DNA of 64,000 nucleotides from Nocardioides zeae (lineage in GTDB: Bacteria > Actinomycetota > Actinomycetes > Propionibacteriales > Nocardioidaceae): positions 124,001 through 188,000 of the forward strand of contig NZ_JAAGXA010000005.1 of the NCBI RefSeq assembly GCF_010686755.1, read 5' to 3'. Below are positions 1 to 64,000 of the stretch, in pieces (position 1 is the first letter of the stretch; every line of letters begins with the position of its first letter). The notes under the pieces were generated by a model. The model was not told the DNA's origin. It saw only the letters and a program-made list of their open reading frames with translations, and ran no database searches. The position numbers and the translations under genes were made by a program.

Positions 1-30
1 CTGACCCGGCGCCAGGAGCGTGCGGGCAGC

Positions 31-96
31 CGTCCTCAGCCGTCCTCAGCCGTCCTCAGCCGTCCTCAGTCGTCCTCAGTCGTCCTCAGCCGTCCT
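31..96. repeat. 10-bp tandem repeat (about 6.5 copies)
   Basis: The unit CGTCCTCAGC is repeated head to tail from 31, with C-to-T changes at the last base of some copies. It lies at the 3' end of the small minus-strand gene and contributes that gene's stop codon (TGA read from 88 to 86). It is a simple minisatellite; copy number is likely to vary between strains. Confidence 0.9.
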
Positions 97-382
97 GGGA
101 CGTCAGGTCGCCGACGGCGACGGTGTCGCGCAGGAACCCGCGCGCGCCGAGGAAGTCGGCGAGGGAGGACCGGTGTTCGTCGCACGCGAGCCACACCTTC
201 CGACGCTCGGGGGCGTGGAGCCGGGGGTTGTTCCAGCGGTGCGCCCACGTGGCGGTCGCGCGGCACCCCCGGGCCGAGCACAGCGGCGCGGCCGGCCCGT
301 CGGGACCGTCCGGGGCGTCGTGGGCGTCGTGGTGCCGGTCCGGCGTGGGGTCGGGGCCGCCGAGCCCGGCGAAGATGCTCAC
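86..382 (-). CDS. Small conserved actinobacterial protein with Cys/His cluster
   Basis: A 98-residue soluble protein. The GTG start overlaps the DUF3099 stop by 4 bp (GTGA), so the two are probably co-transcribed. After a low-complexity His/Asp/Pro N-terminus, the second half has a dense conserved-looking block: CSARGC, WAHRWNNP, then WLACDEHRSSL and FLGARGFLR. The spaced Cys and His residues could bind a metal, but this is inference. I recall relatives beside DUF3099 genes in other actinobacteria, some carrying an unsupported 'acetone carboxylase' label; nothing here resembles that enzyme. The last codons lie in a 10-bp tandem repeat that supplies the stop. Function unknown. Confidence 0.75.
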   Translation of the reverse strand: MSIFAGLGGPDPTPDRHHDAHDAPDGPDGPAAPLCSARGCRATATWAHRWNNPRLHAPERRKVWLACDEHRSSLADFLGARGFLRDTVAVGDLTSQDG

Positions 383-735
383 GCGGGGTCGCGCTCCTCG
401 CGCGTCTCCCAGTCCCCGGCCTCGATGTGGATCGCCTGTCCACCGGCGGGCAGCGCCGGGGCGTCCACCGCCTCCACCTCGAACCCGTCGGAGCGCTGGG
501 TGGTGACGTTGGCGGCCACGACCGCGAACCACGGCAGGAACACGGCGCCGGAGAGCAGCACCCACCGCAACCAGCCCGGCCCGACGGCGTACGCGCCCAC
601 GACGCACAGCGTGCGCACCGCCATCGCGAAGATGTAGCGCCGCTGGCGGCTGTCGAGGCTCTCGTCGGGGGCGGTCTGCGCCGTGGTGATGCGCACGGGC
701 TCGTCCCTGGACGAGGTACGACGGAGCGACGGCAT
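379..735 (-). CDS. DUF3099 membrane protein
   Basis: A 118-residue protein with an N-terminal charged segment (residues 1-35), two adjacent hydrophobic helices (about 36-52 and 58-75: YIFAMAVRTLCVVGAYAV and WVLLSGAVFLPWFAVVAAN), and a soluble acidic tail. This matches the short two-helix DUF3099 family of actinobacteria, whose function is unknown. The ATG start at 735 is preceded 7 nt upstream by a reverse-strand TACGCT hexamer (743-748) and no Shine-Dalgarno, so the transcript is probably leaderless. It overlaps the downstream small Cys/His gene by 4 bp. Confidence 0.85.
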   Translation of the reverse strand: MPSLRRTSSRDEPVRITTAQTAPDESLDSRQRRYIFAMAVRTLCVVGAYAVGPGWLRWVLLSGAVFLPWFAVVAANVTTQRSDGFEVEAVDAPALPAGGQAIHIEAGDWETREERDPA

Positions 736-822
736 GGCCCCCAGCGTACGTCGGTAGCATCACGACACCAGCGGGCGCGGTGTGACCTGCCCGCGCCGAC
801 CGCACTGCCACGAGGAGCCCCC

Positions 823-1035
823 ATGACGGACCGCACCTACCGCATCTCCGAGATCGTCGGAACCTCCCCGGAGGGCGTGGACCAGGCCATCCGCAACGGC
901 ATCGAACGGGCCGGCAAGACCTTGCGCCACCTCGACTGGTTCGAGGTCACGCAGGTGCGCGGCCACGTCAAGGACGGTCAGGTCGACCACTTCCAGGTGT
1001 CGCTCAAGGTGGGCTTCCGCCTCGAGGACGAGTGA
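823..1035 (+). CDS. Dodecin family flavin-binding protein
   Basis: A 70-residue protein of exactly dodecin length. It begins MTDRTYRISEIVGTS and contains the family pattern of a beta strand, the helix with SPEGVDQAIRNGIERA, the LRHLDWFEVTQVRGHV strand with the flavin-stacking Trp, and a final strand with FQVSLKVGFRLED. Dodecins form hollow dodecamers that bind and buffer riboflavin or FMN, and in some species coenzyme A. The start is set by GAGGAG 6 nt upstream of the ATG. It stands alone between the divergent DUF3099 gene and fabG. Confidence 0.95.
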   Translation: MTDRTYRISEIVGTSPEGVDQAIRNGIERAGKTLRHLDWFEVTQVRGHVKDGQVDHFQVSLKVGFRLEDE

Positions 1036-1130
1036 CCCGGGGCGTCCCCGCGACGCCCCTCCCGACCACCGGACCTCCCGGTCGCGCCCCGGCGCGGCCG
1101 GGAGGTTTTCGTGTACTTCGCAGTAAGCAC

Positions 1131-1136
1131 TAGCGT
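1131..1136 (+). promoter_or_regulatory. -10 hexamer TAGCGT, leaderless fabG promoter
   Basis: TAGCGT lies 8 nt before the fabG GTG with no Shine-Dalgarno in between, placing the predicted transcription start at or within 2 nt of the start codon. A weak -35 TTCGTG lies 17 nt further upstream (1108-1113). Confidence 0.55.
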
Positions 1137-1144
1137 CACCGCAC

Positions 1145-1876
1145 GTGACCGACACTGCCCAGAACGGCGCCCCCGGGCGCATCGTCCTCGTCACCGGCGG
1201 CAACCGCGGCATCGGCCGCGCCATCGCCGAGGCGTTCATCGCGCAGGGCGACCGCGTCGCCGTGACGACCCGCAACGGCGGTGCCCCCGACGGCGCGCTC
1301 GACGTGCGGTGCGACATCACCGACGCCGCGCAGGTCGACGCCGCCTTCACCACCATCGAGGCCGAGCTGGGGCCGGTCGAGGTGCTCGTGGCCAACGCCG
1401 GCATCACGAAGGACACGCTGCTGCTCCGCATGAGCGACGAGGACTGGTCGTCGGTCATCGACACCAACCTCACGGGCTCCTACCGGCTCGTGCGCCGCGC
1501 CGCCAAGGGCATGCTGAAGCTGCGCCGCGGTCGGATCGTGCTGGTCTCGTCCGTCGTGGGGCTGCTGGGCTCGGCCGGGCAGGTCAACTACGCGGCCTCC
1601 AAGTCCGGCCTGGTGGGCATGGCCCGCTCGATCGCCCGCGAGCTGGGCAGCCGCTCCATCACCGCGAACGTCGTGGCCCCCGGCTTCGTCGAGACCGACA
1701 TGACCGAGGTGCTCAGCGACGAGCAGCGCGCCGCCATCAAGACACAGGTGCCGCTGGGCCGCTACGCCCGCCCCGAGGAGGTCGCCGGCGCGGTGACCTG
1801 GCTGGCGAGCGAGCAGGCCGCGTACGTCACCGGGGCCGTCATCCCGGTCGACGGCGGCCTCGGCATGGGGCACTGA
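1145..1876 (+). CDS. fabG: 3-oxoacyl-ACP reductase FabG
   Basis: A 243-residue short-chain dehydrogenase that reduces 3-oxoacyl-ACP with NADPH in fatty-acid (or mycolate-like) elongation. The nucleotide-binding TGGNRGIG motif is at residues 17-24, NAG at 84-86, and the catalytic Ser136, Tyr149 and Lys153 (YAASK) are in the usual spacing. The C-terminal GAVIPVDGGLGMGH is typical of FabG. It is followed 64 bp downstream by fabI in the same direction, matching the mycobacterial fabG1-inhA arrangement, so the pair should catalyse both reductive steps of FAS-II-type elongation. The GTG start is chosen because a -10 hexamer sits 8 nt upstream. Confidence 0.95.
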   Translation: MTDTAQNGAPGRIVLVTGGNRGIGRAIAEAFIAQGDRVAVTTRNGGAPDGALDVRCDITDAAQVDAAFTTIEAELGPVEVLVANAGITKDTLLLRMSDEDWSSVIDTNLTGSYRLVRRAAKGMLKLRRGRIVLVSSVVGLLGSAGQVNYAASKSGLVGMARSIARELGSRSITANVVAPGFVETDMTEVLSDEQRAAIKTQVPLGRYARPEEVAGAVTWLASEQAAYVTGAVIPVDGGLGMGH

Positions 1877-1940
1877 CCCCGCCGCACCACCCGCACGACA
1901 CCCGCACGTTCCCGCACCGCAGAGAGAAGGACACGCACAC

Positions 1941-2711
1941 ATGGGCATCCTCGAGGGCAAGCGCATCCTGGTCGCCGGCGTCACGATGGACTCGTCCATC
2001 GGCTTCGCCACGGCGAAGGTCGCGCAGGAGCAGGGCGCGACCGTCCTCATCTCCAACTTCGGCCGCGCGCTCGGCATCACGCGACGCATCGCCAAGCGGC
2101 TGCCCGTCGAGCCGCCCGTGCTCGAGCTCGACGTGACCGACCCGGAGCACCTCGCGGGCCTCGAGGCGCAGGTGCGCGAGCACGTCGACGGCCTCGACGG
2201 CGTCGTGCACTCCATCGCCTACGGCAACCCGGAGACGCTGCTCGGCGGGAAGTTCCTCGACGGACCCTGGGACGACGTGGCGCAGGCGGTGCAGGTCTCG
2301 GCGTACTCGCTGAAGTCGCTCGCCACCGCCACCCGGCCGCTGCTCTCCTCGGGCTCGTCGATCGTCGGGCTCACGTTCGACGCGACCGTCGCGTGGCCGG
2401 CCTACGACTGGATGGGCGTGGCGAAGGCCGGGCTCGAGTCGGCCTCGCGCTACCTGGCGCGCGACCTCGGCCCCGAGGGCATCCGCGTCAACCTCGTCTC
2501 GGCGGGCCCGCTGAAGACGCTCGCCGCCAAGGCGATCCCCGGCTTCGAGCGGCTCGAGCAGACGTGGGAGGACCGCGCACCGCTGGGCTGGGACAACGCC
2601 GACCAGACGCCCACCGCCAAGGCGGTCGTGGCGCTGCTCTCGGACTTCTTCCCCGCGACGACGGGCGAGATCGTGCACGTCGACGGCGGCTTCCACGCGT
2701 TGGGCGCCTGA
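1941..2711 (+). CDS. fabI: Enoyl-ACP reductase FabI (InhA-like)
   Basis: A 256-residue NADH-dependent enoyl-ACP reductase, the last reductive step of fatty-acid elongation. It has the FabI-type glycine-rich loop (VAGVTMDSSIGF, residues 11-22) and the catalytic Tyr155 and Lys162 in YDWMGVAK with the Y-x6-K spacing of InhA. The C-terminus GEIVHVDGGFHALGA matches InhA-type proteins. The ATG is preceded by GAGAAGGA, a good ribosome site. It forms a pair with fabG just upstream. A strong GC hairpin (2725-2745) begins 13 nt after its stop. Confidence 0.96.
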   Translation: MGILEGKRILVAGVTMDSSIGFATAKVAQEQGATVLISNFGRALGITRRIAKRLPVEPPVLELDVTDPEHLAGLEAQVREHVDGLDGVVHSIAYGNPETLLGGKFLDGPWDDVAQAVQVSAYSLKSLATATRPLLSSGSSIVGLTFDATVAWPAYDWMGVAKAGLESASRYLARDLGPEGIRVNLVSAGPLKTLAAKAIPGFERLEQTWEDRAPLGWDNADQTPTAKAVVALLSDFFPATTGEIVHVDGGFHALGA

Positions 2712-2724
2712 CGCGGCGGCACAG

Positions 2725-2745
2725 GGGGCGGGTCGATCCCGCCCC
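2725..2745. terminator. GC hairpin after fabI
   Basis: GGGGCGGG and CCCGCCCC form a perfect 8-bp stem around a 5-nt loop, 13 nt after the fabI stop. There is no U-tract, as is common for actinobacterial terminators. Confidence 0.6.
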
Positions 2746-2930
2746 ACGGGTGCGGGGCACCACACCAGTGCAGCCCCTCCCTCCCAGTCGGGGCTGCCGG
2801 CATGGTGCCCCGGGAGGCTGAGCCTCCCTCCCATGAGAGCGGGATCAGCGTAGCCCATCGCGCCACTCGTGCGGCCCCGATCGGTGGGTTGGCCGGACAC
2901 GGGCTCCGCCGCGGTGGGACATTGGTCCTC
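2746..2930. other. Hairpin-rich non-coding spacer between fabI and sixA
   Basis: No credible gene was seen here. It holds two further perfect stems: GCAGCCCC/GGGGCTGC (2770-2777 with 2790-2797) and GGGAGGCT/AGCCTCCC (2812-2819 with 2821-2828). The short string CCTCCCTCCCA occurs twice. With the fabI hairpin this makes three stems in about 100 bp. Confidence 0.5.
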
Positions 2931-3473
2931 GTGACCGACCCGGATCCCCTGGCGGCCCCCGCGGCCGTCCGTCGTCTCGTCGTGCTGCGCCACGGCACCG
3001 CCGTCGGCGCCGCCGCGAGCGACCACGAGCGCGACCTGACCGAGCAGGGGCGCGCAGAGGCCGCGGGCGTGGGCCGGTGGCTGCGGGCGGAGGGCCACCT
3101 GCCCGACGCCGCCCTCGTGTCGGACGCGCGTCGCACGCGCCGTACGTGGGAGGAGGTCGCCGCCGCCGGCGACCTGCTCGACGTCCCCGTCGAGCACGCG
3201 CCCGCGCTCTACAGCGCCGGGCCGGAGTCGGCCCTCGACCTCGTGCGGGCGACCGACACGGGCGTGGGCACCCTGCTCGTCGTCGGCCACAACCCCACGG
3301 TGGCCTCGCTCGCCCACCTGCTCCACGACGGACGCGGTAGCGAGCGCGCGGCGCTCCGCATGGCCCAGGGCTACCCGCCCGCGGCGGTCACCGTGCTCGC
3401 GGTGCCGGTGGCGTGGCGCGACCTCGCCTGGGGTCTCGCCCGCCTCGTCGACTTCCGGCCGCCGCGCCCCTGA
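2931..3473 (+). CDS. SixA-type phosphohistidine phosphatase / histidine phosphatase family
   Basis: A 180-residue histidine-phosphatase-superfamily protein. The catalytic RHG motif is in LVVLRHGTAVG near the N-terminus, followed by RDLTEQGRAEA and a SDARRTRRTWEE segment typical of SixA-like enzymes, with the second active-site His in LLVVGHNPTVA. Family members dephosphorylate phosphohistidine in phosphorelay proteins or small phosphoesters; the substrate here is unknown. The GTG at 2931 starts VTDPDPLAAPA; an in-frame TTG sits 9 bp upstream. It faces serB, whose stop is 19 bp away. Confidence 0.85.
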   Translation: MTDPDPLAAPAAVRRLVVLRHGTAVGAAASDHERDLTEQGRAEAAGVGRWLRAEGHLPDAALVSDARRTRRTWEEVAAAGDLLDVPVEHAPALYSAGPESALDLVRATDTGVGTLLVVGHNPTVASLAHLLHDGRGSERAALRMAQGYPPAAVTVLAVPVAWRDLAWGLARLVDFRPPRP

Positions 3474-3492
3474 CCGGCCGGTACGCCGCTGC

Positions 3493-4806
3493 TCAGCCCG
3501 CGACGGGGGCGGGGGTCACGAGTCCGGCGGCCGCGTCGGCGGCCTCGACGTCCTCGCGGGAGATGCCGAGCAGGTAGATGATCGTGTCGAGGTAGGGCAC
3601 GTTGACGGCCACCTCGGCGGCCTCGCGCACGGCCGGCTTCGCGTTGAACGCGATGCCGAGGCCCGCGACCCCCAGCATGTCGAGGTCGTTGGCACCGTCG
3701 CCGACGGCGATGACGGACTCGACGGGGATGCCCACCTCGGCGGCGAACTGGCGCAGCGCCGTCGCCTTGCCCGCGCGGTCGACGACCGGCCCCACGATGC
3801 GGCCGGTGAGCCGCCCGTCGACGATCTCGAGCTCGTTCGCGCGCGCGAAGTCGATGCCCAGGTCGGCGGCCAGGCGGTCGGTGATCTGGCTGAAGCCGCC
3901 CGAGACGATGGCGAACCGGTAGCCGAGCCGCTTGAGGGTGCGCACCATCGTGCGGGCGCCGGGGGCCAGGCGGATGCTCGCGTAGACCTCGTCGAGCGCG
4001 GTCGCCTCGACTCCCTCGAGGCGCGCCACGCGCTGGCGGAGCGACTCCTCGAAGTCGATCTCGCCGCGCATCGCGGCCTCGGTGACCGCGGCGACCTCGT
4101 CCTCGCAGCCGGCGTGGGCCGCCAGCATCTCGATGACCTCGCCCTGGATGAGGGTCGAGTCCACGTCCATCACGATGAGCCGCATGCTGCGCCGCAGCAG
4201 GTTCGCCGGCTGCACCGCGACGTCGACGCCCTGCCGGGCGGCCTCGGCGGCGAGGGAGAGCCGGAGCCGCTCGGGATCGGCCCCCGACACGTGGAGGTCG
4301 ATCGCGGTCACGGGGTAGCGCGCCATGCGCTCGATGCGGTCGATGTTGGCGCCCGCGTCGGCGATGCGGCCGGTGATCTCGGCCAGCGCCTCGGCGCGCA
4401 GCGGCGCGCCGATCACGGAGACGTGCACCCGGCCGGCGCCGCGGCTGTGGTTGTCGCCGGTGCCCTGCTCGACCTCGACCTGCATGCCGACCGCGGTGGC
4501 GGCCCGGGTGACGTCGTCCCGCAGGCGGTCGACGTCGGCCGGGGCGTCGGGCGCCGTCACCAGCAGGCCCAGCACGAGGCGACCGCGCAGCACGATCTGC
4601 TCGACGTCGAGCACGTCCACACCCGCCTGCGCCAGCACGCCGAGCATCGACGTGGTGACGCCGGGACGGTCCTTGCCCGTGAGCGTGAGGAGGAGGGTCC
4701 GCTCCGCACCGGGAGCGCCGGCGGGGTACGCCGCACCGTGCGGTGCGGGGTGGGCGGGACCGCCGTCCGTCGGACGGGGCTGGCTGGGGTCGGCGGGAGC
4801 GCTCAT
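3493..4806 (-). CDS. serB: Phosphoserine phosphatase SerB with two ACT domains
   Basis: A 437-residue phosphoserine phosphatase, the last step of serine biosynthesis. Residues 1-30 are a low-complexity tail, followed by two ACT-type segments (about 37-110 and 127-200) that in mycobacterial SerB2 bind serine for feedback control. The HAD domain has motif I DVDST at 214-218, motif II in FAIVSGGFSQ, a Lys in RAGKATAL and the acidic motif GDGANDLDML. The length fits actinobacterial SerB2 rather than the short enterobacterial form. A TAGCCT hexamer (reverse strand, 4815-4820) lies 8 nt before the ATG, consistent with a leaderless or near-leaderless message. Confidence 0.95.
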   Translation of the reverse strand: MSAPADPSQPRPTDGGPAHPAPHGAAYPAGAPGAERTLLLTLTGKDRPGVTTSMLGVLAQAGVDVLDVEQIVLRGRLVLGLLVTAPDAPADVDRLRDDVTRAATAVGMQVEVEQGTGDNHSRGAGRVHVSVIGAPLRAEALAEITGRIADAGANIDRIERMARYPVTAIDLHVSGADPERLRLSLAAEAARQGVDVAVQPANLLRRSMRLIVMDVDSTLIQGEVIEMLAAHAGCEDEVAAVTEAAMRGEIDFEESLRQRVARLEGVEATALDEVYASIRLAPGARTMVRTLKRLGYRFAIVSGGFSQITDRLAADLGIDFARANELEIVDGRLTGRIVGPVVDRAGKATALRQFAAEVGIPVESVIAVGDGANDLDMLGVAGLGIAFNAKPAVREAAEVAVNVPYLDTIIYLLGISREDVEAADAAAGLVTPAPVAG

Positions 4807-4872
4807 CGGAGGCGAGGCTACCGCTCGTCGGCGTCCGGCACGCGCCCAGCGTCGGCGGGGCGCGGGCGGGGG

Positions 4873-5604
4873 TCAGGCGGGCGGCCAGACCTCGGGCGAC
4901 GCGGCGGCGGTGAGCGCGTGGCGGGCGGCACGGGCCAGCCCGTGGACCGCGTCCCGCCGGGCGTCGATCTCCAGCGCGGTGACGGCGGCGCCGTCGCTGC
5001 GACCGGCGAGCGCCGCGACACGCTGCAGGCGCAGCGCACGCCCCGCCAGGTCGACGCAGCGGGCGGGAACGCCGTGCGGCGCCTCCAGGTCGCTGCCCAC
5101 CCGACGCAGGTCGAGGAGCTCGTCGGCGACCTCCGGCTGCCAGCGCGCCACGTCGAGCCGGGCGAGCCGGTCGGCGGTGTCGACCAGCGCGGCCCGCAAC
5201 CCGCGGTCCGCGTCGCCCACGTCGGGCAGCGGACGTCGTCCGACCGCGTGAGCGGTCCACTCGACCGCCGCGCCGACGCCGGCCGGCGTCCAGCCCACCC
5301 CGACGGCGGTCGCCAGGACCGCCTCGCCGGCGTCGAGCGCGGCGGCGTTGAACGCGGCCGGACCACCCAGCCCGACGAGGTCCCCGGCGACGGGGAACGC
5401 GGCGCCGATCTCCTGCGCCCCCGCGCTGCGCAGGAGCCCCAGCGCCTCGAGCAGGCTGGTCGACGGGCCCCCGGGTGCCGGGGCCACGACGTGACGGACC
5501 GCATGCTCGCCGAGGGCGTCGAGGAGGTCGTCGGCCGCGACGTGCCCGCGCAGCCAGGCGGTGCCCCACCACGCGAGGGTGAGGGAGACGGGCTGGGATT
5601 CCAC
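4873..5604 (-). CDS. Conserved actinobacterial protein of unknown function
   Basis: A 243-residue Ala-rich soluble protein starting VESQPVSLTLAWWGTAWLRG, with no signal peptide, membrane segment or nucleotide-binding motif that I can recognise. Helical, Arg/Leu-rich stretches dominate the second half. The GTG at 5604 was chosen because a TACCCT hexamer (reverse strand, 5611-5616) sits 6 nt upstream and longer frames run into the divergent ABC gene. It is divergently arranged with that ABC ATPase (52 bp between starts) and lies just upstream of serB. I recall a similar protein at this position in other actinobacteria, but no function can be assigned. Confidence 0.8.
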   Translation of the reverse strand: MESQPVSLTLAWWGTAWLRGHVAADDLLDALGEHAVRHVVAPAPGGPSTSLLEALGLLRSAGAQEIGAAFPVAGDLVGLGGPAAFNAAALDAGEAVLATAVGVGWTPAGVGAAVEWTAHAVGRRPLPDVGDADRGLRAALVDTADRLARLDVARWQPEVADELLDLRRVGSDLEAPHGVPARCVDLAGRALRLQRVAALAGRSDGAAVTALEIDARRDAVHGLARAARHALTAAASPEVWPPA

Positions 5605-5656
5605 GGGGCGAGGGTACGGCGCGGGCCCGGCGCCCGACCTCGATAGGGTGCCGGGC

Positions 5657-6454
5657 ATGACCGCTGTGCTCGAGCTCGCCGACGTCACGGTCCGACGGGG
5701 GGACGCGGTCCTGCTCGACCGGGTCACCTGGGTGGTCTCCGAGGGGGAACGCTGGGTGCTGCTCGGGCCCAACGGCGCCGGGAAGACCACGCTCCTCCAG
5801 ATCGCCGCCGCCCAGCTGCACCCCACCTCGGGGGCGGTCGGCCTGCTCGGCGAGCTCCTCGGCACCGTGGACGTCTTCGAGCTCCGCCCCCGGATCGGCG
5901 TGGCCAGCGCGGCCGTCGCCGAGCGCATCCCGCGGGGGGAGACCGTGCGCGACCTGGTGCTCACCGCGGCGTACGCGGTGGTCGGGCGCTGGAACGAGAC
6001 CTACGACGAGCCCGACCACGCGCGCGCCGACGCGCTGCTGCGCGAGATGAGCGTCGAGCACCTCGCCGACCGCACCTTCGGCACCCTCAGCGAGGGCGAG
6101 CGCAAGCGCGTGCAGATCGCGCGCTCGCTCATGACCGACCCCGAGCTCCTGCTGCTCGACGAGCCGGGTGCGGGGCTCGACCTCGGCGGGCGCGAGGACC
6201 TCGTCAGCACGCTGTCGGTGCTCGCCTACGACCCGGACTCGCCCGCGACGGTGCTGGTGTCCCACCACGTCGAGGAGATCCCGCCGGGGTTCACCCACGC
6301 CCTCCTGCTCCGCGAGGGCCGCGTCACGGCGGCGGGGCCGATCGCGGAGACGCTCACCGAGGCCAACCTCTCGGCCACGTTCGACACCCCCCTCACCGTC
6401 CGCCTCGAGGACGGTCGCTGGTCCGCGCGCCGCCGGTCGCGCCGGCAGGCCTGA
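5657..6454 (+). CDS. ABC transporter ATP-binding protein
   Basis: A 265-residue ABC ATPase. Walker A GPNGAGKTT is at about residues 36-44, the signature is LSEGERKRVQIARSL, Walker B is LLLLDEPGAGLD, and the H-loop is in VLVSHHVEEIP. The LSEGER signature and overall shape are like ModF/PhnC-type cytosolic ATPases. No permease of the ABC type is adjacent; the next gene is a TSUP exporter, which does not need an ATPase, so the partner is unknown. The ATG start is supported by TAGGGT (5644-5649) ending 7 nt upstream, again a leaderless pattern. Confidence 0.9.
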   Translation: MTAVLELADVTVRRGDAVLLDRVTWVVSEGERWVLLGPNGAGKTTLLQIAAAQLHPTSGAVGLLGELLGTVDVFELRPRIGVASAAVAERIPRGETVRDLVLTAAYAVVGRWNETYDEPDHARADALLREMSVEHLADRTFGTLSEGERKRVQIARSLMTDPELLLLDEPGAGLDLGGREDLVSTLSVLAYDPDSPATVLVSHHVEEIPPGFTHALLLREGRVTAAGPIAETLTEANLSATFDTPLTVRLEDGRWSARRRSRRQA

Positions 6455-6460
6455 GCACCG

Positions 6461-7246
6461 GTGAGCGGCTTCGACCCGTCCCTGGCGGAGATGGCGGCGA
6501 TCCTCGTCGCCGGCGGCGCCGCCGGCGCCATCAACACCGTCGTCGGCTCGGGCACGCTGGTGACCTTCCCGACCCTCCTCGCCTTCGGCGTGCCCCCGAT
6601 CGTCGCGAACGCCTCGAACACCATCGGTCTCGTGCCGGGATCGCTGTCGGGCGCGTGGGGCTACCGTCGCGAGCTGGCGGGCCAGCGCGCGCGGATCCTG
6701 CGGTTCGCCAGCGCGTCCGTGCTCGGTGGTGTCATCGGAGCGGTCCTGCTCTTCGCGCTGCCGGACGGCGCGTTCGCCGCCATCGTGCCGGCGCTCATCG
6801 TGCTCGGCCTCGTGCTGGTCGTCACCGGACCGCGGATCTCCGCAGCCATCGCGCGGCGTCGCGAGGCGCGCGGGCTGGGGGAGCGGCCCGAGCACGGGCC
6901 TGCGTGGCTGTGGCCGGTCGTCGCGCTCTGCGGGGTGTACGGCGGCTACTTCGGCGCGGCGCAGGGCATCATCATGATGGCCTTCCTCGGGATCGGGCTC
7001 GACGAGACGCTGCAGCGGCTCAACGCCATGAAGAACCTGCTCGTGGCCCTCGTCAACGGCATCGCGGGCGTGCTGTTCGCGGTGTTCGTCGACGTCGACT
7101 GGCTCGTCGTGCTGCTCGTCGGCGTCGGCGCGGTGCTCGGCGCCCAGGTCGGCGCGCGCTACGGCCGGCGGCTGCCCGACGGCGTGCTCCGCGGGATCAT
7201 CGTGGTCGTCGGCGTCGTCGCGCTCGGCGTGTTCCTGGCGGGCTGA
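6461..7246 (+). CDS. TSUP/TauE-SafE family membrane permease
   Basis: A 261-residue integral membrane protein with about eight hydrophobic helices. The N-terminus AGGAAGAINTVVGSGTLVTFPTLL carries the family's glycine-rich first-helix motif, and a second copy-like segment, YGGYFGAAQGIIMM, appears after the central loop, matching the internal duplication of TauE/SafE/TSUP carriers. These export or import sulfite, sulfonates or other organic anions; the substrate cannot be read here. GTG start 6 nt after the ABC ATPase stop, so it is probably co-transcribed with it. A strong bidirectional hairpin follows. Confidence 0.9.
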   Translation: MSGFDPSLAEMAAILVAGGAAGAINTVVGSGTLVTFPTLLAFGVPPIVANASNTIGLVPGSLSGAWGYRRELAGQRARILRFASASVLGGVIGAVLLFALPDGAFAAIVPALIVLGLVLVVTGPRISAAIARRREARGLGERPEHGPAWLWPVVALCGVYGGYFGAAQGIIMMAFLGIGLDETLQRLNAMKNLLVALVNGIAGVLFAVFVDVDWLVVLLVGVGAVLGAQVGARYGRRLPDGVLRGIIVVVGVVALGVFLAG

Positions 7247-7256
7247 CGCCCGACGC

Positions 7257-7295
7257 ACGAGGGGCCCCTGCCGGTGTGCGGCAGGGGCCCCTCGT
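7257..7295. terminator. Bidirectional terminator hairpin (17-bp stem)
   Basis: ACGAGGGGCCCCTGCCG (7257-7273) pairs perfectly with 7279-7295 around a 5-nt loop GTGTG. It sits between the convergent TSUP (+) and RDD (-) genes and can serve both. There is no U-tract. Confidence 0.85.
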
Positions 7296-7312
7296 CGTGG
7301 TGGGTGCTCGGG

Positions 7313-7861
7313 TCAGCCGAGCTTCATCACGTAGGTCTCGTTCGCCAGCTTGTCGTGGAAGCCCTGGCGGAGCTGCGTGTCCTTGCTGATGGTCACGGCG
7401 ACGAAGATGTACGCCGCGATCTGCAGCAGGCTGCCAAGGAAGCTGAGGCCCGGGAGCGGCACGAGGGCCAGCAGCCCGAAGGCGTAGAAGAAGTTGCGCT
7501 TCAGCGACTGCTCGACGGTCACGGGTGCACCGGCCGGGCCGACCACCTTGAGCTTCATCGCCATCTTGCCGAGGGTCTGGCCCGACGTGGTCTCGAAGAA
7601 GACGTAGTAGCCGAAGGAGATGAGGAGGCCCAGGATCGCGCCGATCGCGGTGACCGCGTAGTTCGCCTCGCCGCCGGAGCCGATGAGGATCGCTGCGAGC
7701 ACGATGCCGATGACGAAGCTGACGATCGTCAGCAGGATGCCGTCGATGAGGCGTGCCAGGAAGCGGTCCATCAGCTCGGCCGGGCGGGGCTGGGGCGCGC
7801 CGTACGCGCCGGGCTGGGGCGCGCCGTACCCACCGGGCGGCGGGGGCTGGTTGTAGCTCAC
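7313..7861 (-). CDS. RDD family membrane protein
   Basis: A 182-residue protein. Residues 1-28 are a Pro/Gly/Gln/Tyr-rich tail with two PQPGAYGAPQP-like repeats; the RDD-type motif follows as RFLARLIDGILL, with hydrophobic helices at about 37-58, 70-92 and 130-160. The second conserved Asp is replaced in the usual GQTLGKMAMKLKVV segment context. RDD proteins are small multi-pass proteins, some linked to Na+/H+ antiport, with mostly unknown roles. The GTG start has AAGGAG 9 nt upstream. It is monocistronic, with the strong terminator just after its stop. Confidence 0.88.
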   Translation of the reverse strand: MSYNQPPPPGGYGAPQPGAYGAPQPRPAELMDRFLARLIDGILLTIVSFVIGIVLAAILIGSGGEANYAVTAIGAILGLLISFGYYVFFETTSGQTLGKMAMKLKVVGPAGAPVTVEQSLKRNFFYAFGLLALVPLPGLSFLGSLLQIAAYIFVAVTISKDTQLRQGFHDKLANETYVMKLG

Positions 7862-7966
7862 GGGGTGTCTCCTTCGGTGGGGTGTGTGCTGCGGTGGCCA
7901 CCACCGTATCGGCGGGAGCGCTGCGCCGCGCGCACCCGACCACCGTCGGGGCGCGTCACACGCCCC

Positions 7967-8920
7967 TCAGTCCTCGTCGATGCGGCTCCGCAGCCAGCGA
8001 CCCAGCTCGTCGTAGGCGTGCGCGCGGGCCGGCGGGCGCGACAGGATCACGTCGTGGACCGCGCCCGGCACGGTCACCAACGTGAGGTGCCGCGCCCCCA
8101 CGTAGGGCGACCACCGCCGGATCTGCTCGACGTCGAGCACGATGTCGCTGGTGAACACGTCCTCGTCCATGTCGGCGGGCGCCGTGGTGCGGTCCGAGGA
8201 GAGCACGAGCACCGGCACGCCGACCGCCAGGCCGCGGTGGAGGCGCGCGTGGGCGCGGCGCACGGCGCGGAGCCAGCCGAGCTGCACCGGCACCGACTCG
8301 AGCGGCTTCCACCGCAGGTCGTAGTCGAACTCGCCCCCGTGGTCGCGGTGCAGGCTACGCCCGTAGAGCCCGCTGACGTTGCGGGGGAGCACGCGGCGGG
8401 GGAACCGCGCGCCGAGCACGTCGATGACCGCGGTGCCGACGGTGCGCGCGAGCAGGGACCCGCGCAGGTCGAACCAGGGCGCATTGAGGACCAGTCCGAC
8501 CAGGCCCCGCGGGCTGCGGCCGTGGGCCCACAGCGCGACGACCAGCCCGCCGGTGCTGTGGCCGGAGAGGACGACCCGTTCGTGGCCGTCCCGCTCGGTG
8601 ATCCGCTGCCAGGCGGCGTCGAGCTCCTCGTCGTACGCCGCGAGGTCGTCGACGTAGGTGGGGGTCTGGTGGGGGAGGAGCGACCGGCCGTACTTCCGCA
8701 GGTCGACCGCGTAGACGTCGTACCCCTGCTCCGCCCACCACGTGCCGTACTCCGTGTGGAAGAAGTAGTCGCAGAACCCGTGCACGTGGAGCACGGCCCC
8801 CCGCGACGGGCCGACGGCGGGGCGGTGGACGAGGGTGGCGACGACCTCGCCCTCGTCGTCGGGGCGGAGCGGGATCGTCTCGGCCGTGTACGGGGCTCCG
8901 AGGACGTCGGGCTGGCTCAT
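7967..8920 (-). CDS. Alpha/beta hydrolase (serine aminopeptidase S33 / monoglyceride-lipase type)
   Basis: A 317-residue hydrolase with the nucleophile elbow GHSTGG and an oxyanion-hole strand VLHVHGFCDYFF. The YDVYAVDLRKYGRS segment and the NAPWFDLRGS lid entry are typical of the S33/Hydrolase_4 lysophospholipase or monoglyceride-lipase group; the late Asp and His of the triad are likely in LSSDRTT and VPGAVHDVI. It has no signal peptide, so it should act in the cytoplasm or at the membrane face. The physiological ester is unknown. It is divergent from the phosphatase gene at 8977. Confidence 0.9.
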   Translation of the reverse strand: MSQPDVLGAPYTAETIPLRPDDEGEVVATLVHRPAVGPSRGAVLHVHGFCDYFFHTEYGTWWAEQGYDVYAVDLRKYGRSLLPHQTPTYVDDLAAYDEELDAAWQRITERDGHERVVLSGHSTGGLVVALWAHGRSPRGLVGLVLNAPWFDLRGSLLARTVGTAVIDVLGARFPRRVLPRNVSGLYGRSLHRDHGGEFDYDLRWKPLESVPVQLGWLRAVRRAHARLHRGLAVGVPVLVLSSDRTTAPADMDEDVFTSDIVLDVEQIRRWSPYVGARHLTLVTVPGAVHDVILSRPPARAHAYDELGRWLRSRIDED

Positions 8921-8976
8921 GGGGCCATCTCACCATCCGGCACTGACGGGCGGTGCGCAGGCCGTACGCTTCGGCG

Positions 8977-10074
8977 GTGAGCACCACCACGCGGCTGCGC
9001 TCGGGCGCCGCGGCCTACCTCGCCGACCGCGTCGGACGGTGGCGCACGGGGTCCGCGAGCGGGCAGCGGTGGGTGCTCGACCTCCTCGTGGTCGGGGTCG
9101 TCGTGTGCTTCGGCGTGTCCGTCTGGGACTACGGCGTCATGCCGGTCACCGTCTACCTCGTCTGGCTCATCGTCGGCATGATGCTGCTGCGCTTCTGGCC
9201 CCTCGCGGTGTTCGCGGCCGTGTGCGCGGTGCTGGGGTTCACGGCCGTGCTCGTGGCCGGCGAGCTCACGGCGCCCCGGATCTCGGCGCTCGTCGCCCTG
9301 CTCATCGCCTCGGCGCTCGTGCTGGCCCACGCCCGCCGTCAGCGCACGGGCCTGCCCACGGTCGTCAGCGAGGCGATGCTGGTCGACCTGCGCGACCGGC
9401 TGCAGTCGCAGAGCGTGGTGCCGCCGCTGCCCGCCGGGTGGTCGGCCGAGTCGGCGAACCGCCCGGCCTACGGGGTCGCGTACGCCGGCGACTTCCTCGT
9501 CGCGGACACGACGGGCGACGGCCGTCACCTCGAGATGATCCTCGTCGACGTCTGCGGCAAGGGCGTGGGCGCGGGCACGCAGGCGCTGCAGCTCGCGGGG
9601 GCGCTCGGCGGGCTCCTCGGGGCGCTGCCGCCGGTCGCGCTCATGGGTGCCGCCAACGACTTCCTCCTGCGCCGCGGTGACGACGACTCGTTCGCCACCG
9701 CCGTGCACGTCCGGCTCGACCTCGAGACGGGCGCCTACGGCATCGTCAGCGCGGGGCACCCGCCCGCGCTGCGGTACGACGAGGGTGCGGCGCGGTGGCT
9801 CGTGGACAACGCCCGCGGCACGGCGCTGGGGATCGTCGCGCGTCCGGAGCTCGTGGAGAGCCGCGGCACGCTCCACCCGGGCGAGGCGCTCCTCTTCTAC
9901 ACCGACGGCGTCGTCGAGTCGCGGGACGCCGACCTCGACGCCGGCATCGCCTGGCTCCAGGCCACGGCCGCCCGCGAGGTGGCCGGCGGCTTCCAGGGCG
10001 CCGCGGGGCGGATCATCGCGCAGGTGCGCCGCGGCGACGACGACCGTGCCGTGCTCCTGGTGGCGCGGGACTGA
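8977..10074 (+). CDS. Membrane-anchored SpoIIE/PP2C-type serine phosphatase
   Basis: A 365-residue protein: residues 1-35 basic, then four hydrophobic helices (about 38-125), then a PP2C/SpoIIE catalytic domain from about residue 150. Metal-binding and core motifs visible include YAGDFLVADTTGDG, ILVDVCGKGVGAG, SAGHPPALRY and LLFYTDGVVESRD. Such phosphatases commonly act on anti-sigma antagonists or other phosphoserine proteins; no anti-sigma gene is adjacent. The GTG at 8977 is chosen because TACGCT (8965-8970) ends 6 nt upstream, a leaderless signature; an in-frame GTG at 8953 is the alternative. Confidence 0.9.
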   Translation: MSTTTRLRSGAAAYLADRVGRWRTGSASGQRWVLDLLVVGVVVCFGVSVWDYGVMPVTVYLVWLIVGMMLLRFWPLAVFAAVCAVLGFTAVLVAGELTAPRISALVALLIASALVLAHARRQRTGLPTVVSEAMLVDLRDRLQSQSVVPPLPAGWSAESANRPAYGVAYAGDFLVADTTGDGRHLEMILVDVCGKGVGAGTQALQLAGALGGLLGALPPVALMGAANDFLLRRGDDDSFATAVHVRLDLETGAYGIVSAGHPPALRYDEGAARWLVDNARGTALGIVARPELVESRGTLHPGEALLFYTDGVVESRDADLDAGIAWLQATAAREVAGGFQGAAGRIIAQVRRGDDDRAVLLVARD

Positions 10075-10102
10075 TCCGGGAACAAAGCTGGAGCGCACCC
10101 GG

Positions 10103-10130
10103 TTGACGTGATAGTTTCACTTTCAACTAC
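10103..10130 (+). promoter_or_regulatory. Promoter/operator region of LLM-FMN reductase operon
   Basis: TTGACG (10103-10108), a TAGTTT -10-like hexamer (10112-10117), and an inverted repeat TAGTT-8-AACTA (10112-10129) overlap here. TTTCA also occurs twice in tandem. The repeat on top of the -10 is a plausible repressor site; the regulator is not identified. Confidence 0.4.
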
Positions 10131-10141
10131 ACGAGGAGCGA

Positions 10142-11299
10142 GTGATCGACATGCAGATCGGCATCTTCAGCGTCGGCGACGTGACGGCGGACCCGACGAC
10201 GGGCCGCACCCCGAGCGAGCACGAGCGCATCAAGGCGACCGTCGCGATCGCGCGGAAGGCCGAGGAGGTCGGCCTGGACGTGTTCGCGACGGGGGAGCAC
10301 CACAACCCGCCGTTCATCTCCTCCAACCCCACGGCGACGCTCGCCTACATCGGGGCCCAGACGGAGCGGCTGATCCTCTCCACGGCCACGACCCTCATCA
10401 CGACGACGGACCCGGTGCTCATCGCGGAGGACTACGCGAAGATCCAGCACCTCACCGACGGTCGGGTGGACCTGATGATGGGCCGCGGCAACACCGGTCC
10501 CGTCTACCCCTGGTTCGGCAAGGACATCCGCAAGGGCATCGAGCTCGCGATCGAGAACTACGCGCTGCTGCGTCGCCTGTGGCGTGAGGACGTCGTCGAC
10601 TGGCAGGGCAAGCACCGCACGCCGCTGCAGGGCTACACCTCGACGCCGCGCCCGCTCGACGGCGTCGCGCCCTTCGTGTGGCACGGCTCGATCCGCAGCC
10701 CCGAGATCGCCGAGCAGGCGGCCTACTACGGCGACGGCTTCTTCCACAACCACATCTTCTGGCCGGCCTCGCACACGCGGCAGATGGTGGCGCTCTACCG
10801 GCGCCGGTTCGAGCACTACGGCCACGGCACGGCGGACGAGGCCATCGTCGGCCTGGGCGGGCAGTTCTTCATGCGGAGGAGCAGCCAGGACGCGGTGCGC
10901 GAGTTCCGGCCCTACTTCGACAACGCGCCCGTCTACGGGCACGGCCCGTCGCTCGAGGACTTCACCTCGCAGACGCCGCTGACCGTCGGCTCGCCGCAGC
11001 AGGTGCTCGAGCGGACGCTGTCGTTCCGTGACTACGCCGGGCACTACCAGCGGCAGCTGTTCCTCGTCGACCACGCCGGCCTGCCGCTGAAGACGGTGCT
11101 CGAGCAGCTCGACCTGCTGGGCGAGATCCTGCCGGAGATGCGGAAGGGCTTCGCCGAGGGCCGCCCGGCCCACGTCCCCGACGCGCCGACGCACGCCTCG
11201 CTCGTCGCCGCCGCCGGCGGGGCGCGCGACACGACGGTGCACGCCACCGACGACGTCACCGGCGCCCGTGCCGAGGACGCCGTGGAGGTGGGGGCGTGA
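10142..11299 (+). CDS. LLM-class flavin-dependent oxidoreductase (CE1758 type)
   Basis: A 385-residue luciferase-like monooxygenase. MQIGIFSVGDVT begins the TIM barrel; FATGEHHNPPF, STATTLITTTDPV and DLMMGRGNTGPVYPWFG are typical LLM segments. The companion gene directly downstream is an NADPH-FMN reductase overlapping by 4 bp, the same pairing as the CE1758/CE1759 family in corynebacteria. The pair should form a two-component system in which the reductase supplies reduced FMN for oxidation of an unknown organic substrate. GAGGAG lies 5 nt before the GTG at 10142; the ATG at 10151 is an alternative start. The last 50 residues are Ala/Thr-rich and probably disordered. Confidence 0.93.
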   Translation: MIDMQIGIFSVGDVTADPTTGRTPSEHERIKATVAIARKAEEVGLDVFATGEHHNPPFISSNPTATLAYIGAQTERLILSTATTLITTTDPVLIAEDYAKIQHLTDGRVDLMMGRGNTGPVYPWFGKDIRKGIELAIENYALLRRLWREDVVDWQGKHRTPLQGYTSTPRPLDGVAPFVWHGSIRSPEIAEQAAYYGDGFFHNHIFWPASHTRQMVALYRRRFEHYGHGTADEAIVGLGGQFFMRRSSQDAVREFRPYFDNAPVYGHGPSLEDFTSQTPLTVGSPQQVLERTLSFRDYAGHYQRQLFLVDHAGLPLKTVLEQLDLLGEILPEMRKGFAEGRPAHVPDAPTHASLVAAAGGARDTTVHATDDVTGARAEDAVEVGA

Positions 11300-11931
11300 C
11301 CCGCCGGATCGCCGTGGTGACGGCGGGCCTCTCCCAGCCGTCCACCACCCGGCTGCTGGCCGACCAGCTCGCCGACGCGGCGGTGGCGGCGCTCGACGCT
11401 GCGGGCGAGGACGTCTCGGTGGACGTCGTCGAGCTGCGTGACGTCGCCCACGCGCTCACCGACCACCTGCTGACGGGCTTCGCCACGGGCGGGCTCGCCG
11501 AGGCCATCGGCGACGTCGCGCGGGCCGACGCCCTCATCGTGGTCACGCCGGTCTTCAGCGCGTCGTACTCCGGTCTGTTCAAGACCTTCTTCGACGTGCT
11601 GGAGCCGGAGACCCTCGCGGGCAAGCCGGTGCTGCTCGCCGCGACCGCCGGCACCGCACGGCACTCGCTCGTGATCGAGCATGCGCTGCGGCCGCTGTTC
11701 GCCTACCTGCGGGCCGTCACCGTGCCCACCGGGGTGTTCGCCGCCACCGAGGACTTCGGCGGCGACAGCCAGCTCGCGGCCCGGGTGCACCGCGCAGCGG
11801 GCGAGCTCGCGGTGCTGGTCGCGGGGGCTCCGACGGTCGCCCCGCGGCGCGCGACGGCGCTGCCCGCCGCCGACGAGGAGTTCGGCGACGTCGTGCCCTT
11901 CGAGGCGCTGCTGCGCGGCGAGGGGCTCTGA
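11296..11931 (+). CDS. NADPH-dependent FMN reductase (CE1759 type)
   Basis: A 211-residue flavodoxin-fold reductase. The N-terminal strand IAVVTAGLSQPSTTRLLADQ matches the phosphate-binding loop of the FMN_red family, and VVTPVFSASYSGLFKTFFD is the family's second flavin-contact segment. Its GTG overlaps the LLM oxidoreductase stop by 4 bp, indicating translational coupling and a joint role as the reductase half of a two-component flavin monooxygenase. The C-terminus continues to within 25 bp of the large palindromes that begin the next region. Confidence 0.93.
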   Translation: MTRRIAVVTAGLSQPSTTRLLADQLADAAVAALDAAGEDVSVDVVELRDVAHALTDHLLTGFATGGLAEAIGDVARADALIVVTPVFSASYSGLFKTFFDVLEPETLAGKPVLLAATAGTARHSLVIEHALRPLFAYLRAVTVPTGVFAATEDFGGDSQLAARVHRAAGELAVLVAGAPTVAPRRATALPAADEEFGDVVPFEALLRGEGL

Positions 11932-11950
11932 AGGTCGAGGCCCTGGTCCG

Positions 11951-11980
11951 CCACTTTCCCCGGTCGACCGGGGAAGGTGG
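11951..11980. repeat. Left outer palindrome of cassette
   Basis: Contains the perfect 20-bp palindrome TTCCCCGGTCGACCGGGGAA (11956-11975); flanking CCACT/GGTGG extend it to 30 bp with one G-T wobble. The same 20-mer recurs at 13141-13160. Confidence 0.9.
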
Positions 11981-12012
11981 CGCTTTGACCATCGATGTTG
12001 ATGGTCAAAGCG
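11981..12012. repeat. Left inner palindrome of cassette, contains the stop codon of the nuclease gene
   Basis: CGCTTTGACCATC and GATGGTCAAAGCG pair around a 6-nt centre. The centre differs from the right copy (13097-13142) by two bases. The TGA stop of the minus-strand nuclease gene (12007-12005) lies inside the right arm. Confidence 0.9.
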
Positions 12013-12967
12013 ACACCTTGGGTGCGCCCATCGGTAGCCCGAGCGCTCGCCGCGTGCGCACGACGAGCCGATCCTGGTCGTCGAGGTCGTGCCACACGTA
12101 CCTGACGAACCCGCAGTCAAGGAGCTCTCGCACTCGATCCTCGCGCACCTTCTCGCGCACGACGGCGTCCGCCGCGCTCTCACCGGGCCGCAGCAACCGG
12201 GTGTACGTGACGGCGCCGTCGAACTCGCCCGCCACACCGTGCTCGGGCCACCAGAGATCGAGCACCGCGACCAGCTCAGATCCGTCGTACACGGGATGTT
12301 GACGGACCGGTGCGGGGATGCCGCCGCGCCAGAGTCTGTAGAAGAGCCGGCTCTCGCCGACGGATCCCGCCAGCGGGCTCGCCAGGCTCGCTGCAACGGC
12401 TGTGTGCAGCGTTCCCGGCCAGTTGCGCGCGTGGGTGACCATCGCGTCGAGCTCCCCGACCGTCATGCGCCCCTCCCGGAGGAGGCTGTCCATCACGACC
12501 AGCGAGCGCTCGGTGTCCGGGATCGTGGACAGCTCGACGGCCGCTCGCGCGGGTACGACGGTGGGCACACCCCCGATGTCCACGACGTGCTCCTCCGGCA
12601 GGACGGCACGGTGGTGGGCCAGCCCTGACTCACGCCGCTCGGAGCGACGCCGCGGATGCGTGAGGTGGACCGTCGACAGATCGAGGCCCCAGTGGCCATC
12701 GGTGTGGAGGACCACCGCCGACGTGTGGGACGCGACGTGACCTACATCGGCCCGCTCGAGGGCCGAGCTGAGCCGGGCCCGGTGCCGGTCCACCTCCGAG
12801 CGCTCCCTCCAGGTGCTGGCCACCGCGTAGGTGCCGTGACGGATGGCGACGATCTCGCCAGCACGGCGGGCGCGGTAGAAGGCCGACGTCGTGTAGCCCG
12901 CGGCGAGGGCGTCGCGCGTGAGGAAGTAGCCCTGCGCTCGGTCGAGGTCTCGGAGTCGTGGATGCAT
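12005..12967 (-). CDS. AbiEi-type wHTH / Vsr-like (DUF559-type) nuclease protein
   Basis: A 320-residue protein. Residues 5-50 look like the AbiEi-type antitoxin winged helix (FLTRDALAAGYTTSAFYRARR, ending RHGTYAV). The C-terminal 120 residues look like a Vsr/DUF559-type PD-(D/E)XK fold: Glu205 (GESRLFYRLW), Asp237 (AVLDLWWP), Glu248 and Asp250 (GEFDG), then KVREDRVRELL and VWHDLDD. No AbiEii-type toxin gene is adjacent, so this is not a classic type IV toxin-antitoxin pair. The gene is bracketed by inverted copies of a two-palindrome unit, and its final Ser-Leu-stop codons lie in the left copy. Relatives are often solitary and multicopy in actinobacteria. Function unknown; a repeat-linked nuclease is an inference. 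Confidence 0.8.
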   Translation of the reverse strand: MHPRLRDLDRAQGYFLTRDALAAGYTTSAFYRARRAGEIVAIRHGTYAVASTWRERSEVDRHRARLSSALERADVGHVASHTSAVVLHTDGHWGLDLSTVHLTHPRRRSERRESGLAHHRAVLPEEHVVDIGGVPTVVPARAAVELSTIPDTERSLVVMDSLLREGRMTVGELDAMVTHARNWPGTLHTAVAASLASPLAGSVGESRLFYRLWRGGIPAPVRQHPVYDGSELVAVLDLWWPEHGVAGEFDGAVTYTRLLRPGESAADAVVREKVREDRVRELLDCGFVRYVWHDLDDQDRLVVRTRRALGLPMGAPKVSL

Positions 12968-13096
12968 GGCCGCGTCGTTCCCGCTCCGCGGTCCGCTCCA
13001 GCGGCGACGTGCCGACCGGTGGATGGCGCGGTTCCCTTCGGCACCTGGGGACGACGAACGGGCCGCCGCGGCGTACCGCGCGTCGCTTGAAACAAC
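12968..13096. other. Upstream region of the nuclease gene inside the cassette
   Basis: 129 bp between the nuclease start and the right palindrome; no gene seen. It should hold the promoter of the nuclease gene, but I see no strong -10/-35 pair. Confidence 0.4.
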
Positions 13097-13142
13097 AACA
13101 CGCCGCTTTGACCATCAACGTTGATGGTCAAAGCGGCGTGTT
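13097..13142. repeat. Right inner palindrome of cassette (46 bp, perfect)
   Basis: The two 23-bp arms are exact reverse complements; the core GACCATCAACGTTGATGGTC is a perfect 20-mer. Apart from two central bases the inner 30 bp equal the left inner palindrome. Confidence 0.93.
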
Positions 13143-13160
13143 CCCCGGTCGACCGGGGAA
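13141..13160. repeat. Right outer palindrome of cassette
   Basis: TTCCCCGGTCGACCGGGGAA, identical to 11956-11975. The order here (inner then outer) is the reverse of the left side, so the two composite units form an inverted pair around the nuclease gene. Confidence 0.93.
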
Positions 13161-13183
13161 AGTGCCGGCCCGAGACGACCCCC

Positions 13184-13705
13184 TCAGTGCTGGTACGTCC
13201 CGTGGAGGATGGCGCGGCCGAGGGTCTTGAACGCGAGGTTGAACGACACCACCGCGGGGCTCGCGGACTCGTCGACGCCGAGCGTCTCCTCGCCCACGGC
13301 GTGCACCACGAAGAAGTACCGGTGCACCTGGTCGCCCTCCGGCGGGGCGGCGCCCATGAAGCCGTGCTCGCCGCCGTCGTTGCGCACGTGGAAGGCGCCC
13401 GCGGGCAGGTCGGCGGCGGCCGCGCCCGTGTCGAGCGACGTCACCGAGGCCGGCAGGTCGACGAGGACCCAGTGCCAGAAGCCGCTGGGCGTGGGCGCGT
13501 CGGGGTCGAAGCAGGTGACGACGTAGGACTTCGTGCCCTCCGGCGCTCCGCTCCAGCTCAGCTGGGGCGAGGTGTTGCCGAGGGCGGCGACCTGGTCGTC
13601 CTTCAGCGGCGCACCGTCGGTGACGTCGGTGCTCGTGACCGTGAACGACGGGACGGCGGGCAGCAGGGTGTAGGGGTCCGGGCTCACCGGGCGATCGAGG
13701 CTCAT
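13184..13705 (-). CDS. YbhB/YbcL family (PEBP) protein
   Basis: A 173-residue phosphatidylethanolamine-binding-protein-fold protein. The ligand-site motifs are present: [28 protein letters not shown] split here by residues of the DPDAP box, the [12 protein letters not shown] strand, [17 protein letters not shown] (GxxPP and H-x-Y) and a C-terminal ILHGTYQH. Bacterial YbhB/YbcL proteins bind small anionic ligands; their roles are poorly defined. The ATG at 13705 is preceded by TAGGGT (reverse strand, 13712-13717) at 6 nt, so it is probably leaderless; it diverges from cobT across only 50 bp. Confidence 0.92.
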
Positions 13706-13711
13706 GCCTCG

Positions 13712-13749
13712 ACCCTAGGAGGTCGAGGGAAGCCCGGGCAGGGGAGAAT
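13712..13749. promoter_or_regulatory. Divergent leaderless promoters for the PEBP gene and cobT
   Basis: Reverse-strand TAGGGT at 13712-13717 lies 6 nt before the minus-strand ATG. Forward GAGAAT at 13744-13749 lies 6 nt before the cobT GTG. Neither gene has a Shine-Dalgarno at normal spacing. Confidence 0.5.
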
Positions 13750-13755
13750 GCCCGC

Positions 13756-14829
13756 GTGCCGACCCTCGACGAGACGCTCGCCCGCATCGCCCCGCCCGAC
13801 ACCGCCGCCCGCGCGGCGGCCCTCGAGCGGCAGGCCCAGCTGACGAAGCCCGCCGGGGCCCTCGGCGTGCTGGAGGACGTCTCGGTGCAGCTGGCCGGCA
13901 TCGCGGGCACCTGCCCGCCCCCGGCCCCCGAGCGGCCGGTGGTGGCGGTCTTCGCGGGCGACCACGGCGTGCTGGCGCAGGGGGTCTCGCCCTGGCCCGC
14001 CGAGGTGACCCTCGGCATGGTGGAGAACTTCCGGGCCGGCGGCGCGGCCGTCAACGTGCTCGCCCGCGCCTGCGGCGCGGAGGTCGTGGTGGTCGACGTC
14101 GGCGTGGCCGCTCCCGTCGCCGCGGACGACGTGGTCTGGGACCGCAACGTACGGCGCGGCACGGCCGACCTGCGCACCGAGGCCGCGATGACCCGTGACG
14201 AGGCGCTGGCCGCGCTCCAGGTCGGCATCGACGTCGCGACCGAGCTCGTCGCGCGCGGCCACGACCTCCTGCTCACCGGCGACATGGGCATCGGCAACAC
14301 CACCCCGGCGGCCTGCCTGGTCGCCGCCTTCACGGGCGCCGACCCCGCCGCGGTGACGGGCCGCGGCACCGGCGTCGACGATGCCACCCTCGCGCTCAAG
14401 ACCCGGGTGGTGGCGGAGGCCGTGCGTCGGCTGGGCGCCCCCGTGGCCGACCCCGCCACCGACCCGGTCGCGACCCTCGCCGCGGTCGGCGGCCTGGAGC
14501 ACGCGGCGCTCGCGGGCTTCGTCCTCGGTGGCGCCGCGGCCGGGGTGCCCGTGCTGCTCGACGGCTTCATCGCCGGCTCGGCCGCGCTCGTCGCGCACGC
14601 CCTCGCGCCCGCGGTCACGGGCTACCTGCTCGCCGGCCACCGTTCCGCCGAGTTCGGCCACCTCGCCGCCCTCTCGCACCTCGGCCTGCGTCCCCTCGTC
14701 GACCTCGACCTGCGTCTCGGTGAGGGCAGCGGCGCGGCCCTCGCCTTCCCGCTCGTGCGCAGCGCCGCGCTCGTGCTGTCCGAGATGGCCACCTTCGACT
14801 CCGCGGGCGTGGCCCGCAAGGAGGTCTGA
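13756..14829 (+). CDS. cobT: Nicotinate-nucleotide--dimethylbenzimidazole phosphoribosyltransferase CobT
   Basis: A 357-residue CobT, which transfers phosphoribose from nicotinate mononucleotide to dimethylbenzimidazole to give alpha-ribazole phosphate for the cobalamin lower ligand. Recognisable blocks are KPAGALGVLE, VVAVFAGDHGVLAQGVSPWP, TGDMGIGNTTPAAC and the catalytic C-terminal RLGEGSGAAL with its Glu. The length equals the family norm. It overlaps the downstream siroheme/corrin gene at the stop/start (TGATG), giving a small tetrapyrrole operon. GTG start next to a -10-like GAGAAT. Confidence 0.96.
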   Translation: MPTLDETLARIAPPDTAARAAALERQAQLTKPAGALGVLEDVSVQLAGIAGTCPPPAPERPVVAVFAGDHGVLAQGVSPWPAEVTLGMVENFRAGGAAVNVLARACGAEVVVVDVGVAAPVAADDVVWDRNVRRGTADLRTEAAMTRDEALAALQVGIDVATELVARGHDLLLTGDMGIGNTTPAACLVAAFTGADPAAVTGRGTGVDDATLALKTRVVAEAVRRLGAPVADPATDPVATLAAVGGLEHAALAGFVLGGAAAGVPVLLDGFIAGSAALVAHALAPAVTGYLLAGHRSAEFGHLAALSHLGLRPLVDLDLRLGEGSGAALAFPLVRSAALVLSEMATFDSAGVARKEV

Positions 14830-16133
14830 TGAGCACCGAGCCCGACCGCCCCACCCACGCCCGCAGCGCGGCCAACCCCGACGCCGACCGGTTGGACGAG
14901 CTGGCCGAGCACCCGCCGTACCCCGTCGGACTGCGCCTCACCGGCCGCCGCGTCGTGGTGGTCGGGGGCGGCCACGTGGCCCAGCGCCGCGTGGCGGGGC
15001 TCATCGCCGCCGGCGCCGACGTGCTCGTGGTCTCGCCCGTCCTGACCCCGGCGCTCGAGGGGATGCTCGCGGAGATCACCTGGCGCGAGGGCCGCTTCGA
15101 GCCGGCCGACCTGGACGGGGCGTGGTACGCGCTGGCCACCACCGACGACGCGAGCGTCAACCACGCGGTCGTGCAGGCGGCCGACGAGCGTCGCATCTTC
15201 TGCGTGCGGGCGGACGACGCCCGCGAGGCCTCGGCGTGGACACCGGCCACCGGGCGCCACGGCGGCGTGACCGTCGCCGTGCTCGGCAACCGGGAGCCGC
15301 GGCGCTCTGCGGCGCTGCGCGACGCGATCGTCGGCGCCCTCGTCGACGGTCGGATCAGCACCGGCGCCACCGACCACCGCCCCGGCGTGGTGCTCGTCGG
15401 CGGGGGTCCCGGCGACCCCGGCCTCGTCACCGTCGCCGCCCGCCAGGCGCTCGCCTCGGCCGACGTGGTCGTCGCCGACCGCCTCGCGCCGCGCGAGCTG
15501 CTCGACGAGCTGGCGCCCCACGTCGAGCTGGTGGACGTGGCCAAGCTGCCCCGCGGCCGGGCCGCCAGCCAGGAGGCCATCAACGACGTCATCGTCGCGC
15601 GGGCCCGCGAGGGCAAGCGGGTGGTGCGCTTCAAGGGCGGCGACAACTTCGTCTTCGGTCGCGGCTACGAGGAGATCCAGGCCTGCGAGGCCGCCGGCGT
15701 CCCGGTGACGATCATCCCGGGGCTGTCGTCGTCCATCTCCGTGCCCGGCGTCGCCGGCATCCCCGTCACCCACCGCGGCGTGGCCCACGAGTTCACCGTC
15801 ATCTCGGGACACATCCCGCCCGGTCACCCCGACTCCCTCGTCGCCTGGGACGCGCTCGCGCGGCTCCGGGGCACGCTCGTGCTGCTCATGGCCGTGGCCA
15901 ACGCCGGCGCGATCGCCGCGGCGCTCGTCGAGGGCGGTCGCCCCGCCGACACCCCGGTCGCCGTCGTCGCCGAGGGCACCATGCCCGAGCAGCGCACCGT
16001 GCTCAGCACCCTCGCCACCCTCGCCGACGACATCGCGGCCTCCGGCGTGCGGCCGCCGGCGATCATCGTCGTGGGCGAGGTGGTGGCGGTCGCCAACCCG
16101 GGCCACTACGGCGTGCGCGCTCCCACCGGCTGA
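14829..16133 (+). CDS. cobA: Siroheme synthase-type fusion: precorrin-2 dehydrogenase/chelatase plus uroporphyrinogen-III C-methyltransferase
   Basis: A 434-residue CysG-like protein. Residues 38-165 are the NAD-binding precorrin-2 dehydrogenase/ferrochelatase module (VVVVGGGHVAQRRVAGLIAAGADV, then TTDDASVNHAV). Residues 188-430 are the SAM-dependent uroporphyrinogen-III methyltransferase (VVLVGGGPGDPGLVTVAARQAL, VVRFKGGDNFVFGRGYEE, IIPGLSSSISVPGVAGIPVTHRG). It makes precorrin-2 and siroheme, which feed sulfite or nitrite reductases and cobalamin. It is translationally coupled to cobT upstream and overlaps the rRNA methyltransferase gene downstream by 3 bp. CysG is an equally fair name. Confidence 0.95.
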   Translation: MSTEPDRPTHARSAANPDADRLDELAEHPPYPVGLRLTGRRVVVVGGGHVAQRRVAGLIAAGADVLVVSPVLTPALEGMLAEITWREGRFEPADLDGAWYALATTDDASVNHAVVQAADERRIFCVRADDAREASAWTPATGRHGGVTVAVLGNREPRRSAALRDAIVGALVDGRISTGATDHRPGVVLVGGGPGDPGLVTVAARQALASADVVVADRLAPRELLDELAPHVELVDVAKLPRGRAASQEAINDVIVARAREGKRVVRFKGGDNFVFGRGYEEIQACEAAGVPVTIIPGLSSSISVPGVAGIPVTHRGVAHEFTVISGHIPPGHPDSLVAWDALARLRGTLVLLMAVANAGAIAAALVEGGRPADTPVAVVAEGTMPEQRTVLSTLATLADDIAASGVRPPAIIVVGEVVAVANPGHYGVRAPTG

Positions 16134-16936
16134 TGGCGACCTTCGTCGAGGTCGAGCGGGCCGACGACCCGCGCCTCGGGGACTACCGCGACCTGCGCGA
16201 CGTCACCCTCCGCAAGCACGTCGAGGCCGAGCACGGGCTGTTCCTCGCCGAGGGGGAGAAGGTGGTGCGGCGCGCGGTCGAGGCGGGCTACACGCCTCGC
16301 TCCTTCCTCATGGCGCCCCGCTGGCTGGACGGTCTCGCGGACGTGCTCGCCACGACCGACGCGCCCTGCTTCGTGCTCTCCGAGCGGCTGGCCGAGGAGG
16401 TCACGGGCTTCCACGTGCACCGGGGCGCGCTCGCGTCGCTGGAGCGCCGTCCGCTGCCCTCCCTCGACGACGTGCTCGCGGGCGCCCGGTCGGTGCTCGT
16501 GCTGGAGGAGATCGTCGACCACACCAACGTCGGCGCGGTGCTCCGCAGCGGCGCCGCCCTCGGCTTCGACGCGGTGCTCCTCGCCCCGCGGTGCGCCGAC
16601 CCGCTCTACCGCCGGGCGGTCAAGGTCGCCATGGGCGCCGTCTTCTCGCTCCCGTGGACCCGTCTGCCGGACTGGTACGACGCCCTGCCCGGGCTCGCGT
16701 CGTACGGGTTCACCACCGTCGCGCTGACCCTCGCCGACGACGCCGTCGACCTCGAGGACGCCGTGCGCGGCGTCGACAAGATCGCTCTCGTGCTCGGCTC
16801 GGAGGGCCACGGCATCTCGCCGCGCTGGCAGGAGACCGCCGACCGGCGCGCGATCATCCCCATGCACCGCGGCATCGACTCGCTCAACGTCGCCGCGGCG
16901 AGCGCGGTCGCCTGCTACGTCGCGTCGCGACGCTGA
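16133..16936 (+). CDS. SpoU/TrmH-family RNA 2'-O-methyltransferase
   Basis: A 267-residue SPOUT-class RNA ribose methyltransferase. An N-terminal substrate-binding segment (about 1-105, with LFLAEGEKVVRRAVEAG) precedes the knotted SAM domain with motif 1 NVGAVLRSGAALGFDAVLL, motif 2 LVLGSEGHGIS and motif 3 IPMHRGIDSLNVAAASAVACY. Family members methylate 2'-OH groups of rRNA or tRNA; the site cannot be told. The ATG overlaps the siroheme gene stop (TGATG), but the shared operon need not imply a shared pathway. Confidence 0.94.
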   Translation: MATFVEVERADDPRLGDYRDLRDVTLRKHVEAEHGLFLAEGEKVVRRAVEAGYTPRSFLMAPRWLDGLADVLATTDAPCFVLSERLAEEVTGFHVHRGALASLERRPLPSLDDVLAGARSVLVLEEIVDHTNVGAVLRSGAALGFDAVLLAPRCADPLYRRAVKVAMGAVFSLPWTRLPDWYDALPGLASYGFTTVALTLADDAVDLEDAVRGVDKIALVLGSEGHGISPRWQETADRRAIIPMHRGIDSLNVAAASAVACYVASRR

Positions 16937-16957
16937 CGGTACGCCGCGGCGACCCCC

Positions 16958-18313
16958 TCAGAGCACCCCGATGCGCGTGGGGGAGAAGCCCGGGAAGACC
17001 TCCGCGGTGCTGGCCCCGAAGCGCTTGGAGACCACCTCGGCGAGCACGCTGCGGTAGTCGGTCGTCACCAGCAGGTCGGCGTCCGCCGTGTTGGTGAGCC
17101 CCGGCCACGAGCCGTAGTAGCGCCCGCCCTTGACGCCCGCGCCGGCCAGGAACATGACGTTGCCGTAGCCGTGGTCGAGCCCGTAGTTGGCGTTCTCCCG
17201 CACACGGCGGCCGAACTCGCTGAGCGCGACGAGGGTGACCTTGTCGCCCAGCGTGCCCAGGTCCTTGAAGAAGGCCGCGAGGTTGGTGGCGAGGTCCTTC
17301 ACGTTGCCCCGCATGGCGCCCCAGGACAGGGTCCCGAGGTCGCTGTGCATGTCCCACTCGCCCTGGTCGACCGTGATGACGCTGGTGCCGATCTGCCCGC
17401 GGACGATCCGCGTGGCGTAGGAGAGCGCCTTGCCCAGGCTCGAGCTCGTGTAGACGGCGCCGTTCGCGGGGGCCGAGGCACCCGTGCGCACGGGCGCGAA
17501 GTCGTCGATGGCGGCCAACGCGTCGCGCACGCTCGGGGCGAGCGGCGCGGACGACCCGCCCCACAGCGTCTGGATGGACGTCCGGCGCCCGCCGAAGGTG
17601 TCCCACTGGTCGGCACCGGCCAGCTGCACCGAGCCCGGGTCGCGCATCGCGAGCACCGGCTCGGCGCCGTACAACGAGGTCGGCACGACGCCGTCGCCCA
17701 CGGCCACGCCGTGCAGCGGACCGTCGGACCCGACGACCTCGTCGCGGCCGAGCAGACGGTTGAGCCAGCCCTCCCGGGCCGCGCTGCCCGGCGCCGCGTC
17801 CTCGACCTCCTCCATCGCCGAGAAGTGCGACCGGTTGGGCGCGGGCAGGCCGGTCGCGTGGACCGCGGCGACCTTCCCGGCCGTCCAGAGCGGCAGGAGC
17901 GGCGCGAACTCGGGGTGGAGACCGAACATCCCGTCCTTCGCCAGCAACGTCGACGCGGCGATGGCGATGCCCGGGCGCGCCTGGTAGTAGACCGGGTCCG
18001 CGTGGGGCACCACGAGCGACAGGCCGTCCGCCGCACCGCGGAGCGACAGCACGACCAGGACGTTGCCGTTGGGCGCCGCCGCGCTGGACCCGAGCGCCGG
18101 GGCCGCGCTGACGACGGCGTCGCCGAACGTCGCGCTGAAGGCGGCCAGGGCGCCCACGCCGAGGCCGCCGCGCAGCAGCCCCCGGCGGGTCGGGCTCGGT
18201 CCGCGCGGGGACAGGCGGGCGAACTCGGCGCAGCAGTCGGGGGAAGAGGACGGGGAGGCGGACGGGGAAGCAGGGGTGGCGGTCATGGGGGCTCCGAGGG
18301 CCGGCGAGGTCAT
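16958..18313 (-). CDS. DUF1501 protein with Tat signal
   Basis: A 451-residue exported protein. The N-terminus carries a twin-Arg motif (TRRGLLRGGLGVGALAAF, about residues 42-59) followed by an Ala-rich cleavage region, so it should be folded in the cytoplasm and exported by Tat. The mature part begins VLVVLSLRGAADGLSLVVPH and includes NRSHFSAMEEVED, VDQGEWDMHSD and LSEFGRRVREN, typical of DUF1501 (a sulfatase/phosphatase-like fold). Function unknown. Its ATG overlaps the DUF1800 stop (ATGA), and the two families are regularly paired. Confidence 0.92.
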   Translation of the reverse strand: MTSPALGAPMTATPASPSASPSSSPDCCAEFARLSPRGPSPTRRGLLRGGLGVGALAAFSATFGDAVVSAAPALGSSAAAPNGNVLVVLSLRGAADGLSLVVPHADPVYYQARPGIAIAASTLLAKDGMFGLHPEFAPLLPLWTAGKVAAVHATGLPAPNRSHFSAMEEVEDAAPGSAAREGWLNRLLGRDEVVGSDGPLHGVAVGDGVVPTSLYGAEPVLAMRDPGSVQLAGADQWDTFGGRRTSIQTLWGGSSAPLAPSVRDALAAIDDFAPVRTGASAPANGAVYTSSSLGKALSYATRIVRGQIGTSVITVDQGEWDMHSDLGTLSWGAMRGNVKDLATNLAAFFKDLGTLGDKVTLVALSEFGRRVRENANYGLDHGYGNVMFLAGAGVKGGRYYGSWPGLTNTADADLLVTTDYRSVLAEVVSKRFGASTAEVFPGFSPTRIGVL

Positions 18314-19791
18314 CGCGTGAGGTGCTGCGGGGAGTCGAGCAGGCTGCTGAGCAGGCGGTGGAACTCCCACTTCACGAGGGCGTGGTCCGCCGTGATCCGG
18401 GTCGTCGGCGCGTAGTTCGTGACCTCGCAGCACGCCTGCAGCAGCGCGGCCGTGGAGGGCACGCCGAGCATGCGCACGCAGAGGTGGTCGACGAGCTGGG
18501 CGAGGGTCAGGCTCGCCTGGGGGAGCCACTGGGCGGGGGACTGGTAGGCGATGTCCTTCACCGGCCACCACCGTCCGGCGGCGCTCCAGTGGAACGAGAA
18601 CGACGCGAGCGCGCGCGACGTCGAGCTCCAGGCGCTGTTGACCAGCGGAGGACCGTCGGGTCGGCCCCACTCGAAGGGACGCTGGCCGAGGTTGGAGGCG
18701 ATCCACAGGATCTGCGTCGCCGCGGCCTCCGTGCTGGTCGGCTTCGCGAAGGTCGCCCCGAGGGCGCGGTACGTCGCGACGACGTCCGCGCCGGGGTCCC
18801 GCATCTTCGTGCCCCGCGCGGCGCGGAACTCGGGGCGCACGGCGAGCGCCCGGAGCACGGCGGGGATGCTCGTGCCGCTCGCCAGGTAGACCTGTGCGAG
18901 GTGCTCGACGAGTGCCGTCGACGGCTCGTCCTGCACGAAGCGGGTCGCGAGCTTGCGGCAGATGCGGCGCGCGGTCGCCGGGTGACGGGCCAGGTAGTCG
19001 AGGTACGCCGCCGTGACCACGCGACCGTCGGGGTCGCTGTTCGCGTGGGAGAACCCCATGACGCGCACGGGGCCCGTGGAGTGGTCCGCGGGCCGGTACG
19101 ACGCGTCCCACGTCCGCCACACGTCGACGCGGTAGCCCGTGAGGATGCGCGCCGACTCCTTGACGTCCGCCTCCGTGTACTCCCCGCGTCCCACGGTGTG
19201 GAGCTCGAGCAGCTCACGGCCCAGGTTCTCGTTCGGCTTGCTCTTGGTGGAGACCGCGTTGTCGAGGAACAGCCCCATGGCCGGGTGGGTGATCGTGGCC
19301 TTGAGCAGGTCCGCGAAGTTGCCGAGGGCGTGCTGGCGGATCGCCTGCCCGTACGGCACGCGGTAGACGAAGTGGGAGTCGCCGTTCACGGGCACGTGGA
19401 AGTGGCCCTCCCAGAACTCCGTCATGAGCTCGTGCACCTGCCGCTTGCTGGTGATGCGCCGCAGCATCAGCCAGCTGCCGTAGTAGGCCATCACCTCCCA
19501 GCCACCCTCGACCTCCTCCACCTGGCGCTGCCACAGGTCGGCGGCGGTGCGGGCCAGGGACGGCCACCACCCCCACGTGGCGTCCGCCGCGGCGTCCGGG
19601 ATCGTGCTCGGCTGCAGCTGCTGGCGGAACCAGGCGGCCGTGCCCCCGGCCGTGAGGACGTCCCGCGCCAGGGCGGGGGTGTAGCCGTAGGACCAGCGGC
19701 TCACGAAGTGGCGCTGCTCGGCGTCGAGGGGCGCACCCGCGCCGTACCGGGTCGGGGTGGCGGACGCGCGGGCGGTGGTGGCGGGGGACAC
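18310..19791 (-). CDS. DUF1800 family protein
   Basis: A 493-residue protein of the DUF1800 family: FVSRWSYGYTPALARDVLTAGG at the start, a central TEFWEGHFHVPV and the conserved LGRELLELHTVGRGEYTEADVKESARILTGY, then RRICRKLATRFVQDEPS. The family is paired with DUF1501 across bacteria and has no assigned activity. The start GTG at 19791 is chosen because GGAGG lies 7 nt upstream; longer frames add low-complexity sequence. This start leaves no obvious signal peptide, so export may depend on its DUF1501 partner. Confidence 0.9.
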   Translation of the reverse strand: MSPATTARASATPTRYGAGAPLDAEQRHFVSRWSYGYTPALARDVLTAGGTAAWFRQQLQPSTIPDAAADATWGWWPSLARTAADLWQRQVEEVEGGWEVMAYYGSWLMLRRITSKRQVHELMTEFWEGHFHVPVNGDSHFVYRVPYGQAIRQHALGNFADLLKATITHPAMGLFLDNAVSTKSKPNENLGRELLELHTVGRGEYTEADVKESARILTGYRVDVWRTWDASYRPADHSTGPVRVMGFSHANSDPDGRVVTAAYLDYLARHPATARRICRKLATRFVQDEPSTALVEHLAQVYLASGTSIPAVLRALAVRPEFRAARGTKMRDPGADVVATYRALGATFAKPTSTEAAATQILWIASNLGQRPFEWGRPDGPPLVNSAWSSTSRALASFSFHWSAAGRWWPVKDIAYQSPAQWLPQASLTLAQLVDHLCVRMLGVPSTAALLQACCEVTNYAPTTRITADHALVKWEFHRLLSSLLDSPQHLTR

Positions 19792-20094
19792 GGGTGCCTC
19801 CAGGCGGCCTGCGAGCGGGACCCGAGTGGTTCGCTCCGTGAGCACGTCATCGGCGGCGACGCGGGCGCCTTGAGGAAAACCGGAGGAAAGTCCGCGTGCG
19901 CCTGGCACGCGGACGACGGGGCGGAGGCGCGGAGGAGGGCGGGCGACTCCGGTACCTTGATGCCCTGGCCCGCGGCGCGACGCCGCCCGGGCACGGCACC
20001 ACACCCCGATCGCGAAGGACGGTTCGACCCCACCGATGGACGCAGCGCAAAGTCCGACGCCCCCTGACCTCGACCACGTCGGGGGGCGACAGCG
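19792..20094. other. Divergent intergenic region upstream of the CNNM genes
   Basis: 303 bp without a gene. It contains a perfect 10-bp stem GTCCGCGTGC/GCACGCGGAC (19890-19899 with 19905-19914), a TACCTT hexamer (19953-19958) that could be the -10 of the plus-strand genes, and a second hairpin next to the start codon, listed separately. Confidence 0.5.
20058..20088 (+). promoter_or_regulatory. RBS-occluding hairpin before the first CNNM gene
   Basis: CGCCCCCTGAC pairs with GTCGGGGGGCG (20078-20088), 11 bp with one G-U, loop of 9 nt. The G-run of the 3' arm is the only ribosome-site-like sequence before the GTG at 20095, so the hairpin would hide it. Confidence 0.45.
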
Positions 20095-21510
20095 GTGACC
20101 GAGTGGGTCCTGTTGGCCGTGTCGTTGCTGCTCGTGGTGGCCTGCGGGCTCTTCGTGGCGGCCGAGTTCTCGTTCGTCACGGTCGATCGCGGTCAGGTCG
20201 AGCGCGCCGTCGCCGAGGAGGAGGCGGGCGCGGCCGGTGTGCAGCGGGCGCTGCGGCAGCTCTCCACCCAGCTGTCCGGCGCCCAGGTGGGCATCACGGT
20301 CACCAACCTGGCGGTGGGGTTCCTCGCCGAGCCCGCGATCGCCGCGCTGCTGCGCGGCCCGCTGGGAGCAGCCGGTGTCCCCGACGGCGCGCTCACCCCG
20401 GTGTCGGTGACGCTCGGCCTGGTGATCGGCACCGCCCTGACGATGGTGTTCGGCGAGCTCGTGCCGAAGAACCTGGCGATCGCGCTCCCGCTGCGCACCG
20501 CCAAGGCGACCCAGGGGTTCATGCGGGCCTTCACCGCCGTCATGGCCGGTCCGATCCGCGTGCTCAACGGCTCCGCGAACTCGGCGGTGCGCCGCCTCGG
20601 CCTCGAGCCGCAGGAGGAGCTCCGCTCCGCGCGGTCCTCCCGTGAGCTGGCCTCCCTCATCGCCCGCTCGGCCGACCAGGGCACGCTCGACGCCGACACC
20701 GCCGAGCTGATGGGTCGCTCGGTCGAGTTCGGCGAGCGCACGGCGGGCGAGATCATGACCCCCCGGGTGCGCACCGACAGCCTGGAGCAGACCGAGCGCG
20801 CCAGCGCCGTGATCGCCCTCGCCCGCGCCACGGGCCACTCCCGCTTCCCCGTGCTCGACGCGGACGAGAACGTCGTCGGTGCCGTGCACGTCAAGCACGC
20901 CGTGGGCCTCCCCGTGCACGAGCGCCCCACCACCCGCATCCGGAGCATCATGGCGCCGGCGCGGTTCGTGCCCGAGACGCTGCCCCTCGACCCGCTGCTC
21001 GCGCTGCTGCGGCGGGACGGGTTCCAGATGGCCGTCGTGGTCGACGAGTACGGCGGGCAGGCGGGCATCGTCACGCTGGAGGACGTCGTCGAGGAGATCG
21101 TCGGCGACATCGCCGACGAGCACGACCGCCTCGGTGCGCGGGCCCGGCAGCGCCGCGACGGCACCTGGTCCCTGTCGGGGCTGCTGCGCCCCGACGAGGT
21201 GGAGGACGTGACCGGCATCGAGCTCCCCGAGCACGAGGACTACGACACGGTCGCCGGCCTCGTCGTGCGGCAGGTCGGCCGCATCCCCGTGACGGGCGAC
21301 GTCGCGGAGGTGCCGGTCCCCGGCCCTGCGGGCGACGACGACGAGCAGCCGCGCGAGCGGCTCGCCGTGCTCACGGTGGAGCACATGGACGGCCTGCGCG
21401 TCGACCGCGTCGGCCTGCGGCTGCTCGACGACGAGCCCGTCGCGGACGCGGGGGAGCACGAGGTCCGCGGCATCGCGGAGACCCGCACCTTCCGGAAGGA
21501 GCAGCCGTGA
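20095..21510 (+). CDS. CNNM/CBS (CorC-HlyC) membrane protein, first of pair
   Basis: A 471-residue protein: a CNNM transmembrane domain (about 1-190, opening VLLAVSLLLVVACGLFVAAEFSFV, with AQVGITVTNLAVGFLAEPAI and FGELVPKNLAIA), two CBS domains (about 215-340, with SRFPVLDADENVVGAVHVK and VVVDEYGGQAGIVTLEDVVEEIVGDI), and a CorC_HlyC C-terminal domain. CNNM/CorC proteins are linked to Mg2+/Co2+ efflux or homeostasis; the older 'hemolysin' label is not supported. Its stop overlaps the next CNNM gene (GTGA). Confidence 0.94.
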   Translation: MTEWVLLAVSLLLVVACGLFVAAEFSFVTVDRGQVERAVAEEEAGAAGVQRALRQLSTQLSGAQVGITVTNLAVGFLAEPAIAALLRGPLGAAGVPDGALTPVSVTLGLVIGTALTMVFGELVPKNLAIALPLRTAKATQGFMRAFTAVMAGPIRVLNGSANSAVRRLGLEPQEELRSARSSRELASLIARSADQGTLDADTAELMGRSVEFGERTAGEIMTPRVRTDSLEQTERASAVIALARATGHSRFPVLDADENVVGAVHVKHAVGLPVHERPTTRIRSIMAPARFVPETLPLDPLLALLRRDGFQMAVVVDEYGGQAGIVTLEDVVEEIVGDIADEHDRLGARARQRRDGTWSLSGLLRPDEVEDVTGIELPEHEDYDTVAGLVVRQVGRIPVTGDVAEVPVPGPAGDDDEQPRERLAVLTVEHMDGLRVDRVGLRLLDDEPVADAGEHEVRGIAETRTFRKEQP

Positions 21511-22559
21511 ACGACTACGTCGCGGTCGGGGTGGCCGTGCTGCTGCTGGCCCTCAACTTCTTCTTCGTGGGCGCGGAGTTCGCGCTCGTCGCGGCGCGCC
21601 GCAGCCAGATCGAGCCGATCGCGCAGGGCGGGTCGCGCTGGGCCAAGGTGACCCTCCGCGCGATGGAGCAGGTCTCCGTCATGATGGCGGGCGCCCAGCT
21701 CGGCATCACGATCTGCTCCGTCGGTCTCGGCGCCGTGGGCGAGCCCGCGGTCGCCCACCTGCTGGAGCCCGTGTTCGAGGCGGTCGGGGTGCCGGACGGC
21801 CTCGTCTACCCGATCTCCTTCGCCATCGCACTGTCCCTGGTGGTCTACCTGCACGTGGTGCTCGGCGAGATGATCCCGAAGAACATCGCCCTCGCGTCCC
21901 CCGAGCGCGCGGCCGTCGTGCTCGGGCCGCCGCTCATGGTCGTCGTCTTCGTGCTGAAGCCCGTCATCATCGCGCTGAACGCGGTCGCCAACACGACCCT
22001 GCGCCTGCTCCGGGTGGAGCCCAAGGACGAGGTCTCGTCCACCTTCACCCGTGAGGAGGTGGCGGCGCTCGTCGAGGAGTCGCGCGGGGAGGGCCTGATC
22101 GAGGCGGGGGAGTACGACCGGCTCGCCGGTGCCCTCGGCTTCACCGAGAAGCGGGTGGACGCGGTGATCATGCCGCTCGGCTCCCTCGCCACCGTGCCAC
22201 GCGGCGCGACGGTGGCCGACGTCGAGGACCTGTGCGCCTCCACGGGCTTCAGCCGCTTCCCGGTGCGCGACGGCGACGACCTCGTGGGCTACCTCCACAT
22301 CAAGGACGTGCTCGAGACCGACGAGGAGCGCCGTGGCCGCGTCGTGGACGACAAGTGGATCCGGCCGCTCGCGGGCGTCCGTGCCACCGACCTGCTCCAC
22401 GACGCGCTCGAGGTGCTGCAGCGCAAGGGCGCGCACATGTCGCGCGTCGTCGACGACGAGGGTCGGGTGCTCGGTCTCGCGACCCTCGAGGACGTGCTCG
22501 AGGAGCTCGTGGGCGAGATCCGCGACGCCGCCCACGCGGACGAGCCGGCAGTGGGCTGA
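21507..22559 (+). CDS. CNNM/CBS membrane protein, second of pair
   Basis: A 350-residue paralogue of the upstream gene: CNNM domain (AVLLLALNFFFVGAEFALVAARR; GAQLGITICSVGLGAVGEPAV; LGEMIPKNIALASPE) followed by a CBS pair (SRFPVRDGDDLVGYLHIKDV and SRVVDDEGRVLGLATLEDVLEELVGEI). It ends just after the CBS pair and lacks the CorC_HlyC domain, so the two proteins differ at the C-terminus. The 4-bp GTGA overlap and same orientation suggest a stoichiometric pair, possibly a heteromer. This tandem CNNM arrangement is common in actinobacteria (compare Rv1842c-Rv1841c). Confidence 0.94.
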   Translation: MNDYVAVGVAVLLLALNFFFVGAEFALVAARRSQIEPIAQGGSRWAKVTLRAMEQVSVMMAGAQLGITICSVGLGAVGEPAVAHLLEPVFEAVGVPDGLVYPISFAIALSLVVYLHVVLGEMIPKNIALASPERAAVVLGPPLMVVVFVLKPVIIALNAVANTTLRLLRVEPKDEVSSTFTREEVAALVEESRGEGLIEAGEYDRLAGALGFTEKRVDAVIMPLGSLATVPRGATVADVEDLCASTGFSRFPVRDGDDLVGYLHIKDVLETDEERRGRVVDDKWIRPLAGVRATDLLHDALEVLQRKGAHMSRVVDDEGRVLGLATLEDVLEELVGEIRDAAHADEPAVG

Positions 22560-22639
22560 GCGGTGGCGGAGCGGGCGGACACGGGCGGCCGACCGCCCGG
22601 TCCGCTCACCGGGCGACGGCGGTGGTTAAGGTGCCGTTC

Positions 22640-23269
22640 GTGGCAGACGAGGTGACCCGCGACGCGAGGGTGTGGACGATCCCCAACGTCCTGTCGGGTC
22701 TCCGGCTGCTCGGCGTGCCCCTGTTCCTCTGGCTGGTCCTCGGCCCGGAGGAGGACGAGCTCGCCCTCCTCGTGCTCGTGGTCTCGGGCATCACGGACTT
22801 CCTCGACGGCTACCTCGCCCGCCGCCTCGACCAGCGCTCGTCGATCGGCGAGATCCTCGACCCCGTCGCGGACCGTCTCTACATCCTCGCGGTCATCATC
22901 GGCCTGGGCCTCCGTGACGTCATCCCGTGGTGGGTGGTCGTGATCCTCCCGCTCCGCGACGCCCTCCTGTGGGGTCTCGTGCCCTTCCTCCGCACCCGCG
23001 GCTACAGCGCCCTGCCCGTGCACTTCCTCGGCAAGGCCGCGACGTTCAACCTGCTCTACGCCTTCCCCCTGCTCCTCCTCGGCGAGGGCGACGGGGTCGT
23101 GGCGACGCTCGCCCTGGTCTTCGGGTGGGCCTTCGCGGTGTGGGGCATCGGCCTGTACTGGTGGGCCGGTCTCCTCTACGCCTGGCAGGTACGCCGCCTG
23201 CTCGCCACCACCGAGCCGGTGCCGCGCGCGAGGCGCGGGTCCCGGTCCGCGGCGGACGGTCCGCGGTGA
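22640..23269 (+). CDS. CDP-alcohol phosphatidyltransferase (PgsA2 type)
   Basis: A 209-residue integral membrane enzyme. The CDP-alcohol phosphotransferase motif D-x2-DG-x2-AR-x8-G-x3-D-x3-D is intact in DFLDGYLARRLDQRSSIGEI and the following LDPVAD. About six hydrophobic helices follow or flank it. It transfers a phosphatidyl group from CDP-diacylglycerol to an alcohol; position in the same gene order as mycobacterial Rv1822 suggests the PgsA2 group, whose exact product is uncertain. The GTG at 22640 is preceded by TAAGGT (22627-22632) at 7 nt, a leaderless pattern; AAGGTG may also act as a ribosome site. It overlaps the DUF881 gene by 4 bp. Confidence 0.92.
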   Translation: MADEVTRDARVWTIPNVLSGLRLLGVPLFLWLVLGPEEDELALLVLVVSGITDFLDGYLARRLDQRSSIGEILDPVADRLYILAVIIGLGLRDVIPWWVVVILPLRDALLWGLVPFLRTRGYSALPVHFLGKAATFNLLYAFPLLLLGEGDGVVATLALVFGWAFAVWGIGLYWWAGLLYAWQVRRLLATTEPVPRARRGSRSAADGPR

Positions 23270-24150
23270 GCGACCGGTCGCCGGTCACCCTCCCGCTGCT
23301 GGACCGGGTGGTCCAGCAGGCGCTGGAGGGCGACTACGCGCACGTCGCGGCGAAGCGGGCGCGGTCCGGTAGCTCCCCGGCGCCCCGGGAGCGGAAGGTC
23401 GGCCGCACGGCCGCCGTGGTCGTCGGGGTGTTCGGGCTGCTCGTCGCCACCGCCGCCGTGCAGACGGAGCGCCAGGCCTCGACCGACGAGACGTCGCGTG
23501 CCGAGCTCGTCCACCGGGCCAACGACGGTCGCGACCGGCTCGCCGACCTGCAGGACCGGATCGCGGACCTCACGCAGGAGACCACCGACCTGCAGACCAC
23601 CTACGACCGCACCCTGGAGCAGGAGAACGCGGTGACCTCGGAGGTCGACGTCCTGCGGCTCGCCACCGGCTACAGCGCCGTCACCGGTCCCGGGGTCCGG
23701 TTCGTCATCGACGACGGGGAGGACGGCGGGGAGAGCGTCGTCATGGCGCGCGACCTCCGCCAGCTGGTCACCGGGCTCTGGGAGGTGGGCGCGGAGGCCA
23801 TCTCCGTCAACGGGCTGCGCCTGACGGCCCTCTCCTCGATCACGACCTCCGGCACGGCCATCACGGTCAACCAGCGCTCGCTCGCCCCGCCGTACGTCGT
23901 CTCGGCCATCGGCGACACGCGGTCGCTGCAGGCGGACTTCGCCGACACGGTCTACGGTCAGACCTTCTTCGCCGTGGTGTCACGCTTCGGCCTGCAGGTC
24001 CAGATCGACAACGTGGAGGCCCTCGAGCTGCCGGCGGGCAGCACGCCGGTGCTCCGCAACGCCCTGCCCCTCGGCGCCGAGGCGCCGACGCTCTCCAGCC
24101 CGACCACCCCGACCAGCTCGTCCGGTCGCTCCCCGGAGGACACCCCATGA
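23266..24150 (+). CDS. DUF881 membrane-anchored protein (first copy)
   Basis: A 294-residue protein: a short cytoplasmic segment, one hydrophobic helix (about 48-66, AAVVVGVFGLLVATAAV), a coiled-coil stretch (about 75-125, with ELVHRANDGRDRLADLQDR), then the DUF881 domain (TGYSAVTGPGVRFVIDD; LWEVGAEAISVNGLRLT; PPYVVSAIGDTRSL). Its role is unknown. It is part of the conserved pgsA-DUF881-SBP-DUF881 run and overlaps both neighbours by 4 bp, so the proteins are probably made together; membership of an envelope or division complex is an inference from this context. Confidence 0.92.
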   Translation: MSDRSPVTLPLLDRVVQQALEGDYAHVAAKRARSGSSPAPRERKVGRTAAVVVGVFGLLVATAAVQTERQASTDETSRAELVHRANDGRDRLADLQDRIADLTQETTDLQTTYDRTLEQENAVTSEVDVLRLATGYSAVTGPGVRFVIDDGEDGGESVVMARDLRQLVTGLWEVGAEAISVNGLRLTALSSITTSGTAITVNQRSLAPPYVVSAIGDTRSLQADFADTVYGQTFFAVVSRFGLQVQIDNVEALELPAGSTPVLRNALPLGAEAPTLSSPTTPTSSSGRSPEDTP

Positions 24151-24479
24151 TCGCCGCCCTCGGCCTGCTCGTCGGCATCGTGCTCGGGATCGTGCTCGAG
24201 CCCGAGGTGCCGCTCGCGCTGCAGCCCTACCTCCCGATCGCCGTCGTCGCCGCGCTCGACGCGGTCTTCGGCGGCCTGCGCGCCTACCTCGACGGGATCT
24301 TCGACGACAAGGTGTTCGTCGTCTCGTTCGTCAGCAACGTGGTCATCGCCGCGGTGATCGTCTACCTGGGCGACCGCCTCGGCGTCGGGGGCCAGCTGTC
24401 GACCGGCGTCATCGTCGTCCTCGGCATCCGCATCTTCTCCAACATGGCCGCGATCCGCCGGCACGTCTTCCATGCCTGA
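24147..24479 (+). CDS. sbp: Small basic protein (SBP, DUF1290)
   Basis: A 110-residue membrane protein with about three hydrophobic helices: LGLLVGIVLGIVLEPEVP at the start, YLPIAVVAALDAVFGGLRAYL with the family-typical AALDAVFGGLRA, then SFVSNVVIAAVIVYLGDRLG and IVVLGIRIFSNMAAIRRH. This matches the Sbp/DUF1290 family found near division genes in Gram-positive bacteria; function unknown. The ATG overlaps the upstream DUF881 gene by 4 bp, and its end overlaps the next DUF881 gene by 8 bp. Confidence 0.93.
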   Translation: MIAALGLLVGIVLGIVLEPEVPLALQPYLPIAVVAALDAVFGGLRAYLDGIFDDKVFVVSFVSNVVIAAVIVYLGDRLGVGGQLSTGVIVVLGIRIFSNMAAIRRHVFHA

Positions 24480-25248
24480 GCCGACGCCGGAGCAGGAGCG
24501 CGCCGAGGCGCCCACCGAGCGGGAGGTGCCCCCCGGGGTGGCGCGCCTGCGGGACGCGCTCACCCGCCCGTCGCGCAGCCAGGTCGTGGTGGCGGTGCTG
24601 CTGGCGGTCGTCGGCTTCGCGGGCATCGTGCAGGTGCGGACCACCGCGGAGGACGACACCTACTCGGGATACCGCGAGCAGGACCTGATCGACCTGCTGA
24701 CCGGCCTCGCGGGCACCACGCAGCGGGCGGAGACCGAGATCGCCCGCCTCGAGGACATCCGCGACGACCTGCGCTCCTCGACCACGGCCCGCAGCGCGGC
24801 CATCGAGGAGGCGCGGCGCGAGGCCCGTGCCCTCGAGGTGCTCGCCGGCACCGTCCCCGTCGGCGGTCCGGGCATCCGCGTCACCATCGAGGAGGACCGC
24901 GGCACGATCCGCGCCTCGGCGATCGTCGACATGGTGCAGGAGCTCCGCTCCGCCGGCGCCGAGGCGATCGAGATCAACGACCAGGTGCGCCTCGTCGCCG
25001 GGTCGTGGGCGATCCAGGACGGCGACGGCATCGAGGTGGACGGGGTGCCGCTGCGCCCGCCGTACGTGGTCGAGGCGATCGGCACCGCGACCACGCTCGA
25101 CGGGGCGATGTCCTTCCCCGACGGGCCGACGCAGACCTTCGAGCGCGACGCCGCGGCGACCGTCGAGGTCGACGAGGTCGACCAGCTCGAGATCGCGTCG
25201 ACCGTGCCCGACGTCGCCGAGCCGCAGTTCGCCCGCCGCTCCGATTGA
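24472..25248 (+). CDS. DUF881 membrane-anchored protein (second copy)
   Basis: A 258-residue paralogue of the upstream DUF881 protein, with a 39-residue acidic cytoplasmic tail, one hydrophobic helix (about 41-58, VVVAVLLAVVGFAGIVQV), a coiled coil (about 75-120) and the DUF881 domain (LAGTVPVGGPGIRVTIEED; MVQELRSAGAEAIEINDQVRL; PPYVVEAIGTATTLDGAM). It overlaps the small basic protein gene by 8 bp. In the same order as Rv1823-Rv1825, two DUF881 proteins flank Sbp, suggesting a three-protein membrane assembly. Confidence 0.92.
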   Translation: MPEPTPEQERAEAPTEREVPPGVARLRDALTRPSRSQVVVAVLLAVVGFAGIVQVRTTAEDDTYSGYREQDLIDLLTGLAGTTQRAETEIARLEDIRDDLRSSTTARSAAIEEARREARALEVLAGTVPVGGPGIRVTIEEDRGTIRASAIVDMVQELRSAGAEAIEINDQVRLVAGSWAIQDGDGIEVDGVPLRPPYVVEAIGTATTLDGAMSFPDGPTQTFERDAAATVEVDEVDQLEIASTVPDVAEPQFARRSD

Positions 25249-25250
25249 CC

Positions 25251-25256
25251 TAGGGT
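25251..25256 (+). promoter_or_regulatory. -10 hexamer TAGGGT of gcvH
   Basis: TAGGGT immediately follows the DUF881 stop and would start transcription near 25263, giving a leader of about 30 nt with GAGGAG before the gcvH GTG. This would separate gcvH from the DUF881 operon. Confidence 0.45.
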
Positions 25257-25294
25257 CGGTCACGACCGCAGCCGTTCGACGCGAGGAGCGCCGT

Positions 25295-25675
25295 GTGTAC
25301 CCCGACGACCTGAAGTACACCGCCGAGCACGAGTGGGTCCGCACCGGCGACGGCCCGGCCGTGCGGGTGGGCGTGACCCACTACGCCCAGGACGAGCTGG
25401 GCGGCATCGTCTACGTCACGCTGCCCGAGGTGGGCGAGACGGTCACGGCCGGGACGCCCTGCGGCGAGCTCGAGTCCCACAAGTCGGTGAGCGAGATCTA
25501 CGCGCCCGTCACCGGCGAGGTGGTGGCGGTCAACGGGGCCCTCGACGCCACACCGGAGGTCGTCAACGCGGACCCGTACGGCGACGGTTGGCTGTTCGAG
25601 GTCGTGCCGGCCGACCCGACCGCGGTCGACGGGCTGCTCGACGCCGCGGCGTACCAGGCCGACCTCCCGGGCTGA
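25295..25675 (+). CDS. gcvH: Glycine cleavage system H protein
   Basis: A 126-residue H protein, the lipoyl carrier that shuttles the aminomethyl group between P, T and L proteins of glycine cleavage. The lipoylation Lys lies in ELESHKSVSEIYAPVTGEV, and the N-terminal KYTAEHEWVR and C-terminal NADPYGDGWLFEV are canonical. GAGGAG (25283-25288) 6 nt before the GTG fixes the start. gcvP lies 3 kb downstream behind a glycine riboswitch; gcvT and lpd are not in the window. Confidence 0.96.
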   Translation: MYPDDLKYTAEHEWVRTGDGPAVRVGVTHYAQDELGGIVYVTLPEVGETVTAGTPCGELESHKSVSEIYAPVTGEVVAVNGALDATPEVVNADPYGDGWLFEVVPADPTAVDGLLDAAAYQADLPG

Positions 25676-25734
25676 CGCCCGGACCAGCCGCCCGCCGACC
25701 TGCCCTTTCGGCTTGATCGGACAGGCGTGACTGA

Positions 25735-25776
25735 TAGGTTCTCACCACCCGACACCCTCAGCCGCGTGCTGAGGGT
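25735..25776 (+). promoter_or_regulatory. garA promoter -10 and leader hairpin
   Basis: TAGGTT (25735-25740), with TTGATC 16 nt upstream (25713-25718), is a candidate promoter. The leader then folds as ACCCTCAG/CTGAGGGT (25754-25761 with 25769-25776), 38 nt before the ATG. Confidence 0.4.
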
Positions 25777-25814
25777 TCGTGCCATCGACGAAGGACGCTC
25801 AGGAGGCCATCACC

Positions 25815-26318
25815 ATGCCGTTCTGCACAGCCTGCGGTAGGCAGAACCCGGACGATGCGCGGTTCTGCTCCCAGTGCGGCACCAAGATGGTGACCTCGGC
25901 GCCGAGCGCGGTGTCGGACGCGACGGCGACGATCTCGATCCCGTCGTCGTCGGCCACGGAGAGCTCCGACCGTGCGCTCAACGCGGTCGACGCCGCCGCC
26001 GTGGACGCCCTGCCGCCGGGGCACGCACTGCTCGTCGTCCAGCGGGGTCCCGGCGCGGGCAGCCGGTTCCTGCTCGACACCGACCTGGTGTCCGCCGGTC
26101 GCCACCCGGACAGCGAGATCTTCCTCGACGACGTGACCGTCTCCCGGCGGCACGCGGACTTCCGCCGCGACGGCGGGGTGTTCACGGTCAGCGACGTCGG
26201 CAGCCTCAACGGCACCTACGTGAACCGCGACCGCATCGACGAGGTCACGCTGAAGGACGGCGACGAGGTGCAGATCGGCAAGTACCGGCTCGTCTTCTTC
26301 TCGGGCTCGCCGGTCTGA
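25815..26318 (+). CDS. garA: GarA/OdhI-type FHA protein with N-terminal zinc ribbon
   Basis: A 167-residue protein. Residues 66-165 match GarA closely (LPPGHALLVVQRGPGAGSRF; SAGRHPDSEIFLDDVTVSRR; DVGSLNGTYVNRDRIDE; DEVQIGKYRLVF), with the phosphothreonine-binding Arg, Ser, Arg, His and Asn residues present. GarA/OdhI inhibits 2-oxoglutarate dehydrogenase and redirects flux to glutamate when unphosphorylated. Unlike the mycobacterial protein it starts with a four-Cys ribbon (C4, C7, C18, C21). The phospho-acceptor ETTS box is replaced by a DATATIS segment (residues 35-41). AGGAGG 7 nt upstream supports the ATG. Confidence 0.93.
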   Translation: MPFCTACGRQNPDDARFCSQCGTKMVTSAPSAVSDATATISIPSSSATESSDRALNAVDAAAVDALPPGHALLVVQRGPGAGSRFLLDTDLVSAGRHPDSEIFLDDVTVSRRHADFRRDGGVFTVSDVGSLNGTYVNRDRIDEVTLKDGDEVQIGKYRLVFFSGSPV

Positions 26319-26320
26319 GC

Positions 26321-27070
26321 ATGGCGGCACCCGGCCCGGCCCCGCGCCGGAGCGAGGACGCAGCAACGGGGCGTCTCACCATCGGGCAGGTCCTCGACCT
26401 GCTCCGTCCGGACTTCCCGGGGATCACCATCCCCAAGATCCGGTTCCTCGAGGACAAGGGGCTCATCAAGCCCGAGCGCACCTCGGCGGGCTACCGCAAG
26501 TTCTCGGCGCACGACGTGGAGCGGCTGCGGTACGTGCTGGTGATGCAGCGCGACCACTACCTGCCGCTCAAGGTGATCGGCGAGCACCTCGACGCCATCG
26601 ACCGCGGCCTGGAGCCGCCGCCGCTGGAGGGACTGCAGCCGCAGGTGCCCAAGGTGGCGCTCGCCGCCGACGGTCTCCCGGGCCCGGAGGAGTTCCGCCG
26701 GCGCACGTCGATGCGCCTCACCCGCCGCGAGCTGATCGAGGTCGCCCGCATCGACGACGCGTTCCTGGCCGTGCTCGAGCAGTTCGGGCTCGTGCGTGCC
26801 GGTGCGTCGGGGCACTACGACGCGGAGGACCTCGTCGTCGCCGACACCGCCCGGGAGCTCGACGCGTTCGGCATCGAGCCGCGTCACCTGCGGGCGTTCC
26901 GCGCCGCGGCGGACCGCGAGGCGGGCCTGGTGGAGCAGGTCGTCGCTCCCGTGCGCCGCAGCCGTGACGCCGCCGCCGAGGCGCGGGCGGCCGACACGGC
27001 GGCCCAGATCGCCGCGCTCACGGTGCGCCTGCACGCGACGCTGGTCAAGGCCGCCCTGCCCGACCGCTGA
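26321..27070 (+). CDS. ftsR: MerR-family regulator FtsR
   Basis: A 249-residue MerR-type regulator beginning 3 bp after garA. The winged helix is RLTIGQVLDLLRPDFPGITIPKIRFLEDKGLIKPERTSAGYRKFS, which has the unusual long DFPGIT insertion between helix 1 and 2 seen in Rv1828/FtsR. FtsR activates ftsZ-region and cell-division genes in corynebacteria. There is no effector-binding Cys cluster. The C-terminal half is Ala/Arg-rich and helical. The order garA-ftsR-BFN-merR equals Rv1827-Rv1830. Confidence 0.92.
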   Translation: MAAPGPAPRRSEDAATGRLTIGQVLDLLRPDFPGITIPKIRFLEDKGLIKPERTSAGYRKFSAHDVERLRYVLVMQRDHYLPLKVIGEHLDAIDRGLEPPPLEGLQPQVPKVALAADGLPGPEEFRRRTSMRLTRRELIEVARIDDAFLAVLEQFGLVRAGASGHYDAEDLVVADTARELDAFGIEPRHLRAFRAAADREAGLVEQVVAPVRRSRDAAAEARAADTAAQIAALTVRLHATLVKAALPDR

Positions 27071-27109
27071 GTGCGGCCACCTCGCCGCCACCGGTTCGGT
27101 GGTGCGTCT

Positions 27110-27589
27110 ATGGTGGACGTCGTGCGCGAGGTCGATGTCGTCGGAGTCCGGGTGGAGATGCCCTCCAACAGTCCGATCGTGCTGCTGCGCGAGGCGGCGG
27201 GGGAGCGGTACCTGCCGATCTGGATCGGTGCCGTGGAGGCCACCGCGATCGCGTTCGCGCAGCAGGGGGTGACCCCGCCGCGCCCCCTGACGCACGACCT
27301 GATGAAGGACCTGCTGGAGGCGACCGGCAACGCCCTCGAGGAGGTCCGGATCGTCGAGGTCCGTGACGGCGTGTTCTTCGCGGTCCTCGTGCTCGCGTCG
27401 GGCGTCGAGGTCAGCGCCCGCCCGTCCGACTCGATCGCGCTGGCGCTCCGCACCGGCTCGCGCATCGTGTGTGCCGACGACGTGCTCGACGAGGCCGGCC
27501 TGGCGGTCCCTGCCGAGCAGGAGGACGAGGTCGAGAAGTTCCGCGAGTTCCTCGACCACGTGACGCCCGAGGACTTCGAGTCGGACTGA
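27110..27589 (+). CDS. Bifunctional nuclease family protein (BFN/DUF151)
   Basis: A 159-residue DUF151 protein: VREVDVVGVRVEMPSNSPIVLLRE, YLPIWIGAVEATAIAFAQQGV, RPLTHDLMKDLLEA and ARPSDSIALALRTGSRIVC are the conserved family blocks. Some members have RNase and DNase activity; the role in actinobacteria is not established. It corresponds to Rv1829. The ATG at 27110 is chosen as the first good start after ftsR; no strong Shine-Dalgarno is visible. Confidence 0.92.
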   Translation: MVDVVREVDVVGVRVEMPSNSPIVLLREAAGERYLPIWIGAVEATAIAFAQQGVTPPRPLTHDLMKDLLEATGNALEEVRIVEVRDGVFFAVLVLASGVEVSARPSDSIALALRTGSRIVCADDVLDEAGLAVPAEQEDEVEKFREFLDHVTPEDFESD

Positions 27590-27619
27590 CGCGGACGGTG
27601 CCGCGGGCACGAGTCTGAC

Positions 27620-27638
27620 CCTCAACTTGAGATTGAGG
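27620..27638. promoter_or_regulatory. Inverted repeat, candidate regulator site upstream of the second merR gene
   Basis: CCTCAA-7-TTGAGG, with an embedded CTCAACTTGAG palindrome. It lies 23 nt upstream of the -35 box of the merR promoter. A site for one of the two adjacent MerR-type regulators is an inference. Confidence 0.4.
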
Positions 27639-27660
27639 CTTGCGGTCGGCGTGTCGTGCG

Positions 27661-27689
27661 TTGACCGGGGTCCGGGGCAGGCCTACGTT
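27661..27689 (+). promoter_or_regulatory. Promoter of the second merR gene
   Basis: TTGACC (27661-27666), a 17-nt spacer, and TACGTT (27684-27689): a near-ideal SigA-type promoter. Predicted start near 27696 gives a leader of about 88 nt. Confidence 0.6.
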
Positions 27690-27783
27690 GGACCCCTTCG
27701 CTGTAACTCCACCGTTGTGCTCCGCACGACACCCTTCCCCCACCGGAGTTGCGTTGCGCGGAGGAACCGGAGAAGAGGTCGCA

Positions 27784-28398
27784 GTGGGCATGAACGACGA
27801 GCAGCACTCGCGCGGTGCGGCTGACGACCGCGCGGTCGTCGAGGCGACGGAGGTCGCCGAGGAGCAGGGTCTGCTGTTCACCGACGACGTGTCGCCGCTC
27901 CCGAGCGACCAGGGCTACCGCGGCCCCACGGCGTGCAACGCGGCCGGGATCACCTACCGCCAGCTCGACTACTGGGCCCGCACCGGGCTGGTCGAGCCGA
28001 CCATCCGTGGCGCGAAGGGCTCGGGCTCGCAGCGCCTGTACTCCTTCCGCGACATCCTCATCCTCAAGATCATCAAGCGGCTGCTCGACGCGGGCATCTC
28101 GCTGCCGCAGATCCGCACGGCGATCTCGCACCTGCGCGAGCGCGGCACCGACGACCTGACGCGGGTCACGCTGATGAGCGACGGCGCGTCGGTCTACGAG
28201 TGCACGACCAACGACGAGGTCATCGACCTGCTCCAGGGTGGCCAGGGCGTGTTCGGCATCGCCATCGGCGGCGTGTGGCGCGAGATCGAGGGCTCGCTGG
28301 CCGAGCTGCCGAGCGAGCGCACCGGCGACGACGCCGCCGCGTCGGCACCGACCGCGGTCGACGAGCTCGCCGCGCGTCGCGCCCGCCGCATCGGCTGA
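27784..28398 (+). CDS. MerR-family regulator (Rv1830 type)
   Basis: A 204-residue MerR-type regulator. The DNA-binding part is RGPTACNAAGITYRQLDYWARTGLV, EPTIRGAKGSGSQRLYSFRD, and LLDAGISLPQIRTAISHLRERG. The C-terminal segment TLMSDGASVYECTTNDEVIDLLQGGQGVFGIAIGGVWREIEG is typical of the Rv1830 group, which has been linked to cell-cycle control in mycobacteria. GGAGAAGAGG ending 5 nt before the GTG at 27784 selects that start; the ATG at 27790 is an alternative. It is followed by a very large palindrome and then the gcvP riboswitch. Confidence 0.9.
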   Translation: MGMNDEQHSRGAADDRAVVEATEVAEEQGLLFTDDVSPLPSDQGYRGPTACNAAGITYRQLDYWARTGLVEPTIRGAKGSGSQRLYSFRDILILKIIKRLLDAGISLPQIRTAISHLRERGTDDLTRVTLMSDGASVYECTTNDEVIDLLQGGQGVFGIAIGGVWREIEGSLAELPSERTGDDAAASAPTAVDELAARRARRIG

Positions 28399-28433
28399 CG
28401 CTCTCCCCGCGCCGTACGGGCGCTCCTCCTCCC

Positions 28434-28496
28434 CGTAGTCCCTGACGTTTCCGACCACCTGGATCGATCCACCGGTCGGAAACGTCAGGGACTACG
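28434..28496. repeat. Large orphan palindrome (23-bp arms, 17-nt loop)
   Basis: The left arm from CGTAGTCCCTGACG to 28456 pairs perfectly with 28474-28496; the loop itself contains the palindrome GGATCGATCC. It lies between the merR stop and the gcvP promoter and could act as a terminator, but the length and perfection suggest a dispersed repeat. Confidence 0.9.
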
Positions 28497-28514
28497 TCGT
28501 CGTGGCGCGGGTGC

Positions 28515-28520
28515 TAGGTT
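28515..28520 (+). promoter_or_regulatory. -10 hexamer TAGGTT of the gcvP riboswitch transcript
   Basis: TAGGTT would start transcription near 28527, just before the first riboswitch helix. Confidence 0.45.
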
Positions 28521-28539
28521 GGCGTTCGCTGCTCATCCC

Positions 28540-28674
28540 GTGCGGGAGAGCCTCCGCGGGTCCGCCCGCGGCGCGCCGAAGGGGCAATTCCTCCCCGGAA
28601 CCTCTCAGGCACCCGGACCGCACGGGCAGGCGACTCTGAACCGCACGCCGTGGTCGGGACAGAGGGGGAGGCGA
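28540..28674 (+). ncRNA. Glycine riboswitch (gcvT element)
   Basis: The leader of gcvP has the glycine-aptamer core in order: GCGGGAGAGCC, CGCCGAAGGGGCAA, CGGAACCTCTCAGGCACC, GGACCGC and GACTCTG. One complete aptamer is visible, followed by a CTCTG/CAGAG hairpin (28634-28638 with 28660-28664) that may be the remnant or ghost second aptamer of singleton versions. Glycine binding should switch on gcvP. The 3' part also carries a G-rich run that could pair with the ribosome site. Confidence 0.93.
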
Positions 28675-28701
28675 ACCGGCCGACCCCGAACGGAGCGCCT
28701 C

Positions 28702-31604
<2,903 letters not shown>

Positions 31605-31608
<4 letters not shown>

Positions 31609-32978
31609 GGGACGACACCCCGGTCCTGCCCGGGACCGCCCGTGCCCTGCTGACCCGGGTCGCGGAGATCCAGGTCGCCGCTCGGGCACCCTCCCTCGTC
31701 GCCGGCGTGGTGCGGGACGGGGCGCTGGTGTGGTCGGGCGGCTGGGGGACGGTGCCGGGACCCGTCGAGGACACGCAGTACCGGATCGGGTCGATCACCA
31801 AGACCCTCACCGCGGTCGTCGTGCTCCAGGCCGTGCGCGACGGGCTGCTCGACCTGGGCGACACGATCGCCGACGCGCTCGGCGAGCCGATCGGGGCGTA
31901 CGGCGACCGCACCCTGCGGCAGCTGCTCTCGCACACCTCCGGCATGCAGTCCGAACCCGCCGGCGAGTGGTGGGAGCGCACGGACGGCGGTTCCTTCGCC
32001 GAGCTCGTCGCCGCCAACCCGGGTGCCGGTGCGGTGTTCCCGGCCGGCCAGCAGTACCACTACACCAACCTGGGCTTCGCCCTGCTGGGCGAGGCGGCCG
32101 CGCGGGCCCGCGACACCGACTGGTGGTCGCTCGTGCGATCCGCCGTGCTCGAGCCGCTGGGGATGACCCGCACGTCGTACGGGCCCGAGGCGCCGCACGC
32201 CACGGGTGCCTCCGTCCACCCCTACACGAGCGAGCAGGTGGCCGAGCCGGCCACCGACACCGGGGCCATGGCACCCGCCGGGCAGGTCTGGTCCACCGTC
32301 ACCGACCTCGGCCGGTACGCCGCGTTCCTGGTCGCCGGCCACCCCGATGTGCTCGACGGGTCGTGGCTGGAGCTGGCGAGCCACTCGCTGGGGGCGACGC
32401 GCGCGTCGGGGCTGGCCAGCGCCCACGGCCTGGGGCTCGCGCTCGTGGCGGGTGGCTCCGGGATGCTCCGCGGGCACACCGGATCGATGCCCGGGTTCCA
32501 GGCGGCCTGCTTCGTGGACGCCCCGCGCCGCACGGGCGCCGTCGTCCTCGCGGGCTCCACCACCGGCGTACCGGCGGGCGGGCTCGCCGCCGACCTGCTC
32601 GAGCTGGTGCACGCGCACGAGCCCACGCTGCCGGCCCCGTGGCGAGCCCCCGACGAGGTGCCGGCACTGGTGCGGGAGGTCGTCGGCGTGTGGCACTGGG
32701 GCAACACGCCCTACGTGTTCCGGGTCGAGGGCTCGACTTGCGACCAGGTCGTCGTGCGCCGCGGGGACGCCGTCGCGCACAGGTTCGCCCTGCGGGGCGG
32801 CCCGGGGGAGGAGCGGCTGGTGGGCACGGGTGGCTACCACGACGGCGAGACCCTCGAGGTGCACCGCCGCCGCGACGGCAGCGTCAGCCACCTGGTGGTG
32901 GCGACCTTCGTCTACACGCGCGTGCCGTACGACCCGGAGGTGCCGGTGCCGGGCGGGCACCCGACCACCGGCACCTGA
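31605..32978 (+). CDS. Serine hydrolase, beta-lactamase/penicillin-binding-protein-like
   Basis: A 457-residue class C beta-lactamase-family protein. The catalytic SxxK is in [13 protein letters not shown], the YxN motif in [12 protein letters not shown], and the third motif HxG in RGHTGSMPG. The absence of a signal peptide means it acts in the cytoplasm, so it is more likely an esterase or D-peptidase than an antibiotic resistance enzyme. Residues 340-457 form an extra C-terminal beta-rich domain. The GTG overlaps the gcvP stop by 4 bp, so it should be transcribed from the glycine-riboswitch promoter. It faces the YihY gene with only 4 bp between stops. Confidence 0.9.
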
Positions 32979-32982
32979 CCGG

Positions 32983-34107
32983 TCACCCCTCGTCGGAGCC
33001 CTCGGGCCGACGGCGCGCGGCGTGGCGCAGGCGGCGCCCGGCCCGGACGTCGTCGGCGTGCTTCTCGTCGCTCTTCTCGATGGCGTGGGTGTCACGGGGC
33101 GGCAGCTGGATGCTCTCCTCCGCGGCGATCCCGGCCTGGAGCTCGCGACCGCGCTCCAGCTCGGCGTCGAGCTCGGCGCCGAGGAGGAGCGCGAGGTTGG
33201 TGATCCAGAGCCACAGCAGGAAGACCGCGACGCCCGCCAACGAGCCGTAGGTGCGGTTGTAGCTGCCGAAGTTCGCGACGTAGAAGCCGAACGCCGTCGA
33301 CGCGACGAGCCAGACGACGATCGCCAGGACGGCGCCGAGGCTGATCCAGCGGAACCTCGGCTGCTGCACGTTCGGCGTCACGTAGTAGAGCAGCGCGACG
33401 ACCAGCACCACCGCACCGAGCACGACGGGCCACTTGGCGATGTTCCAGACGAGCACGGCGGTGTCGCCGAGGCCGATGGCGTCGCCCACCGCGGACGCCG
33501 CGGGGCCGGTCAGCACGAGGGCGAGCGCGACCAGCGCGACGAGCACCACGGCGACGGCCGTGAGGAGCAGCATCACCGGACGCAGCTTCCACACGGGTCG
33601 GCCCTCGCGGATCTCGTAGACCCGGTTCATCGCCCGGCCGAACGAGCCGACGTAGCCCGACGCCGACCACAGCGCCGTGGCGAGACCGACGACGAAGGCG
33701 ACGCCGGCGGTCTGCGAGGAGGCCAGCTGCTGGAGCGTGGGCTCCAGCGTGGTGGCGGCGTTGCCCGCGCCGACGTCCCGGAGCACTTGCAGCAGCGTGT
33801 CGACCGTGGCCTGTCCCTGCCCCACGAGGCCCACCAGCGCCAGGAGCGCGACCAGCCCCGGGAACAGCGCCAGCACGGCGTAGTAGGTCAGCGCCGCCGC
33901 GAGGTCGGTGCACTGGTCCTTGCCGAACTCCCGCAACGTGCGGCGCAGCACGTAGCGCCACGACGGCGCCTCGATGTCGCCGACCGAGTCGGGCTTGCGC
34001 GGGTCGTCGGGCGAGGGAGCGTCGGCGCGCTCCTCGGCGCGCTCCTCGGCGCGCTCGTCGCGAGCGTCCTCGGGACGCTCCGTGCGGTGTCGTCCGAGCA
34101 GGGCCAC
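32983..34107 (-). CDS. YihY/virulence factor BrkB family membrane protein
   Basis: A 374-residue protein: an acidic Arg/Glu-rich N-terminal tail with ERAEERAEERAD repeats, then about six hydrophobic helices of the YihY/BrkB type. The family segment ALTYYAVLALFPGLVALLALVG is clear, as are SSQTAGVAFVVGLATALWSASG and FGFYVANFGSYNRTYGSLAGV. The C-terminal 60 residues are charged and cytoplasmic. Despite an old 'ribonuclease BN' label for the family, no nuclease motif is visible. Start 2 bp from the DUF3618 stop, so part of a four-gene envelope cluster running leftwards. Confidence 0.92.
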   Translation of the reverse strand: MALLGRHRTERPEDARDERAEERAEERADAPSPDDPRKPDSVGDIEAPSWRYVLRRTLREFGKDQCTDLAAALTYYAVLALFPGLVALLALVGLVGQGQATVDTLLQVLRDVGAGNAATTLEPTLQQLASSQTAGVAFVVGLATALWSASGYVGSFGRAMNRVYEIREGRPVWKLRPVMLLLTAVAVVLVALVALALVLTGPAASAVGDAIGLGDTAVLVWNIAKWPVVLGAVVLVVALLYYVTPNVQQPRFRWISLGAVLAIVVWLVASTAFGFYVANFGSYNRTYGSLAGVAVFLLWLWITNLALLLGAELDAELERGRELQAGIAAEESIQLPPRDTHAIEKSDEKHADDVRAGRRLRHAARRRPEGSDEG

Positions 34108-34109
34108 GG

Positions 34110-34454
34110 CTACCTCCTCCGTCGCCAGACGACGACCGCGACGACGACGAGGCCCAGCACGAGCAGGCCACCGGCGCCGCCGAGGGCGGCGGGCGTCGGC
34201 TTGCCACGGTCGTCGGTCAGCTGGTCGCGGGCGTTCGCGACCGCTTGGGCGGCCTGCCCAGCGGTCACCTCGGCGGACGTCCGGGCGTGCTGCACGATCT
34301 CCTCGGCCTTGTGCTTGGCGCGCCCGGTGACGTCGGCCTTCGCGGCCAACGCCTCGACCGTGTCGGCGAGGTCGGCGCGGGTCTGCTCGACCTGCTCCTC
34401 CAGCTCGGCGACCGTCGGCTGGTGCTCCTCGTGCGGATCGTCAGGCGTGGCCAT
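34110..34454 (-). CDS. DUF3618 protein
   Basis: A 114-residue protein: TVAELEEQVEQTRADLADTVEALAAKADV is the DUF3618 signature, followed by a coiled, Ala-rich helix, and a C-terminal hydrophobic helix (GGAGGLLVLGLVVVAVVVW) ending in Arg residues. It is probably a tail-anchored membrane protein of unknown function. Its ATG overlaps the end of the holin-like gene by 14 bp; with YihY and YtxH-like neighbours it forms the common actinobacterial envelope cluster. Confidence 0.9.
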   Translation of the reverse strand: MATPDDPHEEHQPTVAELEEQVEQTRADLADTVEALAAKADVTGRAKHKAEEIVQHARTSAEVTAGQAAQAVANARDQLTDDRGKPTPAALGGAGGLLVLGLVVVAVVVWRRRR

Positions 34455-34848
34455 GCTCGCGGGCCTCCTTCACGGTGCGGACGTCGGTCTTCAGCCCCTC
34501 GACGGCGCGCTCGGGCACCGGGGGACCGGCGTGCTTCACCTGGCTCCGACCGACGACGGCGAGGAGGCCGGCGAGGAGGAAGAGCGCCAGCGTCACGACG
34601 AGGGCGGCCAGCCACGCGGGGAGCACGAGGGCGAGGGCGATGATCACCGTCGCCACCAGGGCACCCCCGCCGTACAGCGCGAGCACACCGGCCGCGCCGA
34701 ACGCCCCCGCGCCGAACCCGGCGTACTTCACCTTCTGGCTGATCTCCGCCTGGGCGAGACGGATCTCGCCGCGGAGCAGCTCGGACGTCTGGGTCGACAG
34801 ACGGGCGATCAGCTCACCGGTCGTCTCGTCCCCGTGGACGCTGCTCAC
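34441..34848 (-). CDS. Phage holin family / actinobacterial holin-X-like membrane protein
   Basis: A 135-residue protein beginning VSSVHGDETTGELIARLSTQTSELLRGEIRLAQAEISQKVK, an amphipathic opening typical of the DUF1469/Holin-X family, followed by two long hydrophobic helices (about 50-75 and 80-105). Despite the name these chromosomal proteins are not linked to phage lysis. The GTG at 34848 is preferred because GAGGG lies 7 nt upstream; an in-frame GTG at 34866 is possible. Located 10 bp after the YtxH-like gene and overlapping DUF3618. Confidence 0.85.
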   Translation of the reverse strand: MSSVHGDETTGELIARLSTQTSELLRGEIRLAQAEISQKVKYAGFGAGAFGAAGVLALYGGGALVATVIIALALVLPAWLAALVVTLALFLLAGLLAVVGRSQVKHAGPPVPERAVEGLKTDVRTVKEAREHGHA

Positions 34849-34858
34849 CGACGGTCCC

Positions 34859-35179
34859 TCACGCACCGAAGGCGGAACCGGGCTGCGCGGCACCGGCCGC
34901 GTGCGCGCCGCCGTTCTCGCCGTCGTCCGTGCTGTCCTCGCCCCTGACCTTCTCCGTGACGGTGTGGGCGACCTCGCTGGCCTTGCCGCTCACCTTCTCG
35001 GCGACCTGCGGGGCGGTCTCCTTGACCTTCTCCTGGGCCTGGTCGACCTTGTCCTGCACCGTGGGGTTGTTCCAGGCCTTCTGGGCCTGGGCCTTCAGCT
35101 GCTCGTAGCGCTGGGTGCCCGCTCGCGCCCCCAGCACGTACCCGATGCCGATCCCGATCACCAGCGTCAGCTTGCGCAT
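34859..35179 (-). CDS. YtxH-like membrane-anchored protein
   Basis: A 106-residue protein: one N-terminal hydrophobic helix with a glycine-rich face (LTLVIGIGIGYVLGARAG, residues 4-21), then QRYEQLKAQAQKAWNNPTVQDKVDQAQEKVKE, an amphipathic coiled region with repeated Lys/Val/Glu typical of YtxH and general-stress tail proteins, and an acidic/Gly-rich end. GGGAGAC 5 nt before the ATG. It is the first gene of the leftward YtxH-holin-DUF3618-YihY cluster. Confidence 0.88.
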   Translation of the reverse strand: MRKLTLVIGIGIGYVLGARAGTQRYEQLKAQAQKAWNNPTVQDKVDQAQEKVKETAPQVAEKVSGKASEVAHTVTEKVRGEDSTDDGENGGAHAAGAAQPGSAFGA

Positions 35180-35267
35180 GTCCGTCTCCCTCGGTCGGTG
35201 GTGCGGCGCTCGTGCGCCCGCCGCGCCAGGTCGGCGCAGCGGGCGTCCGGTACCCACCGAGGCGTGG

Positions 35268-36659
35268 CTACTGCGCCTGGGACACGCTCGACATGTTGAA
35301 GTCGGGGATGCGCAGCGCGGGGGTGGCGGTGCGCGAGAAGTAGTCGCCCCACTCCCGGCTGAAGCTGAGGTCGGTCGCACCCGCGTGGCTGAACCGGTTG
35401 AGCAGGTCGACCGGGCTCTCGTTGAAGCGGAAGTTGGTGACCAGGCCGGTGATCTCGCCGCCCTCGACGAGGTAGACGCCGTCGCGGGTGAGGCCCGTGA
35501 GCAGCATCGACTGCGGGTCGACGACGCGGATGTACCAGAGCGACGTGACGAGGAGGCCCCGCTCGGTGCCGGCGACGAGGTCCTCGGTCGTGCCGGCACC
35601 GCCGGCGACGTCGAGCACCAGGTTGTCGGGCGCCGGGTTGACGGGGAGACCCGTGACGCGCGCCGAGTGCCGGCTCGTCAGCAGCGAGGTGAGCACCCCG
35701 TCGCGGATCCAGTCGGTGGGCACGATCGGCAGGCCGTTGTCGAACACCGAGGCGCTCTCGCTCGACGCGGTGGTGTGGACGAAGGGGACGGACTCGAGCC
35801 CGGGGTACGCGGGTGCCGAGTGCAGCCGGACGCCGGGCGCGGCGACCTGCTCGCCGACGCGGGTGCCACCGCCGGGGCGGCTCCAGACCGACTGGCCGTC
35901 GTGGGCGTCGAGCGCCCCCGAGATCCACAGCAGGTAGATCATGAGGTCGGCCGTCGACGTCGGGGGGAGCACGGTGTCGTAGCGACCCGCGGGCAGGTCG
36001 ACCCGACGGCTGCCCCAGCCGAGACGGCGGGTGAGCTCGGCCTCGAACGCGACGGGGTCGACGTCGGCGAAGTCGCGGGTGGCGCCGCCGACCCAGGCGC
36101 TCTGGTCGAGCGACGTCGGCTTGGCCGTGCACGCCCAGTGTCCGGTCGGCTGCACGTGCCGCAGCCGCAACCCGGTGGTGGAGCCGACGTAGACCGTCGC
36201 GACCTCGTGGTCGACGAAGCCGTAGAGCACCCGCCCACCGCCCCCGGCGGTGCCGAACGCGGTGCCGAGCGCGGGCGCGACCGCGTCGTACACCCCGATG
36301 GAGGTGCGGGCCGGCGGTTCCGACCAGTCGGGGGAGGCGCCGCCGCTGACGAGGTCGGCGGCGTCGTCGGCGACGTCCGCCGCCTGCGCGGCCGTGTCGG
36401 CCAGCTCGACGAGGGCGAGCACCTGCGCGAGGTCGCTTGCCGCGCTGGTCACCGAGCCGACGGCCACGCCGTCGCTGCGGCGGTCGAAGGCGAGCACCGA
36501 GACCTGGACGCCGCTCATCTCGCCGTTGGTGGTCAACGTGTTGTTGGCCCAGCGCAGGTTCGCGCTCGACGTGGTGCGGACGATGACGACCGCGTCGTCG
36601 CTCCGGCTGGCCTCGAGGGCCCGCTCGACGAGCTCCTGGGGGGTGGGCGAGGTGGTCAC
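35268..36659 (-). CDS. TldE/PmbA-type metalloprotease subunit
   Basis: A 463-residue TldE-like protein; partner of TldD encoded directly upstream with a 4-bp GTGA overlap. It shows the N-terminal ELVERALEASRSDDAVVIV and SANLRWANNTLTTNG strands, a DTVLPPTSTADLMIYLLW helix and the C-terminal GEITGLVTNFRFNESPVDLL fold of the family, but no HExxH, as expected for TldE. TldD/TldE heterodimers degrade unfolded linear peptides and trim peptide antibiotics; no peptide-natural-product genes are adjacent here, so a housekeeping role is likelier. Confidence 0.92.
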   Translation of the reverse strand: MTTSPTPQELVERALEASRSDDAVVIVRTTSSANLRWANNTLTTNGEMSGVQVSVLAFDRRSDGVAVGSVTSAASDLAQVLALVELADTAAQAADVADDAADLVSGGASPDWSEPPARTSIGVYDAVAPALGTAFGTAGGGGRVLYGFVDHEVATVYVGSTTGLRLRHVQPTGHWACTAKPTSLDQSAWVGGATRDFADVDPVAFEAELTRRLGWGSRRVDLPAGRYDTVLPPTSTADLMIYLLWISGALDAHDGQSVWSRPGGGTRVGEQVAAPGVRLHSAPAYPGLESVPFVHTTASSESASVFDNGLPIVPTDWIRDGVLTSLLTSRHSARVTGLPVNPAPDNLVLDVAGGAGTTEDLVAGTERGLLVTSLWYIRVVDPQSMLLTGLTRDGVYLVEGGEITGLVTNFRFNESPVDLLNRFSHAGATDLSFSREWGDYFSRTATPALRIPDFNMSSVSQAQ

Positions 36660-38188
36660 TTGCCCGCCTCCTCTCCGGTGTTGAGGATCCGTACGCCGCG
36701 GAACAGTGCCGTGGGGCAGCCGTGGCTCACCGACGCGACCTGGCCGGGCTGGGCCTTGCCGCAGTTGAACGCGCCTCCCAGCACGTAGGTCTCAGGACCG
36801 CCGACGGCCTCCATGGAGCCCCAGAAGTCGGTGGTCGTCGCCTGGTAGGCGACGTCGCGCAGCTGGCCGGCCAGGCGGCCGTCCTCGATCTTGTAGAAGC
36901 GCTGGCCGGTGAACTGGAAGTTGTAGCGCTGCATGTCGATCGACCACGACTTGTCGCCGACGACGTAGATGCCGCGCTCCACGCGCTCGATCAGCCCCTC
37001 GGTGCTGGGGCCCTCGGGGTCGGGCTGCAGCGAGACGTTGGCCATCCGCTGGATGGGGATGTGGCCGGGCGAGTCGGCGTAGGCACAGCCGTTGGACCGG
37101 CCGTCGTTGAGCTCGGGCTTCTGACGGCCCATCACCCGGTCGAGCTGGTAGCCGACGAGCACGCCGTCCTTGACGATGTCCCACGACTGGGTGGCGACCC
37201 CCTCGTCGTCCCAACCGATCGAGGCCAGGCCGTGGGGCGCGGTGCGGTCGCCGGTGACGTTCATGACGGGCGAGCCGTACTGCAGCGACCCCAGCTGGTC
37301 GTAGGTGGCGAAGCTCGTGCCCGCGTAGTTCGCCTCGTAGCCGAGCGCACGGTCGAGCTCGGTCGCGTGGCCGATCGACTCGTGGATCGTGAGCCACAGG
37401 TTCGAGGGGTGGATGACGAGGTCGTAGGTGCCGGCCTCCACGCTGGGGGCGCGGAGCTTCTCGGCCAGGAGCCCGGGCAGCTCGGCCAGCTCCGTGTCCC
37501 AGTCCCACCCTCCGCCGCCGGGCCCGCCGACCAGGTACTCCCAGCCGCGTCCCACCGGTGGTGCGATCGACGTCATCGAGTCGAAGACGCCCCGCTCCGC
37601 GTCGGCGCCCATCGCGGTGACCTCGGGCATGAGCCGCACGCGCTGCTGGGTGGTGCGGGTGCCCGCGAGGTCGGCGTAGAACTTGTTCTCCCGCACCTGC
37701 CGGAGCCCGGCGGTGGCGTGGCCGACCACGTCGTGCGCCCGGAGGCGCTCCGTGAAGTCGACGAGCAGGGCGACCTTCTCGGCGACCGGCACCTCGAGGG
37801 GGTCGATCTCGTGGGGCGAGGTCCACGACACGTCGGGGTAGACCGGCTCGTCGGCCAGCTCGACGGGCACCGTCGTCATCGACGCCGCGACCCGTGCGAC
37901 CTCGACGGCCCGCTCCGCGACGTGGCGGGCCTCCGCCTCGGTCAGCACGACGCCCGAGGCGAAGCCCCACGCACCGCCGTGGACGACCCGGACGGCGAAC
38001 CCGACGTCCGAGCTGTCCTGCGTGCCGAGCAGGGAGCCGTCGCGCACGTGCAGGTCCTGGTAGCGCACCCGCTCGAACCGGAAGTCCGCGTGGGTGACCC
38101 CCAGGTCGGCCGCGCGGCCGAGGGCGACGTCCGCGAGGTGCCGGAACGGGAGGTCGAGGAATGACGCGTCGATGCCGAGACCGCTCAT
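36656..38188 (-). CDS. tldD: TldD metalloprotease subunit
   Basis: A 510-residue TldD-type protease. The zinc motif HESIGHATELDR is intact, with a third ligand Cys likely in GGAFNCGKAQPGQVASVSHG near the C-terminus. The N-terminus GVTHADFRFERVRYQDLHVRDGSL is characteristic. It partners with TldE encoded downstream (GTGA overlap). The ATG at 38188 is chosen because TAGGTT (reverse strand, 38196-38201) sits 7 nt upstream, giving a leaderless start and its own promoter just after the sbcC stop. Confidence 0.94.
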   Translation of the reverse strand: MSGLGIDASFLDLPFRHLADVALGRAADLGVTHADFRFERVRYQDLHVRDGSLLGTQDSSDVGFAVRVVHGGAWGFASGVVLTEAEARHVAERAVEVARVAASMTTVPVELADEPVYPDVSWTSPHEIDPLEVPVAEKVALLVDFTERLRAHDVVGHATAGLRQVRENKFYADLAGTRTTQQRVRLMPEVTAMGADAERGVFDSMTSIAPPVGRGWEYLVGGPGGGGWDWDTELAELPGLLAEKLRAPSVEAGTYDLVIHPSNLWLTIHESIGHATELDRALGYEANYAGTSFATYDQLGSLQYGSPVMNVTGDRTAPHGLASIGWDDEGVATQSWDIVKDGVLVGYQLDRVMGRQKPELNDGRSNGCAYADSPGHIPIQRMANVSLQPDPEGPSTEGLIERVERGIYVVGDKSWSIDMQRYNFQFTGQRFYKIEDGRLAGQLRDVAYQATTTDFWGSMEAVGGPETYVLGGAFNCGKAQPGQVASVSHGCPTALFRGVRILNTGEEAGK

Positions 38189-38232
38189 GCGACCGAACCT
38201 AGACCACCGCGCCACCGCACCGGGCTCGCGCC

Positions 38233-41200
38233 TCAGCCGTCGGCGTGGACGATGCTCAATCGTGACCCGGAGCGGGACGGCGCGACCTGCAGCTGGGTCG
38301 GGATGCGCGTGCGCAGCTCGCTGACGTGGCTCACGACGCCGACCACGCGTCCCCCCTCACGGAGCTCGTCGAGCGTGTCCATGACGTCGTCGAGGGTCTC
38401 CGCGTCGAGCGAGCCGAAGCCCTCGTCGACGAACAGCGTCTCCAGGTCGCTTCCCTCGCCGTCAGCGGCCGACTCGCCGGCGACGACGTCGGCCAGGCCG
38501 AGCGCCAGGGCCAGGGACACGAGGAAGGTCTCGCCGCCCGAGAGCGTGGCCGGGTCCCGCAGCTCGCCGCTCCACTCGTCGCGCACGAGGAGGCGGAGCA
38601 CCCCCGCCTCCTGCTCGAGGGTGTAGCGCGCCGCCGTCATCGGCGCCAGGCGCTGGTTGGCCGCAGCGACCACCTGCCCCAGTCGCCAGGACACCACGTA
38701 CGCCGCGAGCCCGAGCCTCAGGCGGTTGTCCGCCGAGCGGCCGGAGGCCAGGGTCGCGACCCGGTCGGCGACGTCGTGCTGCTCGCGGACCGGGACCCAC
38801 GCCGTGAGCGCTGCACGGAGGTCGGCGACCAGCGCCCGCAGACGGTGGTGGCGGCTCCCGGCCACGTCGTGGCGCGTGCGGAGCTCGCCGGCCTCGCGCG
38901 CCGTCTCCTCGGCCGCGTCACGGAGCCGGTCGAGATCGGCCGGCGCAGCGGACGACGCGGCGACGAGGAGCGGGTCGGCCAGCTGCTCCCGGGTCGAGGC
39001 GACCTCCTCGTCGTGGCGCCGCAGCTGCTGCTCGAGGGCGGCGAGCTCGGCGTGGGGGAGCCCCGCCGCCGTGACGGCGTCGAGGTCGTCGAACCCGTGC
39101 TCCTTCGCCTCGGCGAGCGCCAGCTCCTGGGTCTCGGCGAGGTGCACCTCTGCCCGGTCGCGGTCGATCCGCGCCGCCAGCACGTGCTCCCACTGCTCGG
39201 TCGTGGCGGTCAACGTCGCGAGGGCCGCTGCGGGCTCCTGGCCCTCGACGGCCCGGACACGACCGACGACCCGGGCGAGCTCACCGCTGCGCACGGCGTG
39301 CTGCTGCAGCTCGGCCGTCAGCGTGGCCGTGCGGTCGGCGAGCGCGCGACGGTCGTCGGCCAGCGCCTGCTGGCGCGCCTCGAGGTCCGCCAGCTCGGCC
39401 TCCCGGTCGGCGAGACCCCCGAGCTGCGCGGTGAGGTCGGCCAGCATCGCGTCGAGGTCGGCGACGACCGTGCGCCACCCGGCGACGTCGGTGCCCTGGG
39501 CGGCCTCGCGCGCCCGCGCCAGGTTCTCGGCGGCGGCGCGCACGGCGTCCACCCGCGCCTGCTGGTGGGCCTCGGCGTCGTCGACGGCCCGTCGCGCACG
39601 GCGCTCGGCTGCGGCGTCGGGCGCGTCCGCACCGGCCGCGGCCGGGTGGGGGTGGTCGCAGGAACCGCACACGGGACAGGCGTCGCCGACCGCCAGGTCG
39701 AGGGCGATCTCGGCGGCCATCCCGTCGAGGCGGCGCTCGCGCAGGTCGAGCCAGTGCTCCCGGCGGGCCTGGGTCTCCTCGCGCGCCGCGACGAGCGCGA
39801 CCTCGGCCTCGGCGAGCACGCCCGCGAGCCTCTCGACCCGATCCGCGGCGGCCAGCGCGACCACAGCGGTGGAGCGCCGGTGCTCCGCCGCACGACGGGC
39901 CTCCACGGCGGCGCTGTCGGCCCGCAGGGCGGTCCGCACCCGGCCGATGCGTGCCGGCAGGGTCGTCGCGGCCTCGTCGAGCTCGGTGCTGCGGCGCTCG
40001 AGCTCGGCCAGCTCGGCCGATGCCCGGGCGCAGGCGGCCTCCAGCTCGGCGAGCTCGGCCTGGCGGGCGACCGCGTCGGTGCAGCGCTCGCGGCGCGACC
40101 GGACGTCCGTCAGCGCGGCCCGGATGGCCGGCTCGTCGAGCGCGGCCTGGACGAGCGGGTCCACCACGTCGTCGAGGGTGAGCACGAGCGTGCCCGCGGT
40201 CTCGGCAGCGACGGGACCGAGGCGCCGGAGACCGGCGGCGAGGGCGGTGTCCGCGGCGCGCACCGTCTCCGCGGCACGGTCCCGCGTGGTCACCAGACCG
40301 AGGACCGGCGCGGCGCGCCGCGCCTCCTCGACCCGGCGTCGCAGCAGGTCCATCTCCGGCCCGCGGGCGAGCAGGGTCTCGTGACGCCCGGCGAGCTGCT
40401 GCTGCCGGCGCCGGGCGACCTCGCGCTCCTCCGCCGCGCGGAGGGTCTCCGCCGCTGCGGCCGCGGCGGCGACGGCCGGTGCGAGCGCCGCGGCCGTCGC
40501 GGTGGACCGCTCGGCGGCGTCCGCCTCGGCCCCAGCCGCCCAGGCCTCGAGCTCGTCCGCTCCGACGCCACCGGCGGGATCGTCGAACCGGGCCTCGGCG
40601 GGCAGCGGGACCGCCGCCGCCTCGCTGATGCGGTTGACGGCCTCGGCGATCGGACGCTGCAGCGCGAGCGACTCCTGGCGCAGCACGCGGCGGTGCTCGG
40701 CGAGCCACTTCTCGACGTCACCGAACCGACCGGTGCGGAAGATGCTCTGGAGCAGCTTCTGCCGGTCGTCGCCACCCGCGCGGAGGAAGCGCTGGAACTC
40801 GCCCTGGGGCAGGAGCACGACCTGGCAGAACTGGGTGAGGCTGAGCCCCACGAGCCGCGCCACGAGGTGACCGGCATCGTCGATGCGCCCCGTCAGGTGG
40901 CTCCAGGACCCGTCGACGCGCTCCTCCACGAGCACCGTGGCCTGCTGGGTCGTCAGCCCCTCGCCCCGCTTCTTGGGCCGCTCCCACGCGGGGCTGCGGC
41001 TGAACCGGAAGCGGCGCCCCGACAGGGTCGCCTCCAGCACGACGCGGGGCGCGACCTCGGGCGCCGCCTGGTCGCTGCGCAGGTGGCGGGCGCCGTTGCG
41101 CTCGCCGGGCACTGCGCCGTACAGCGCGAAGCAGATGGCGTCGAGCACGCTGGACTTGCCGGCGCCGGTGGGCCCGCACAGCAGGAACAACCCGCCGTCG

Positions 41201-41277
41201 GCCAGCGCGTCGAGGTCGACCGCCACCGTGCCCGCGAAGGGGCCGAACGCCGTGATCTCCAGGTGGTGCAGCCTCAC
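38233..41277 (-). CDS. sbcC: Exonuclease SbcCD subunit C (SMC-like ATPase)
   Basis: A 1014-residue Rad50-like ATPase. Walker A GPTGAGKS is at residues 35-42; a long Ala/Arg/Glu coiled coil follows, interrupted near residue 535 by a zinc-hook sequence CPVCGSCDH, then the signature LSGGETFLVSLALALG and the Walker B/D-loop LFVDEGFGSLDAETL near the C-terminus. With SbcD it processes hairpins and DNA ends, cleaving palindromes, which is notable in a genome with several long palindromes. Its GTG overlaps the sbcD stop by 4 bp. Expression is probably SOS-controlled through the box upstream of sbcD. Confidence 0.95.
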   Translation of the reverse strand: MRLHHLEITAFGPFAGTVAVDLDALADGGLFLLCGPTGAGKSSVLDAICFALYGAVPGERNGARHLRSDQAAPEVAPRVVLEATLSGRRFRFSRSPAWERPKKRGEGLTTQQATVLVEERVDGSWSHLTGRIDDAGHLVARLVGLSLTQFCQVVLLPQGEFQRFLRAGGDDRQKLLQSIFRTGRFGDVEKWLAEHRRVLRQESLALQRPIAEAVNRISEAAAVPLPAEARFDDPAGGVGADELEAWAAGAEADAAERSTATAAALAPAVAAAAAAAETLRAAEEREVARRRQQQLAGRHETLLARGPEMDLLRRRVEEARRAAPVLGLVTTRDRAAETVRAADTALAAGLRRLGPVAAETAGTLVLTLDDVVDPLVQAALDEPAIRAALTDVRSRRERCTDAVARQAELAELEAACARASAELAELERRSTELDEAATTLPARIGRVRTALRADSAAVEARRAAEHRRSTAVVALAAADRVERLAGVLAEAEVALVAAREETQARREHWLDLRERRLDGMAAEIALDLAVGDACPVCGSCDHPHPAAAGADAPDAAAERRARRAVDDAEAHQQARVDAVRAAAENLARAREAAQGTDVAGWRTVVADLDAMLADLTAQLGGLADREAELADLEARQQALADDRRALADRTATLTAELQQHAVRSGELARVVGRVRAVEGQEPAAALATLTATTEQWEHVLAARIDRDRAEVHLAETQELALAEAKEHGFDDLDAVTAAGLPHAELAALEQQLRRHDEEVASTREQLADPLLVAASSAAPADLDRLRDAAEETAREAGELRTRHDVAGSRHHRLRALVADLRAALTAWVPVREQHDVADRVATLASGRSADNRLRLGLAAYVVSWRLGQVVAAANQRLAPMTAARYTLEQEAGVLRLLVRDEWSGELRDPATLSGGETFLVSLALALGLADVVAGESAADGEGSDLETLFVDEGFGSLDAETLDDVMDTLDELREGGRVVGVVSHVSELRTRIPTQLQVAPSRSGSRLSIVHADG

Positions 41278-42467
41278 CCGGCCACCTCCACGGGACCCTC
41301 CAGGGGCCCCGCCACGGGCCCCGCCACGGGGTCGGCCTCCCGGTCGCCGGTGCACGCCTCGCACGCGGTCGCCAGCAGGGCCGCCTCCGCGGTGTCGGCG
41401 GCCGTGCCGCGCACGAAGGAGACGAAGTCGAGGGTGACGTCGTGGGCACCGCGCCCGGCGGTGGGTCGCGGCGGCAGCCCCGCGGGCCGGTCGGACGACT
41501 CGAAGCCGAGGACGAGAGCGTGGGGGAACCGGCGGCGGAGCCGCTCCATGGCTCCCCGGGGGCGCACGGGGTCGGTCAGCGTGGCCTGCACCCAGGCGTC
41601 CTCGTGACCGGCGAGAGTGGGATCCGCGAGCAGGTCCTCGAGGGTGCCCCGCAGCCGCGCCAGCGGACGGGGCACCGGGGCGGGCACGAGCTCGGCGCGC
41701 ACGCTGCCGTCGGCGGCGAGGTCGACCAACCAGGAGCCCTTGGTCTGGGCGGCCTCGGAGAACGAGTAGGCCAACGGGGACCCCGAGTACCGCAACCGGT
41801 CGTCGAGCACGTGGGGGGAGTGGAGGTGGCCGAGCGCCACGTAGTCCACCCCGTCGAACACGCTCGTCGGCACGCGGTCCACGCCGCCGACGGCGATGTC
41901 GCGCTCCGACTCGCTCGGCTGGGCGCCCGCCACGAAGGCATGGGCCAGGACGACCGACCGGGTGCCCGGCCGACCGGAGAGGTCGGCCCGCACCCGCTGC
42001 ATCGCGGCTCCCAGCGCGGCCTCGTGGGAGCGGGCAGGGAGGCCCCACGGCTCGCGGACCGCGTCGGGATCGAGGTAGGGCAGCGCGTGGACGGCGACGG
42101 GCCCGTGCCGGTCGTCGACGAGCACCGGGACACCGACGCCCGCGGGATCGGTGCGCACGTGCACCCCCGCGGCATCCATCACCCGCGCGCCGAAGCCGAG
42201 CCGGCGCGCGGAGTCGTGGTTGCCGCTCGAGACGACGACACGCGCCGGGGTCGCGGCCAGCCGGGCGATCGCGTCGTCGGCGAGCCGCACCGCGTCCACC
42301 GGCGGCAGGGCACGGTCGTAGACGTCGCCCGCGACGACCACGAGGTCGACGCCCTCGCTGACGACCACCTCGAGGAGGTGGTCGACGAACGCCGCCTGGT
42401 GGCCCAGCAGGTCGGCTCGGTGGAACGAGCGGCCCAGGTGCCAGTCGGAGGTGTGGAGGATGCGCAC
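41274..42467 (-). CDS. sbcD: Exonuclease SbcCD subunit D (Mre11-like nuclease)
   Basis: A 397-residue calcineurin-fold nuclease. All metal motifs are present: ILHTSDWHLGRSFHRADL, VVVAGDVYDRALPPVDAV, VVVSSGNHDSARRL, and VALGHLHSPHVL, then the RYSGSPLAYSFSE segment and a C-terminal capping region. It forms the SbcCD complex with the overlapping downstream gene. The GTG is preceded by a TAGGTT -10 hexamer (reverse strand, 42474-42479) at 6 nt, a leaderless layout, and a near-perfect LexA box overlays that hexamer. Confidence 0.95.
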   Translation of the reverse strand: MRILHTSDWHLGRSFHRADLLGHQAAFVDHLLEVVVSEGVDLVVVAGDVYDRALPPVDAVRLADDAIARLAATPARVVVSSGNHDSARRLGFGARVMDAAGVHVRTDPAGVGVPVLVDDRHGPVAVHALPYLDPDAVREPWGLPARSHEAALGAAMQRVRADLSGRPGTRSVVLAHAFVAGAQPSESERDIAVGGVDRVPTSVFDGVDYVALGHLHSPHVLDDRLRYSGSPLAYSFSEAAQTKGSWLVDLAADGSVRAELVPAPVPRPLARLRGTLEDLLADPTLAGHEDAWVQATLTDPVRPRGAMERLRRRFPHALVLGFESSDRPAGLPPRPTAGRGAHDVTLDFVSFVRGTAADTAEAALLATACEACTGDREADPVAGPVAGPLEGPVEVAG

Positions 42468-42470
42468 GCG

Positions 42471-42486
42471 TCGAACCTAGGTTCGC
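42471..42486. promoter_or_regulatory. Candidate LexA (SOS) box over the sbcD promoter
   Basis: TCGAACCTAGGTTCGC matches the actinobacterial SOS box TCGAAC-N4-GTTCGA at 15 of the 16 positions counting the free N4, with a single mismatch at the last base; the inner 14 bp are a perfect palindrome. It covers the -10 hexamer of sbcD, the right place for repression. Confidence 0.65.
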
Positions 42487-42535
42487 CCACCGACAGTTCT
42501 GCGCACCCACGCCGGGACAGCGGCGCGGGCGGCGC

Positions 42536-45007
42536 TCACAGCCGCCGCTCGAGCTCGTCGACCATGTCGGTCAACCGCCGGCGGACCGGTCCGGGCAGCT
42601 CGGCCCGGTCGGCCAGGTCACGGACCCGCTCCACCACGTCGGACCGCCGCGCGGTGAGGGGGAAGAACGCCTCGACGACGTCGCCGAGCAGCCAGCCCGA
42701 GAACACGTCGCCGAGCCGGGGCACGCCGGCGAGGTAGCGCTCGACGTACGGCTCGGTCAGGTCCTCCTGGCCGCGCTGCCAGAACGCGAGGCCCGCGGCC
42801 TCCACCTCGTAGTTGGCCGCCGTGTCCTCCCCGGTGAACCGGCGCCACGCCCAGGCCTTCGCCCCGGCGGTCGGCAGCGCTGCCCGGGCGCGGGCGTGCT
42901 CGACCCGCGCCACCGCGGTCGGCGCCTCGGCGAGCCGCTCGTCCAGGTACGCCGCGTCGACGGCCCCGAGGACGGCGAGGCGGAGCAGGACGCGCCAGCG
43001 GACGGCCTCGTCGAGCTCCACTCCCGCCGGGAGGCCGTCGCCGGCGAGCCATCCGCGGAGCCCGGCGACGTCGGCGCTCGACGTCACCTGCAGCCCGAAG
43101 GCGGCGAGCTGCAGGGTGCTGCCCAGCGTCGCCCGGGCCAGCACCTCGCCGGCGGCGGCGTGCACGCGGGCGTCCAGTGCCGCGGGGTCGTCGACGACGG
43201 CCCGCAGCCGACCGAGCGCCCAGCCGCCGACGACCGTCACGCCGTCGTCGTCCTGCTCGGGGCCCAGCCCCGCCGCGACGACGTCGGCCGCCTGCTCCGG
43301 GGAGACGGCACCGGTGTGCACGCCGGTGCGCAGGCTGTTCCAGACCCCGGCGCGCAGCATCGGGTCGCCCCCGGCCCGCAGCAGGCGGGGGAGCGCGGCC
43401 AGGGTCGCGGCATCGGGGGCGGAGCGCGACCACGAGTCCTCGAACGCGTCGATGACGACCGCGGTGTCCGGGCCGACGGCGAGCGGGGTGGAGGGTCCCG
43501 CCAGCGTCGCCGTGCGGACGTCCCACTCCCCGTCCCGCTCCCCGACGGGCTCCCCGACGGGCTCCCCGACGGGCTCCGCGGTCGCGATGCGGACCGTGTG
43601 GCTGCGGTCGGCGGGGTGCTCGGCGGGCGGCACCCGCAGCACGGCACCGGCCGCCCGGTCGAGCCGCAGGTCGTCGACGCCGGGGGTGCGGAGCCAGCCG
43701 TCCACGAAAGCGGACAGGTCCCCGGCCCCCGCCCGCTCCCACGACCCGACGAGGTCGTGCATGGTCGCGTTGCCGAAGCGGTGGCGGGTGAAGTGGTCGA
43801 CCGCGCCCGCGAGGAAGACGTCGTCGCCGAGCGTCGCGTTGAGCTGCTTGAGCACGCTCGAGCCCTTGGCGTAGGAGATGCCGTCGAAGTCCTGCAGCGC
43901 CCCCGCGGCGTCCGTCGCGCCGTTGCCGGCGACCGGGTGGGTGGTCGGTCGCTGGTCGGCGACCAGGCCCCACTGACGGCGGCGGTGGGCGTTGTGGACC
44001 CACGCGTCGCCGTACTCGGTGACGTCGGCGGTGACCCGGTTGCCCATGTACTCCGCGAACGACTCGTTGAGCCACAGGTCGTCCCACCACTGCGGCGTGA
44101 CGAGGTTGCCGAACCACTGGTGCGCCATCTCGTGCGCGACGGTCGTGGCGCGCTGGATCCGGGTGCCGCGGGTGACCCGGCTCGTGAAGACGAGGGGATC
44201 GCGGAACGTCACGCACCCGGGGTTCTCCATCGCGCCGGCGTTGAACTCGGGCACGAACGCCTGGTGGTAGTCGCCGAAGGGATAGCGGATCCCGAACAGC
44301 CGGTGGAACTCGTCGAAGCACTGCCGGGTCAGGGTGAACAGCTCGTCGGCGTCCGCCTCGAGGTGCCGCGCGATGCTCTGGCGGCAGGAGAGGCCGAGCC
44401 CGATGCCGTCGTGGCTCTCCCGCAGGTGGTGGTAGGGCCCCGCGACGAGGGTGACGAAGTACGTCGAGAGCGGCTGCGACTCGTCGAACCGCCACAGTCC
44501 GGGCTCGACCGCACGGCCGGGCGCGTTGGCGGTCACCGTCCAGTCGCGCGGGGCGCGGACCGTGAACGTGTACGGCGCCTTGAGGTCGGGCTGGTCGAAG
44601 CAGGCGAAGACGCTGGGCGCGGCGTCCATGAAGCTCATGCCGTAGACGTACCGCCGTCCGTCGGCCGGGTCGGTGTGGTGGTGCAGGCCCTCGCCGTCCG
44701 TGCGGAACGCCATGACGGCGTCGACGACGAGCTCGTTCTCACCCGCGTCGGTGGCGAGCGGGAGCCGCCCGCGGTCGAGGGCGCCGGGGTCGAGCCGGGT
44801 GCCGTTGAGGGTGGCGGCGCGCAGCTCGCGCGGCTTCACGTCGACGAAGGTCGCGCCGCCGCGGCTGGTGAAGCGGAGGGTGGTGCGCGAGGCGAAGGTC
44901 TCCTCGGACGAGGCGAGGTCGAGCTCCACCTCGCAGGCGGTGACGTCGAGCAGGCTCGCCCGCTCCCGGGCCTCGTCGTGGCGGAGGGACACGCTGGAAG
45001 CAGTCAC
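42536..45007 (-). CDS. pepN: Aminopeptidase N (M1 family)
   Basis: An 823-residue M1 metallo-aminopeptidase of normal length. The exopeptidase motif GAMEN is at residues 258-262; zinc ligands are in HEMAHQWFGN (His292, Glu293, His296) and the third ligand Glu315 is in WLNESFAEY. The C-terminal half is the helical ERAP1-like domain. A 12-bp coding repeat gives GEPVGEPVGEPVGE near residue 480. It cleaves N-terminal residues from peptides in the cytoplasm. The GTG at 45007 is preferred over 45016 because TAGGGT (reverse strand, 45015-45020) lies 7 nt before it. The start lies in one arm of a 15-bp hairpin. Confidence 0.95.
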   Translation of the reverse strand: MTASSVSLRHDEARERASLLDVTACEVELDLASSEETFASRTTLRFTSRGGATFVDVKPRELRAATLNGTRLDPGALDRGRLPLATDAGENELVVDAVMAFRTDGEGLHHHTDPADGRRYVYGMSFMDAAPSVFACFDQPDLKAPYTFTVRAPRDWTVTANAPGRAVEPGLWRFDESQPLSTYFVTLVAGPYHHLRESHDGIGLGLSCRQSIARHLEADADELFTLTRQCFDEFHRLFGIRYPFGDYHQAFVPEFNAGAMENPGCVTFRDPLVFTSRVTRGTRIQRATTVAHEMAHQWFGNLVTPQWWDDLWLNESFAEYMGNRVTADVTEYGDAWVHNAHRRRQWGLVADQRPTTHPVAGNGATDAAGALQDFDGISYAKGSSVLKQLNATLGDDVFLAGAVDHFTRHRFGNATMHDLVGSWERAGAGDLSAFVDGWLRTPGVDDLRLDRAAGAVLRVPPAEHPADRSHTVRIATAEPVGEPVGEPVGERDGEWDVRTATLAGPSTPLAVGPDTAVVIDAFEDSWSRSAPDAATLAALPRLLRAGGDPMLRAGVWNSLRTGVHTGAVSPEQAADVVAAGLGPEQDDDGVTVVGGWALGRLRAVVDDPAALDARVHAAAGEVLARATLGSTLQLAAFGLQVTSSADVAGLRGWLAGDGLPAGVELDEAVRWRVLLRLAVLGAVDAAYLDERLAEAPTAVARVEHARARAALPTAGAKAWAWRRFTGEDTAANYEVEAAGLAFWQRGQEDLTEPYVERYLAGVPRLGDVFSGWLLGDVVEAFFPLTARRSDVVERVRDLADRAELPGPVRRRLTDMVDELERRL

Positions 45008-45040
45008 GGCGGCCACCCTAGGAGAAGGGTGGCCGCCGTG
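45005..45040. repeat. Palindrome overlapping the pepN start
   Basis: CACGGCGGCCACCCT (45005-45019) pairs perfectly with 45026-45040 around AGGAGA. It contains the pepN GTG, its -10 hexamer and the 7-nt gap between them. Confidence 0.85.
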
Positions 45041-45046
45041 CCGTGC

Positions 45047-45116
45047 TGTAACGCGGTGTCCGAGCGTCCATGGAAGTGGTAGACCACCACTCCAGTAGCC
45101 CGGACACCGCGTTACA
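45047..45116. repeat. Nested orphan palindrome upstream of pepN
   Basis: TGTAACGCGGTGTCCG (45047-45062) pairs perfectly with 45101-45116. Inside is a second imperfect hairpin centred on AGTGGT/ACCACT (45075-45080 with 45086-45091), extending to TGGA/TCCA. It fills the gap between the pepN start and the upstream minus-strand gene. Confidence 0.88.
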
Positions 45117-45134
45117 CGAGGGAATGAGCCGGCT

Positions 45135-45413
45135 TCAGTCCCGCATCCCCAGGGCGAACTGCACCCCGCCCTGGTCGTCGACCGCGGCGTCGAGCACCTT
45201 GTCGTCGAGCTGCTGGGCGGCGTCGGTGTCGAGGTAGACGGTCGCGCCGCTCTGCTCGACCACCTGGTCGCCCTCCTCCGGCGCGGGCGCCACGGACACG
45301 GCGAACGCCGGCTCCGTCGCGCTCTCGCTGCTGATCCGCAGGCCCGCAGCCTCCGGCTGCGCGTCGGTGATGTCCTTGACGATCGTGCTGGCGTTCTCGG
45401 TGAGGGTCAGCAT
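45135..45413 (-). CDS. HesB/IscA-fold protein lacking the cluster-binding cysteines
   Basis: A 92-residue protein: MLTLTENASTIVKDITDA, AAGLRISSESATEPAFAVSV, VYLDTDAAQQLDDKVLDA and GVQFALGMRD follow the strand pattern of A-type (HesB/IscA-fold) carriers as seen in a common actinobacterial subgroup. No Cys is present anywhere, so it cannot bind a cluster in the IscA way. The family label is from fold resemblance only. The ATG at 45413 has GGAAGC 3-8 nt upstream. A large palindrome follows its stop. Confidence 0.75.
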   Translation of the reverse strand: MLTLTENASTIVKDITDAQPEAAGLRISSESATEPAFAVSVAPAPEEGDQVVEQSGATVYLDTDAAQQLDDKVLDAAVDDQGGVQFALGMRD

Positions 45414-45604
45414 CTGCTTCCGCCTTTCCGTGTCGCGTGCGTTGACCGGTCCCACCGTGCCCGCCCCAGCAGGTGGATCAAGCGCGCAGGGCGCAGGCCC
45501 CCCGCCCCCGTCCGTGCGGCGCGGGCCGGATCCCGCTCAACCGTGGGCCGTGGCGGCCATCGGGATTCCTTGTCCCGTCTATGCCCGTCGGGGAATATGG
45601 CGGC

Positions 45605-46009
45605 ATGGGTCGGGACCTCTTCGCCGTGCTGGCCGAGCCCGCGCGGCGGGCGTTGCTCGACGAGCTCGTCGCCGGTGAGCGGTCGGTGGGCGAGCTCGTC
45701 GCGGCCACCGGCGCGGCTCAGCCCAGCGTCTCCAAGCACCTGGGGGTCCTCGCCGACGCCGGGCTGGTGCGTGTGCGGGCCGAGGGAGCGCGACGGATCT
45801 ACGCCCTGGACCCGACGCCGCTCGGGGCCGTGGACCGCTGGCTCGCGCCGTACCGCGCCGCGGCGGACCGCCGCCTCGAGGTGCTGGAGCGCCGGCTCGA
45901 CGCGGTGGCCGCCGCAGAGGGGGTGCCGGGCGGACACGAGACCCGCCGGGACGCGCGCCGACCGACGGACGTCATGCGGCGCGGTCGCTCGAGGCGCCGC
46001 GACGCATGA
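45605..46009 (+). CDS. ArsR-family transcriptional regulator
   Basis: A 134-residue winged-helix regulator: LFAVLAEPARRALLDELVAGERSVGELVAATGAAQPSVSKHLGVLADAGLVRVRAEGARRIYALDP is the ArsR fold with the AQPSVSKHLGVL recognition helix. No Cys pairs that would bind metal are present, so the signal is unlikely to be a classical metal. The C-terminus is Arg-rich and may be disordered. The ATG at 45605 is supported by GAATAT (45593-45598) at 6 nt, a leaderless pattern. No target gene is obvious; it faces the cyclophilin gene. Confidence 0.88.
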   Translation: MGRDLFAVLAEPARRALLDELVAGERSVGELVAATGAAQPSVSKHLGVLADAGLVRVRAEGARRIYALDPTPLGAVDRWLAPYRAAADRRLEVLERRLDAVAAAEGVPGGHETRRDARRPTDVMRRGRSRRRDA

Positions 46010-46034
46010 CGCCCGGAGGGGTGGCGGAGCGGGG

Positions 46035-46763
46035 TCAGCCGATCGTGACCGACTCGATGTCGATCGGCGTCACCGGGGCGCCGCCACCCGCGGGGTTGCT
46101 GCCGTCGTCGCCGTCAGCCGCGATCTCCTCGATCACGGAGAGGGTGTCGGCCGACACCGTGCCGAAGACGGTGTAGTCGGGGCTGAGCTGGGTGTCGCCG
46201 TACACGATGAAGAACTGCGAGCCGTTGGTGCCCGGACCGGCGTTGGCCATGGCGAGGGTGCCGGCGTCGTAGGTCTCGTCGCCCGAGAGCTCGTCGTCGA
46301 ACTCGTAGCCCGGACCACCGGAGGTGGTGCCCGTCGGGTCGCCGCACTGGAGGAGCTCGAAGCCGGGCATGGTCGTGATGCGCGGGCACGGGGTGTCGTC
46401 GTAGAACCCCTGCTCGGCCAGGGAGACGAACGAGCCGACCGTGCAGGGCGCGTCGGCGCCGAAGAGGGTGACGTTCAGGTCCCCGTTGCTGGTCACGATC
46501 GTCGCGCTCGTGTCGGCGGTGACCATCGGCTCGGACGGGGGCAGGTCGACGTCGCGCGCGGCCTGACCGGTCTCCCGGTACTCGCACGTGCCCGCCGCGC
46601 CGTCGGAGGAGCCGTCCGAGGCGCTCGCGGACGAGCCCTTCGACGAGCGGTCCGAGGAGCTGTCCGAGCCTCCGTCGTCCGAGCCGCACCCGGCCAGGAG
46701 CGGCACGGCCACGAGCGCGGCGACGGCGAGGACATGACGGGAGGCGCGGCTGCGGGGACTCAT
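46035..46763 (-). CDS. Cyclophilin-type peptidyl-prolyl isomerase, lipoprotein
   Basis: A 242-residue secreted isomerase. A lipoprotein signal (VLAVAALVAVPLLAGC, lipobox LAGC, Cys about residue 26) is followed by a long Ser/Asp/Gly linker, then the cyclophilin domain with GDLNVTLFG, FYDDTPCPRI, GTNGSQFFIVYGDT and YTVFGTVSADTLSVIEEI. It should fold proline-containing proteins outside the membrane. A TACGAT hexamer (reverse strand, 46772-46777) precedes the ATG by 8 nt. Confidence 0.94.
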   Translation of the reverse strand: MSPRSRASRHVLAVAALVAVPLLAGCGSDDGGSDSSSDRSSKGSSASASDGSSDGAAGTCEYRETGQAARDVDLPPSEPMVTADTSATIVTSNGDLNVTLFGADAPCTVGSFVSLAEQGFYDDTPCPRITTMPGFELLQCGDPTGTTSGGPGYEFDDELSGDETYDAGTLAMANAGPGTNGSQFFIVYGDTQLSPDYTVFGTVSADTLSVIEEIAADGDDGSNPAGGGAPVTPIDIESVTIG

Positions 46764-46816
46764 GGCCCGCGATCGTAGGGGGCGTTCCTGAGTCCCGCCC
46801 GCGGAGGGTTCCGACG

Positions 46817-47887
46817 TCAGGTGTTGCGCCCGCGCGCTGCGACCGGAACCCGCTCGCCGTCGACGACGAGCTCGTCGGCCAGGTTCACGGCGGCGCAGAC
46901 GTGGTTGGGCACCACCCGGACCCGCTCGCCGACGGCCGGGAGCGACGCCCCGGCGAGGTCCACCACGGCGTGGTGCTCGGAGAGCTGCACGATGCGGGCC
47001 TCGGGGTGGTCGAGCAGGCGCCCGAACCCGGTGGCGTACGCCGCGCGGTCCGCCCCCAACGTCTTCGAGCCCGCGTCGAGCACGGCCCGCCCGCCGGCGT
47101 GGCTGACGACGGTGCCGACGGCCACGAGGGCGATGTCCTCGGCCGCGTGGTGGCCGAGCTCCCACTGCTGGGCGTCGCCGAAGACGTACACGCCGGGGCG
47201 CAGCTCGTCGGCCGCCGGTGTGCCGCCCGGCCGGGCGGCCCCGCTGTCGAGGCTCGCCGCCAGGCTCGGCGTCGACCCGCCGCTGCGCACGGGGCACGGG
47301 ATGCCCGCGGCGACGACGACCGTCGCGGCCTCGTGGAGCGCGGCCGCCTCCTGCGCCGCCACCTCGGGCGCCGCCCCTGGCGCGTACGCGTGGCCCGGGA
47401 AGGTGAAGACGCCCTCGACCGCGACGCCGAGGTCGGCCGCGGCCAGCGCGACGGCCCCGGCCTGCGCCGGCGCGATGCCGCTGCGGTGGTGACCGGAGTC
47501 GACCTCCACCGCCACACCGACGGCGCCGGTCAGCGGAGCGGCCCGCCGGGCACCGTCCACGGAGTCCACCCCGATCACCACCCGCGCCCGGTCGGCGAGG
47601 GCGAGCACGCGGCGTACCCGCTCCGCGTCGAGGAACACCGGGTAGGCGACGAGCACGTCCGTGCACCCCTGGTCGACGAAGACCTCGGCCTCGCCGACGG
47701 TCGCGACGGTGATCCCCACGGCTCCGGCGTCGAGCTGGCGCCGCGCGATGGCGGGCACCTTGTGGGTCTTGACGTGCGGGCGGAGGCGGACCCCGGCACG
47801 GTCGGCGGCGGCCTGGACGCGCCGGACGTTCGCGTCGAGGCGCGCGCCGTCGACGGCGAGGTACGGCGTCGTGGGCGAGGCCCTCAC
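46817..47887 (-). CDS. Alanine-racemase-fold PLP enzyme (D-threonine aldolase / D-serine dehydratase type)
   Basis: A 356-residue PLP enzyme of the fold-III type. The PLP-Lys region is RLRPHVKTHKVPAIARRQL near residue 45; VEVDSGHHRSGI and PCPVRSGGSTPS are phosphate and substrate contacts; PNHVCAAVNLADELVV provides the His and Cys of the metal site found in the D-threonine aldolase and eukaryotic-type D-serine dehydratase group. It should act on a D-hydroxy-amino acid; the exact substrate is not clear. The GTG overlaps the aldo/keto reductase stop by 4 bp. Confidence 0.9.
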   Translation of the reverse strand: MRASPTTPYLAVDGARLDANVRRVQAAADRAGVRLRPHVKTHKVPAIARRQLDAGAVGITVATVGEAEVFVDQGCTDVLVAYPVFLDAERVRRVLALADRARVVIGVDSVDGARRAAPLTGAVGVAVEVDSGHHRSGIAPAQAGAVALAAADLGVAVEGVFTFPGHAYAPGAAPEVAAQEAAALHEAATVVVAAGIPCPVRSGGSTPSLAASLDSGAARPGGTPAADELRPGVYVFGDAQQWELGHHAAEDIALVAVGTVVSHAGGRAVLDAGSKTLGADRAAYATGFGRLLDHPEARIVQLSEHHAVVDLAGASLPAVGERVRVVPNHVCAAVNLADELVVDGERVPVAARGRNT

Positions 47888-48726
47888 ATCTCCTCGTGCG
47901 TGTCGGGGTCGGCGCCGAAGATGCGGCCGTCGGGACGCCCGAGCGCGGTGAGCGCCTCGACCTCCGCGTCGGTGAGCTCGAAGCCGAACACGTCGAGGTT
48001 GGAGCGCTGGCGCTCGGGCGACGCCGACTTCGGGATCGGCACCGAGCCCACCTGCACGTGCCAGCGCAGCACCACGGCGGTGGGATCGACGCCGAGGCGC
48101 TCCGCGGGCCCGGTGACGGCCGGCTCCACGGCGAGGTCGCCGACGCGGGCCAGCGGGCTCCATGCCTCGGTCAGGACGTCCCAGCGCCGGTGCGCCTGCC
48201 GGAGGGCCGTCTGCGGGAAGTAGGGGTGCATCTCCACCTGGTTGACGCTGGGCGCGACGCCGGTGGCGTCGATCGCCTCCTCGAGGTGCGCCTCGGTGAA
48301 GTTGGACACGCCGATGCTCCGCACGAGCCCGCGCTCGCGCAGCTCGACGAGGGCACGCCACGCCTCGACGAACCTGCCCTGGCTCGGGTTGGGCCAGTGG
48401 ATGACCTGGAGGTCGAGGTGGTCGAGGCCGAGCCGCGCGAGGCTGCCCTCGACGCTGGCGATCGCGTCGTCGTACCCGTGGTCGCGGCCCGGGATCTTGC
48501 TCGTCACCTGGTAGGCGTCACGGGGCAGGCCGCTGCGGCGCAGCGCCTCACCGACCGCCTCCTCGTTCTCGTAGTTGACGGCGGTGTCGATGAGTCGGTA
48601 GCCGACCTCGAGCGCCGAGAGCACACCGGCGACGCACTCCTCGCCCTTCAGCGGATAGGTGCCGAAGCCGATCGCCGGGAGCGTCGTGCCGTCGTTGAGG
48701 GTCCGCAGGGGGACGTCGATGCTCAT
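47884..48726 (-). CDS. Aldo/keto reductase (2,5-diketo-D-gluconate reductase-like)
   Basis: A 280-residue AKR. The catalytic tetrad is visible: Asp and Tyr in RLIDTAVNYENEEAVGEAL, Lys in VTSKIPG, His in VIHWPNP. GVSNFTEAHLEEAI and the NADPH-binding IPKSASPERQRSNLDVF are canonical. NADPH-dependent carbonyl reduction of small ketones is expected. The ATG at 48726 follows a TAGGTT hexamer (reverse strand, 48734-48739) by 7 nt. It is translationally coupled to the D-amino-acid enzyme downstream and divergent from the MFS gene. Confidence 0.93.
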   Translation of the reverse strand: MSIDVPLRTLNDGTTLPAIGFGTYPLKGEECVAGVLSALEVGYRLIDTAVNYENEEAVGEALRRSGLPRDAYQVTSKIPGRDHGYDDAIASVEGSLARLGLDHLDLQVIHWPNPSQGRFVEAWRALVELRERGLVRSIGVSNFTEAHLEEAIDATGVAPSVNQVEMHPYFPQTALRQAHRRWDVLTEAWSPLARVGDLAVEPAVTGPAERLGVDPTAVVLRWHVQVGSVPIPKSASPERQRSNLDVFGFELTDAEVEALTALGRPDGRIFGADPDTHEEM

Positions 48727-48782
48727 GTCCACCAACCTACGGGGTGGCGGCGCCCGCTCCCGACCTGCGAGAGGATCGGCCG

Positions 48783-50030
48783 GTGCAGCACGACGGACAC
48801 ACCTGGGTGGGCCACGTGCGCGGCTCGGGGGACTACCAGCGGCTCGTCCTCGCCCTCTTCGCCGCCGGTTTCGCGACCTTCGCGCAGATCTTCGACGCGC
48901 AGGCGGTGCTGCCGGCCCTGGCGCGCGACCTCGCGGTGCCGCCCGCCACCGCGGCGCTCGCCGTGTCGGCGACCACCACCGGGCTCGCGTGCTCCGTGCT
49001 CGTGTGGGCGTCCGTCTCCGACCGGATCGGCCGCACCCGCGCGATGACGTGGTCGCTCGGGGTGGCCACGGTGCTCTCCCTGCTCGCGCCGCTGATGCCG
49101 TCGCTCGAGGCGGTCGTCGCCCTCCGGGCCCTGACGGGCGTCGCGCTCGGCGCCGTGCCCGCGGTCGCGATGGCCTACCTCAACGAGGAGGTGCGGCGCG
49201 ACCAGGTGCCGGTGGCGGCCGCGACCTACATCGCGGGGAACACCATCGGCGGCATCGTCGGTCGTCTCGTCGCCGGACCGGTCTCGGAGTGGGTCGGTTG
49301 GCGCGCCGGGCTGCTCGCGGTGGCGGCCCTCTGCGCGGTGCTGACCGTGGTGTTCTGGCGCGTGGTGCCCGCACCCCGGGGGTTCGCGGGCCGGCGGCCG
49401 GGGGACCGGGCGGTACGACGCGTGCTGCATCACCTGCGCACCCGGGCGCTGCTCGCGACGTACGTCGCCGGGTTCTGCCTCATGGGCGCCTTCGCGACGG
49501 TCTACAACTACCTGGGCTTCCGCGTGACCGCGCCGCCGTTCGGGGTGCCGGAGCAGCTCGTGAGCCTGCTCTTCCTCGTGTACCTCTGCGGCACCGTGGC
49601 GAGCCGTGTCGGCGGCTCCGCGGTCCGACGGCTGGGGGCCGTCCCCGTCGCGCTCACCGGGGTCGCCCTCGTGCTCGTGTCGCTGCCCCTGCTGCTCGCG
49701 GACGACCTCGTGGTGCTCGTGCTGGGGCTGGCCGTCTTCACGGTGGGGATCTTCTGCGCCCACCCCGTCACGAGCAGCCTCTCGGGCCAGCTCGCCCGTG
49801 CCGGGCGCGCCCAGTCCACGGCGCTCTACCAGCTCTCGTGGCTCGCCGGCACCGCCGTCCTCGGCTGGGCGTCCGGCCACGTGTACGACGCACGCGGCTG
49901 GGCGACGACGCTCCTCGTCGTCGCGGGGCTGGCCGCCGTGGCCGGGCTGGCCGTCGCGGTCGGGCTCACCGGTGGGCGGGCCGACCCGGATCCCGGGGCC
50001 GGCCCGGCCGGGGAACCGCTCAGGCGATGA
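48783..50030 (+). CDS. MFS transporter
   Basis: A 415-residue, about 12-helix major facilitator. The first-half motif A is SDRIGRTRAM, with LRALTGVALGAVPAVAMAYLNEE in helix 4 and GGIVGRLVAGPVSEWVGWRAG after helix 5, typical of the drug:H+ or inner-membrane CynX/YnfM-like exporters. The substrate is unknown. The GTG at 48783 is chosen on GAGGAT (48771-48776) at 6 nt. Its 3' end overlaps the convergent vWA gene by 11 bp. Confidence 0.9.
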   Translation: MQHDGHTWVGHVRGSGDYQRLVLALFAAGFATFAQIFDAQAVLPALARDLAVPPATAALAVSATTTGLACSVLVWASVSDRIGRTRAMTWSLGVATVLSLLAPLMPSLEAVVALRALTGVALGAVPAVAMAYLNEEVRRDQVPVAAATYIAGNTIGGIVGRLVAGPVSEWVGWRAGLLAVAALCAVLTVVFWRVVPAPRGFAGRRPGDRAVRRVLHHLRTRALLATYVAGFCLMGAFATVYNYLGFRVTAPPFGVPEQLVSLLFLVYLCGTVASRVGGSAVRRLGAVPVALTGVALVLVSLPLLLADDLVVLVLGLAVFTVGIFCAHPVTSSLSGQLARAGRAQSTALYQLSWLAGTAVLGWASGHVYDARGWATTLLVVAGLAAVAGLAVAVGLTGGRADPDPGAGPAGEPLRR

Positions 50031-50763
50031 GACCGGCCTGGCGCGCGGCGGGCACCCAGCTGGTGACGTACTCCTCGAGCACCGCGTGGAACCACGTCTC
50101 GTCCGCGGTCGCCTTCGAGTCCTGCATCGACGTGAGCCCGACGTTGTCGACGACGCGGCCGCCCATGGTGTCGAGGTCCTGCAGGAACTGCGGCGAGTAG
50201 CCCAGGCCGAGGAACTGCCAGAAGACCGGCTTGCCGCTCGCCTCGACGAGGAGCTTCTTGGTGGCGTCCTTGTCGAACGGCTCGCCGTCGGTCACGAACA
50301 GCACGAGCGTCGGGACGGCCACCGGACCCTCCGGCTGGGCGCTGCCCCGACCGAAGAGGCGCTTGCCGAGCCCCTTCTTGCCGTGACCGGCCTCCGCCAG
50401 GATCGCCTTCATCACCCCGGCGTAGTTGGTGCCGCCCATCGTCTTGCCCGACCGCCAGCGGTCGACGAAGCCGCTGTAGCTCGAGCTGTCGACCTCCTGC
50501 GGCGGGAAGGGGTCGTTGTGGAAGAAGTGCACCTGGATGTCGCCGTCGTCGTCCAGGCCCGCGAGGCTGAGCGCGAGCACGCGCTCCACGAGGTCCTGCA
50601 CCTCGCCGTTGGCGTAGCGCCCCTGCATGGAGGCCGAGTAGTCGATCGCGACGACGACGCGGGCGGTGATCTCGCCCAGGTCGATGCCCTTGTCCGCCTC
50701 CCGCTTCAGCAGCGAGATGATGGCGCCCTGCGCCGTGTCGGCGCGCTTCGTCAGGTCGACCAC
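50020..50763 (-). CDS. vWA domain protein (TerF/TerY-like)
   Basis: A 247-residue protein. A short N-terminal helix (LTKRADTAQGAIISLLKREADKG) is followed by a von Willebrand A domain with the MIDAS residues in VVVAIDYSASM (D-x-S-x-S), a Thr in GKTMGGTNYAG and the Asp in FVTDGEPF. This combination is found in tellurium-resistance-type (Ter) vWA proteins that form cytoplasmic complexes with TerD-fold proteins. GGAGG before the GTG fixes the start. It is divergent from the TerD-fold gene with a 136-bp promoter region between them. Confidence 0.92.
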   Translation of the reverse strand: MVDLTKRADTAQGAIISLLKREADKGIDLGEITARVVVAIDYSASMQGRYANGEVQDLVERVLALSLAGLDDDGDIQVHFFHNDPFPPQEVDSSSYSGFVDRWRSGKTMGGTNYAGVMKAILAEAGHGKKGLGKRLFGRGSAQPEGPVAVPTLVLFVTDGEPFDKDATKKLLVEASGKPVFWQFLGLGYSPQFLQDLDTMGGRVVDNVGLTSMQDSKATADETWFHAVLEEYVTSWVPAARQAGLIA

Positions 50764-50899
50764 TGGTTCCTCCTCCGTGCGTGGACCGGACCGCCCGGGC
50801 CGACCCGCACTCTTGCCCGTGGCTCGCCGTCCAAACGCACCCGGGATCCGCACCGCGCGGAGGGGTTCGCGCACGCGCCCGCGGGGCAGGACGCTCCGC
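50764..50899. other. Shared promoter region of the vWA and TerD genes
   Basis: 136 bp between divergent start codons. It contains the Shine-Dalgarno of the vWA gene; I see no clear -35/-10 pair or operator palindrome. Confidence 0.4.
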
Positions 50900-51610
50900 A
50901 TGGTCGACTACACCAAGCGCCCCCAGCAGCCGAGCCAGCCGCCGAACCAGCCCCCGAACCAGCCGCCGAGCCACCGCCCGGCGGGCGGGCCGAACCTCAC
51001 CAAGGTCACGCTCACGAAGGCCGCGCCCAGCATCTCGCTCACCAAGGGCGCGGGTGCCGGCGGCCGCATGCGGATCAACCTCAACTGGTCGCAGGGCGCC
51101 GCGCCCGCGAAGGGCGGCTTCCTCAAGCGGGCCTTCGCGGCCGGCAGCGGGGCCGTGGACCTCGACCTCGGGTGCCTGTGGGAGCTGAGCGACGGCCGCA
51201 AGGGCGGCGTGCAGGCGCTGGGCAACGCGTTCGGCAGCATCGACGGTCCGCCGTGGGTCATGCTCGACGGCGACGACCGCTCCGGCACGGCGCAGGGCGG
51301 CGAGAACCTGTTCGTCAACCTCGACCGGCTGGGCGACATCAAGCGCATCCTCGTCTACGCCTTCATCTACGAGGGCGTCCCCAACTGGGCGGCCGCGGAC
51401 GGCGTGGTGACGCTGCACCCGGTGGGCGCACCCCCGATCGAGGTGCGGCTCGACGAGCCCGCCGCCGACCGCCGCGCCTGCGCGATCGCGCTGCTCACCA
51501 ACGAGGGCGGGTCGCTGCAGGTCCGCCGCGAGGTGCGGTACGGCGCGGACCAGGTCGAGCTGGACCAGGCGTTCGGCTGGGGCCTGAACTGGGGGCGCGG
51601 CCGGAAGTAG
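50900..51610 (+). CDS. TerD-fold (tellurium resistance family) protein
   Basis: A 236-residue protein: a Pro/Gln-rich N-terminal tail with QPPNQPPNQPPSHRP repeats, then a TerD-type beta-sandwich with LTKVTLTKAAPSISLTKG, MRINLNWSQGAAP, VDLDLGCLWELSDG, GENLFVNLDRLGDIKRILVYAFIYEG and ACAIALLTNEGG. TerD-fold proteins bind Ca2+ through acidic residues such as DLDLG and DDRSG. Tellurite resistance itself is not implied; a chromosomal stress-complex role with the divergent vWA protein is inferred. Confidence 0.92.
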   Translation: MVDYTKRPQQPSQPPNQPPNQPPSHRPAGGPNLTKVTLTKAAPSISLTKGAGAGGRMRINLNWSQGAAPAKGGFLKRAFAAGSGAVDLDLGCLWELSDGRKGGVQALGNAFGSIDGPPWVMLDGDDRSGTAQGGENLFVNLDRLGDIKRILVYAFIYEGVPNWAAADGVVTLHPVGAPPIEVRLDEPAADRRACAIALLTNEGGSLQVRREVRYGADQVELDQAFGWGLNWGRGRK

Positions 51611-51633
51611 CCCGGCTGCGGGAGACTCGACCC

Positions 51634-52245
51634 ATGGTCACGAGGTGGGAGCAGGTCGCACGGTCGCAGGCGGGGGAGGACTACGCCGCGGCGTACGCGG
51701 CCCGGTTCCGGCAGCAGGCCGACGCCGGGAACGACGTGCACGGCGAGGCGACGCTGGTGACGGCGCTCGCCCCGCCGCCGTCGCGGGTGCTCGACGCCGG
51801 GTGCGGCACGGGGCGGGTGGCCGTGCGCCTGCACGAGCTGGGCCACCCGGTCGTCGGGGTCGACGTCGACGCGTCGATGGTCGAGGTCGCCCGCCGCGAC
51901 GCACCGCACCTCGAGTGGCACGTGGCCGACCTGGCGACGCTAGACCTGGGGGAGCGCTTCGACGTGGTGGTCGTGGCGGGCAACGTGCTCCCGCTGCTCG
52001 AGCCCGGGACGCTGACGGCCACCGCCGCAGCCCTGGCGGCCCACGTCGCACCGGAGGGTCTGCTCGTCGCGGGGTTCGGCCTCGACGCCGCGCACCTGCC
52101 GGTCGGGTGCCCGCCCACCCCTCTGGCCGACGTCGAGGCCGCCTTCGCGGAGGCCGGGATGGCCCCGCCCGAGCGGTGGGCGGCGTGGGACCGGGCGCCG
52201 TACGACGGCGGCGGCTACGTCGTCGGGGTCTGGGCGCCGCGCTGA
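51634..52245 (+). CDS. Class I SAM-dependent methyltransferase
   Basis: A 203-residue methyltransferase. SAM-binding motif I is RVLDAGCGTGRVAVRLHELG, followed by acidic motif VVGVDVDASMVEVARRDAP and FDVVVVAGNVLPLLEPG. The substrate is unknown. The ATG at 51634 has GGAGA 8 nt upstream. It follows the TerD gene by 23 bp but a functional link is uncertain; it converges on the MarR-GNAT gene. Confidence 0.9.
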   Translation: MVTRWEQVARSQAGEDYAAAYAARFRQQADAGNDVHGEATLVTALAPPPSRVLDAGCGTGRVAVRLHELGHPVVGVDVDASMVEVARRDAPHLEWHVADLATLDLGERFDVVVVAGNVLPLLEPGTLTATAAALAAHVAPEGLLVAGFGLDAAHLPVGCPPTPLADVEAAFAEAGMAPPERWAAWDRAPYDGGGYVVGVWAPR

Positions 52246-52267
52246 TCCGCGTCGCGGGCCAGGGTCG

Positions 52268-53164
52268 TCAGAGCCGCTTCGCGAAGAACAGCTCGGCGTC
52301 CGCGTTGTCGTTGTAGCGCTCGACCCGCGCATACCCCGCCCGGTCGTAGAGCGCGACGGCCTCGTCGAGCGCCCTGTTGGTGTCGAGGGCGACGCGCACG
52401 GCTCCCTGGCCGCGGGCGAGGCCCTCGAGGTGCCGCAGCATGCGGCCGCCCAGCCCGGCTCCGCGCCACGCGGGGTCGACCCACATCCGCTTCACCTCGA
52501 CGGCCGGACCGTCGCCCGCGACGCCGGCGGGCAGGTCGAGGGGGCGGATCCCGCCGTACGCCGCGGGCCGGCCGTCGCTCGTGGCCACGACCCACGTCGA
52601 CCCGGGCTCGACCGCGTCGAGGCCGCTCGGCGCGAAGCCGCCGGGGAGACGCGCAGCGACCTCCGCGACGTACTGCTCGAGGGCAGCGCGGGCGGCACGG
52701 ACGGAGGAGGGGTCCGCGGGGTCGACCTCGTGGAGCTCGACGGTCGCCGCACGCACGAGGAGCTCGGCCGTGGCGAGCGCGTCGGTGAGCCGTGCCTGCT
52801 GCCGGGGTGTCAGCGGGGCGACGAGCCGTGCGGCCAGGTCCTCGGAGCGGTGGTCGAGGTCGGCGCGGGCGGCCCGGCCGGCAGCCGTGAGCACCACGCG
52901 GCGTCGTCGCCGGTCAGCGGGGTCGGGCTCGGTGGCGACGAGGCCGTCCGACTCGAGCGCGCGGAGGAGGCGGGCGACGTACCCGGAGTCGAGACCGAGC
53001 AGGTCGCGGAGCTCGGCGACGGTCGACCCCACCTCGCCGTCCACCTCGTAGAGCAGGCGCGACGCCCCGAGCGTGCGCCCCGTGCCGAGGTGCGACTCCT
53101 CGAGCACGCCGACGCGCTGGGTGTACGTGCGGTTGAAGCGGCGGAGGGTGTCGACGACGGTCAT
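52268..53164 (-). CDS. MarR-type wHTH / GNAT acetyltransferase fusion
   Basis: A 298-residue protein. Residues 1-140 are a MarR winged helix (TLGASRLLYEVDGEVGSTVAELRDLLGLDSGYVARLLRALESDGLV, wing with DPADRRRRRVVLTAAG); residues 155-298 are a GNAT domain with the acetyl-CoA loop RGAGLGGRMLRHLEGLA and ALYDRAGYARVERYN. This bifunctional helix-turn-helix/GNAT architecture is recurrent in bacteria. The substrate is unknown. The ATG has TAATCT (reverse strand, 53172-53177) 7 nt upstream, and a palindromic operator lies just beyond it, so autoregulation is likely. Confidence 0.92.
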   Translation of the reverse strand: MTVVDTLRRFNRTYTQRVGVLEESHLGTGRTLGASRLLYEVDGEVGSTVAELRDLLGLDSGYVARLLRALESDGLVATEPDPADRRRRRVVLTAAGRAARADLDHRSEDLAARLVAPLTPRQQARLTDALATAELLVRAATVELHEVDPADPSSVRAARAALEQYVAEVAARLPGGFAPSGLDAVEPGSTWVVATSDGRPAAYGGIRPLDLPAGVAGDGPAVEVKRMWVDPAWRGAGLGGRMLRHLEGLARGQGAVRVALDTNRALDEAVALYDRAGYARVERYNDNADAELFFAKRL

Positions 53165-53178
53165 GGCGTCCAGATTAC

Positions 53179-53192
53179 CTGACCTGGGTCAG
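53179..53192. promoter_or_regulatory. Operator palindrome CTGACC-tg-GGTCAG for the MarR-GNAT gene
   Basis: CTGACCTGGGTCAG has perfect 6-bp arms and sits directly upstream of the -10 hexamer (53172-53177), between the MarR-GNAT gene and the recombinase stop. Candidate site for its own MarR domain. Confidence 0.5.
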
Positions 53193-53193
53193 A

Positions 53194-54339
53194 CTATCCG
53201 CCCGAGGTCAACGGGTGCCGGTTCACCGCGGCGACGAGCTCCTCGGCCACGGTGTCGAGGTAGACGTCCGTGGTCGCGATCGACGCGTGGCCGAGAAGGT
53301 CCTTGATGACGTTGACGGGCACGCCGTGGTGCACGAGCACGGTCGCGGCGGTGTGGCGCAGGCCGTGGGGCGTCACGCGCCGCCGCAGGCGCGGGGGGAG
53401 GGCGTCGCAGGAGCGCTTCACCATGAGCTGCACGTCGCGCGGGCGGATGCGGAGGCCGCGCCAGGTGAGCAGCAGCGCGCGCTCGGCGTCCTCGACATCC
53501 ACGGTGACGACCCGCTCGCCGGTCTCCGGGTCCTTCACGGTCCGCGGCTGGGGCGTCGGGCGGGAACCCGCGACGTACGCCTCGACCATGGCGACGGTGC
53601 CGGGGGAGAGGGGCACCCACCGCTCCTTGCTGCCCTTGCCGAGCACGCGCAGCCAGGTCTGGGTCTCGTAGTCGTCGCCGGAGCCCTCGCCGACGATCCG
53701 TTCCTCGATGTCGGCCTGGTCGATGCCGCAGAGCTCCGAGACGCGGATACCGGTCTCGAGCAGCAACCGGAAGATGAGCTCGTCGCGCGGACCGAGGTCC
53801 CGGTCGGCGCCGGGCTTGGTCGCCGCGCCCGGCGGCGTCGCCGTCGTGCCGTCGAGGAGCGCCTTCGCGACGGGCGTGGGAACGGCCTTGCGCGCGGGAT
53901 CGGAGGTGCGGGGCCGCTTGACGCGCACCTCCGCGTCGAGCACCGGGTTGGCCTCGACCCAGCGCTCCCTGGTCGCCCGCTCGAAGAACCGCGACACCGA
54001 GGACTGGAAGCGTCGGGTCGCGCCGGCGCCGCGGGTCTTCGTCGCCCCGGGAGTCGGTACGACGCTGCTTCCGCCGTCACCGCCGTCCCGGTTGCCGCGG
54101 AAGCGCCCGTCGGGGCGGGCGCCGTACGCCAGCACGATGTCGTCGAGCTGCGCGCCGGTGATGTCGTCGAGCACGGTGTCGGGACCGGCCAGCTCGACGA
54201 ACTCGGCGAGGTCCCGCCGGTAGTTGGAGGCCGTGGTGGCCGCGAGCGAGTGGCCGGCGACAGCCCGGGCGACGCCGTCGAGGTAGCGGTCGACCGCCAC
54301 CCGCACCGTGACCCGGTCCAGCTCCCGTGCAGCGACCAC
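53194..54339 (-). CDS. Tyrosine recombinase/integrase
   Basis: A 381-residue tyrosine recombinase. The N-terminal SAM-like domain begins AVDRYLDGVARAVAGHSLAATTASNYRRDL. The catalytic residues are present: Arg in ETGIRVSELCGI, Lys in VLGKGSKERWVPLSP, His-x-x-Arg in HGLRHTAATVLVHHG, and His/Tyr in LGHASIATTDVYLDT. It is longer than XerC/XerD (about 300 aa) because of a linker rich in Gly/Pro between domains (about 95-120) and another before the catalytic domain. No other mobile-element gene or att repeat was found nearby. A TACGGT hexamer lies 6 nt before the GTG. Confidence 0.9.
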   Translation of the reverse strand: MVAARELDRVTVRVAVDRYLDGVARAVAGHSLAATTASNYRRDLAEFVELAGPDTVLDDITGAQLDDIVLAYGARPDGRFRGNRDGGDGGSSVVPTPGATKTRGAGATRRFQSSVSRFFERATRERWVEANPVLDAEVRVKRPRTSDPARKAVPTPVAKALLDGTTATPPGAATKPGADRDLGPRDELIFRLLLETGIRVSELCGIDQADIEERIVGEGSGDDYETQTWLRVLGKGSKERWVPLSPGTVAMVEAYVAGSRPTPQPRTVKDPETGERVVTVDVEDAERALLLTWRGLRIRPRDVQLMVKRSCDALPPRLRRRVTPHGLRHTAATVLVHHGVPVNVIKDLLGHASIATTDVYLDTVAEELVAAVNRHPLTSGG

Positions 54340-54386
54340 GGGAGGACCGTAGCCAGGTCCCCGCCCGCCGCGCGGGAGGCGCGCGG

Positions 54387-54998
54387 TCAGCCCTGGGCGG
54401 GCCGCCACATCGTGGTCAGGCCCTCGTCGTCACCCGGCCCGCCGATGCGCCCCAGCGGAGCGAAGCCGAGACGCTCGTAGAGCCGTCGGTTCACCGGGCT
54501 CGTCGCCTCGAGGTAGGCCGCCGCCCCGTCCGCGTCGATCGTCGCGAGCCGGTGGCGCAGCAGCGCGCTGCCGACGCCGAGCCCGCGGGCGGCGCCACCG
54601 ACCGCGATGTCGGTGAGGTACCAGTGCGGCGTCGCGGGCCGCGCCGCGGCGTACCGTGCGCTCTCCTCACGCACCGACCGCAGGTGGCGGAGCCCGACGG
54701 CGCCGACGGTGCGGGGGAGCCCGCGCAGGCCGACGAGGGGTGCGGGGCGGCGATCCGGTGCCTCCCACACGGCCACGCCGATGACGGGGCCGCCGGGCTC
54801 GCGACGGGCGACGTCGACGATGCCGGACACGAGGGCGGCGCGGACGACGCCCTCGTAGACGACCGCCACCCGGCTGTGCCGGTCGTGGTCGCCGGGCACG
54901 AGACGGTGCAGGGCCGGGTCGTCGGCGAGCGCCTCGGCGAGCACGGCGGCGCAGGCGCGGACGTCGGCGGTGGTCGCGACTCCCAGGGGCACGGTCAT
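54387..54998 (-). CDS. GNAT family N-acetyltransferase
   Basis: A 203-residue GNAT protein: [33 protein letters not shown] (acetyl-CoA loop) and [18 protein letters not shown] are the family core, in the RimI-like group. The substrate is unknown. GGAGG 8 nt upstream supports the ATG at 54998. The aquaporin gene starts on the other strand at the same CATG, so the two starts overlap by 2 bp. Confidence 0.88.
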
Positions 54999-55686
54999 GA
55001 GGTCATCCTCCCAGGGGCCCGCGCGTGACGGACCGGCTGCACCGCGCGACCAACTGCCGTCCACCCGTTCGAGCGTCCGGGCCGACAGGCCCGACCGACC
55101 CCCTACGTCCCCCCGCGCCGAGGGCGCCCCGATCCGTCTCGGTCCGCGCCTGGCCGCCGAGACCGTCGGCACCTTCTGGTTGGTCCTGGCCGGCTGCGGC
55201 ACCGCCGTGCTGGCGGGGGAGCAGGTCGGCTACCTGGGCGTGGCGCTCGCCTTCGGGCTCGCGGTCCTCACGATGGCGTACGCCGTCGGCCACGTCTCCG
55301 GCGGCCACTTCAACCCGGCCGTGACGCTGGGCTCGCCGGAGAGCTACACGCTCGTGGCCGCCGCCCTGACCGAGATCGTGCTCACGGCGGTCTTCGTGTT
55401 CGTGATCCTGGGGGTCACCGACCGCCGCGCGCCGGTCGGATTCACACCGCTGGCGATCGGCCTCACCCTGACCGCCGTGCACCTGGTCTCGATCCCCGTC
55501 ACCAACACCTCGGTCAACCCGGCGCGGTCGCTGGGCGTCGCCTGGTTCGACACCGCAGCGCTGGGCCAGTCGTGGCTGTTCGTCGTCGCACCGCTGGTCG
55601 GTGCGGCCGTCGCCGGTCTTGCGTACGCCGTCATCACGGGCGTCGACCGCCGTGACGTCGACATCGACGGGGGCGCGGCCGTCTGA
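54997..55686 (+). CDS. Aquaporin Z-like channel lacking the third transmembrane segment
   Basis: A 229-residue MIP-family protein with a 50-residue disordered N-terminal tail. Helix 1 ([16 protein letters not shown]), helix 2 and NPA-1 ([14 protein letters not shown] at 106-108), then an abrupt join to [21 protein letters not shown], helix 5-type [23 protein letters not shown]-2 in [15 protein letters not shown] (174-176) and a last helix. Compared with E. coli AqpZ about 55 residues between NPA-1 and the HSPGGYS segment are missing, in frame, removing the third helix and loop C. The ATG at 54997 has AGGGG upstream. Whether it can form a pore is doubtful. Confidence 0.85.
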
Positions 55687-55708
55687 CGGGTCGGCAGCCG
55701 TCGGAGCG

Positions 55709-56362
55709 TCAGGCCGGAGCCCGCGGGCTCCGGGGGAGCAAGGTCCCCCGGAGCCGCGAGCCCGCCCAGACGACCGCACCCGCCGCGACGAGCGCCACGA
55801 GCAGGACGACGCAGTGCGCGACGAGGGACACCAGACCGCGCTCGGGCAGGAGGAACCCGTAGGGCACCCAGCCGTCCGTCACGCCGCGCACGAGCACGAC
55901 GGCCAGCCAGGCGACGGGGTACGGCAGGACGATCCACCAGGAGCGCCACCGGAGCCGGGGCCGGTCACCGACGAGCAGCCAGTCGGCCAGGGCGACGGCC
56001 GGGAAGACCAGGTGGAGCACCGCGCTGACCCACGCCGGAGCGGTGCCCGTGCCCGGGATGAGGGTGTTGTAGATGACGGCGACGACCAGGAGGCAGGCGG
56101 TCGCGACGCCGCGGGCGGCCGCCAGCCACGTCGGCGCCGGTCGGTCGAGGAGCACCAGCACGCCCGCGAGACCCAACAGCACGCTCATCAGGAGGTTCGT
56201 CTGGTTGGTGAAGTATCCGAAGTAGTTGAACGGATTGCCGTCGCCGGCGGCGATGCGCTCGACGTACGTCAGCACCAGGAGCACGACGACGACGCCCGAG
56301 GCGGCGACGCGCGCGCCGCCGATCGCGACCTCGGTGCGGCGGTGCGGGGTGCGCAGGTCCAC
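55709..56362 (-). CDS. Pr6Pr family membrane protein
   Basis: A 217-residue multi-pass protein with about six hydrophobic helices. The Pr6Pr signature is clear: GDGNPFNYFGYFTNQTNLLMSVL, then NTLIPGTGTAPAWVSAVLHLVFPAVALADWLL and WVPYGFL. The family is uncharacterised. The GTG at 56362 is chosen because TAGGGT (reverse strand, 56370-56375) lies 7 nt upstream; an alternative GTG at 56371 overlaps that hexamer. A 12-bp hairpin (55726-55755) lies inside its 3' coding end. Confidence 0.88.
   Translation of the reverse strand: MDLRTPHRRTEVAIGGARVAASGVVVVLLVLTYVERIAAGDGNPFNYFGYFTNQTNLLMSVLLGLAGVLVLLDRPAPTWLAAARGVATACLLVVAVIYNTLIPGTGTAPAWVSAVLHLVFPAVALADWLLVGDRPRLRWRSWWIVLPYPVAWLAVVLVRGVTDGWVPYGFLLPERGLVSLVAHCVVLLVALVAAGAVVWAGSRLRGTLLPRSPRAPA
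55726..55755. terminator. Hairpin in the convergent gene end, candidate aquaporin terminator
   Basis: GGCTCCGGGGGA and TCCCCCGGAGCC form a perfect 12-bp stem with a 6-nt loop. It lies 40 nt after the aquaporin stop and within the coding end of the facing Pr6Pr gene. Confidence 0.5.
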
Positions 56363-56495
56363 ACCGGTCACCCTAGGGCTCGGAGGTGGCGAGCGAACGT
56401 GGGAGAGGACGGTCGTACTACGCTCTTTCACCGTAATGCGCAGTGACGGCAGGGTGTGCAGCAGGGAAGTGGCCCGCACCTGCCACAGTGTGACC

Positions 56496-58088
56496 GTGAC
56501 GTTCACCGAGGTGCTGTTCCCCGGCCGCCACCACGCGGTCACCGCGTTCCAGGTCGAGTACCTGCACCGGTTGCTCGCCGGCGAGGTCACCGAGGCGTCG
56601 GACCAGACGATCGCCGTGGCCGACGACGCCGTGGTGATCTGGCCCCTGACGTCCGCCAACCACGCCTGGACACGCCGCAACCCGCTGCCGGGCCACCGCC
56701 GCGAGGCGCTCGTCGAGCGTGTCTCGGTCGCCTCCGGGCTGCCCAGCCTCGTCGTGCCGGTGCCCGACGTGCCGCAGCACCCCCGGTTCGCCGAGCTCGT
56801 CGTGACGACCGTCGCCACGGCGCTCGGCCACCGACCCGCGCCGTCGCCCGAGCACACCCTGGTCGCCTGCTCGACGCCGGCGGTCGCCGCGTCGTACCGA
56901 GCCCTGGGGTTCGCCGTCGTCGGCGTCGAGGACGCCGTCGAGTCCGCACCCGAGGACCAGCCGGCGCGTCCGTGGGAGGTCGTGCAGCGCCTCGCCGAGG
57001 GCGACGCCTCGTGGCGGCTCATCGCGCACCCGGAGACGGTGGCGTTCTACGAGCGCTACGACGTGCCGCGCCTCGTCACCGAGCTGTTCGCCGACCCGGT
57101 GGTCTCCAGCGAGGGCGACCTGACGACGACCCGCGACTACCGCACCTACGCGGCGTCCTTCGAGACCGCCTCGGACCGCAAGTTCGAGCAGGTGGGGCCG
57201 CTCCTCGAGCCCGGCCGGGTCGTCGACGTCGGCTGCGCCACCGGCGGGCTGCTGGAGCGCATCGCCGCCGACCCGCGGTTCGCCGAGTCCGACCTCTTCG
57301 GCGTCGACATCGCGCGGCCGCTCCTCGACGAGGCCGAGCACAAGAAGGCCACCGGCGTCTTCGCGAACCCCAACATCTGGTTCGTGCGCGCCAACATCCT
57401 CTCCGGCCCGGTGATGCCCGCCGCCTCCATCGACTCCACCGTCACGGTCGCGCTCACCCACGAGGTGTTCTCGTACGGCGCGGGTCGCGCCGACGTCGAG
57501 GCGTTCGCGCGCCGGGTGCACGAGCACACGCGCGTGGGCGGCGTCTGGGTGAACTCCGACGTGCTCGGCCCCGACCAGCCCGACCGCGTGGTCCGCCTCA
57601 CGCTGCGGACCGACGACGGCGCGACCCCCGTCGAGCCGCACCGCGAGCTCGACGACCTCGCCCCCGCCGAGGTGGCGGCGTACGTCGAGGGCCTGTCGAC
57701 CGCGGGGCGGCTCGTGCAGTTCGCGCACGACTTCCCCCGGCTGTCCGGGACCGCGTTCGGCGCGGAGCGACTGCCGACGGACGACGGCGCCGCGACGTAC
57801 CAGCTGCGGCTCGGCGACGCGATGGAGTTCATGACCACGAAGGACTACGCCGACAACTGGTTGAGCGAGTGCCACGAGTCGTTCTGCGGGTTGACCTTCG
57901 CCGACTGGCGGACCGTGCTGACGGACGCGGGCTTCACGCTCGACCCGACGTCGGGCGCGTGGCGCAACGACTGGCTGGCCGAGCACCGCTTCTCCCCGGT
58001 GGCGTCGCTGACCGACGCGGGGACCGGCGCACCGCTGCCCTGGCCCGTGACCCACGTGCTCACCGTCGCGCGGCGGCCCCTGGGCTGA
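56496..58088 (+). CDS. Nucleotidyltransferase-like (NMNAT-fold) / SAM methyltransferase fusion
   Basis: A 530-residue protein. Residues 1-200 resemble an archaeal-type NMN adenylyltransferase: VLFPGRHHAVTAFQ at the position of the GRFQPFHxGH motif, SANHAWTRRNPLPGHRREAL like the family's SA..T..NPF..GER block, and RPWEVVQRLAEGDASWRL (158-175) with AHPETVAFYERYDV where NMNATs have the ISxTxxR helix. The nucleotide-binding Ser/Thr and Arg of that last motif and one His of the first are changed. Residues 240-400 are a class I methyltransferase (VVDVGCATGGLLERIA, LFGVDIARPLLDEAE). The GTG at 56496 follows CACAGT by 6 nt; GTG 56490 is possible. Function unknown. Confidence 0.75.
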   Translation: MTFTEVLFPGRHHAVTAFQVEYLHRLLAGEVTEASDQTIAVADDAVVIWPLTSANHAWTRRNPLPGHRREALVERVSVASGLPSLVVPVPDVPQHPRFAELVVTTVATALGHRPAPSPEHTLVACSTPAVAASYRALGFAVVGVEDAVESAPEDQPARPWEVVQRLAEGDASWRLIAHPETVAFYERYDVPRLVTELFADPVVSSEGDLTTTRDYRTYAASFETASDRKFEQVGPLLEPGRVVDVGCATGGLLERIAADPRFAESDLFGVDIARPLLDEAEHKKATGVFANPNIWFVRANILSGPVMPAASIDSTVTVALTHEVFSYGAGRADVEAFARRVHEHTRVGGVWVNSDVLGPDQPDRVVRLTLRTDDGATPVEPHRELDDLAPAEVAAYVEGLSTAGRLVQFAHDFPRLSGTAFGAERLPTDDGAATYQLRLGDAMEFMTTKDYADNWLSECHESFCGLTFADWRTVLTDAGFTLDPTSGAWRNDWLAEHRFSPVASLTDAGTGAPLPWPVTHVLTVARRPLG

Positions 58089-58115
58089 GCCCCTGGGGGC
58101 CCGGCGCCCCGGCGG

Positions 58116-58736
58116 TCACGGCAGCGGGATGCCCGCTGCTCCCTTCGACTGCTGGTAGGTCGCCGACAACGCGTCGTACGTCGCGCGGAGCCGCGCCACG
58201 GTGGCGATCGCCTCCGGGTCCTGCGACGCCGCGACGGCGGCCGCGAGGTCGGCGGTGCTCAGGAACCGGCTGCTGCGGTTGTAGAGGTCGCGGCCCGGGG
58301 CCGGGGCCTCCCGGTCGGGGTCCGGCACCGCGTAGACGGCCTTCAGGATCGCGATGTCGTGCGGGATCGCGAAGGCGTCGGCGGAGTCGGCGTGGCTGAA
58401 GAGGTACGCCGCGTCGGCGAACCCCGACCACGCCAGCGCCGACAGGCACAACGAGCAGGGCTCGTGGGTGGCGAGGAAGAGGCAGTCCCCCGGGTCCGGG
58501 CGCCCGGCCGGCGGCAGCTCGTGGAAGAGCTTGATCGCGTGCACCTCGCCGTGCCACAACGGGTTCGCGGTCTCGGCGTTCGTGGCCGCGACGACCAGCG
58601 AGCGGTCCTCCCGGCGCAGGATCGCGGCCCCGAAGAGCTTGTTGCCCTGCTCGACTCCCGCTCGCGTCAGCGGTACGACGTCGTGCTCGACCACCTTAAG
58701 CAGGCGGGCGACCAACGTCAGGTCGGTCAGGTCCAT
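58116..58736 (-). CDS. Cytidine/nucleoside deaminase-fold protein
   Basis: A 206-residue CDA-fold deaminase. Zinc ligands and the catalytic Glu are in HGEVHAIKLF and HEPCSLCLSALAW (PCxxC). The region LSALAWSGFADAAYLFSHADSADAF is typical of guanine/cytidine-type deaminases, with a long C-terminal extension (IPHDIAILKAVYAVPDPD onward). The substrate is unknown. GGAGGGGAG 4-12 nt before the ATG fixes the start. It converges on the NMNAT-like methyltransferase. Confidence 0.88.
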   Translation of the reverse strand: MDLTDLTLVARLLKVVEHDVVPLTRAGVEQGNKLFGAAILRREDRSLVVAATNAETANPLWHGEVHAIKLFHELPPAGRPDPGDCLFLATHEPCSLCLSALAWSGFADAAYLFSHADSADAFAIPHDIAILKAVYAVPDPDREAPAPGRDLYNRSSRFLSTADLAAAVAASQDPEAIATVARLRATYDALSATYQQSKGAAGIPLP

Positions 58737-58825
58737 GCGTCTCCCCTCCCGGGCGCTCACGCGAGCACCCGGGGCAAGAGGACCCGACGCAGGTCACGAC
58801 CGCGTGACGCGGACGTGACGCGTGG

Positions 58826-59416
58826 TCACCCGTTGGCGCGACCCGACGACACCACCAGGCCGTTGCTGCTCGTCAGCCGCCACGACTTCTCGACCGGTCC
58901 GGTCAGGGCGACGACGCCCGACGACACGACGGTGATCTCGTCACCGGTCGTCAGCTTCTCCTTGAGGGCAGCCACCTGCGGGGGCGACAGCCGGGCCGTC
59001 GACATGCGCCAGCTCGAGGTCTCGGCCATGCCGGGCGTCATGTGGTCGGGTGCCCCGGCCTCGTCGAGCACGATCGTCTGCACCTGCTCGCTGGCCAGGT
59101 GGACGACGAGGTGGCCCTGGCCCTCCGTCACCCGGGTGACCCGGCCGTGCTCGTGGTGCGTGACGAAGCGGCGGCCCAGGTCGGGAAGGTGCTGCAGCTC
59201 CGCGAGACGGCGTCGAGCCATCAGCGACAACGAGGTGACGGCGGCGGCAGCGCCCGCGAGGGTCAGCAGGGCGACGACGCCCGCGACCTCCGCCATGTGC
59301 TCGGGACCGGCCAGCAGCACGCCGACGGCGCCGGCGACGAGGACGGCGAGGCCCGCGGCGGCAGGAGCGAGGCCGACCAGACGACGGCGCGAACGAGAGA
59401 CGGGTGACACCGACAT
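58826..59416 (-). CDS. Hypothetical two-helix membrane protein
   Basis: A 196-residue protein: a basic N-terminus, two hydrophobic helices (about 14-35 and 42-68), then a soluble C-terminal part with HHEHGRVTRVTEGQGHLVVHLASEQVQTIVLDEAG and ITVVSSGVVALTGPVEKSWRL. No family recognised. GGAGG 5 nt before the ATG supports the start. It follows, in the minus direction, a 318-bp gap after the DUF222-HNH gene. Confidence 0.7.
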   Translation of the reverse strand: MSVSPVSRSRRRLVGLAPAAAGLAVLVAGAVGVLLAGPEHMAEVAGVVALLTLAGAAAAVTSLSLMARRRLAELQHLPDLGRRFVTHHEHGRVTRVTEGQGHLVVHLASEQVQTIVLDEAGAPDHMTPGMAETSSWRMSTARLSPPQVAALKEKLTTGDEITVVSSGVVALTGPVEKSWRLTSSNGLVVSSGRANG

Positions 59417-59734
59417 GGGAACCTCCGGACAGGGACGTGGTGCGGGATGAACACCGCCAGCCTCGTCCTGCTTCCCGTGGACCAGGTCGACGGAGGCTGT
59501 GAAGTTGCTGTGGTGGGCATGCTTCGCGGGCCGACGATGGAGGCCGCGGTCCGGGCGGAGCGGCAGGGCGGAGCCAGGAGCGCTCGGGCCGGTCGCGAAT
59601 CGTGCGGAACGGGCGCAATGTCAGGCCTCGTGGAACTGCGTCCGTTCCGCAGGACGTGGATCGTCACCCGTGGACATGCTTCGCCGCCCGGCCACGGGGT
59701 GTGGGCGGGCGGCTCGGCGGGCAGCGGGCGGGCG
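59417..59734. other. Intergenic region downstream of the DUF222-HNH gene
   Basis: 318 bp with no credible gene. It contains an inverted repeat TGCGGAACGG/CCGTTCCGCA (59603-59612 with 59642-59651, 29-nt loop) that could end the HNH transcript. Confidence 0.5.
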
Positions 59735-61186
59735 CTAGGTCGCTTCTGGTGGCCAGGGTCGGGTGCCGTCGCGGTCGACGAGGTAGCGCAGGCCCATCGG
59801 GCTGGTCCAGATGACCGCGTTCGGCGGCTCTCCGGCGTTGGGATCGGTGGGCCGGTAGGTCCACCGGTTGCCTGTTCTCAGTTCGCGGTGGGTCTTCATG
59901 CGGTGGTGGCGTCGACACAGCGGGAACAGGTTCCGGGTCGAGGTCTGGCCGGGTGGGCCGTTCTCGTCGTACCGCTCGCAGTGGTCGAGGTCGGCAGTTC
60001 TGGATGAGCGGGTGCAGTAGGGGAAGACGCACCGGGGCCAGCAGGCCCGGACGTGCTCGGCGATCCGGTCGGGCGGGGCGTAGCCGTTCACGGCGTCGTC
60101 GCGGTTGAGGTCGACGATCGGCTTGACGATCACCGTCGTGTCGGGCGATCCGCACCAAGCCCGGACCTGCTCGACCGTCACGACCCCACGGGGTGCGCCG
60201 GGGGTGTCCAGCCTCGCGAGGTCGATGCCCGCCATCCCGGTACAGGCATCGACCCCGGGACCCATCCCGTTCAGGGTGCCGGTGATCGCGGCCTGGTCGA
60301 GGTGCACGAACAGCACCACCTCCCGCCGCGCCCGCTGAACTTGGCGCGGCTCGGTGACGCTCGTCGGATCACCCGCGTCGTACCCCAAGGTCGTCACCCC
60401 GTCGCAGCGCCGCGCGATCTCACCCAGAGCCATCGACCGGCGAACATCCAGGTTCGGGTCGCACCCCAGCTCGCCGAGCTGCCGGGCGACATGCGCGATG
60501 CTCCGCTCCAGGTCGAGCGCATCAGCCAGATCCAGGGAGCCGTGGATGTCGACCGTGCCGCGCAGCGTCCCGGTCAACGGGTCCGCATAACCGACCTCGC
60601 CCAGCTCGATCGACAGGTACCGGTCGCCATCGGCTGCGTGGCGTTCGGCCTCGGTGGTCTCGGGGTCGAACCTGGCCGCGGCCTCCGCCACCAACCGGTC
60701 GACCTCGGCACCGGTGGCCTTGCCCGCGACGTACGCAACGTGCCGGTCGACGAACCCGGCCCCCTCGAACGTCAACGTCCGCGTGGCCTCCGCGATCCGC
60801 CGGCCCCGCCAGACCTCGACCTCACCCGCAGCAACCCGCGCATGAACGCGCGGGAGCCGGTACCGCAGCTCGACCGCATCCCCCACCAGGCGACGAGCCG
60901 CGTCGAACGAACACCCGCGCGCGGCGGCGATCTCGCTGATGCAGAACTCCGCGACCACGGGCGCCCCTGGCCCGCCGAGCTCGAGGAACTGATCCCCGGC
61001 CAGGGCCGCGGCGTCCCATTCGCCCAGCGTCGTGATCGGGTCACCCACCACCTCGTCCGAGGTGTGCGCGGCCGCCCAGTCACCCACCGCGACGAACGCA
61101 GCCGCCTCTGCCTCACGAGCCGCGTGGGTGCGCTCGCGGACCGCGTCGATCAACGCAGCCGCTGTGGTGTGGGTCCCCCGATCCAT
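59735..61186 (-). CDS. DUF222/HNH endonuclease protein (13E12 repeat family)
   Basis: A 483-residue protein of the actinobacterial 13E12 family: a DUF222 domain (about 20-330, with QFLELGGPGAPVVAEFCISEIAAARGCSFD and RYLSIELGEVGYADPLTGTLRG) followed by an HNH nuclease motif (about 400-450: CVFPYCTRSSRTADLDHCERY, then NLFPLCRRHHRMK, which also has the CxxC-type zinc cysteines). In M. tuberculosis the family is multicopy and prophages integrate in it. The ATG at 61186 is chosen because TAGAAT (reverse strand, 61194-61199) lies 7 nt upstream. A near-consensus LexA box adjoins that hexamer. Confidence 0.92.
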   Translation of the reverse strand: MDRGTHTTAAALIDAVRERTHAAREAEAAAFVAVGDWAAAHTSDEVVGDPITTLGEWDAAALAGDQFLELGGPGAPVVAEFCISEIAAARGCSFDAARRLVGDAVELRYRLPRVHARVAAGEVEVWRGRRIAEATRTLTFEGAGFVDRHVAYVAGKATGAEVDRLVAEAAARFDPETTEAERHAADGDRYLSIELGEVGYADPLTGTLRGTVDIHGSLDLADALDLERSIAHVARQLGELGCDPNLDVRRSMALGEIARRCDGVTTLGYDAGDPTSVTEPRQVQRARREVVLFVHLDQAAITGTLNGMGPGVDACTGMAGIDLARLDTPGAPRGVVTVEQVRAWCGSPDTTVIVKPIVDLNRDDAVNGYAPPDRIAEHVRACWPRCVFPYCTRSSRTADLDHCERYDENGPPGQTSTRNLFPLCRRHHRMKTHRELRTGNRWTYRPTDPNAGEPPNAVIWTSPMGLRYLVDRDGTRPWPPEAT

Positions 61187-61200
61187 GGGAACCATTCTAG

Positions 61201-61216
61201 TCGAACACATGTGCGA
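61201..61216. promoter_or_regulatory. Candidate LexA (SOS) box of the DUF222-HNH gene
   Basis: TCGAACACATGTGCGA fits TCGAAC-N4-GTTCGA with one mismatch. It begins 2 bp beyond the reverse -10 hexamer (61194-61199). LexA control of 13E12 genes is known in mycobacteria. Confidence 0.55.
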
Positions 61217-61397
61217 TGACCACCTCCCGGTGGTGATCTGTGGATGACCAATCCGAGGCCCCCAGCAAGTTGTCCTCGATGCAGCGACGAGCCCCCACTC
61301 GCACCACGGCGTACGTGACAGCTCGGCGCGCGCGACCCGCGCACTTCGTACACCTCAACGCCCCCGCCGCGCCGTGCGACCCACCTCGACGCGGGCC
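61217..61397. other. Intergenic region with a short hairpin
   Basis: 181 bp, no gene seen. ACCACC/GGTGGT (61219-61224 with 61229-61234) forms a small hairpin next to the LexA box. Confidence 0.4.
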
Positions 61398-62090
61398 CTA
61401 CTCCCCCAGCGCGGCGGCGACGGCGGCCTCGACGTGCAGCCGGGTCGTGGGGAAGACGGGCACGGTGGTGTCCTCGGCTCCCACGAGCAGCTCGATCTCA
61501 GTACAGCCGAGCACGATGCCCTCCGCGCCGCGCTCGACGAGCTCGGACATCACCGCGGCGTACGCCTCACGCGACTCGGCGCGCACCACACCGTGGACGA
61601 GCTCGTCGTAGATCACCCGGTGCACGACCTCCCGGCCGGCCTGGTCGGGCACGAGCACCTCGAGACCGTGCTCGGCGAGGCGGTCGCGGTAGAACGCCTG
61701 CTCCATCGTGAAGCGCGTGCCGAGCAGGCCCACCCGACGGACGCCGGCCCCCTGCACCGCGGCAGCGGTCGTGTCCGCCAGGTGGAGGAACGGCACGTCG
61801 ACCGCGGCCGCGACGGCGTCCGCGACCTTGTGCATGGTGTTGGTGCACAGCACCACCAGGTCGGCGCCGGCCGCCTCGAGGCGTCGGGCCTCGGCCGCCA
61901 ACAGCTCGCCCGCGGCCGCCCAGTCGCCGGTGGCCTGCAGCCGCTCGACGTCAGCGAAGTCGACGGACGTCAGGACGATCCGCGCCGAGCGGTAGCCACC
62001 CCGACGTTCGCGCACGAGCTCGTTGGCCACCCGGTAGTACTCCGCCGTCGACTCCCAGCTCATCCCGCCGATCAGTCCGATCACCCGCAT
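61398..62090 (-). CDS. Aspartate/glutamate racemase family protein
   Basis: A 230-residue cofactor-independent racemase: MRVIGLIGGMSWESTAEYYR at the N-terminus, the two catalytic cysteines in VVLCTNTMHKVAD and IVLGCTEIELLVG, and the dimer-type segment GLLGTRFTMEQAFYRDRLAEHG, as in aspartate racemases (YgeA-like). It should interconvert L- and D-aspartate or a related amino acid. The ATG at 62090 is the natural start of the fold; no strong Shine-Dalgarno is seen. It follows the DinB gene by 13 bp and may be co-transcribed. Confidence 0.92.
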   Translation of the reverse strand: MRVIGLIGGMSWESTAEYYRVANELVRERRGGYRSARIVLTSVDFADVERLQATGDWAAAGELLAAEARRLEAAGADLVVLCTNTMHKVADAVAAAVDVPFLHLADTTAAAVQGAGVRRVGLLGTRFTMEQAFYRDRLAEHGLEVLVPDQAGREVVHRVIYDELVHGVVRAESREAYAAVMSELVERGAEGIVLGCTEIELLVGAEDTTVPVFPTTRLHVEAAVAAALGE

Positions 62091-62103
62091 GGTGACCAGT
62101 AGA

Positions 62104-62646
62104 TCAGCCCATCGACTTCGCGCCGTCGATGGACTCCCGGATGATGTCGGCGTGGCCCGCGTGCTGGGCGGTCTCGGCGAGCACGTGCAGGAAGGTGCGC
62201 CGCGCGGTCCACCTCTCCCCCGGCGCGAACCACGGAGCCTCCGGCAGCGGTTGCGTGGCGTCGAGGTCGACCGACGCCACCAGCGCCTCGGTCGCGGCAG
62301 CAGCACCGGCGTAGTCCTCCAGCACTCCCGCCAGCGTCTCGTCGGCGCTCAGCACGAACTGCTCGTGGTAGGCCAGCACCTCCGCCGGCGGGTCGGTCCA
62401 GTCGATGTGCTCCCAGTCGACCGCGGCCTGCTCCTCGGGACCGTGCTCGACGAAGCGGTTCCACTCCCCGACGGTCGCCGTCACGTGCTTGACGAGGCCG
62501 CCGAGGTTGAGGGAGCTCACCGTGGGGGTCAGTCGTGCCTGGTCGTCGGAGATGCCGTCGAGGGCACGGAGGAAGAGGGCGCGGTGCTTGCGCAGGGCAC
62601 CGAGCAGGTCGGCCCGCTCGCCGGAGGAGGTGGGTGTGGTGTCCAT
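62104..62646 (-). CDS. DinB/DUF664 family protein
   Basis: A 180-residue four-helix DinB-fold protein: GALRKHRALFLRALDGISDDQARL, SSLNLGGLVKHVTATVGEWNRFVEHG, and TFLHVLAETAQHAGHADIIRESIDG, where the three His residues of the metal site (in LVKHV and AQHAGHADI) are present. The family includes metal-dependent mycothiol/bacillithiol transferases and stress-induced proteins; the first is plausible in an actinobacterium. TAGCCT (reverse strand, 62654-62659) precedes the ATG by 7 nt. Confidence 0.9.
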   Translation of the reverse strand: MDTTPTSSGERADLLGALRKHRALFLRALDGISDDQARLTPTVSSLNLGGLVKHVTATVGEWNRFVEHGPEEQAAVDWEHIDWTDPPAEVLAYHEQFVLSADETLAGVLEDYAGAAAATEALVASVDLDATQPLPEAPWFAPGERWTARRTFLHVLAETAQHAGHADIIRESIDGAKSMG

Positions 62647-62670
62647 GGACGGCAGGCTAGGCGCGAGGTC

Positions 62671-62689
62671 CGACACTCCTGGCGTGTCG
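62671..62689. promoter_or_regulatory. Inverted repeat CGACAC-7-GTGTCG near the dinB promoter
   Basis: Perfect 6-bp arms just upstream of the DinB-gene -10 hexamer (62654-62659). Position suits a regulator site; the regulator is unknown. Confidence 0.35.
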
Positions 62690-62768
62690 CGGGAACCATC
62701 CACGCCGGAGCGACGTTGAACGTCCCGAGCCGGCAACCGTCGGCACCAGATCGACACGAGGACAGGAC

Positions 62769-62798
62769 TTGACCGGGCCGACAGACGAACCCTGTAGA
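62769..62798 (+). promoter_or_regulatory. Candidate promoter of the third CNNM gene
   Basis: TTGACC (62769-62774), an 18-nt spacer and TGTAGA (62793-62798). A G-rich ribosome site (62841-62847) lies 11 nt before the GTG at 62858. Confidence 0.4.
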
Positions 62799-62857
62799 CC
62801 CCACACCCGGCGCGCAGACGCACGCCGCGCTCCCGCTCGAGGGGAGGTGCGCGCCAG

Positions 62858-64000
62858 GTGACCATCTTGCTCTCGCTCCTGCTCGGAGTGGTCGTCGTGC
62901 TGCTGATCACGGCAGCGACCGGCTACTTCGTGGCGCAGGAGTTCGCCTACATGGCGGTCGACCGCTCGACCTTGCGCGCCAAGGCCGAGGCCGGGGACGC
63001 GACCGCCGCCCGCACCCTCAAGGTGACGGGCCGCACCTCCTTCATGCTCTCCGGGGCACAGCTGGGCATCACCGTGACCGGCCTGCTCGTCGGCTACGTC
63101 GCCGAGCCCCTCATCGGATCCGCCTTCGGGGACCTGCTCGCCCTGGGCGGCGTGCCGACGGCCCTGGGTGTCACGATCGGCACCCTGCTCGCGCTCGCCT
63201 TCGCGACCGTCGTGCAGATGCTGTTCGGTGAGCTGTTCCCCAAGAACCTCGCGATCGCCCGCCCCGAGCCCGTCGCCCGTTGGCTGTCGCGCTCGACGCT
63301 GGGCTACCTCGCGATCACCGGGTGGCTGATCTGGTTCTTCGACCAGTCGTCGAACCTCCTGCTCCGCTCCCTCAAGATCGAGCCCGTCCACGACGTCGAG
63401 AGCTCGGCGACCGCCCGCGACCTCGAGCACATCGTCGCCGAGTCGCGCGCCTCGGGTGAGCTCACCGCGGAGATGTCCGTGCTGCTCGACCGCGTGCTCG
63501 ACTTCCCGCAGCACGACGTCGAGCACGCCATGGTGCCCCGCAGCCGCGTGGACTCCGTGGAGCACGACGCGACGCTCGGCGAGGTCCGCGAGCTCATGCG
63601 CACCGGTCACTCGCGCTACCCCGTGCTCGGCGAGGACGACGAGATCCTCGGCATCGTGCACCTGGTCGACCTCCTCGACCTCGGTGCGCTCGGCGGGGAG
63701 GAGCCGTGGTCGAAGCCGGTCACGACCGCCCTCCGGCCACCGATCGTGCTGCCCGAGCTCATGGCCATGCCCGACGCGCTGCGCACCATCGCGGAGGCGA
63801 AGGAGCAGATGGCCTGCGTCGTCGACGAGTACGGCGGTCTCGCCGGCATCGTCACCATCGAGGACCTCGTCGAGGAGATCGTCGGCGAGATCCGCGACGA
63901 GCACGACGAGCCGGCCGAGCCCGAGTTCAGCGTCGACGCCGTGCGCGGCGGCTGGGAGATGCGCGGAGACCTGCCCGTCGACGAGGTCGAGCGCGTGATC
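62858..64000 (+). CDS. CNNM/CBS membrane protein, third copy (runs off the window)
   Basis: At least 381 residues, incomplete at the 3' end of the window. The CNNM domain (SLLLGVVVVLLITAATGYFVAQEFAYMAVDRS; SGAQLGITVTGLLVGYVAEPLI; FGELFPKNLAIARPE) is followed by CBS motifs (SRYPVLGEDDEILGIVHLVDL; CVVDEYGGLAGIVTIEDLVEEIVGEI) and the beginning of a CorC_HlyC domain. It resembles the first of the pair at 20-22.5 kb. Ion (Mg2+/Co2+) homeostasis is the family role; the reason for three copies is unknown. The GTG start is supported by the promoter and G-rich ribosome site upstream. Confidence 0.92.
   Translation, partial: MTILLSLLLGVVVVLLITAATGYFVAQEFAYMAVDRSTLRAKAEAGDATAARTLKVTGRTSFMLSGAQLGITVTGLLVGYVAEPLIGSAFGDLLALGGVPTALGVTIGTLLALAFATVVQMLFGELFPKNLAIARPEPVARWLSRSTLGYLAITGWLIWFFDQSSNLLLRSLKIEPVHDVESSATARDLEHIVAESRASGELTAEMSVLLDRVLDFPQHDVEHAMVPRSRVDSVEHDATLGEVRELMRTGHSRYPVLGEDDEILGIVHLVDLLDLGALGGEEPWSKPVTTALRPPIVLPELMAMPDALRTIAEAKEQMACVVDEYGGLAGIVTIEDLVEEIVGEIRDEHDEPAEPEFSVDAVRGGWEMRGDLPVDEVERVI

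Follow-up and report, generated by a model that had tools for sequence, protein, structure and literature searches.

We describe a palindrome-bracketed AbiEi/Vsr-type element, apparently an undescribed and likely novel kind of small selfish DNA element, from a 64,000-nt window (the whole stretch of DNA analyzed here) of Nocardioides zeae. The element has the layout P-I-gene-I-P, i.e., ~1.2 kb with a sole gene bounded by inverted units of two palindromes each (outer P and inner I), the inverted arms being 68 nt long and 88% complementary. The initial annotation had seen the P and I palindromes on both sides of a solitary gene as inverted units, and our analysis bears this out. We hold it to be an even call whether such elements are selfish entities spread across the Actinomycetes. 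In this scenario, the compound palindromes of each element would be the target of its single AbiEi/Vsr-type nuclease and would be driven through cut-and-copy gene conversion, so that dispersed families are rewritten species by species; the REPtron would then have been invented a second time, with a homing-type nuclease taking the place of the Y1 transposase. The parts of the element and its neighbors are as follows:

11296..11931, + strand: left neighbor, FMN_red family gene, outside the element; adjoins the right neighbor in empty-site relatives
11949..11982, no strand: left outer palindrome P, with the 20-bp core TTCCCCGGTCGACCGGGGAA at 11956-11975
11974..12019, no strand: left inner palindrome I, core GACCATC..GATGGTC; holds the stop codon of the gene
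12005..12967, - strand: sole gene of the element, 320 aa; residues 1-197 AbiEi-like, 200-312 Vsr/I-Bth0305I-like (predicted nuclease)
12206..12208, - strand: codon of residue 254, T in the window copy and K in all 31 others aligned
12968..13096, no strand: 5' end region, from the start codon to the right inner palindrome
13097..13142, no strand: right inner palindrome I
13134..13167, no strand: right outer palindrome P, with the 20-bp core at 13141-13160
13184..13705, - strand: right neighbor, phosphatidylethanolamine-binding protein family gene, outside the element

The encoded protein is predicted to combine an AbiEi-type half (residues 1-197, with a wHTH and the AbiEi C-terminal fold) with a Vsr/I-Bth0305I-like nuclease half, for which a Vsr-like fold was found over residues 200-312. 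Foldseek alone placed Vsr only at E 0.49, and a sequence profile run against the PDB gave nothing significant and reached no Vsr structure (AbaSI, E 0.083). AbiEi is the only call of Pfam and PADLOC for the window protein, AbiEi_4 is the only Pfam domain in the 32 family members (found in 28/32), and an NCBIfam search with the window protein returned a non-significant match only. Relatives, where named in databases, are mostly labeled ‘type IV toxin-antitoxin system AbiEi family antitoxin domain-containing protein’ or ‘hypothetical protein’. The nuclease residues are conserved across the aligned family members; the window copy has a threonine in place of the near-invariant lysine 254 and may thus be inactive. 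The initial annotation noted no transposase. The Y1 HUH transposase domain (PF01797) has no match at E≤1e-3 in the own genome (G000; 4.4 Mb, 33 contigs), by which a Y1 transposase in G000 is rejected, and the gene of the element, with AbiEi_4 alone in Pfam and AbiEi and Vsr-like folds, shows no DDE transposase domain.

The likeness to AbiEi, the antitoxin of AbiE type IV toxin-antitoxin systems, lies in the N-terminal 197 residues; the window gene differs in its extra nuclease domain and in having no AbiEii partner beside it. An AbiE toxin-antitoxin pair was rejected, as the closest two genes to the left and to the right belong to the Bac_luciferase, FMN_red, PBP, and DBI_PRT families and none encodes an AbiEii-like nucleotidyltransferase, and so was a phage origin of the element, as a viral scan gave eight weak partial matches only. 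The EDxHD (Vsr-like) homing endonucleases, I-Bth0305I among them, are phage enzymes that are either linked to introns or free-standing and, to our knowledge, are without dispersed palindrome families; the window protein differs from them in the fusion of its Vsr-like domain to an AbiEi-type half.

The association of the palindromes with the gene family was assessed with the best 80 of 301 relatives from a scan of named genomes, all from Nocardioides/Marmoricola, using a 7-row subset of the 32-row family alignment (the 32 rows being too diverse). With a bracket defined as an inverted match of score at least 20 between the 400-bp flanks, 71/80 of these loci are bracketed and 9/80 are not, as against 0/307 shifted controls (the same geometry slid along the named loci) and 14/947 pairings of flanks from different named loci. 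Palindromes of arm score at least 10 occur on both flanks of 50/80 named loci vs 0/310 controls, and the arm-score palindrome search recovered two separate palindromes in at least one unit at 43 of the 71 bracketed loci. A first, partly overlapping locus set gave 24/29 with and 5/29 without a bracket (cross-pair control: 99th percentile 23, maximum 44). In a draw from the class Actinomycetes, 163/197 genomes, representing 83/90 genera, match the family at E≤1e-3, many of them by weak or partial matches; among 30 loci taken from this draw, brackets are present in 11/11 of the genus and 16/19 of other genera (3/19 lacking one), the controls yielding 33/870 for cross pairs of the 30 and 0/74 for shifted pairs of the 19. 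Outside the genus the brackets are often of another design that starts with AATGATCA, many of them (L351-L369) reading AATGATCA[CT]GTT, a form common to several genera.

Approached from the palindromes, the same association emerges. P occurs in G000 in 50 exact copies (72 with up to two mismatches), 28 of the 50 forming 14 neighboring pairs 62 bp apart (P-I-P) and a single pair, 1185 bp apart, constituting the window element; the search of the genome for the 20-mer suggested in the initial annotation uncovered a dispersed family. Across the genus, P is present in 13/147 genomes searched, five of which have it in high copy (G107 51, G000 50, G068 23, G085 20, and G131 9), and the forms found comprise P-I-gene-I-P, ORF-less derivatives, P-I-P with a 62-bp P-to-P distance, half elements, and single P. 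Among the palindromes listed for 13 genomes, 52/56 of the gaps below 300 bp are exactly 62 bp, and 7/7 of the gaps of 300-3000 bp are 1184-1231 bp, each enclosing a family member; this count left aside high-copy genomes such as G022, G063, and G122, counted for copies without their positions being listed, and the listed G071 and G075, which by eye have no gap below 3000 bp. A single P pair ~1.2 kb apart stood out in four of the five high-copy genomes: besides that of G000, the pair of G107 encloses an 88% relative at the same locus as in the window, whereas in G068 and G085 the pair lies elsewhere in the genome, around relatives of 35% and 38% identity, respectively, and with inner palindromes specific to each. 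The family gene of G131 (L076) is bracketed by units reading like some of the dispersed G131 units. Other palindrome types follow suit: GATCCCCGGnnnnCCGGGGATC, found in 38/147 genomes with up to 36 copies each, surrounds family genes in G012 and G117 as pairs of 1201 and 1231 bp, and GTCACCGGGTACCGGGTGAC is the bracket type of G103, where, allowing one mismatch, it is matched 14 times in forward and 11 times in reverse orientation; G019 has a single match, and the remaining 145 genomes have none. At L056 and L057 (G145), P adjoins a different repeat, ACACGCCG...CGGCGTGTCGTGCGGG, a further compound unit.

These counts dispose of the notion that the palindromes occur randomly with respect to the gene. 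That an orphan AbiE antitoxin or defense gene came to lie between two REP-like repeats by chance might be entertained, given the bare AbiEi calls of Pfam and PADLOC and the richness of G000 in P repeats; however, it is statistically refuted by the 71/80 vs 0/307 loci and the seven enclosed pairs, nothing AbiEii-like is encoded up to two genes away on either side, and the idea is to be regarded as extremely improbable, chance bracketing itself being rejected on the same counts.

For the majority of the genomes examined, dispersed palindromes and the bracket of a resident family gene are of one and the same type. The exceptions are G095, where 14 of 15 palindromes are TGCA-centered and the best family gene is bracketed by another type; G045, with nine GATCCCC-type palindromes and no family match at E≤1e-3 (15/18 candidates scored); and G047, where the bracket type of the family gene has one match only. 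Together with the unbracketed loci in each of the three sets, these exceptions count against our main model. The palindrome families of G045 and G095, for which no matching family gene was found, would also suit a scenario in which the palindromes are moved by host repair or by some unseen transposase, with the gene merely riding along and using them as its ends. We consider this very unlikely: bracket and dispersed type change jointly across lineages, and the gene inside the seven 1.2-kb pairs is always of this family.

Since the 80 named loci fall into only 33 contexts (both neighbors in common), the largest with 18 loci, the gene is mostly inherited in place; the palindromes at such orthologous loci nevertheless differ between species, with the left and right units changing together. 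In nine of the ten multi-member context groups (55 loci; L096/L108 left out), comparing each left unit with the right unit of the same locus gave a median score of 35 and a score of at least 20 in 51/55 cases, as opposed to a median of 11 against the right unit of an ortholog, where at least 20 is attained in 70/494 comparisons; the own right unit is the strict best match of the left unit in 43/55 loci. At sites shared by G000 and G107, the linkers and arms of the units differ and palindromy is mostly retained. We compared the P centers at 15 sites common to G150, G107, and G000 (14 dispersed ones and the window locus): the central four bases are TCGA in 27/28 P copies of G107 and 20/26 of G000 vs 3/29 of G150; of the other G150 copies, 23 are centered on CTGA or on TCAG, its complement, and 3 on CTAG. 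The units bracketing the gene match the same species type as the dispersed palindromes in their P centers. Independent point mutation at so many shared sites seems unlikely, and copying between sites is the simplest reading of this wholesale difference.

We lean slightly toward the proposal that the AbiEi/Vsr-like nuclease cuts or nicks the palindromes, which would then be propagated and rewritten as other copies serve as repair templates. The N-terminal half would recognize palindrome P and/or I, and the Vsr-like half would break or nick the recognized palindrome; recombination would then copy units from intact to cut sites in a homing-like drive, and the repair would propagate the most recent palindrome type as well as full elements and derivatives. 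Recombination of one I palindrome with the other would turn P-I-gene-I-P into P-I-P, in the way that solo LTRs form. This drive has to be weighed against the gene mostly staying put within ortholog groups, against the window copy being devoid of the near-invariant lysine, and against part of the mobility data below, all of which count against it.

A search for the window locus covered 215 Nocardioides genomes; each gave some match, and the 30 best loci were fetched. Only G000 and G107 have a protein match there. At eight of the 30 loci the two neighbors are adjacent, with 48-112 bp between them and the gene absent, such that the empty-site allele whose absence would have spoken against the initial annotation does exist; one of the eight, in G095, has a single P-type palindrome at the window spot. 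Three further loci have 353-525 bp of other repeats between the neighbors, and in the remainder the right neighbor is distant or not seen. Other genomes of the genus (L214, L216, and L222) carry a different repeat, GCTGGTTGAGCAGCGAGCG...GTGTCGAAACCCGG with its variants, in tandem at this intergenic spot. In G150, the window locus (flanks 91-93% identical to the window) keeps both units with no ORF, and this ORF-less form has two more copies elsewhere, three in all, the further two with 143-144 bp between the inner palindrome cores; by reading, the sequence that these derivatives retain resembles the distal part of the 12968..13096 region. One site has the ORF-less form in G150 vs P-I-P in G107 and G000. 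G150 additionally has a 71% relative of the gene at a different locus, between G150-type units; at that locus the left flank of G107 matches at 95% and has no palindrome, and the right flanks differ, so it is not a clean empty site. Mapping G000 sites to G107, led in part by G107's own palindromes, gave 15 shared sites (11 of 12 G107 sites and four more) and two G000 elements absent from G107. As both of these occur in G150, they could equally well have been lost from G107 as gained in G000. The window locus excepted, no new insertion with a clean empty site on both flanks was caught, and neither a target-site duplication, at the few sites read, nor a constant insertion motif was seen. Taken together, the empty sites, the three-copy ORF-less derivative, and the different gene locus of a close relative suggest that the element has been mobile on an evolutionary timescale. 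That no target duplication was seen at the few sites read, and that the two absences may be losses, count against a homing-like drive. The initial annotation's reading of a nuclease-driven mobile or homing cassette is supported in part, for the tie between palindromes and gene family; cleavage of the palindrome by the protein and frequent hopping of the entire cassette are putative. Three features go beyond what the initial annotation foresaw, namely the dispersed copies at 62-bp spacing, the derivatives devoid of an ORF, and the rewriting of palindromes throughout a species.

The main rival to the cut-and-repair model draws on these same data: a transposase-like enzyme might excise or copy units with hairpin ends, with the rewriting as a by-product; it might act on single strands at the replication fork, a mode that has been proposed for RAYTs. 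The units do fold into hairpins as single strands (z -9.3, -9.3, and -14.5), ORF-less derivatives occupy three places in G150, elements are missing from G107 at two mapped sites, and the gene is at different loci in near relatives. Against this, no Y1/HUH domain is present, most mapped sites are common to the species though their sequence differs, the two absent elements may be losses, and neither target duplication nor constant motif was seen; we accordingly take transposase-like action to be a possible but rather unlikely explanation.

Among the 35 dispersed G000 sites, 18 of the 29 with both neighbors called lie between convergent ORFs (by crude ORF calling), as if serving or replacing bidirectional terminators. 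AbiEi antitoxins have also been reported to bind inverted repeats (sections of PMC7319586), raising the prospect that the palindromes are operators of the AbiEi-type half as well as bidirectional terminators, with the gene as a regulator having genome-wide binding sites. This is quite improbable, as the sites are mainly at 3' ends rather than promoters, the nuclease residues are conserved, ORF-less copies and empty sites exist, and the units flank the gene on both sides and are paired elsewhere at a fixed 62 bp.

The closest parallel is with RAYT/REPtron systems and REPINs. As set out in sections of PMC2817692, PMC3116915, and PMC3733652, RAYT (TnpA-REP) genes are single genes between inverted palindromic repeats that are dispersed in the genome, often as doublets, and orthologous RAYT genes keep their position as the repeats change with palindromy and inverted arrangement kept. 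The RAYT/REP likeness drawn in the initial annotation therefore holds in part: the gene between inverted palindromes, the dispersed repeats in fixed-spacing pairs, and the coupled change are shared, whereas RAYTs are Y1 HUH transposases with PF01797 and the window family is AbiEi plus Vsr-like without it. Moreover, RAYT REPs mostly bear a GTAG (or CGTC) tag, while none of GTAG, CTAC, CGTC, and GACG occurs in the window units (11945-12022 and 13090-13175), and the window-type unit, unlike RAYT REPs, consists of two different palindromes. TIRtrons likewise have a gene (TIRYT) between inverted repeats, of which some are dispersed and some show partial or complete self-complementarity (sections of PMC3733652), but encode Y1 transposases. 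MITEs and solo-LTR-like remnants are comparable in the ORF-less derivatives with both ends and in the shorter forms explained by recombination; MITEs differ in that the window element ends in compound palindromes and not transposase TIRs. We found nothing on point in the open-license PMC literature that links AbiEi, DUF559, or Vsr to palindromes, repeats, or mobility. In the sections cited, the Y1 RAYTs are the one enzyme class with which bacterial palindromic repeats linked to a gene are associated (PMC2817692, PMC3116915, and PMC3733652), and CGTC repeats form a class without a known driver (PMC3733652). A second, unrelated enzyme class with the same architecture, if true, would mean that evolution arrived at gene-plus-palindrome systems on more than one occasion. 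An actinobacterial family whose members at present go by no other name than AbiEi antitoxin domain protein would gain a function, and genome-wide concerted evolution of tiny repeats would become testable through one gene.

A single-sequence search of the own genome found one further relative (L006, C23:300724-301560; 34% identity), which is enclosed by a 46-bp inverted repeat unlike P (GTGTAACGCGGTGTCC..., score 34). GTAACGC-type repeats are also present around the distant relatives L278 and L279.
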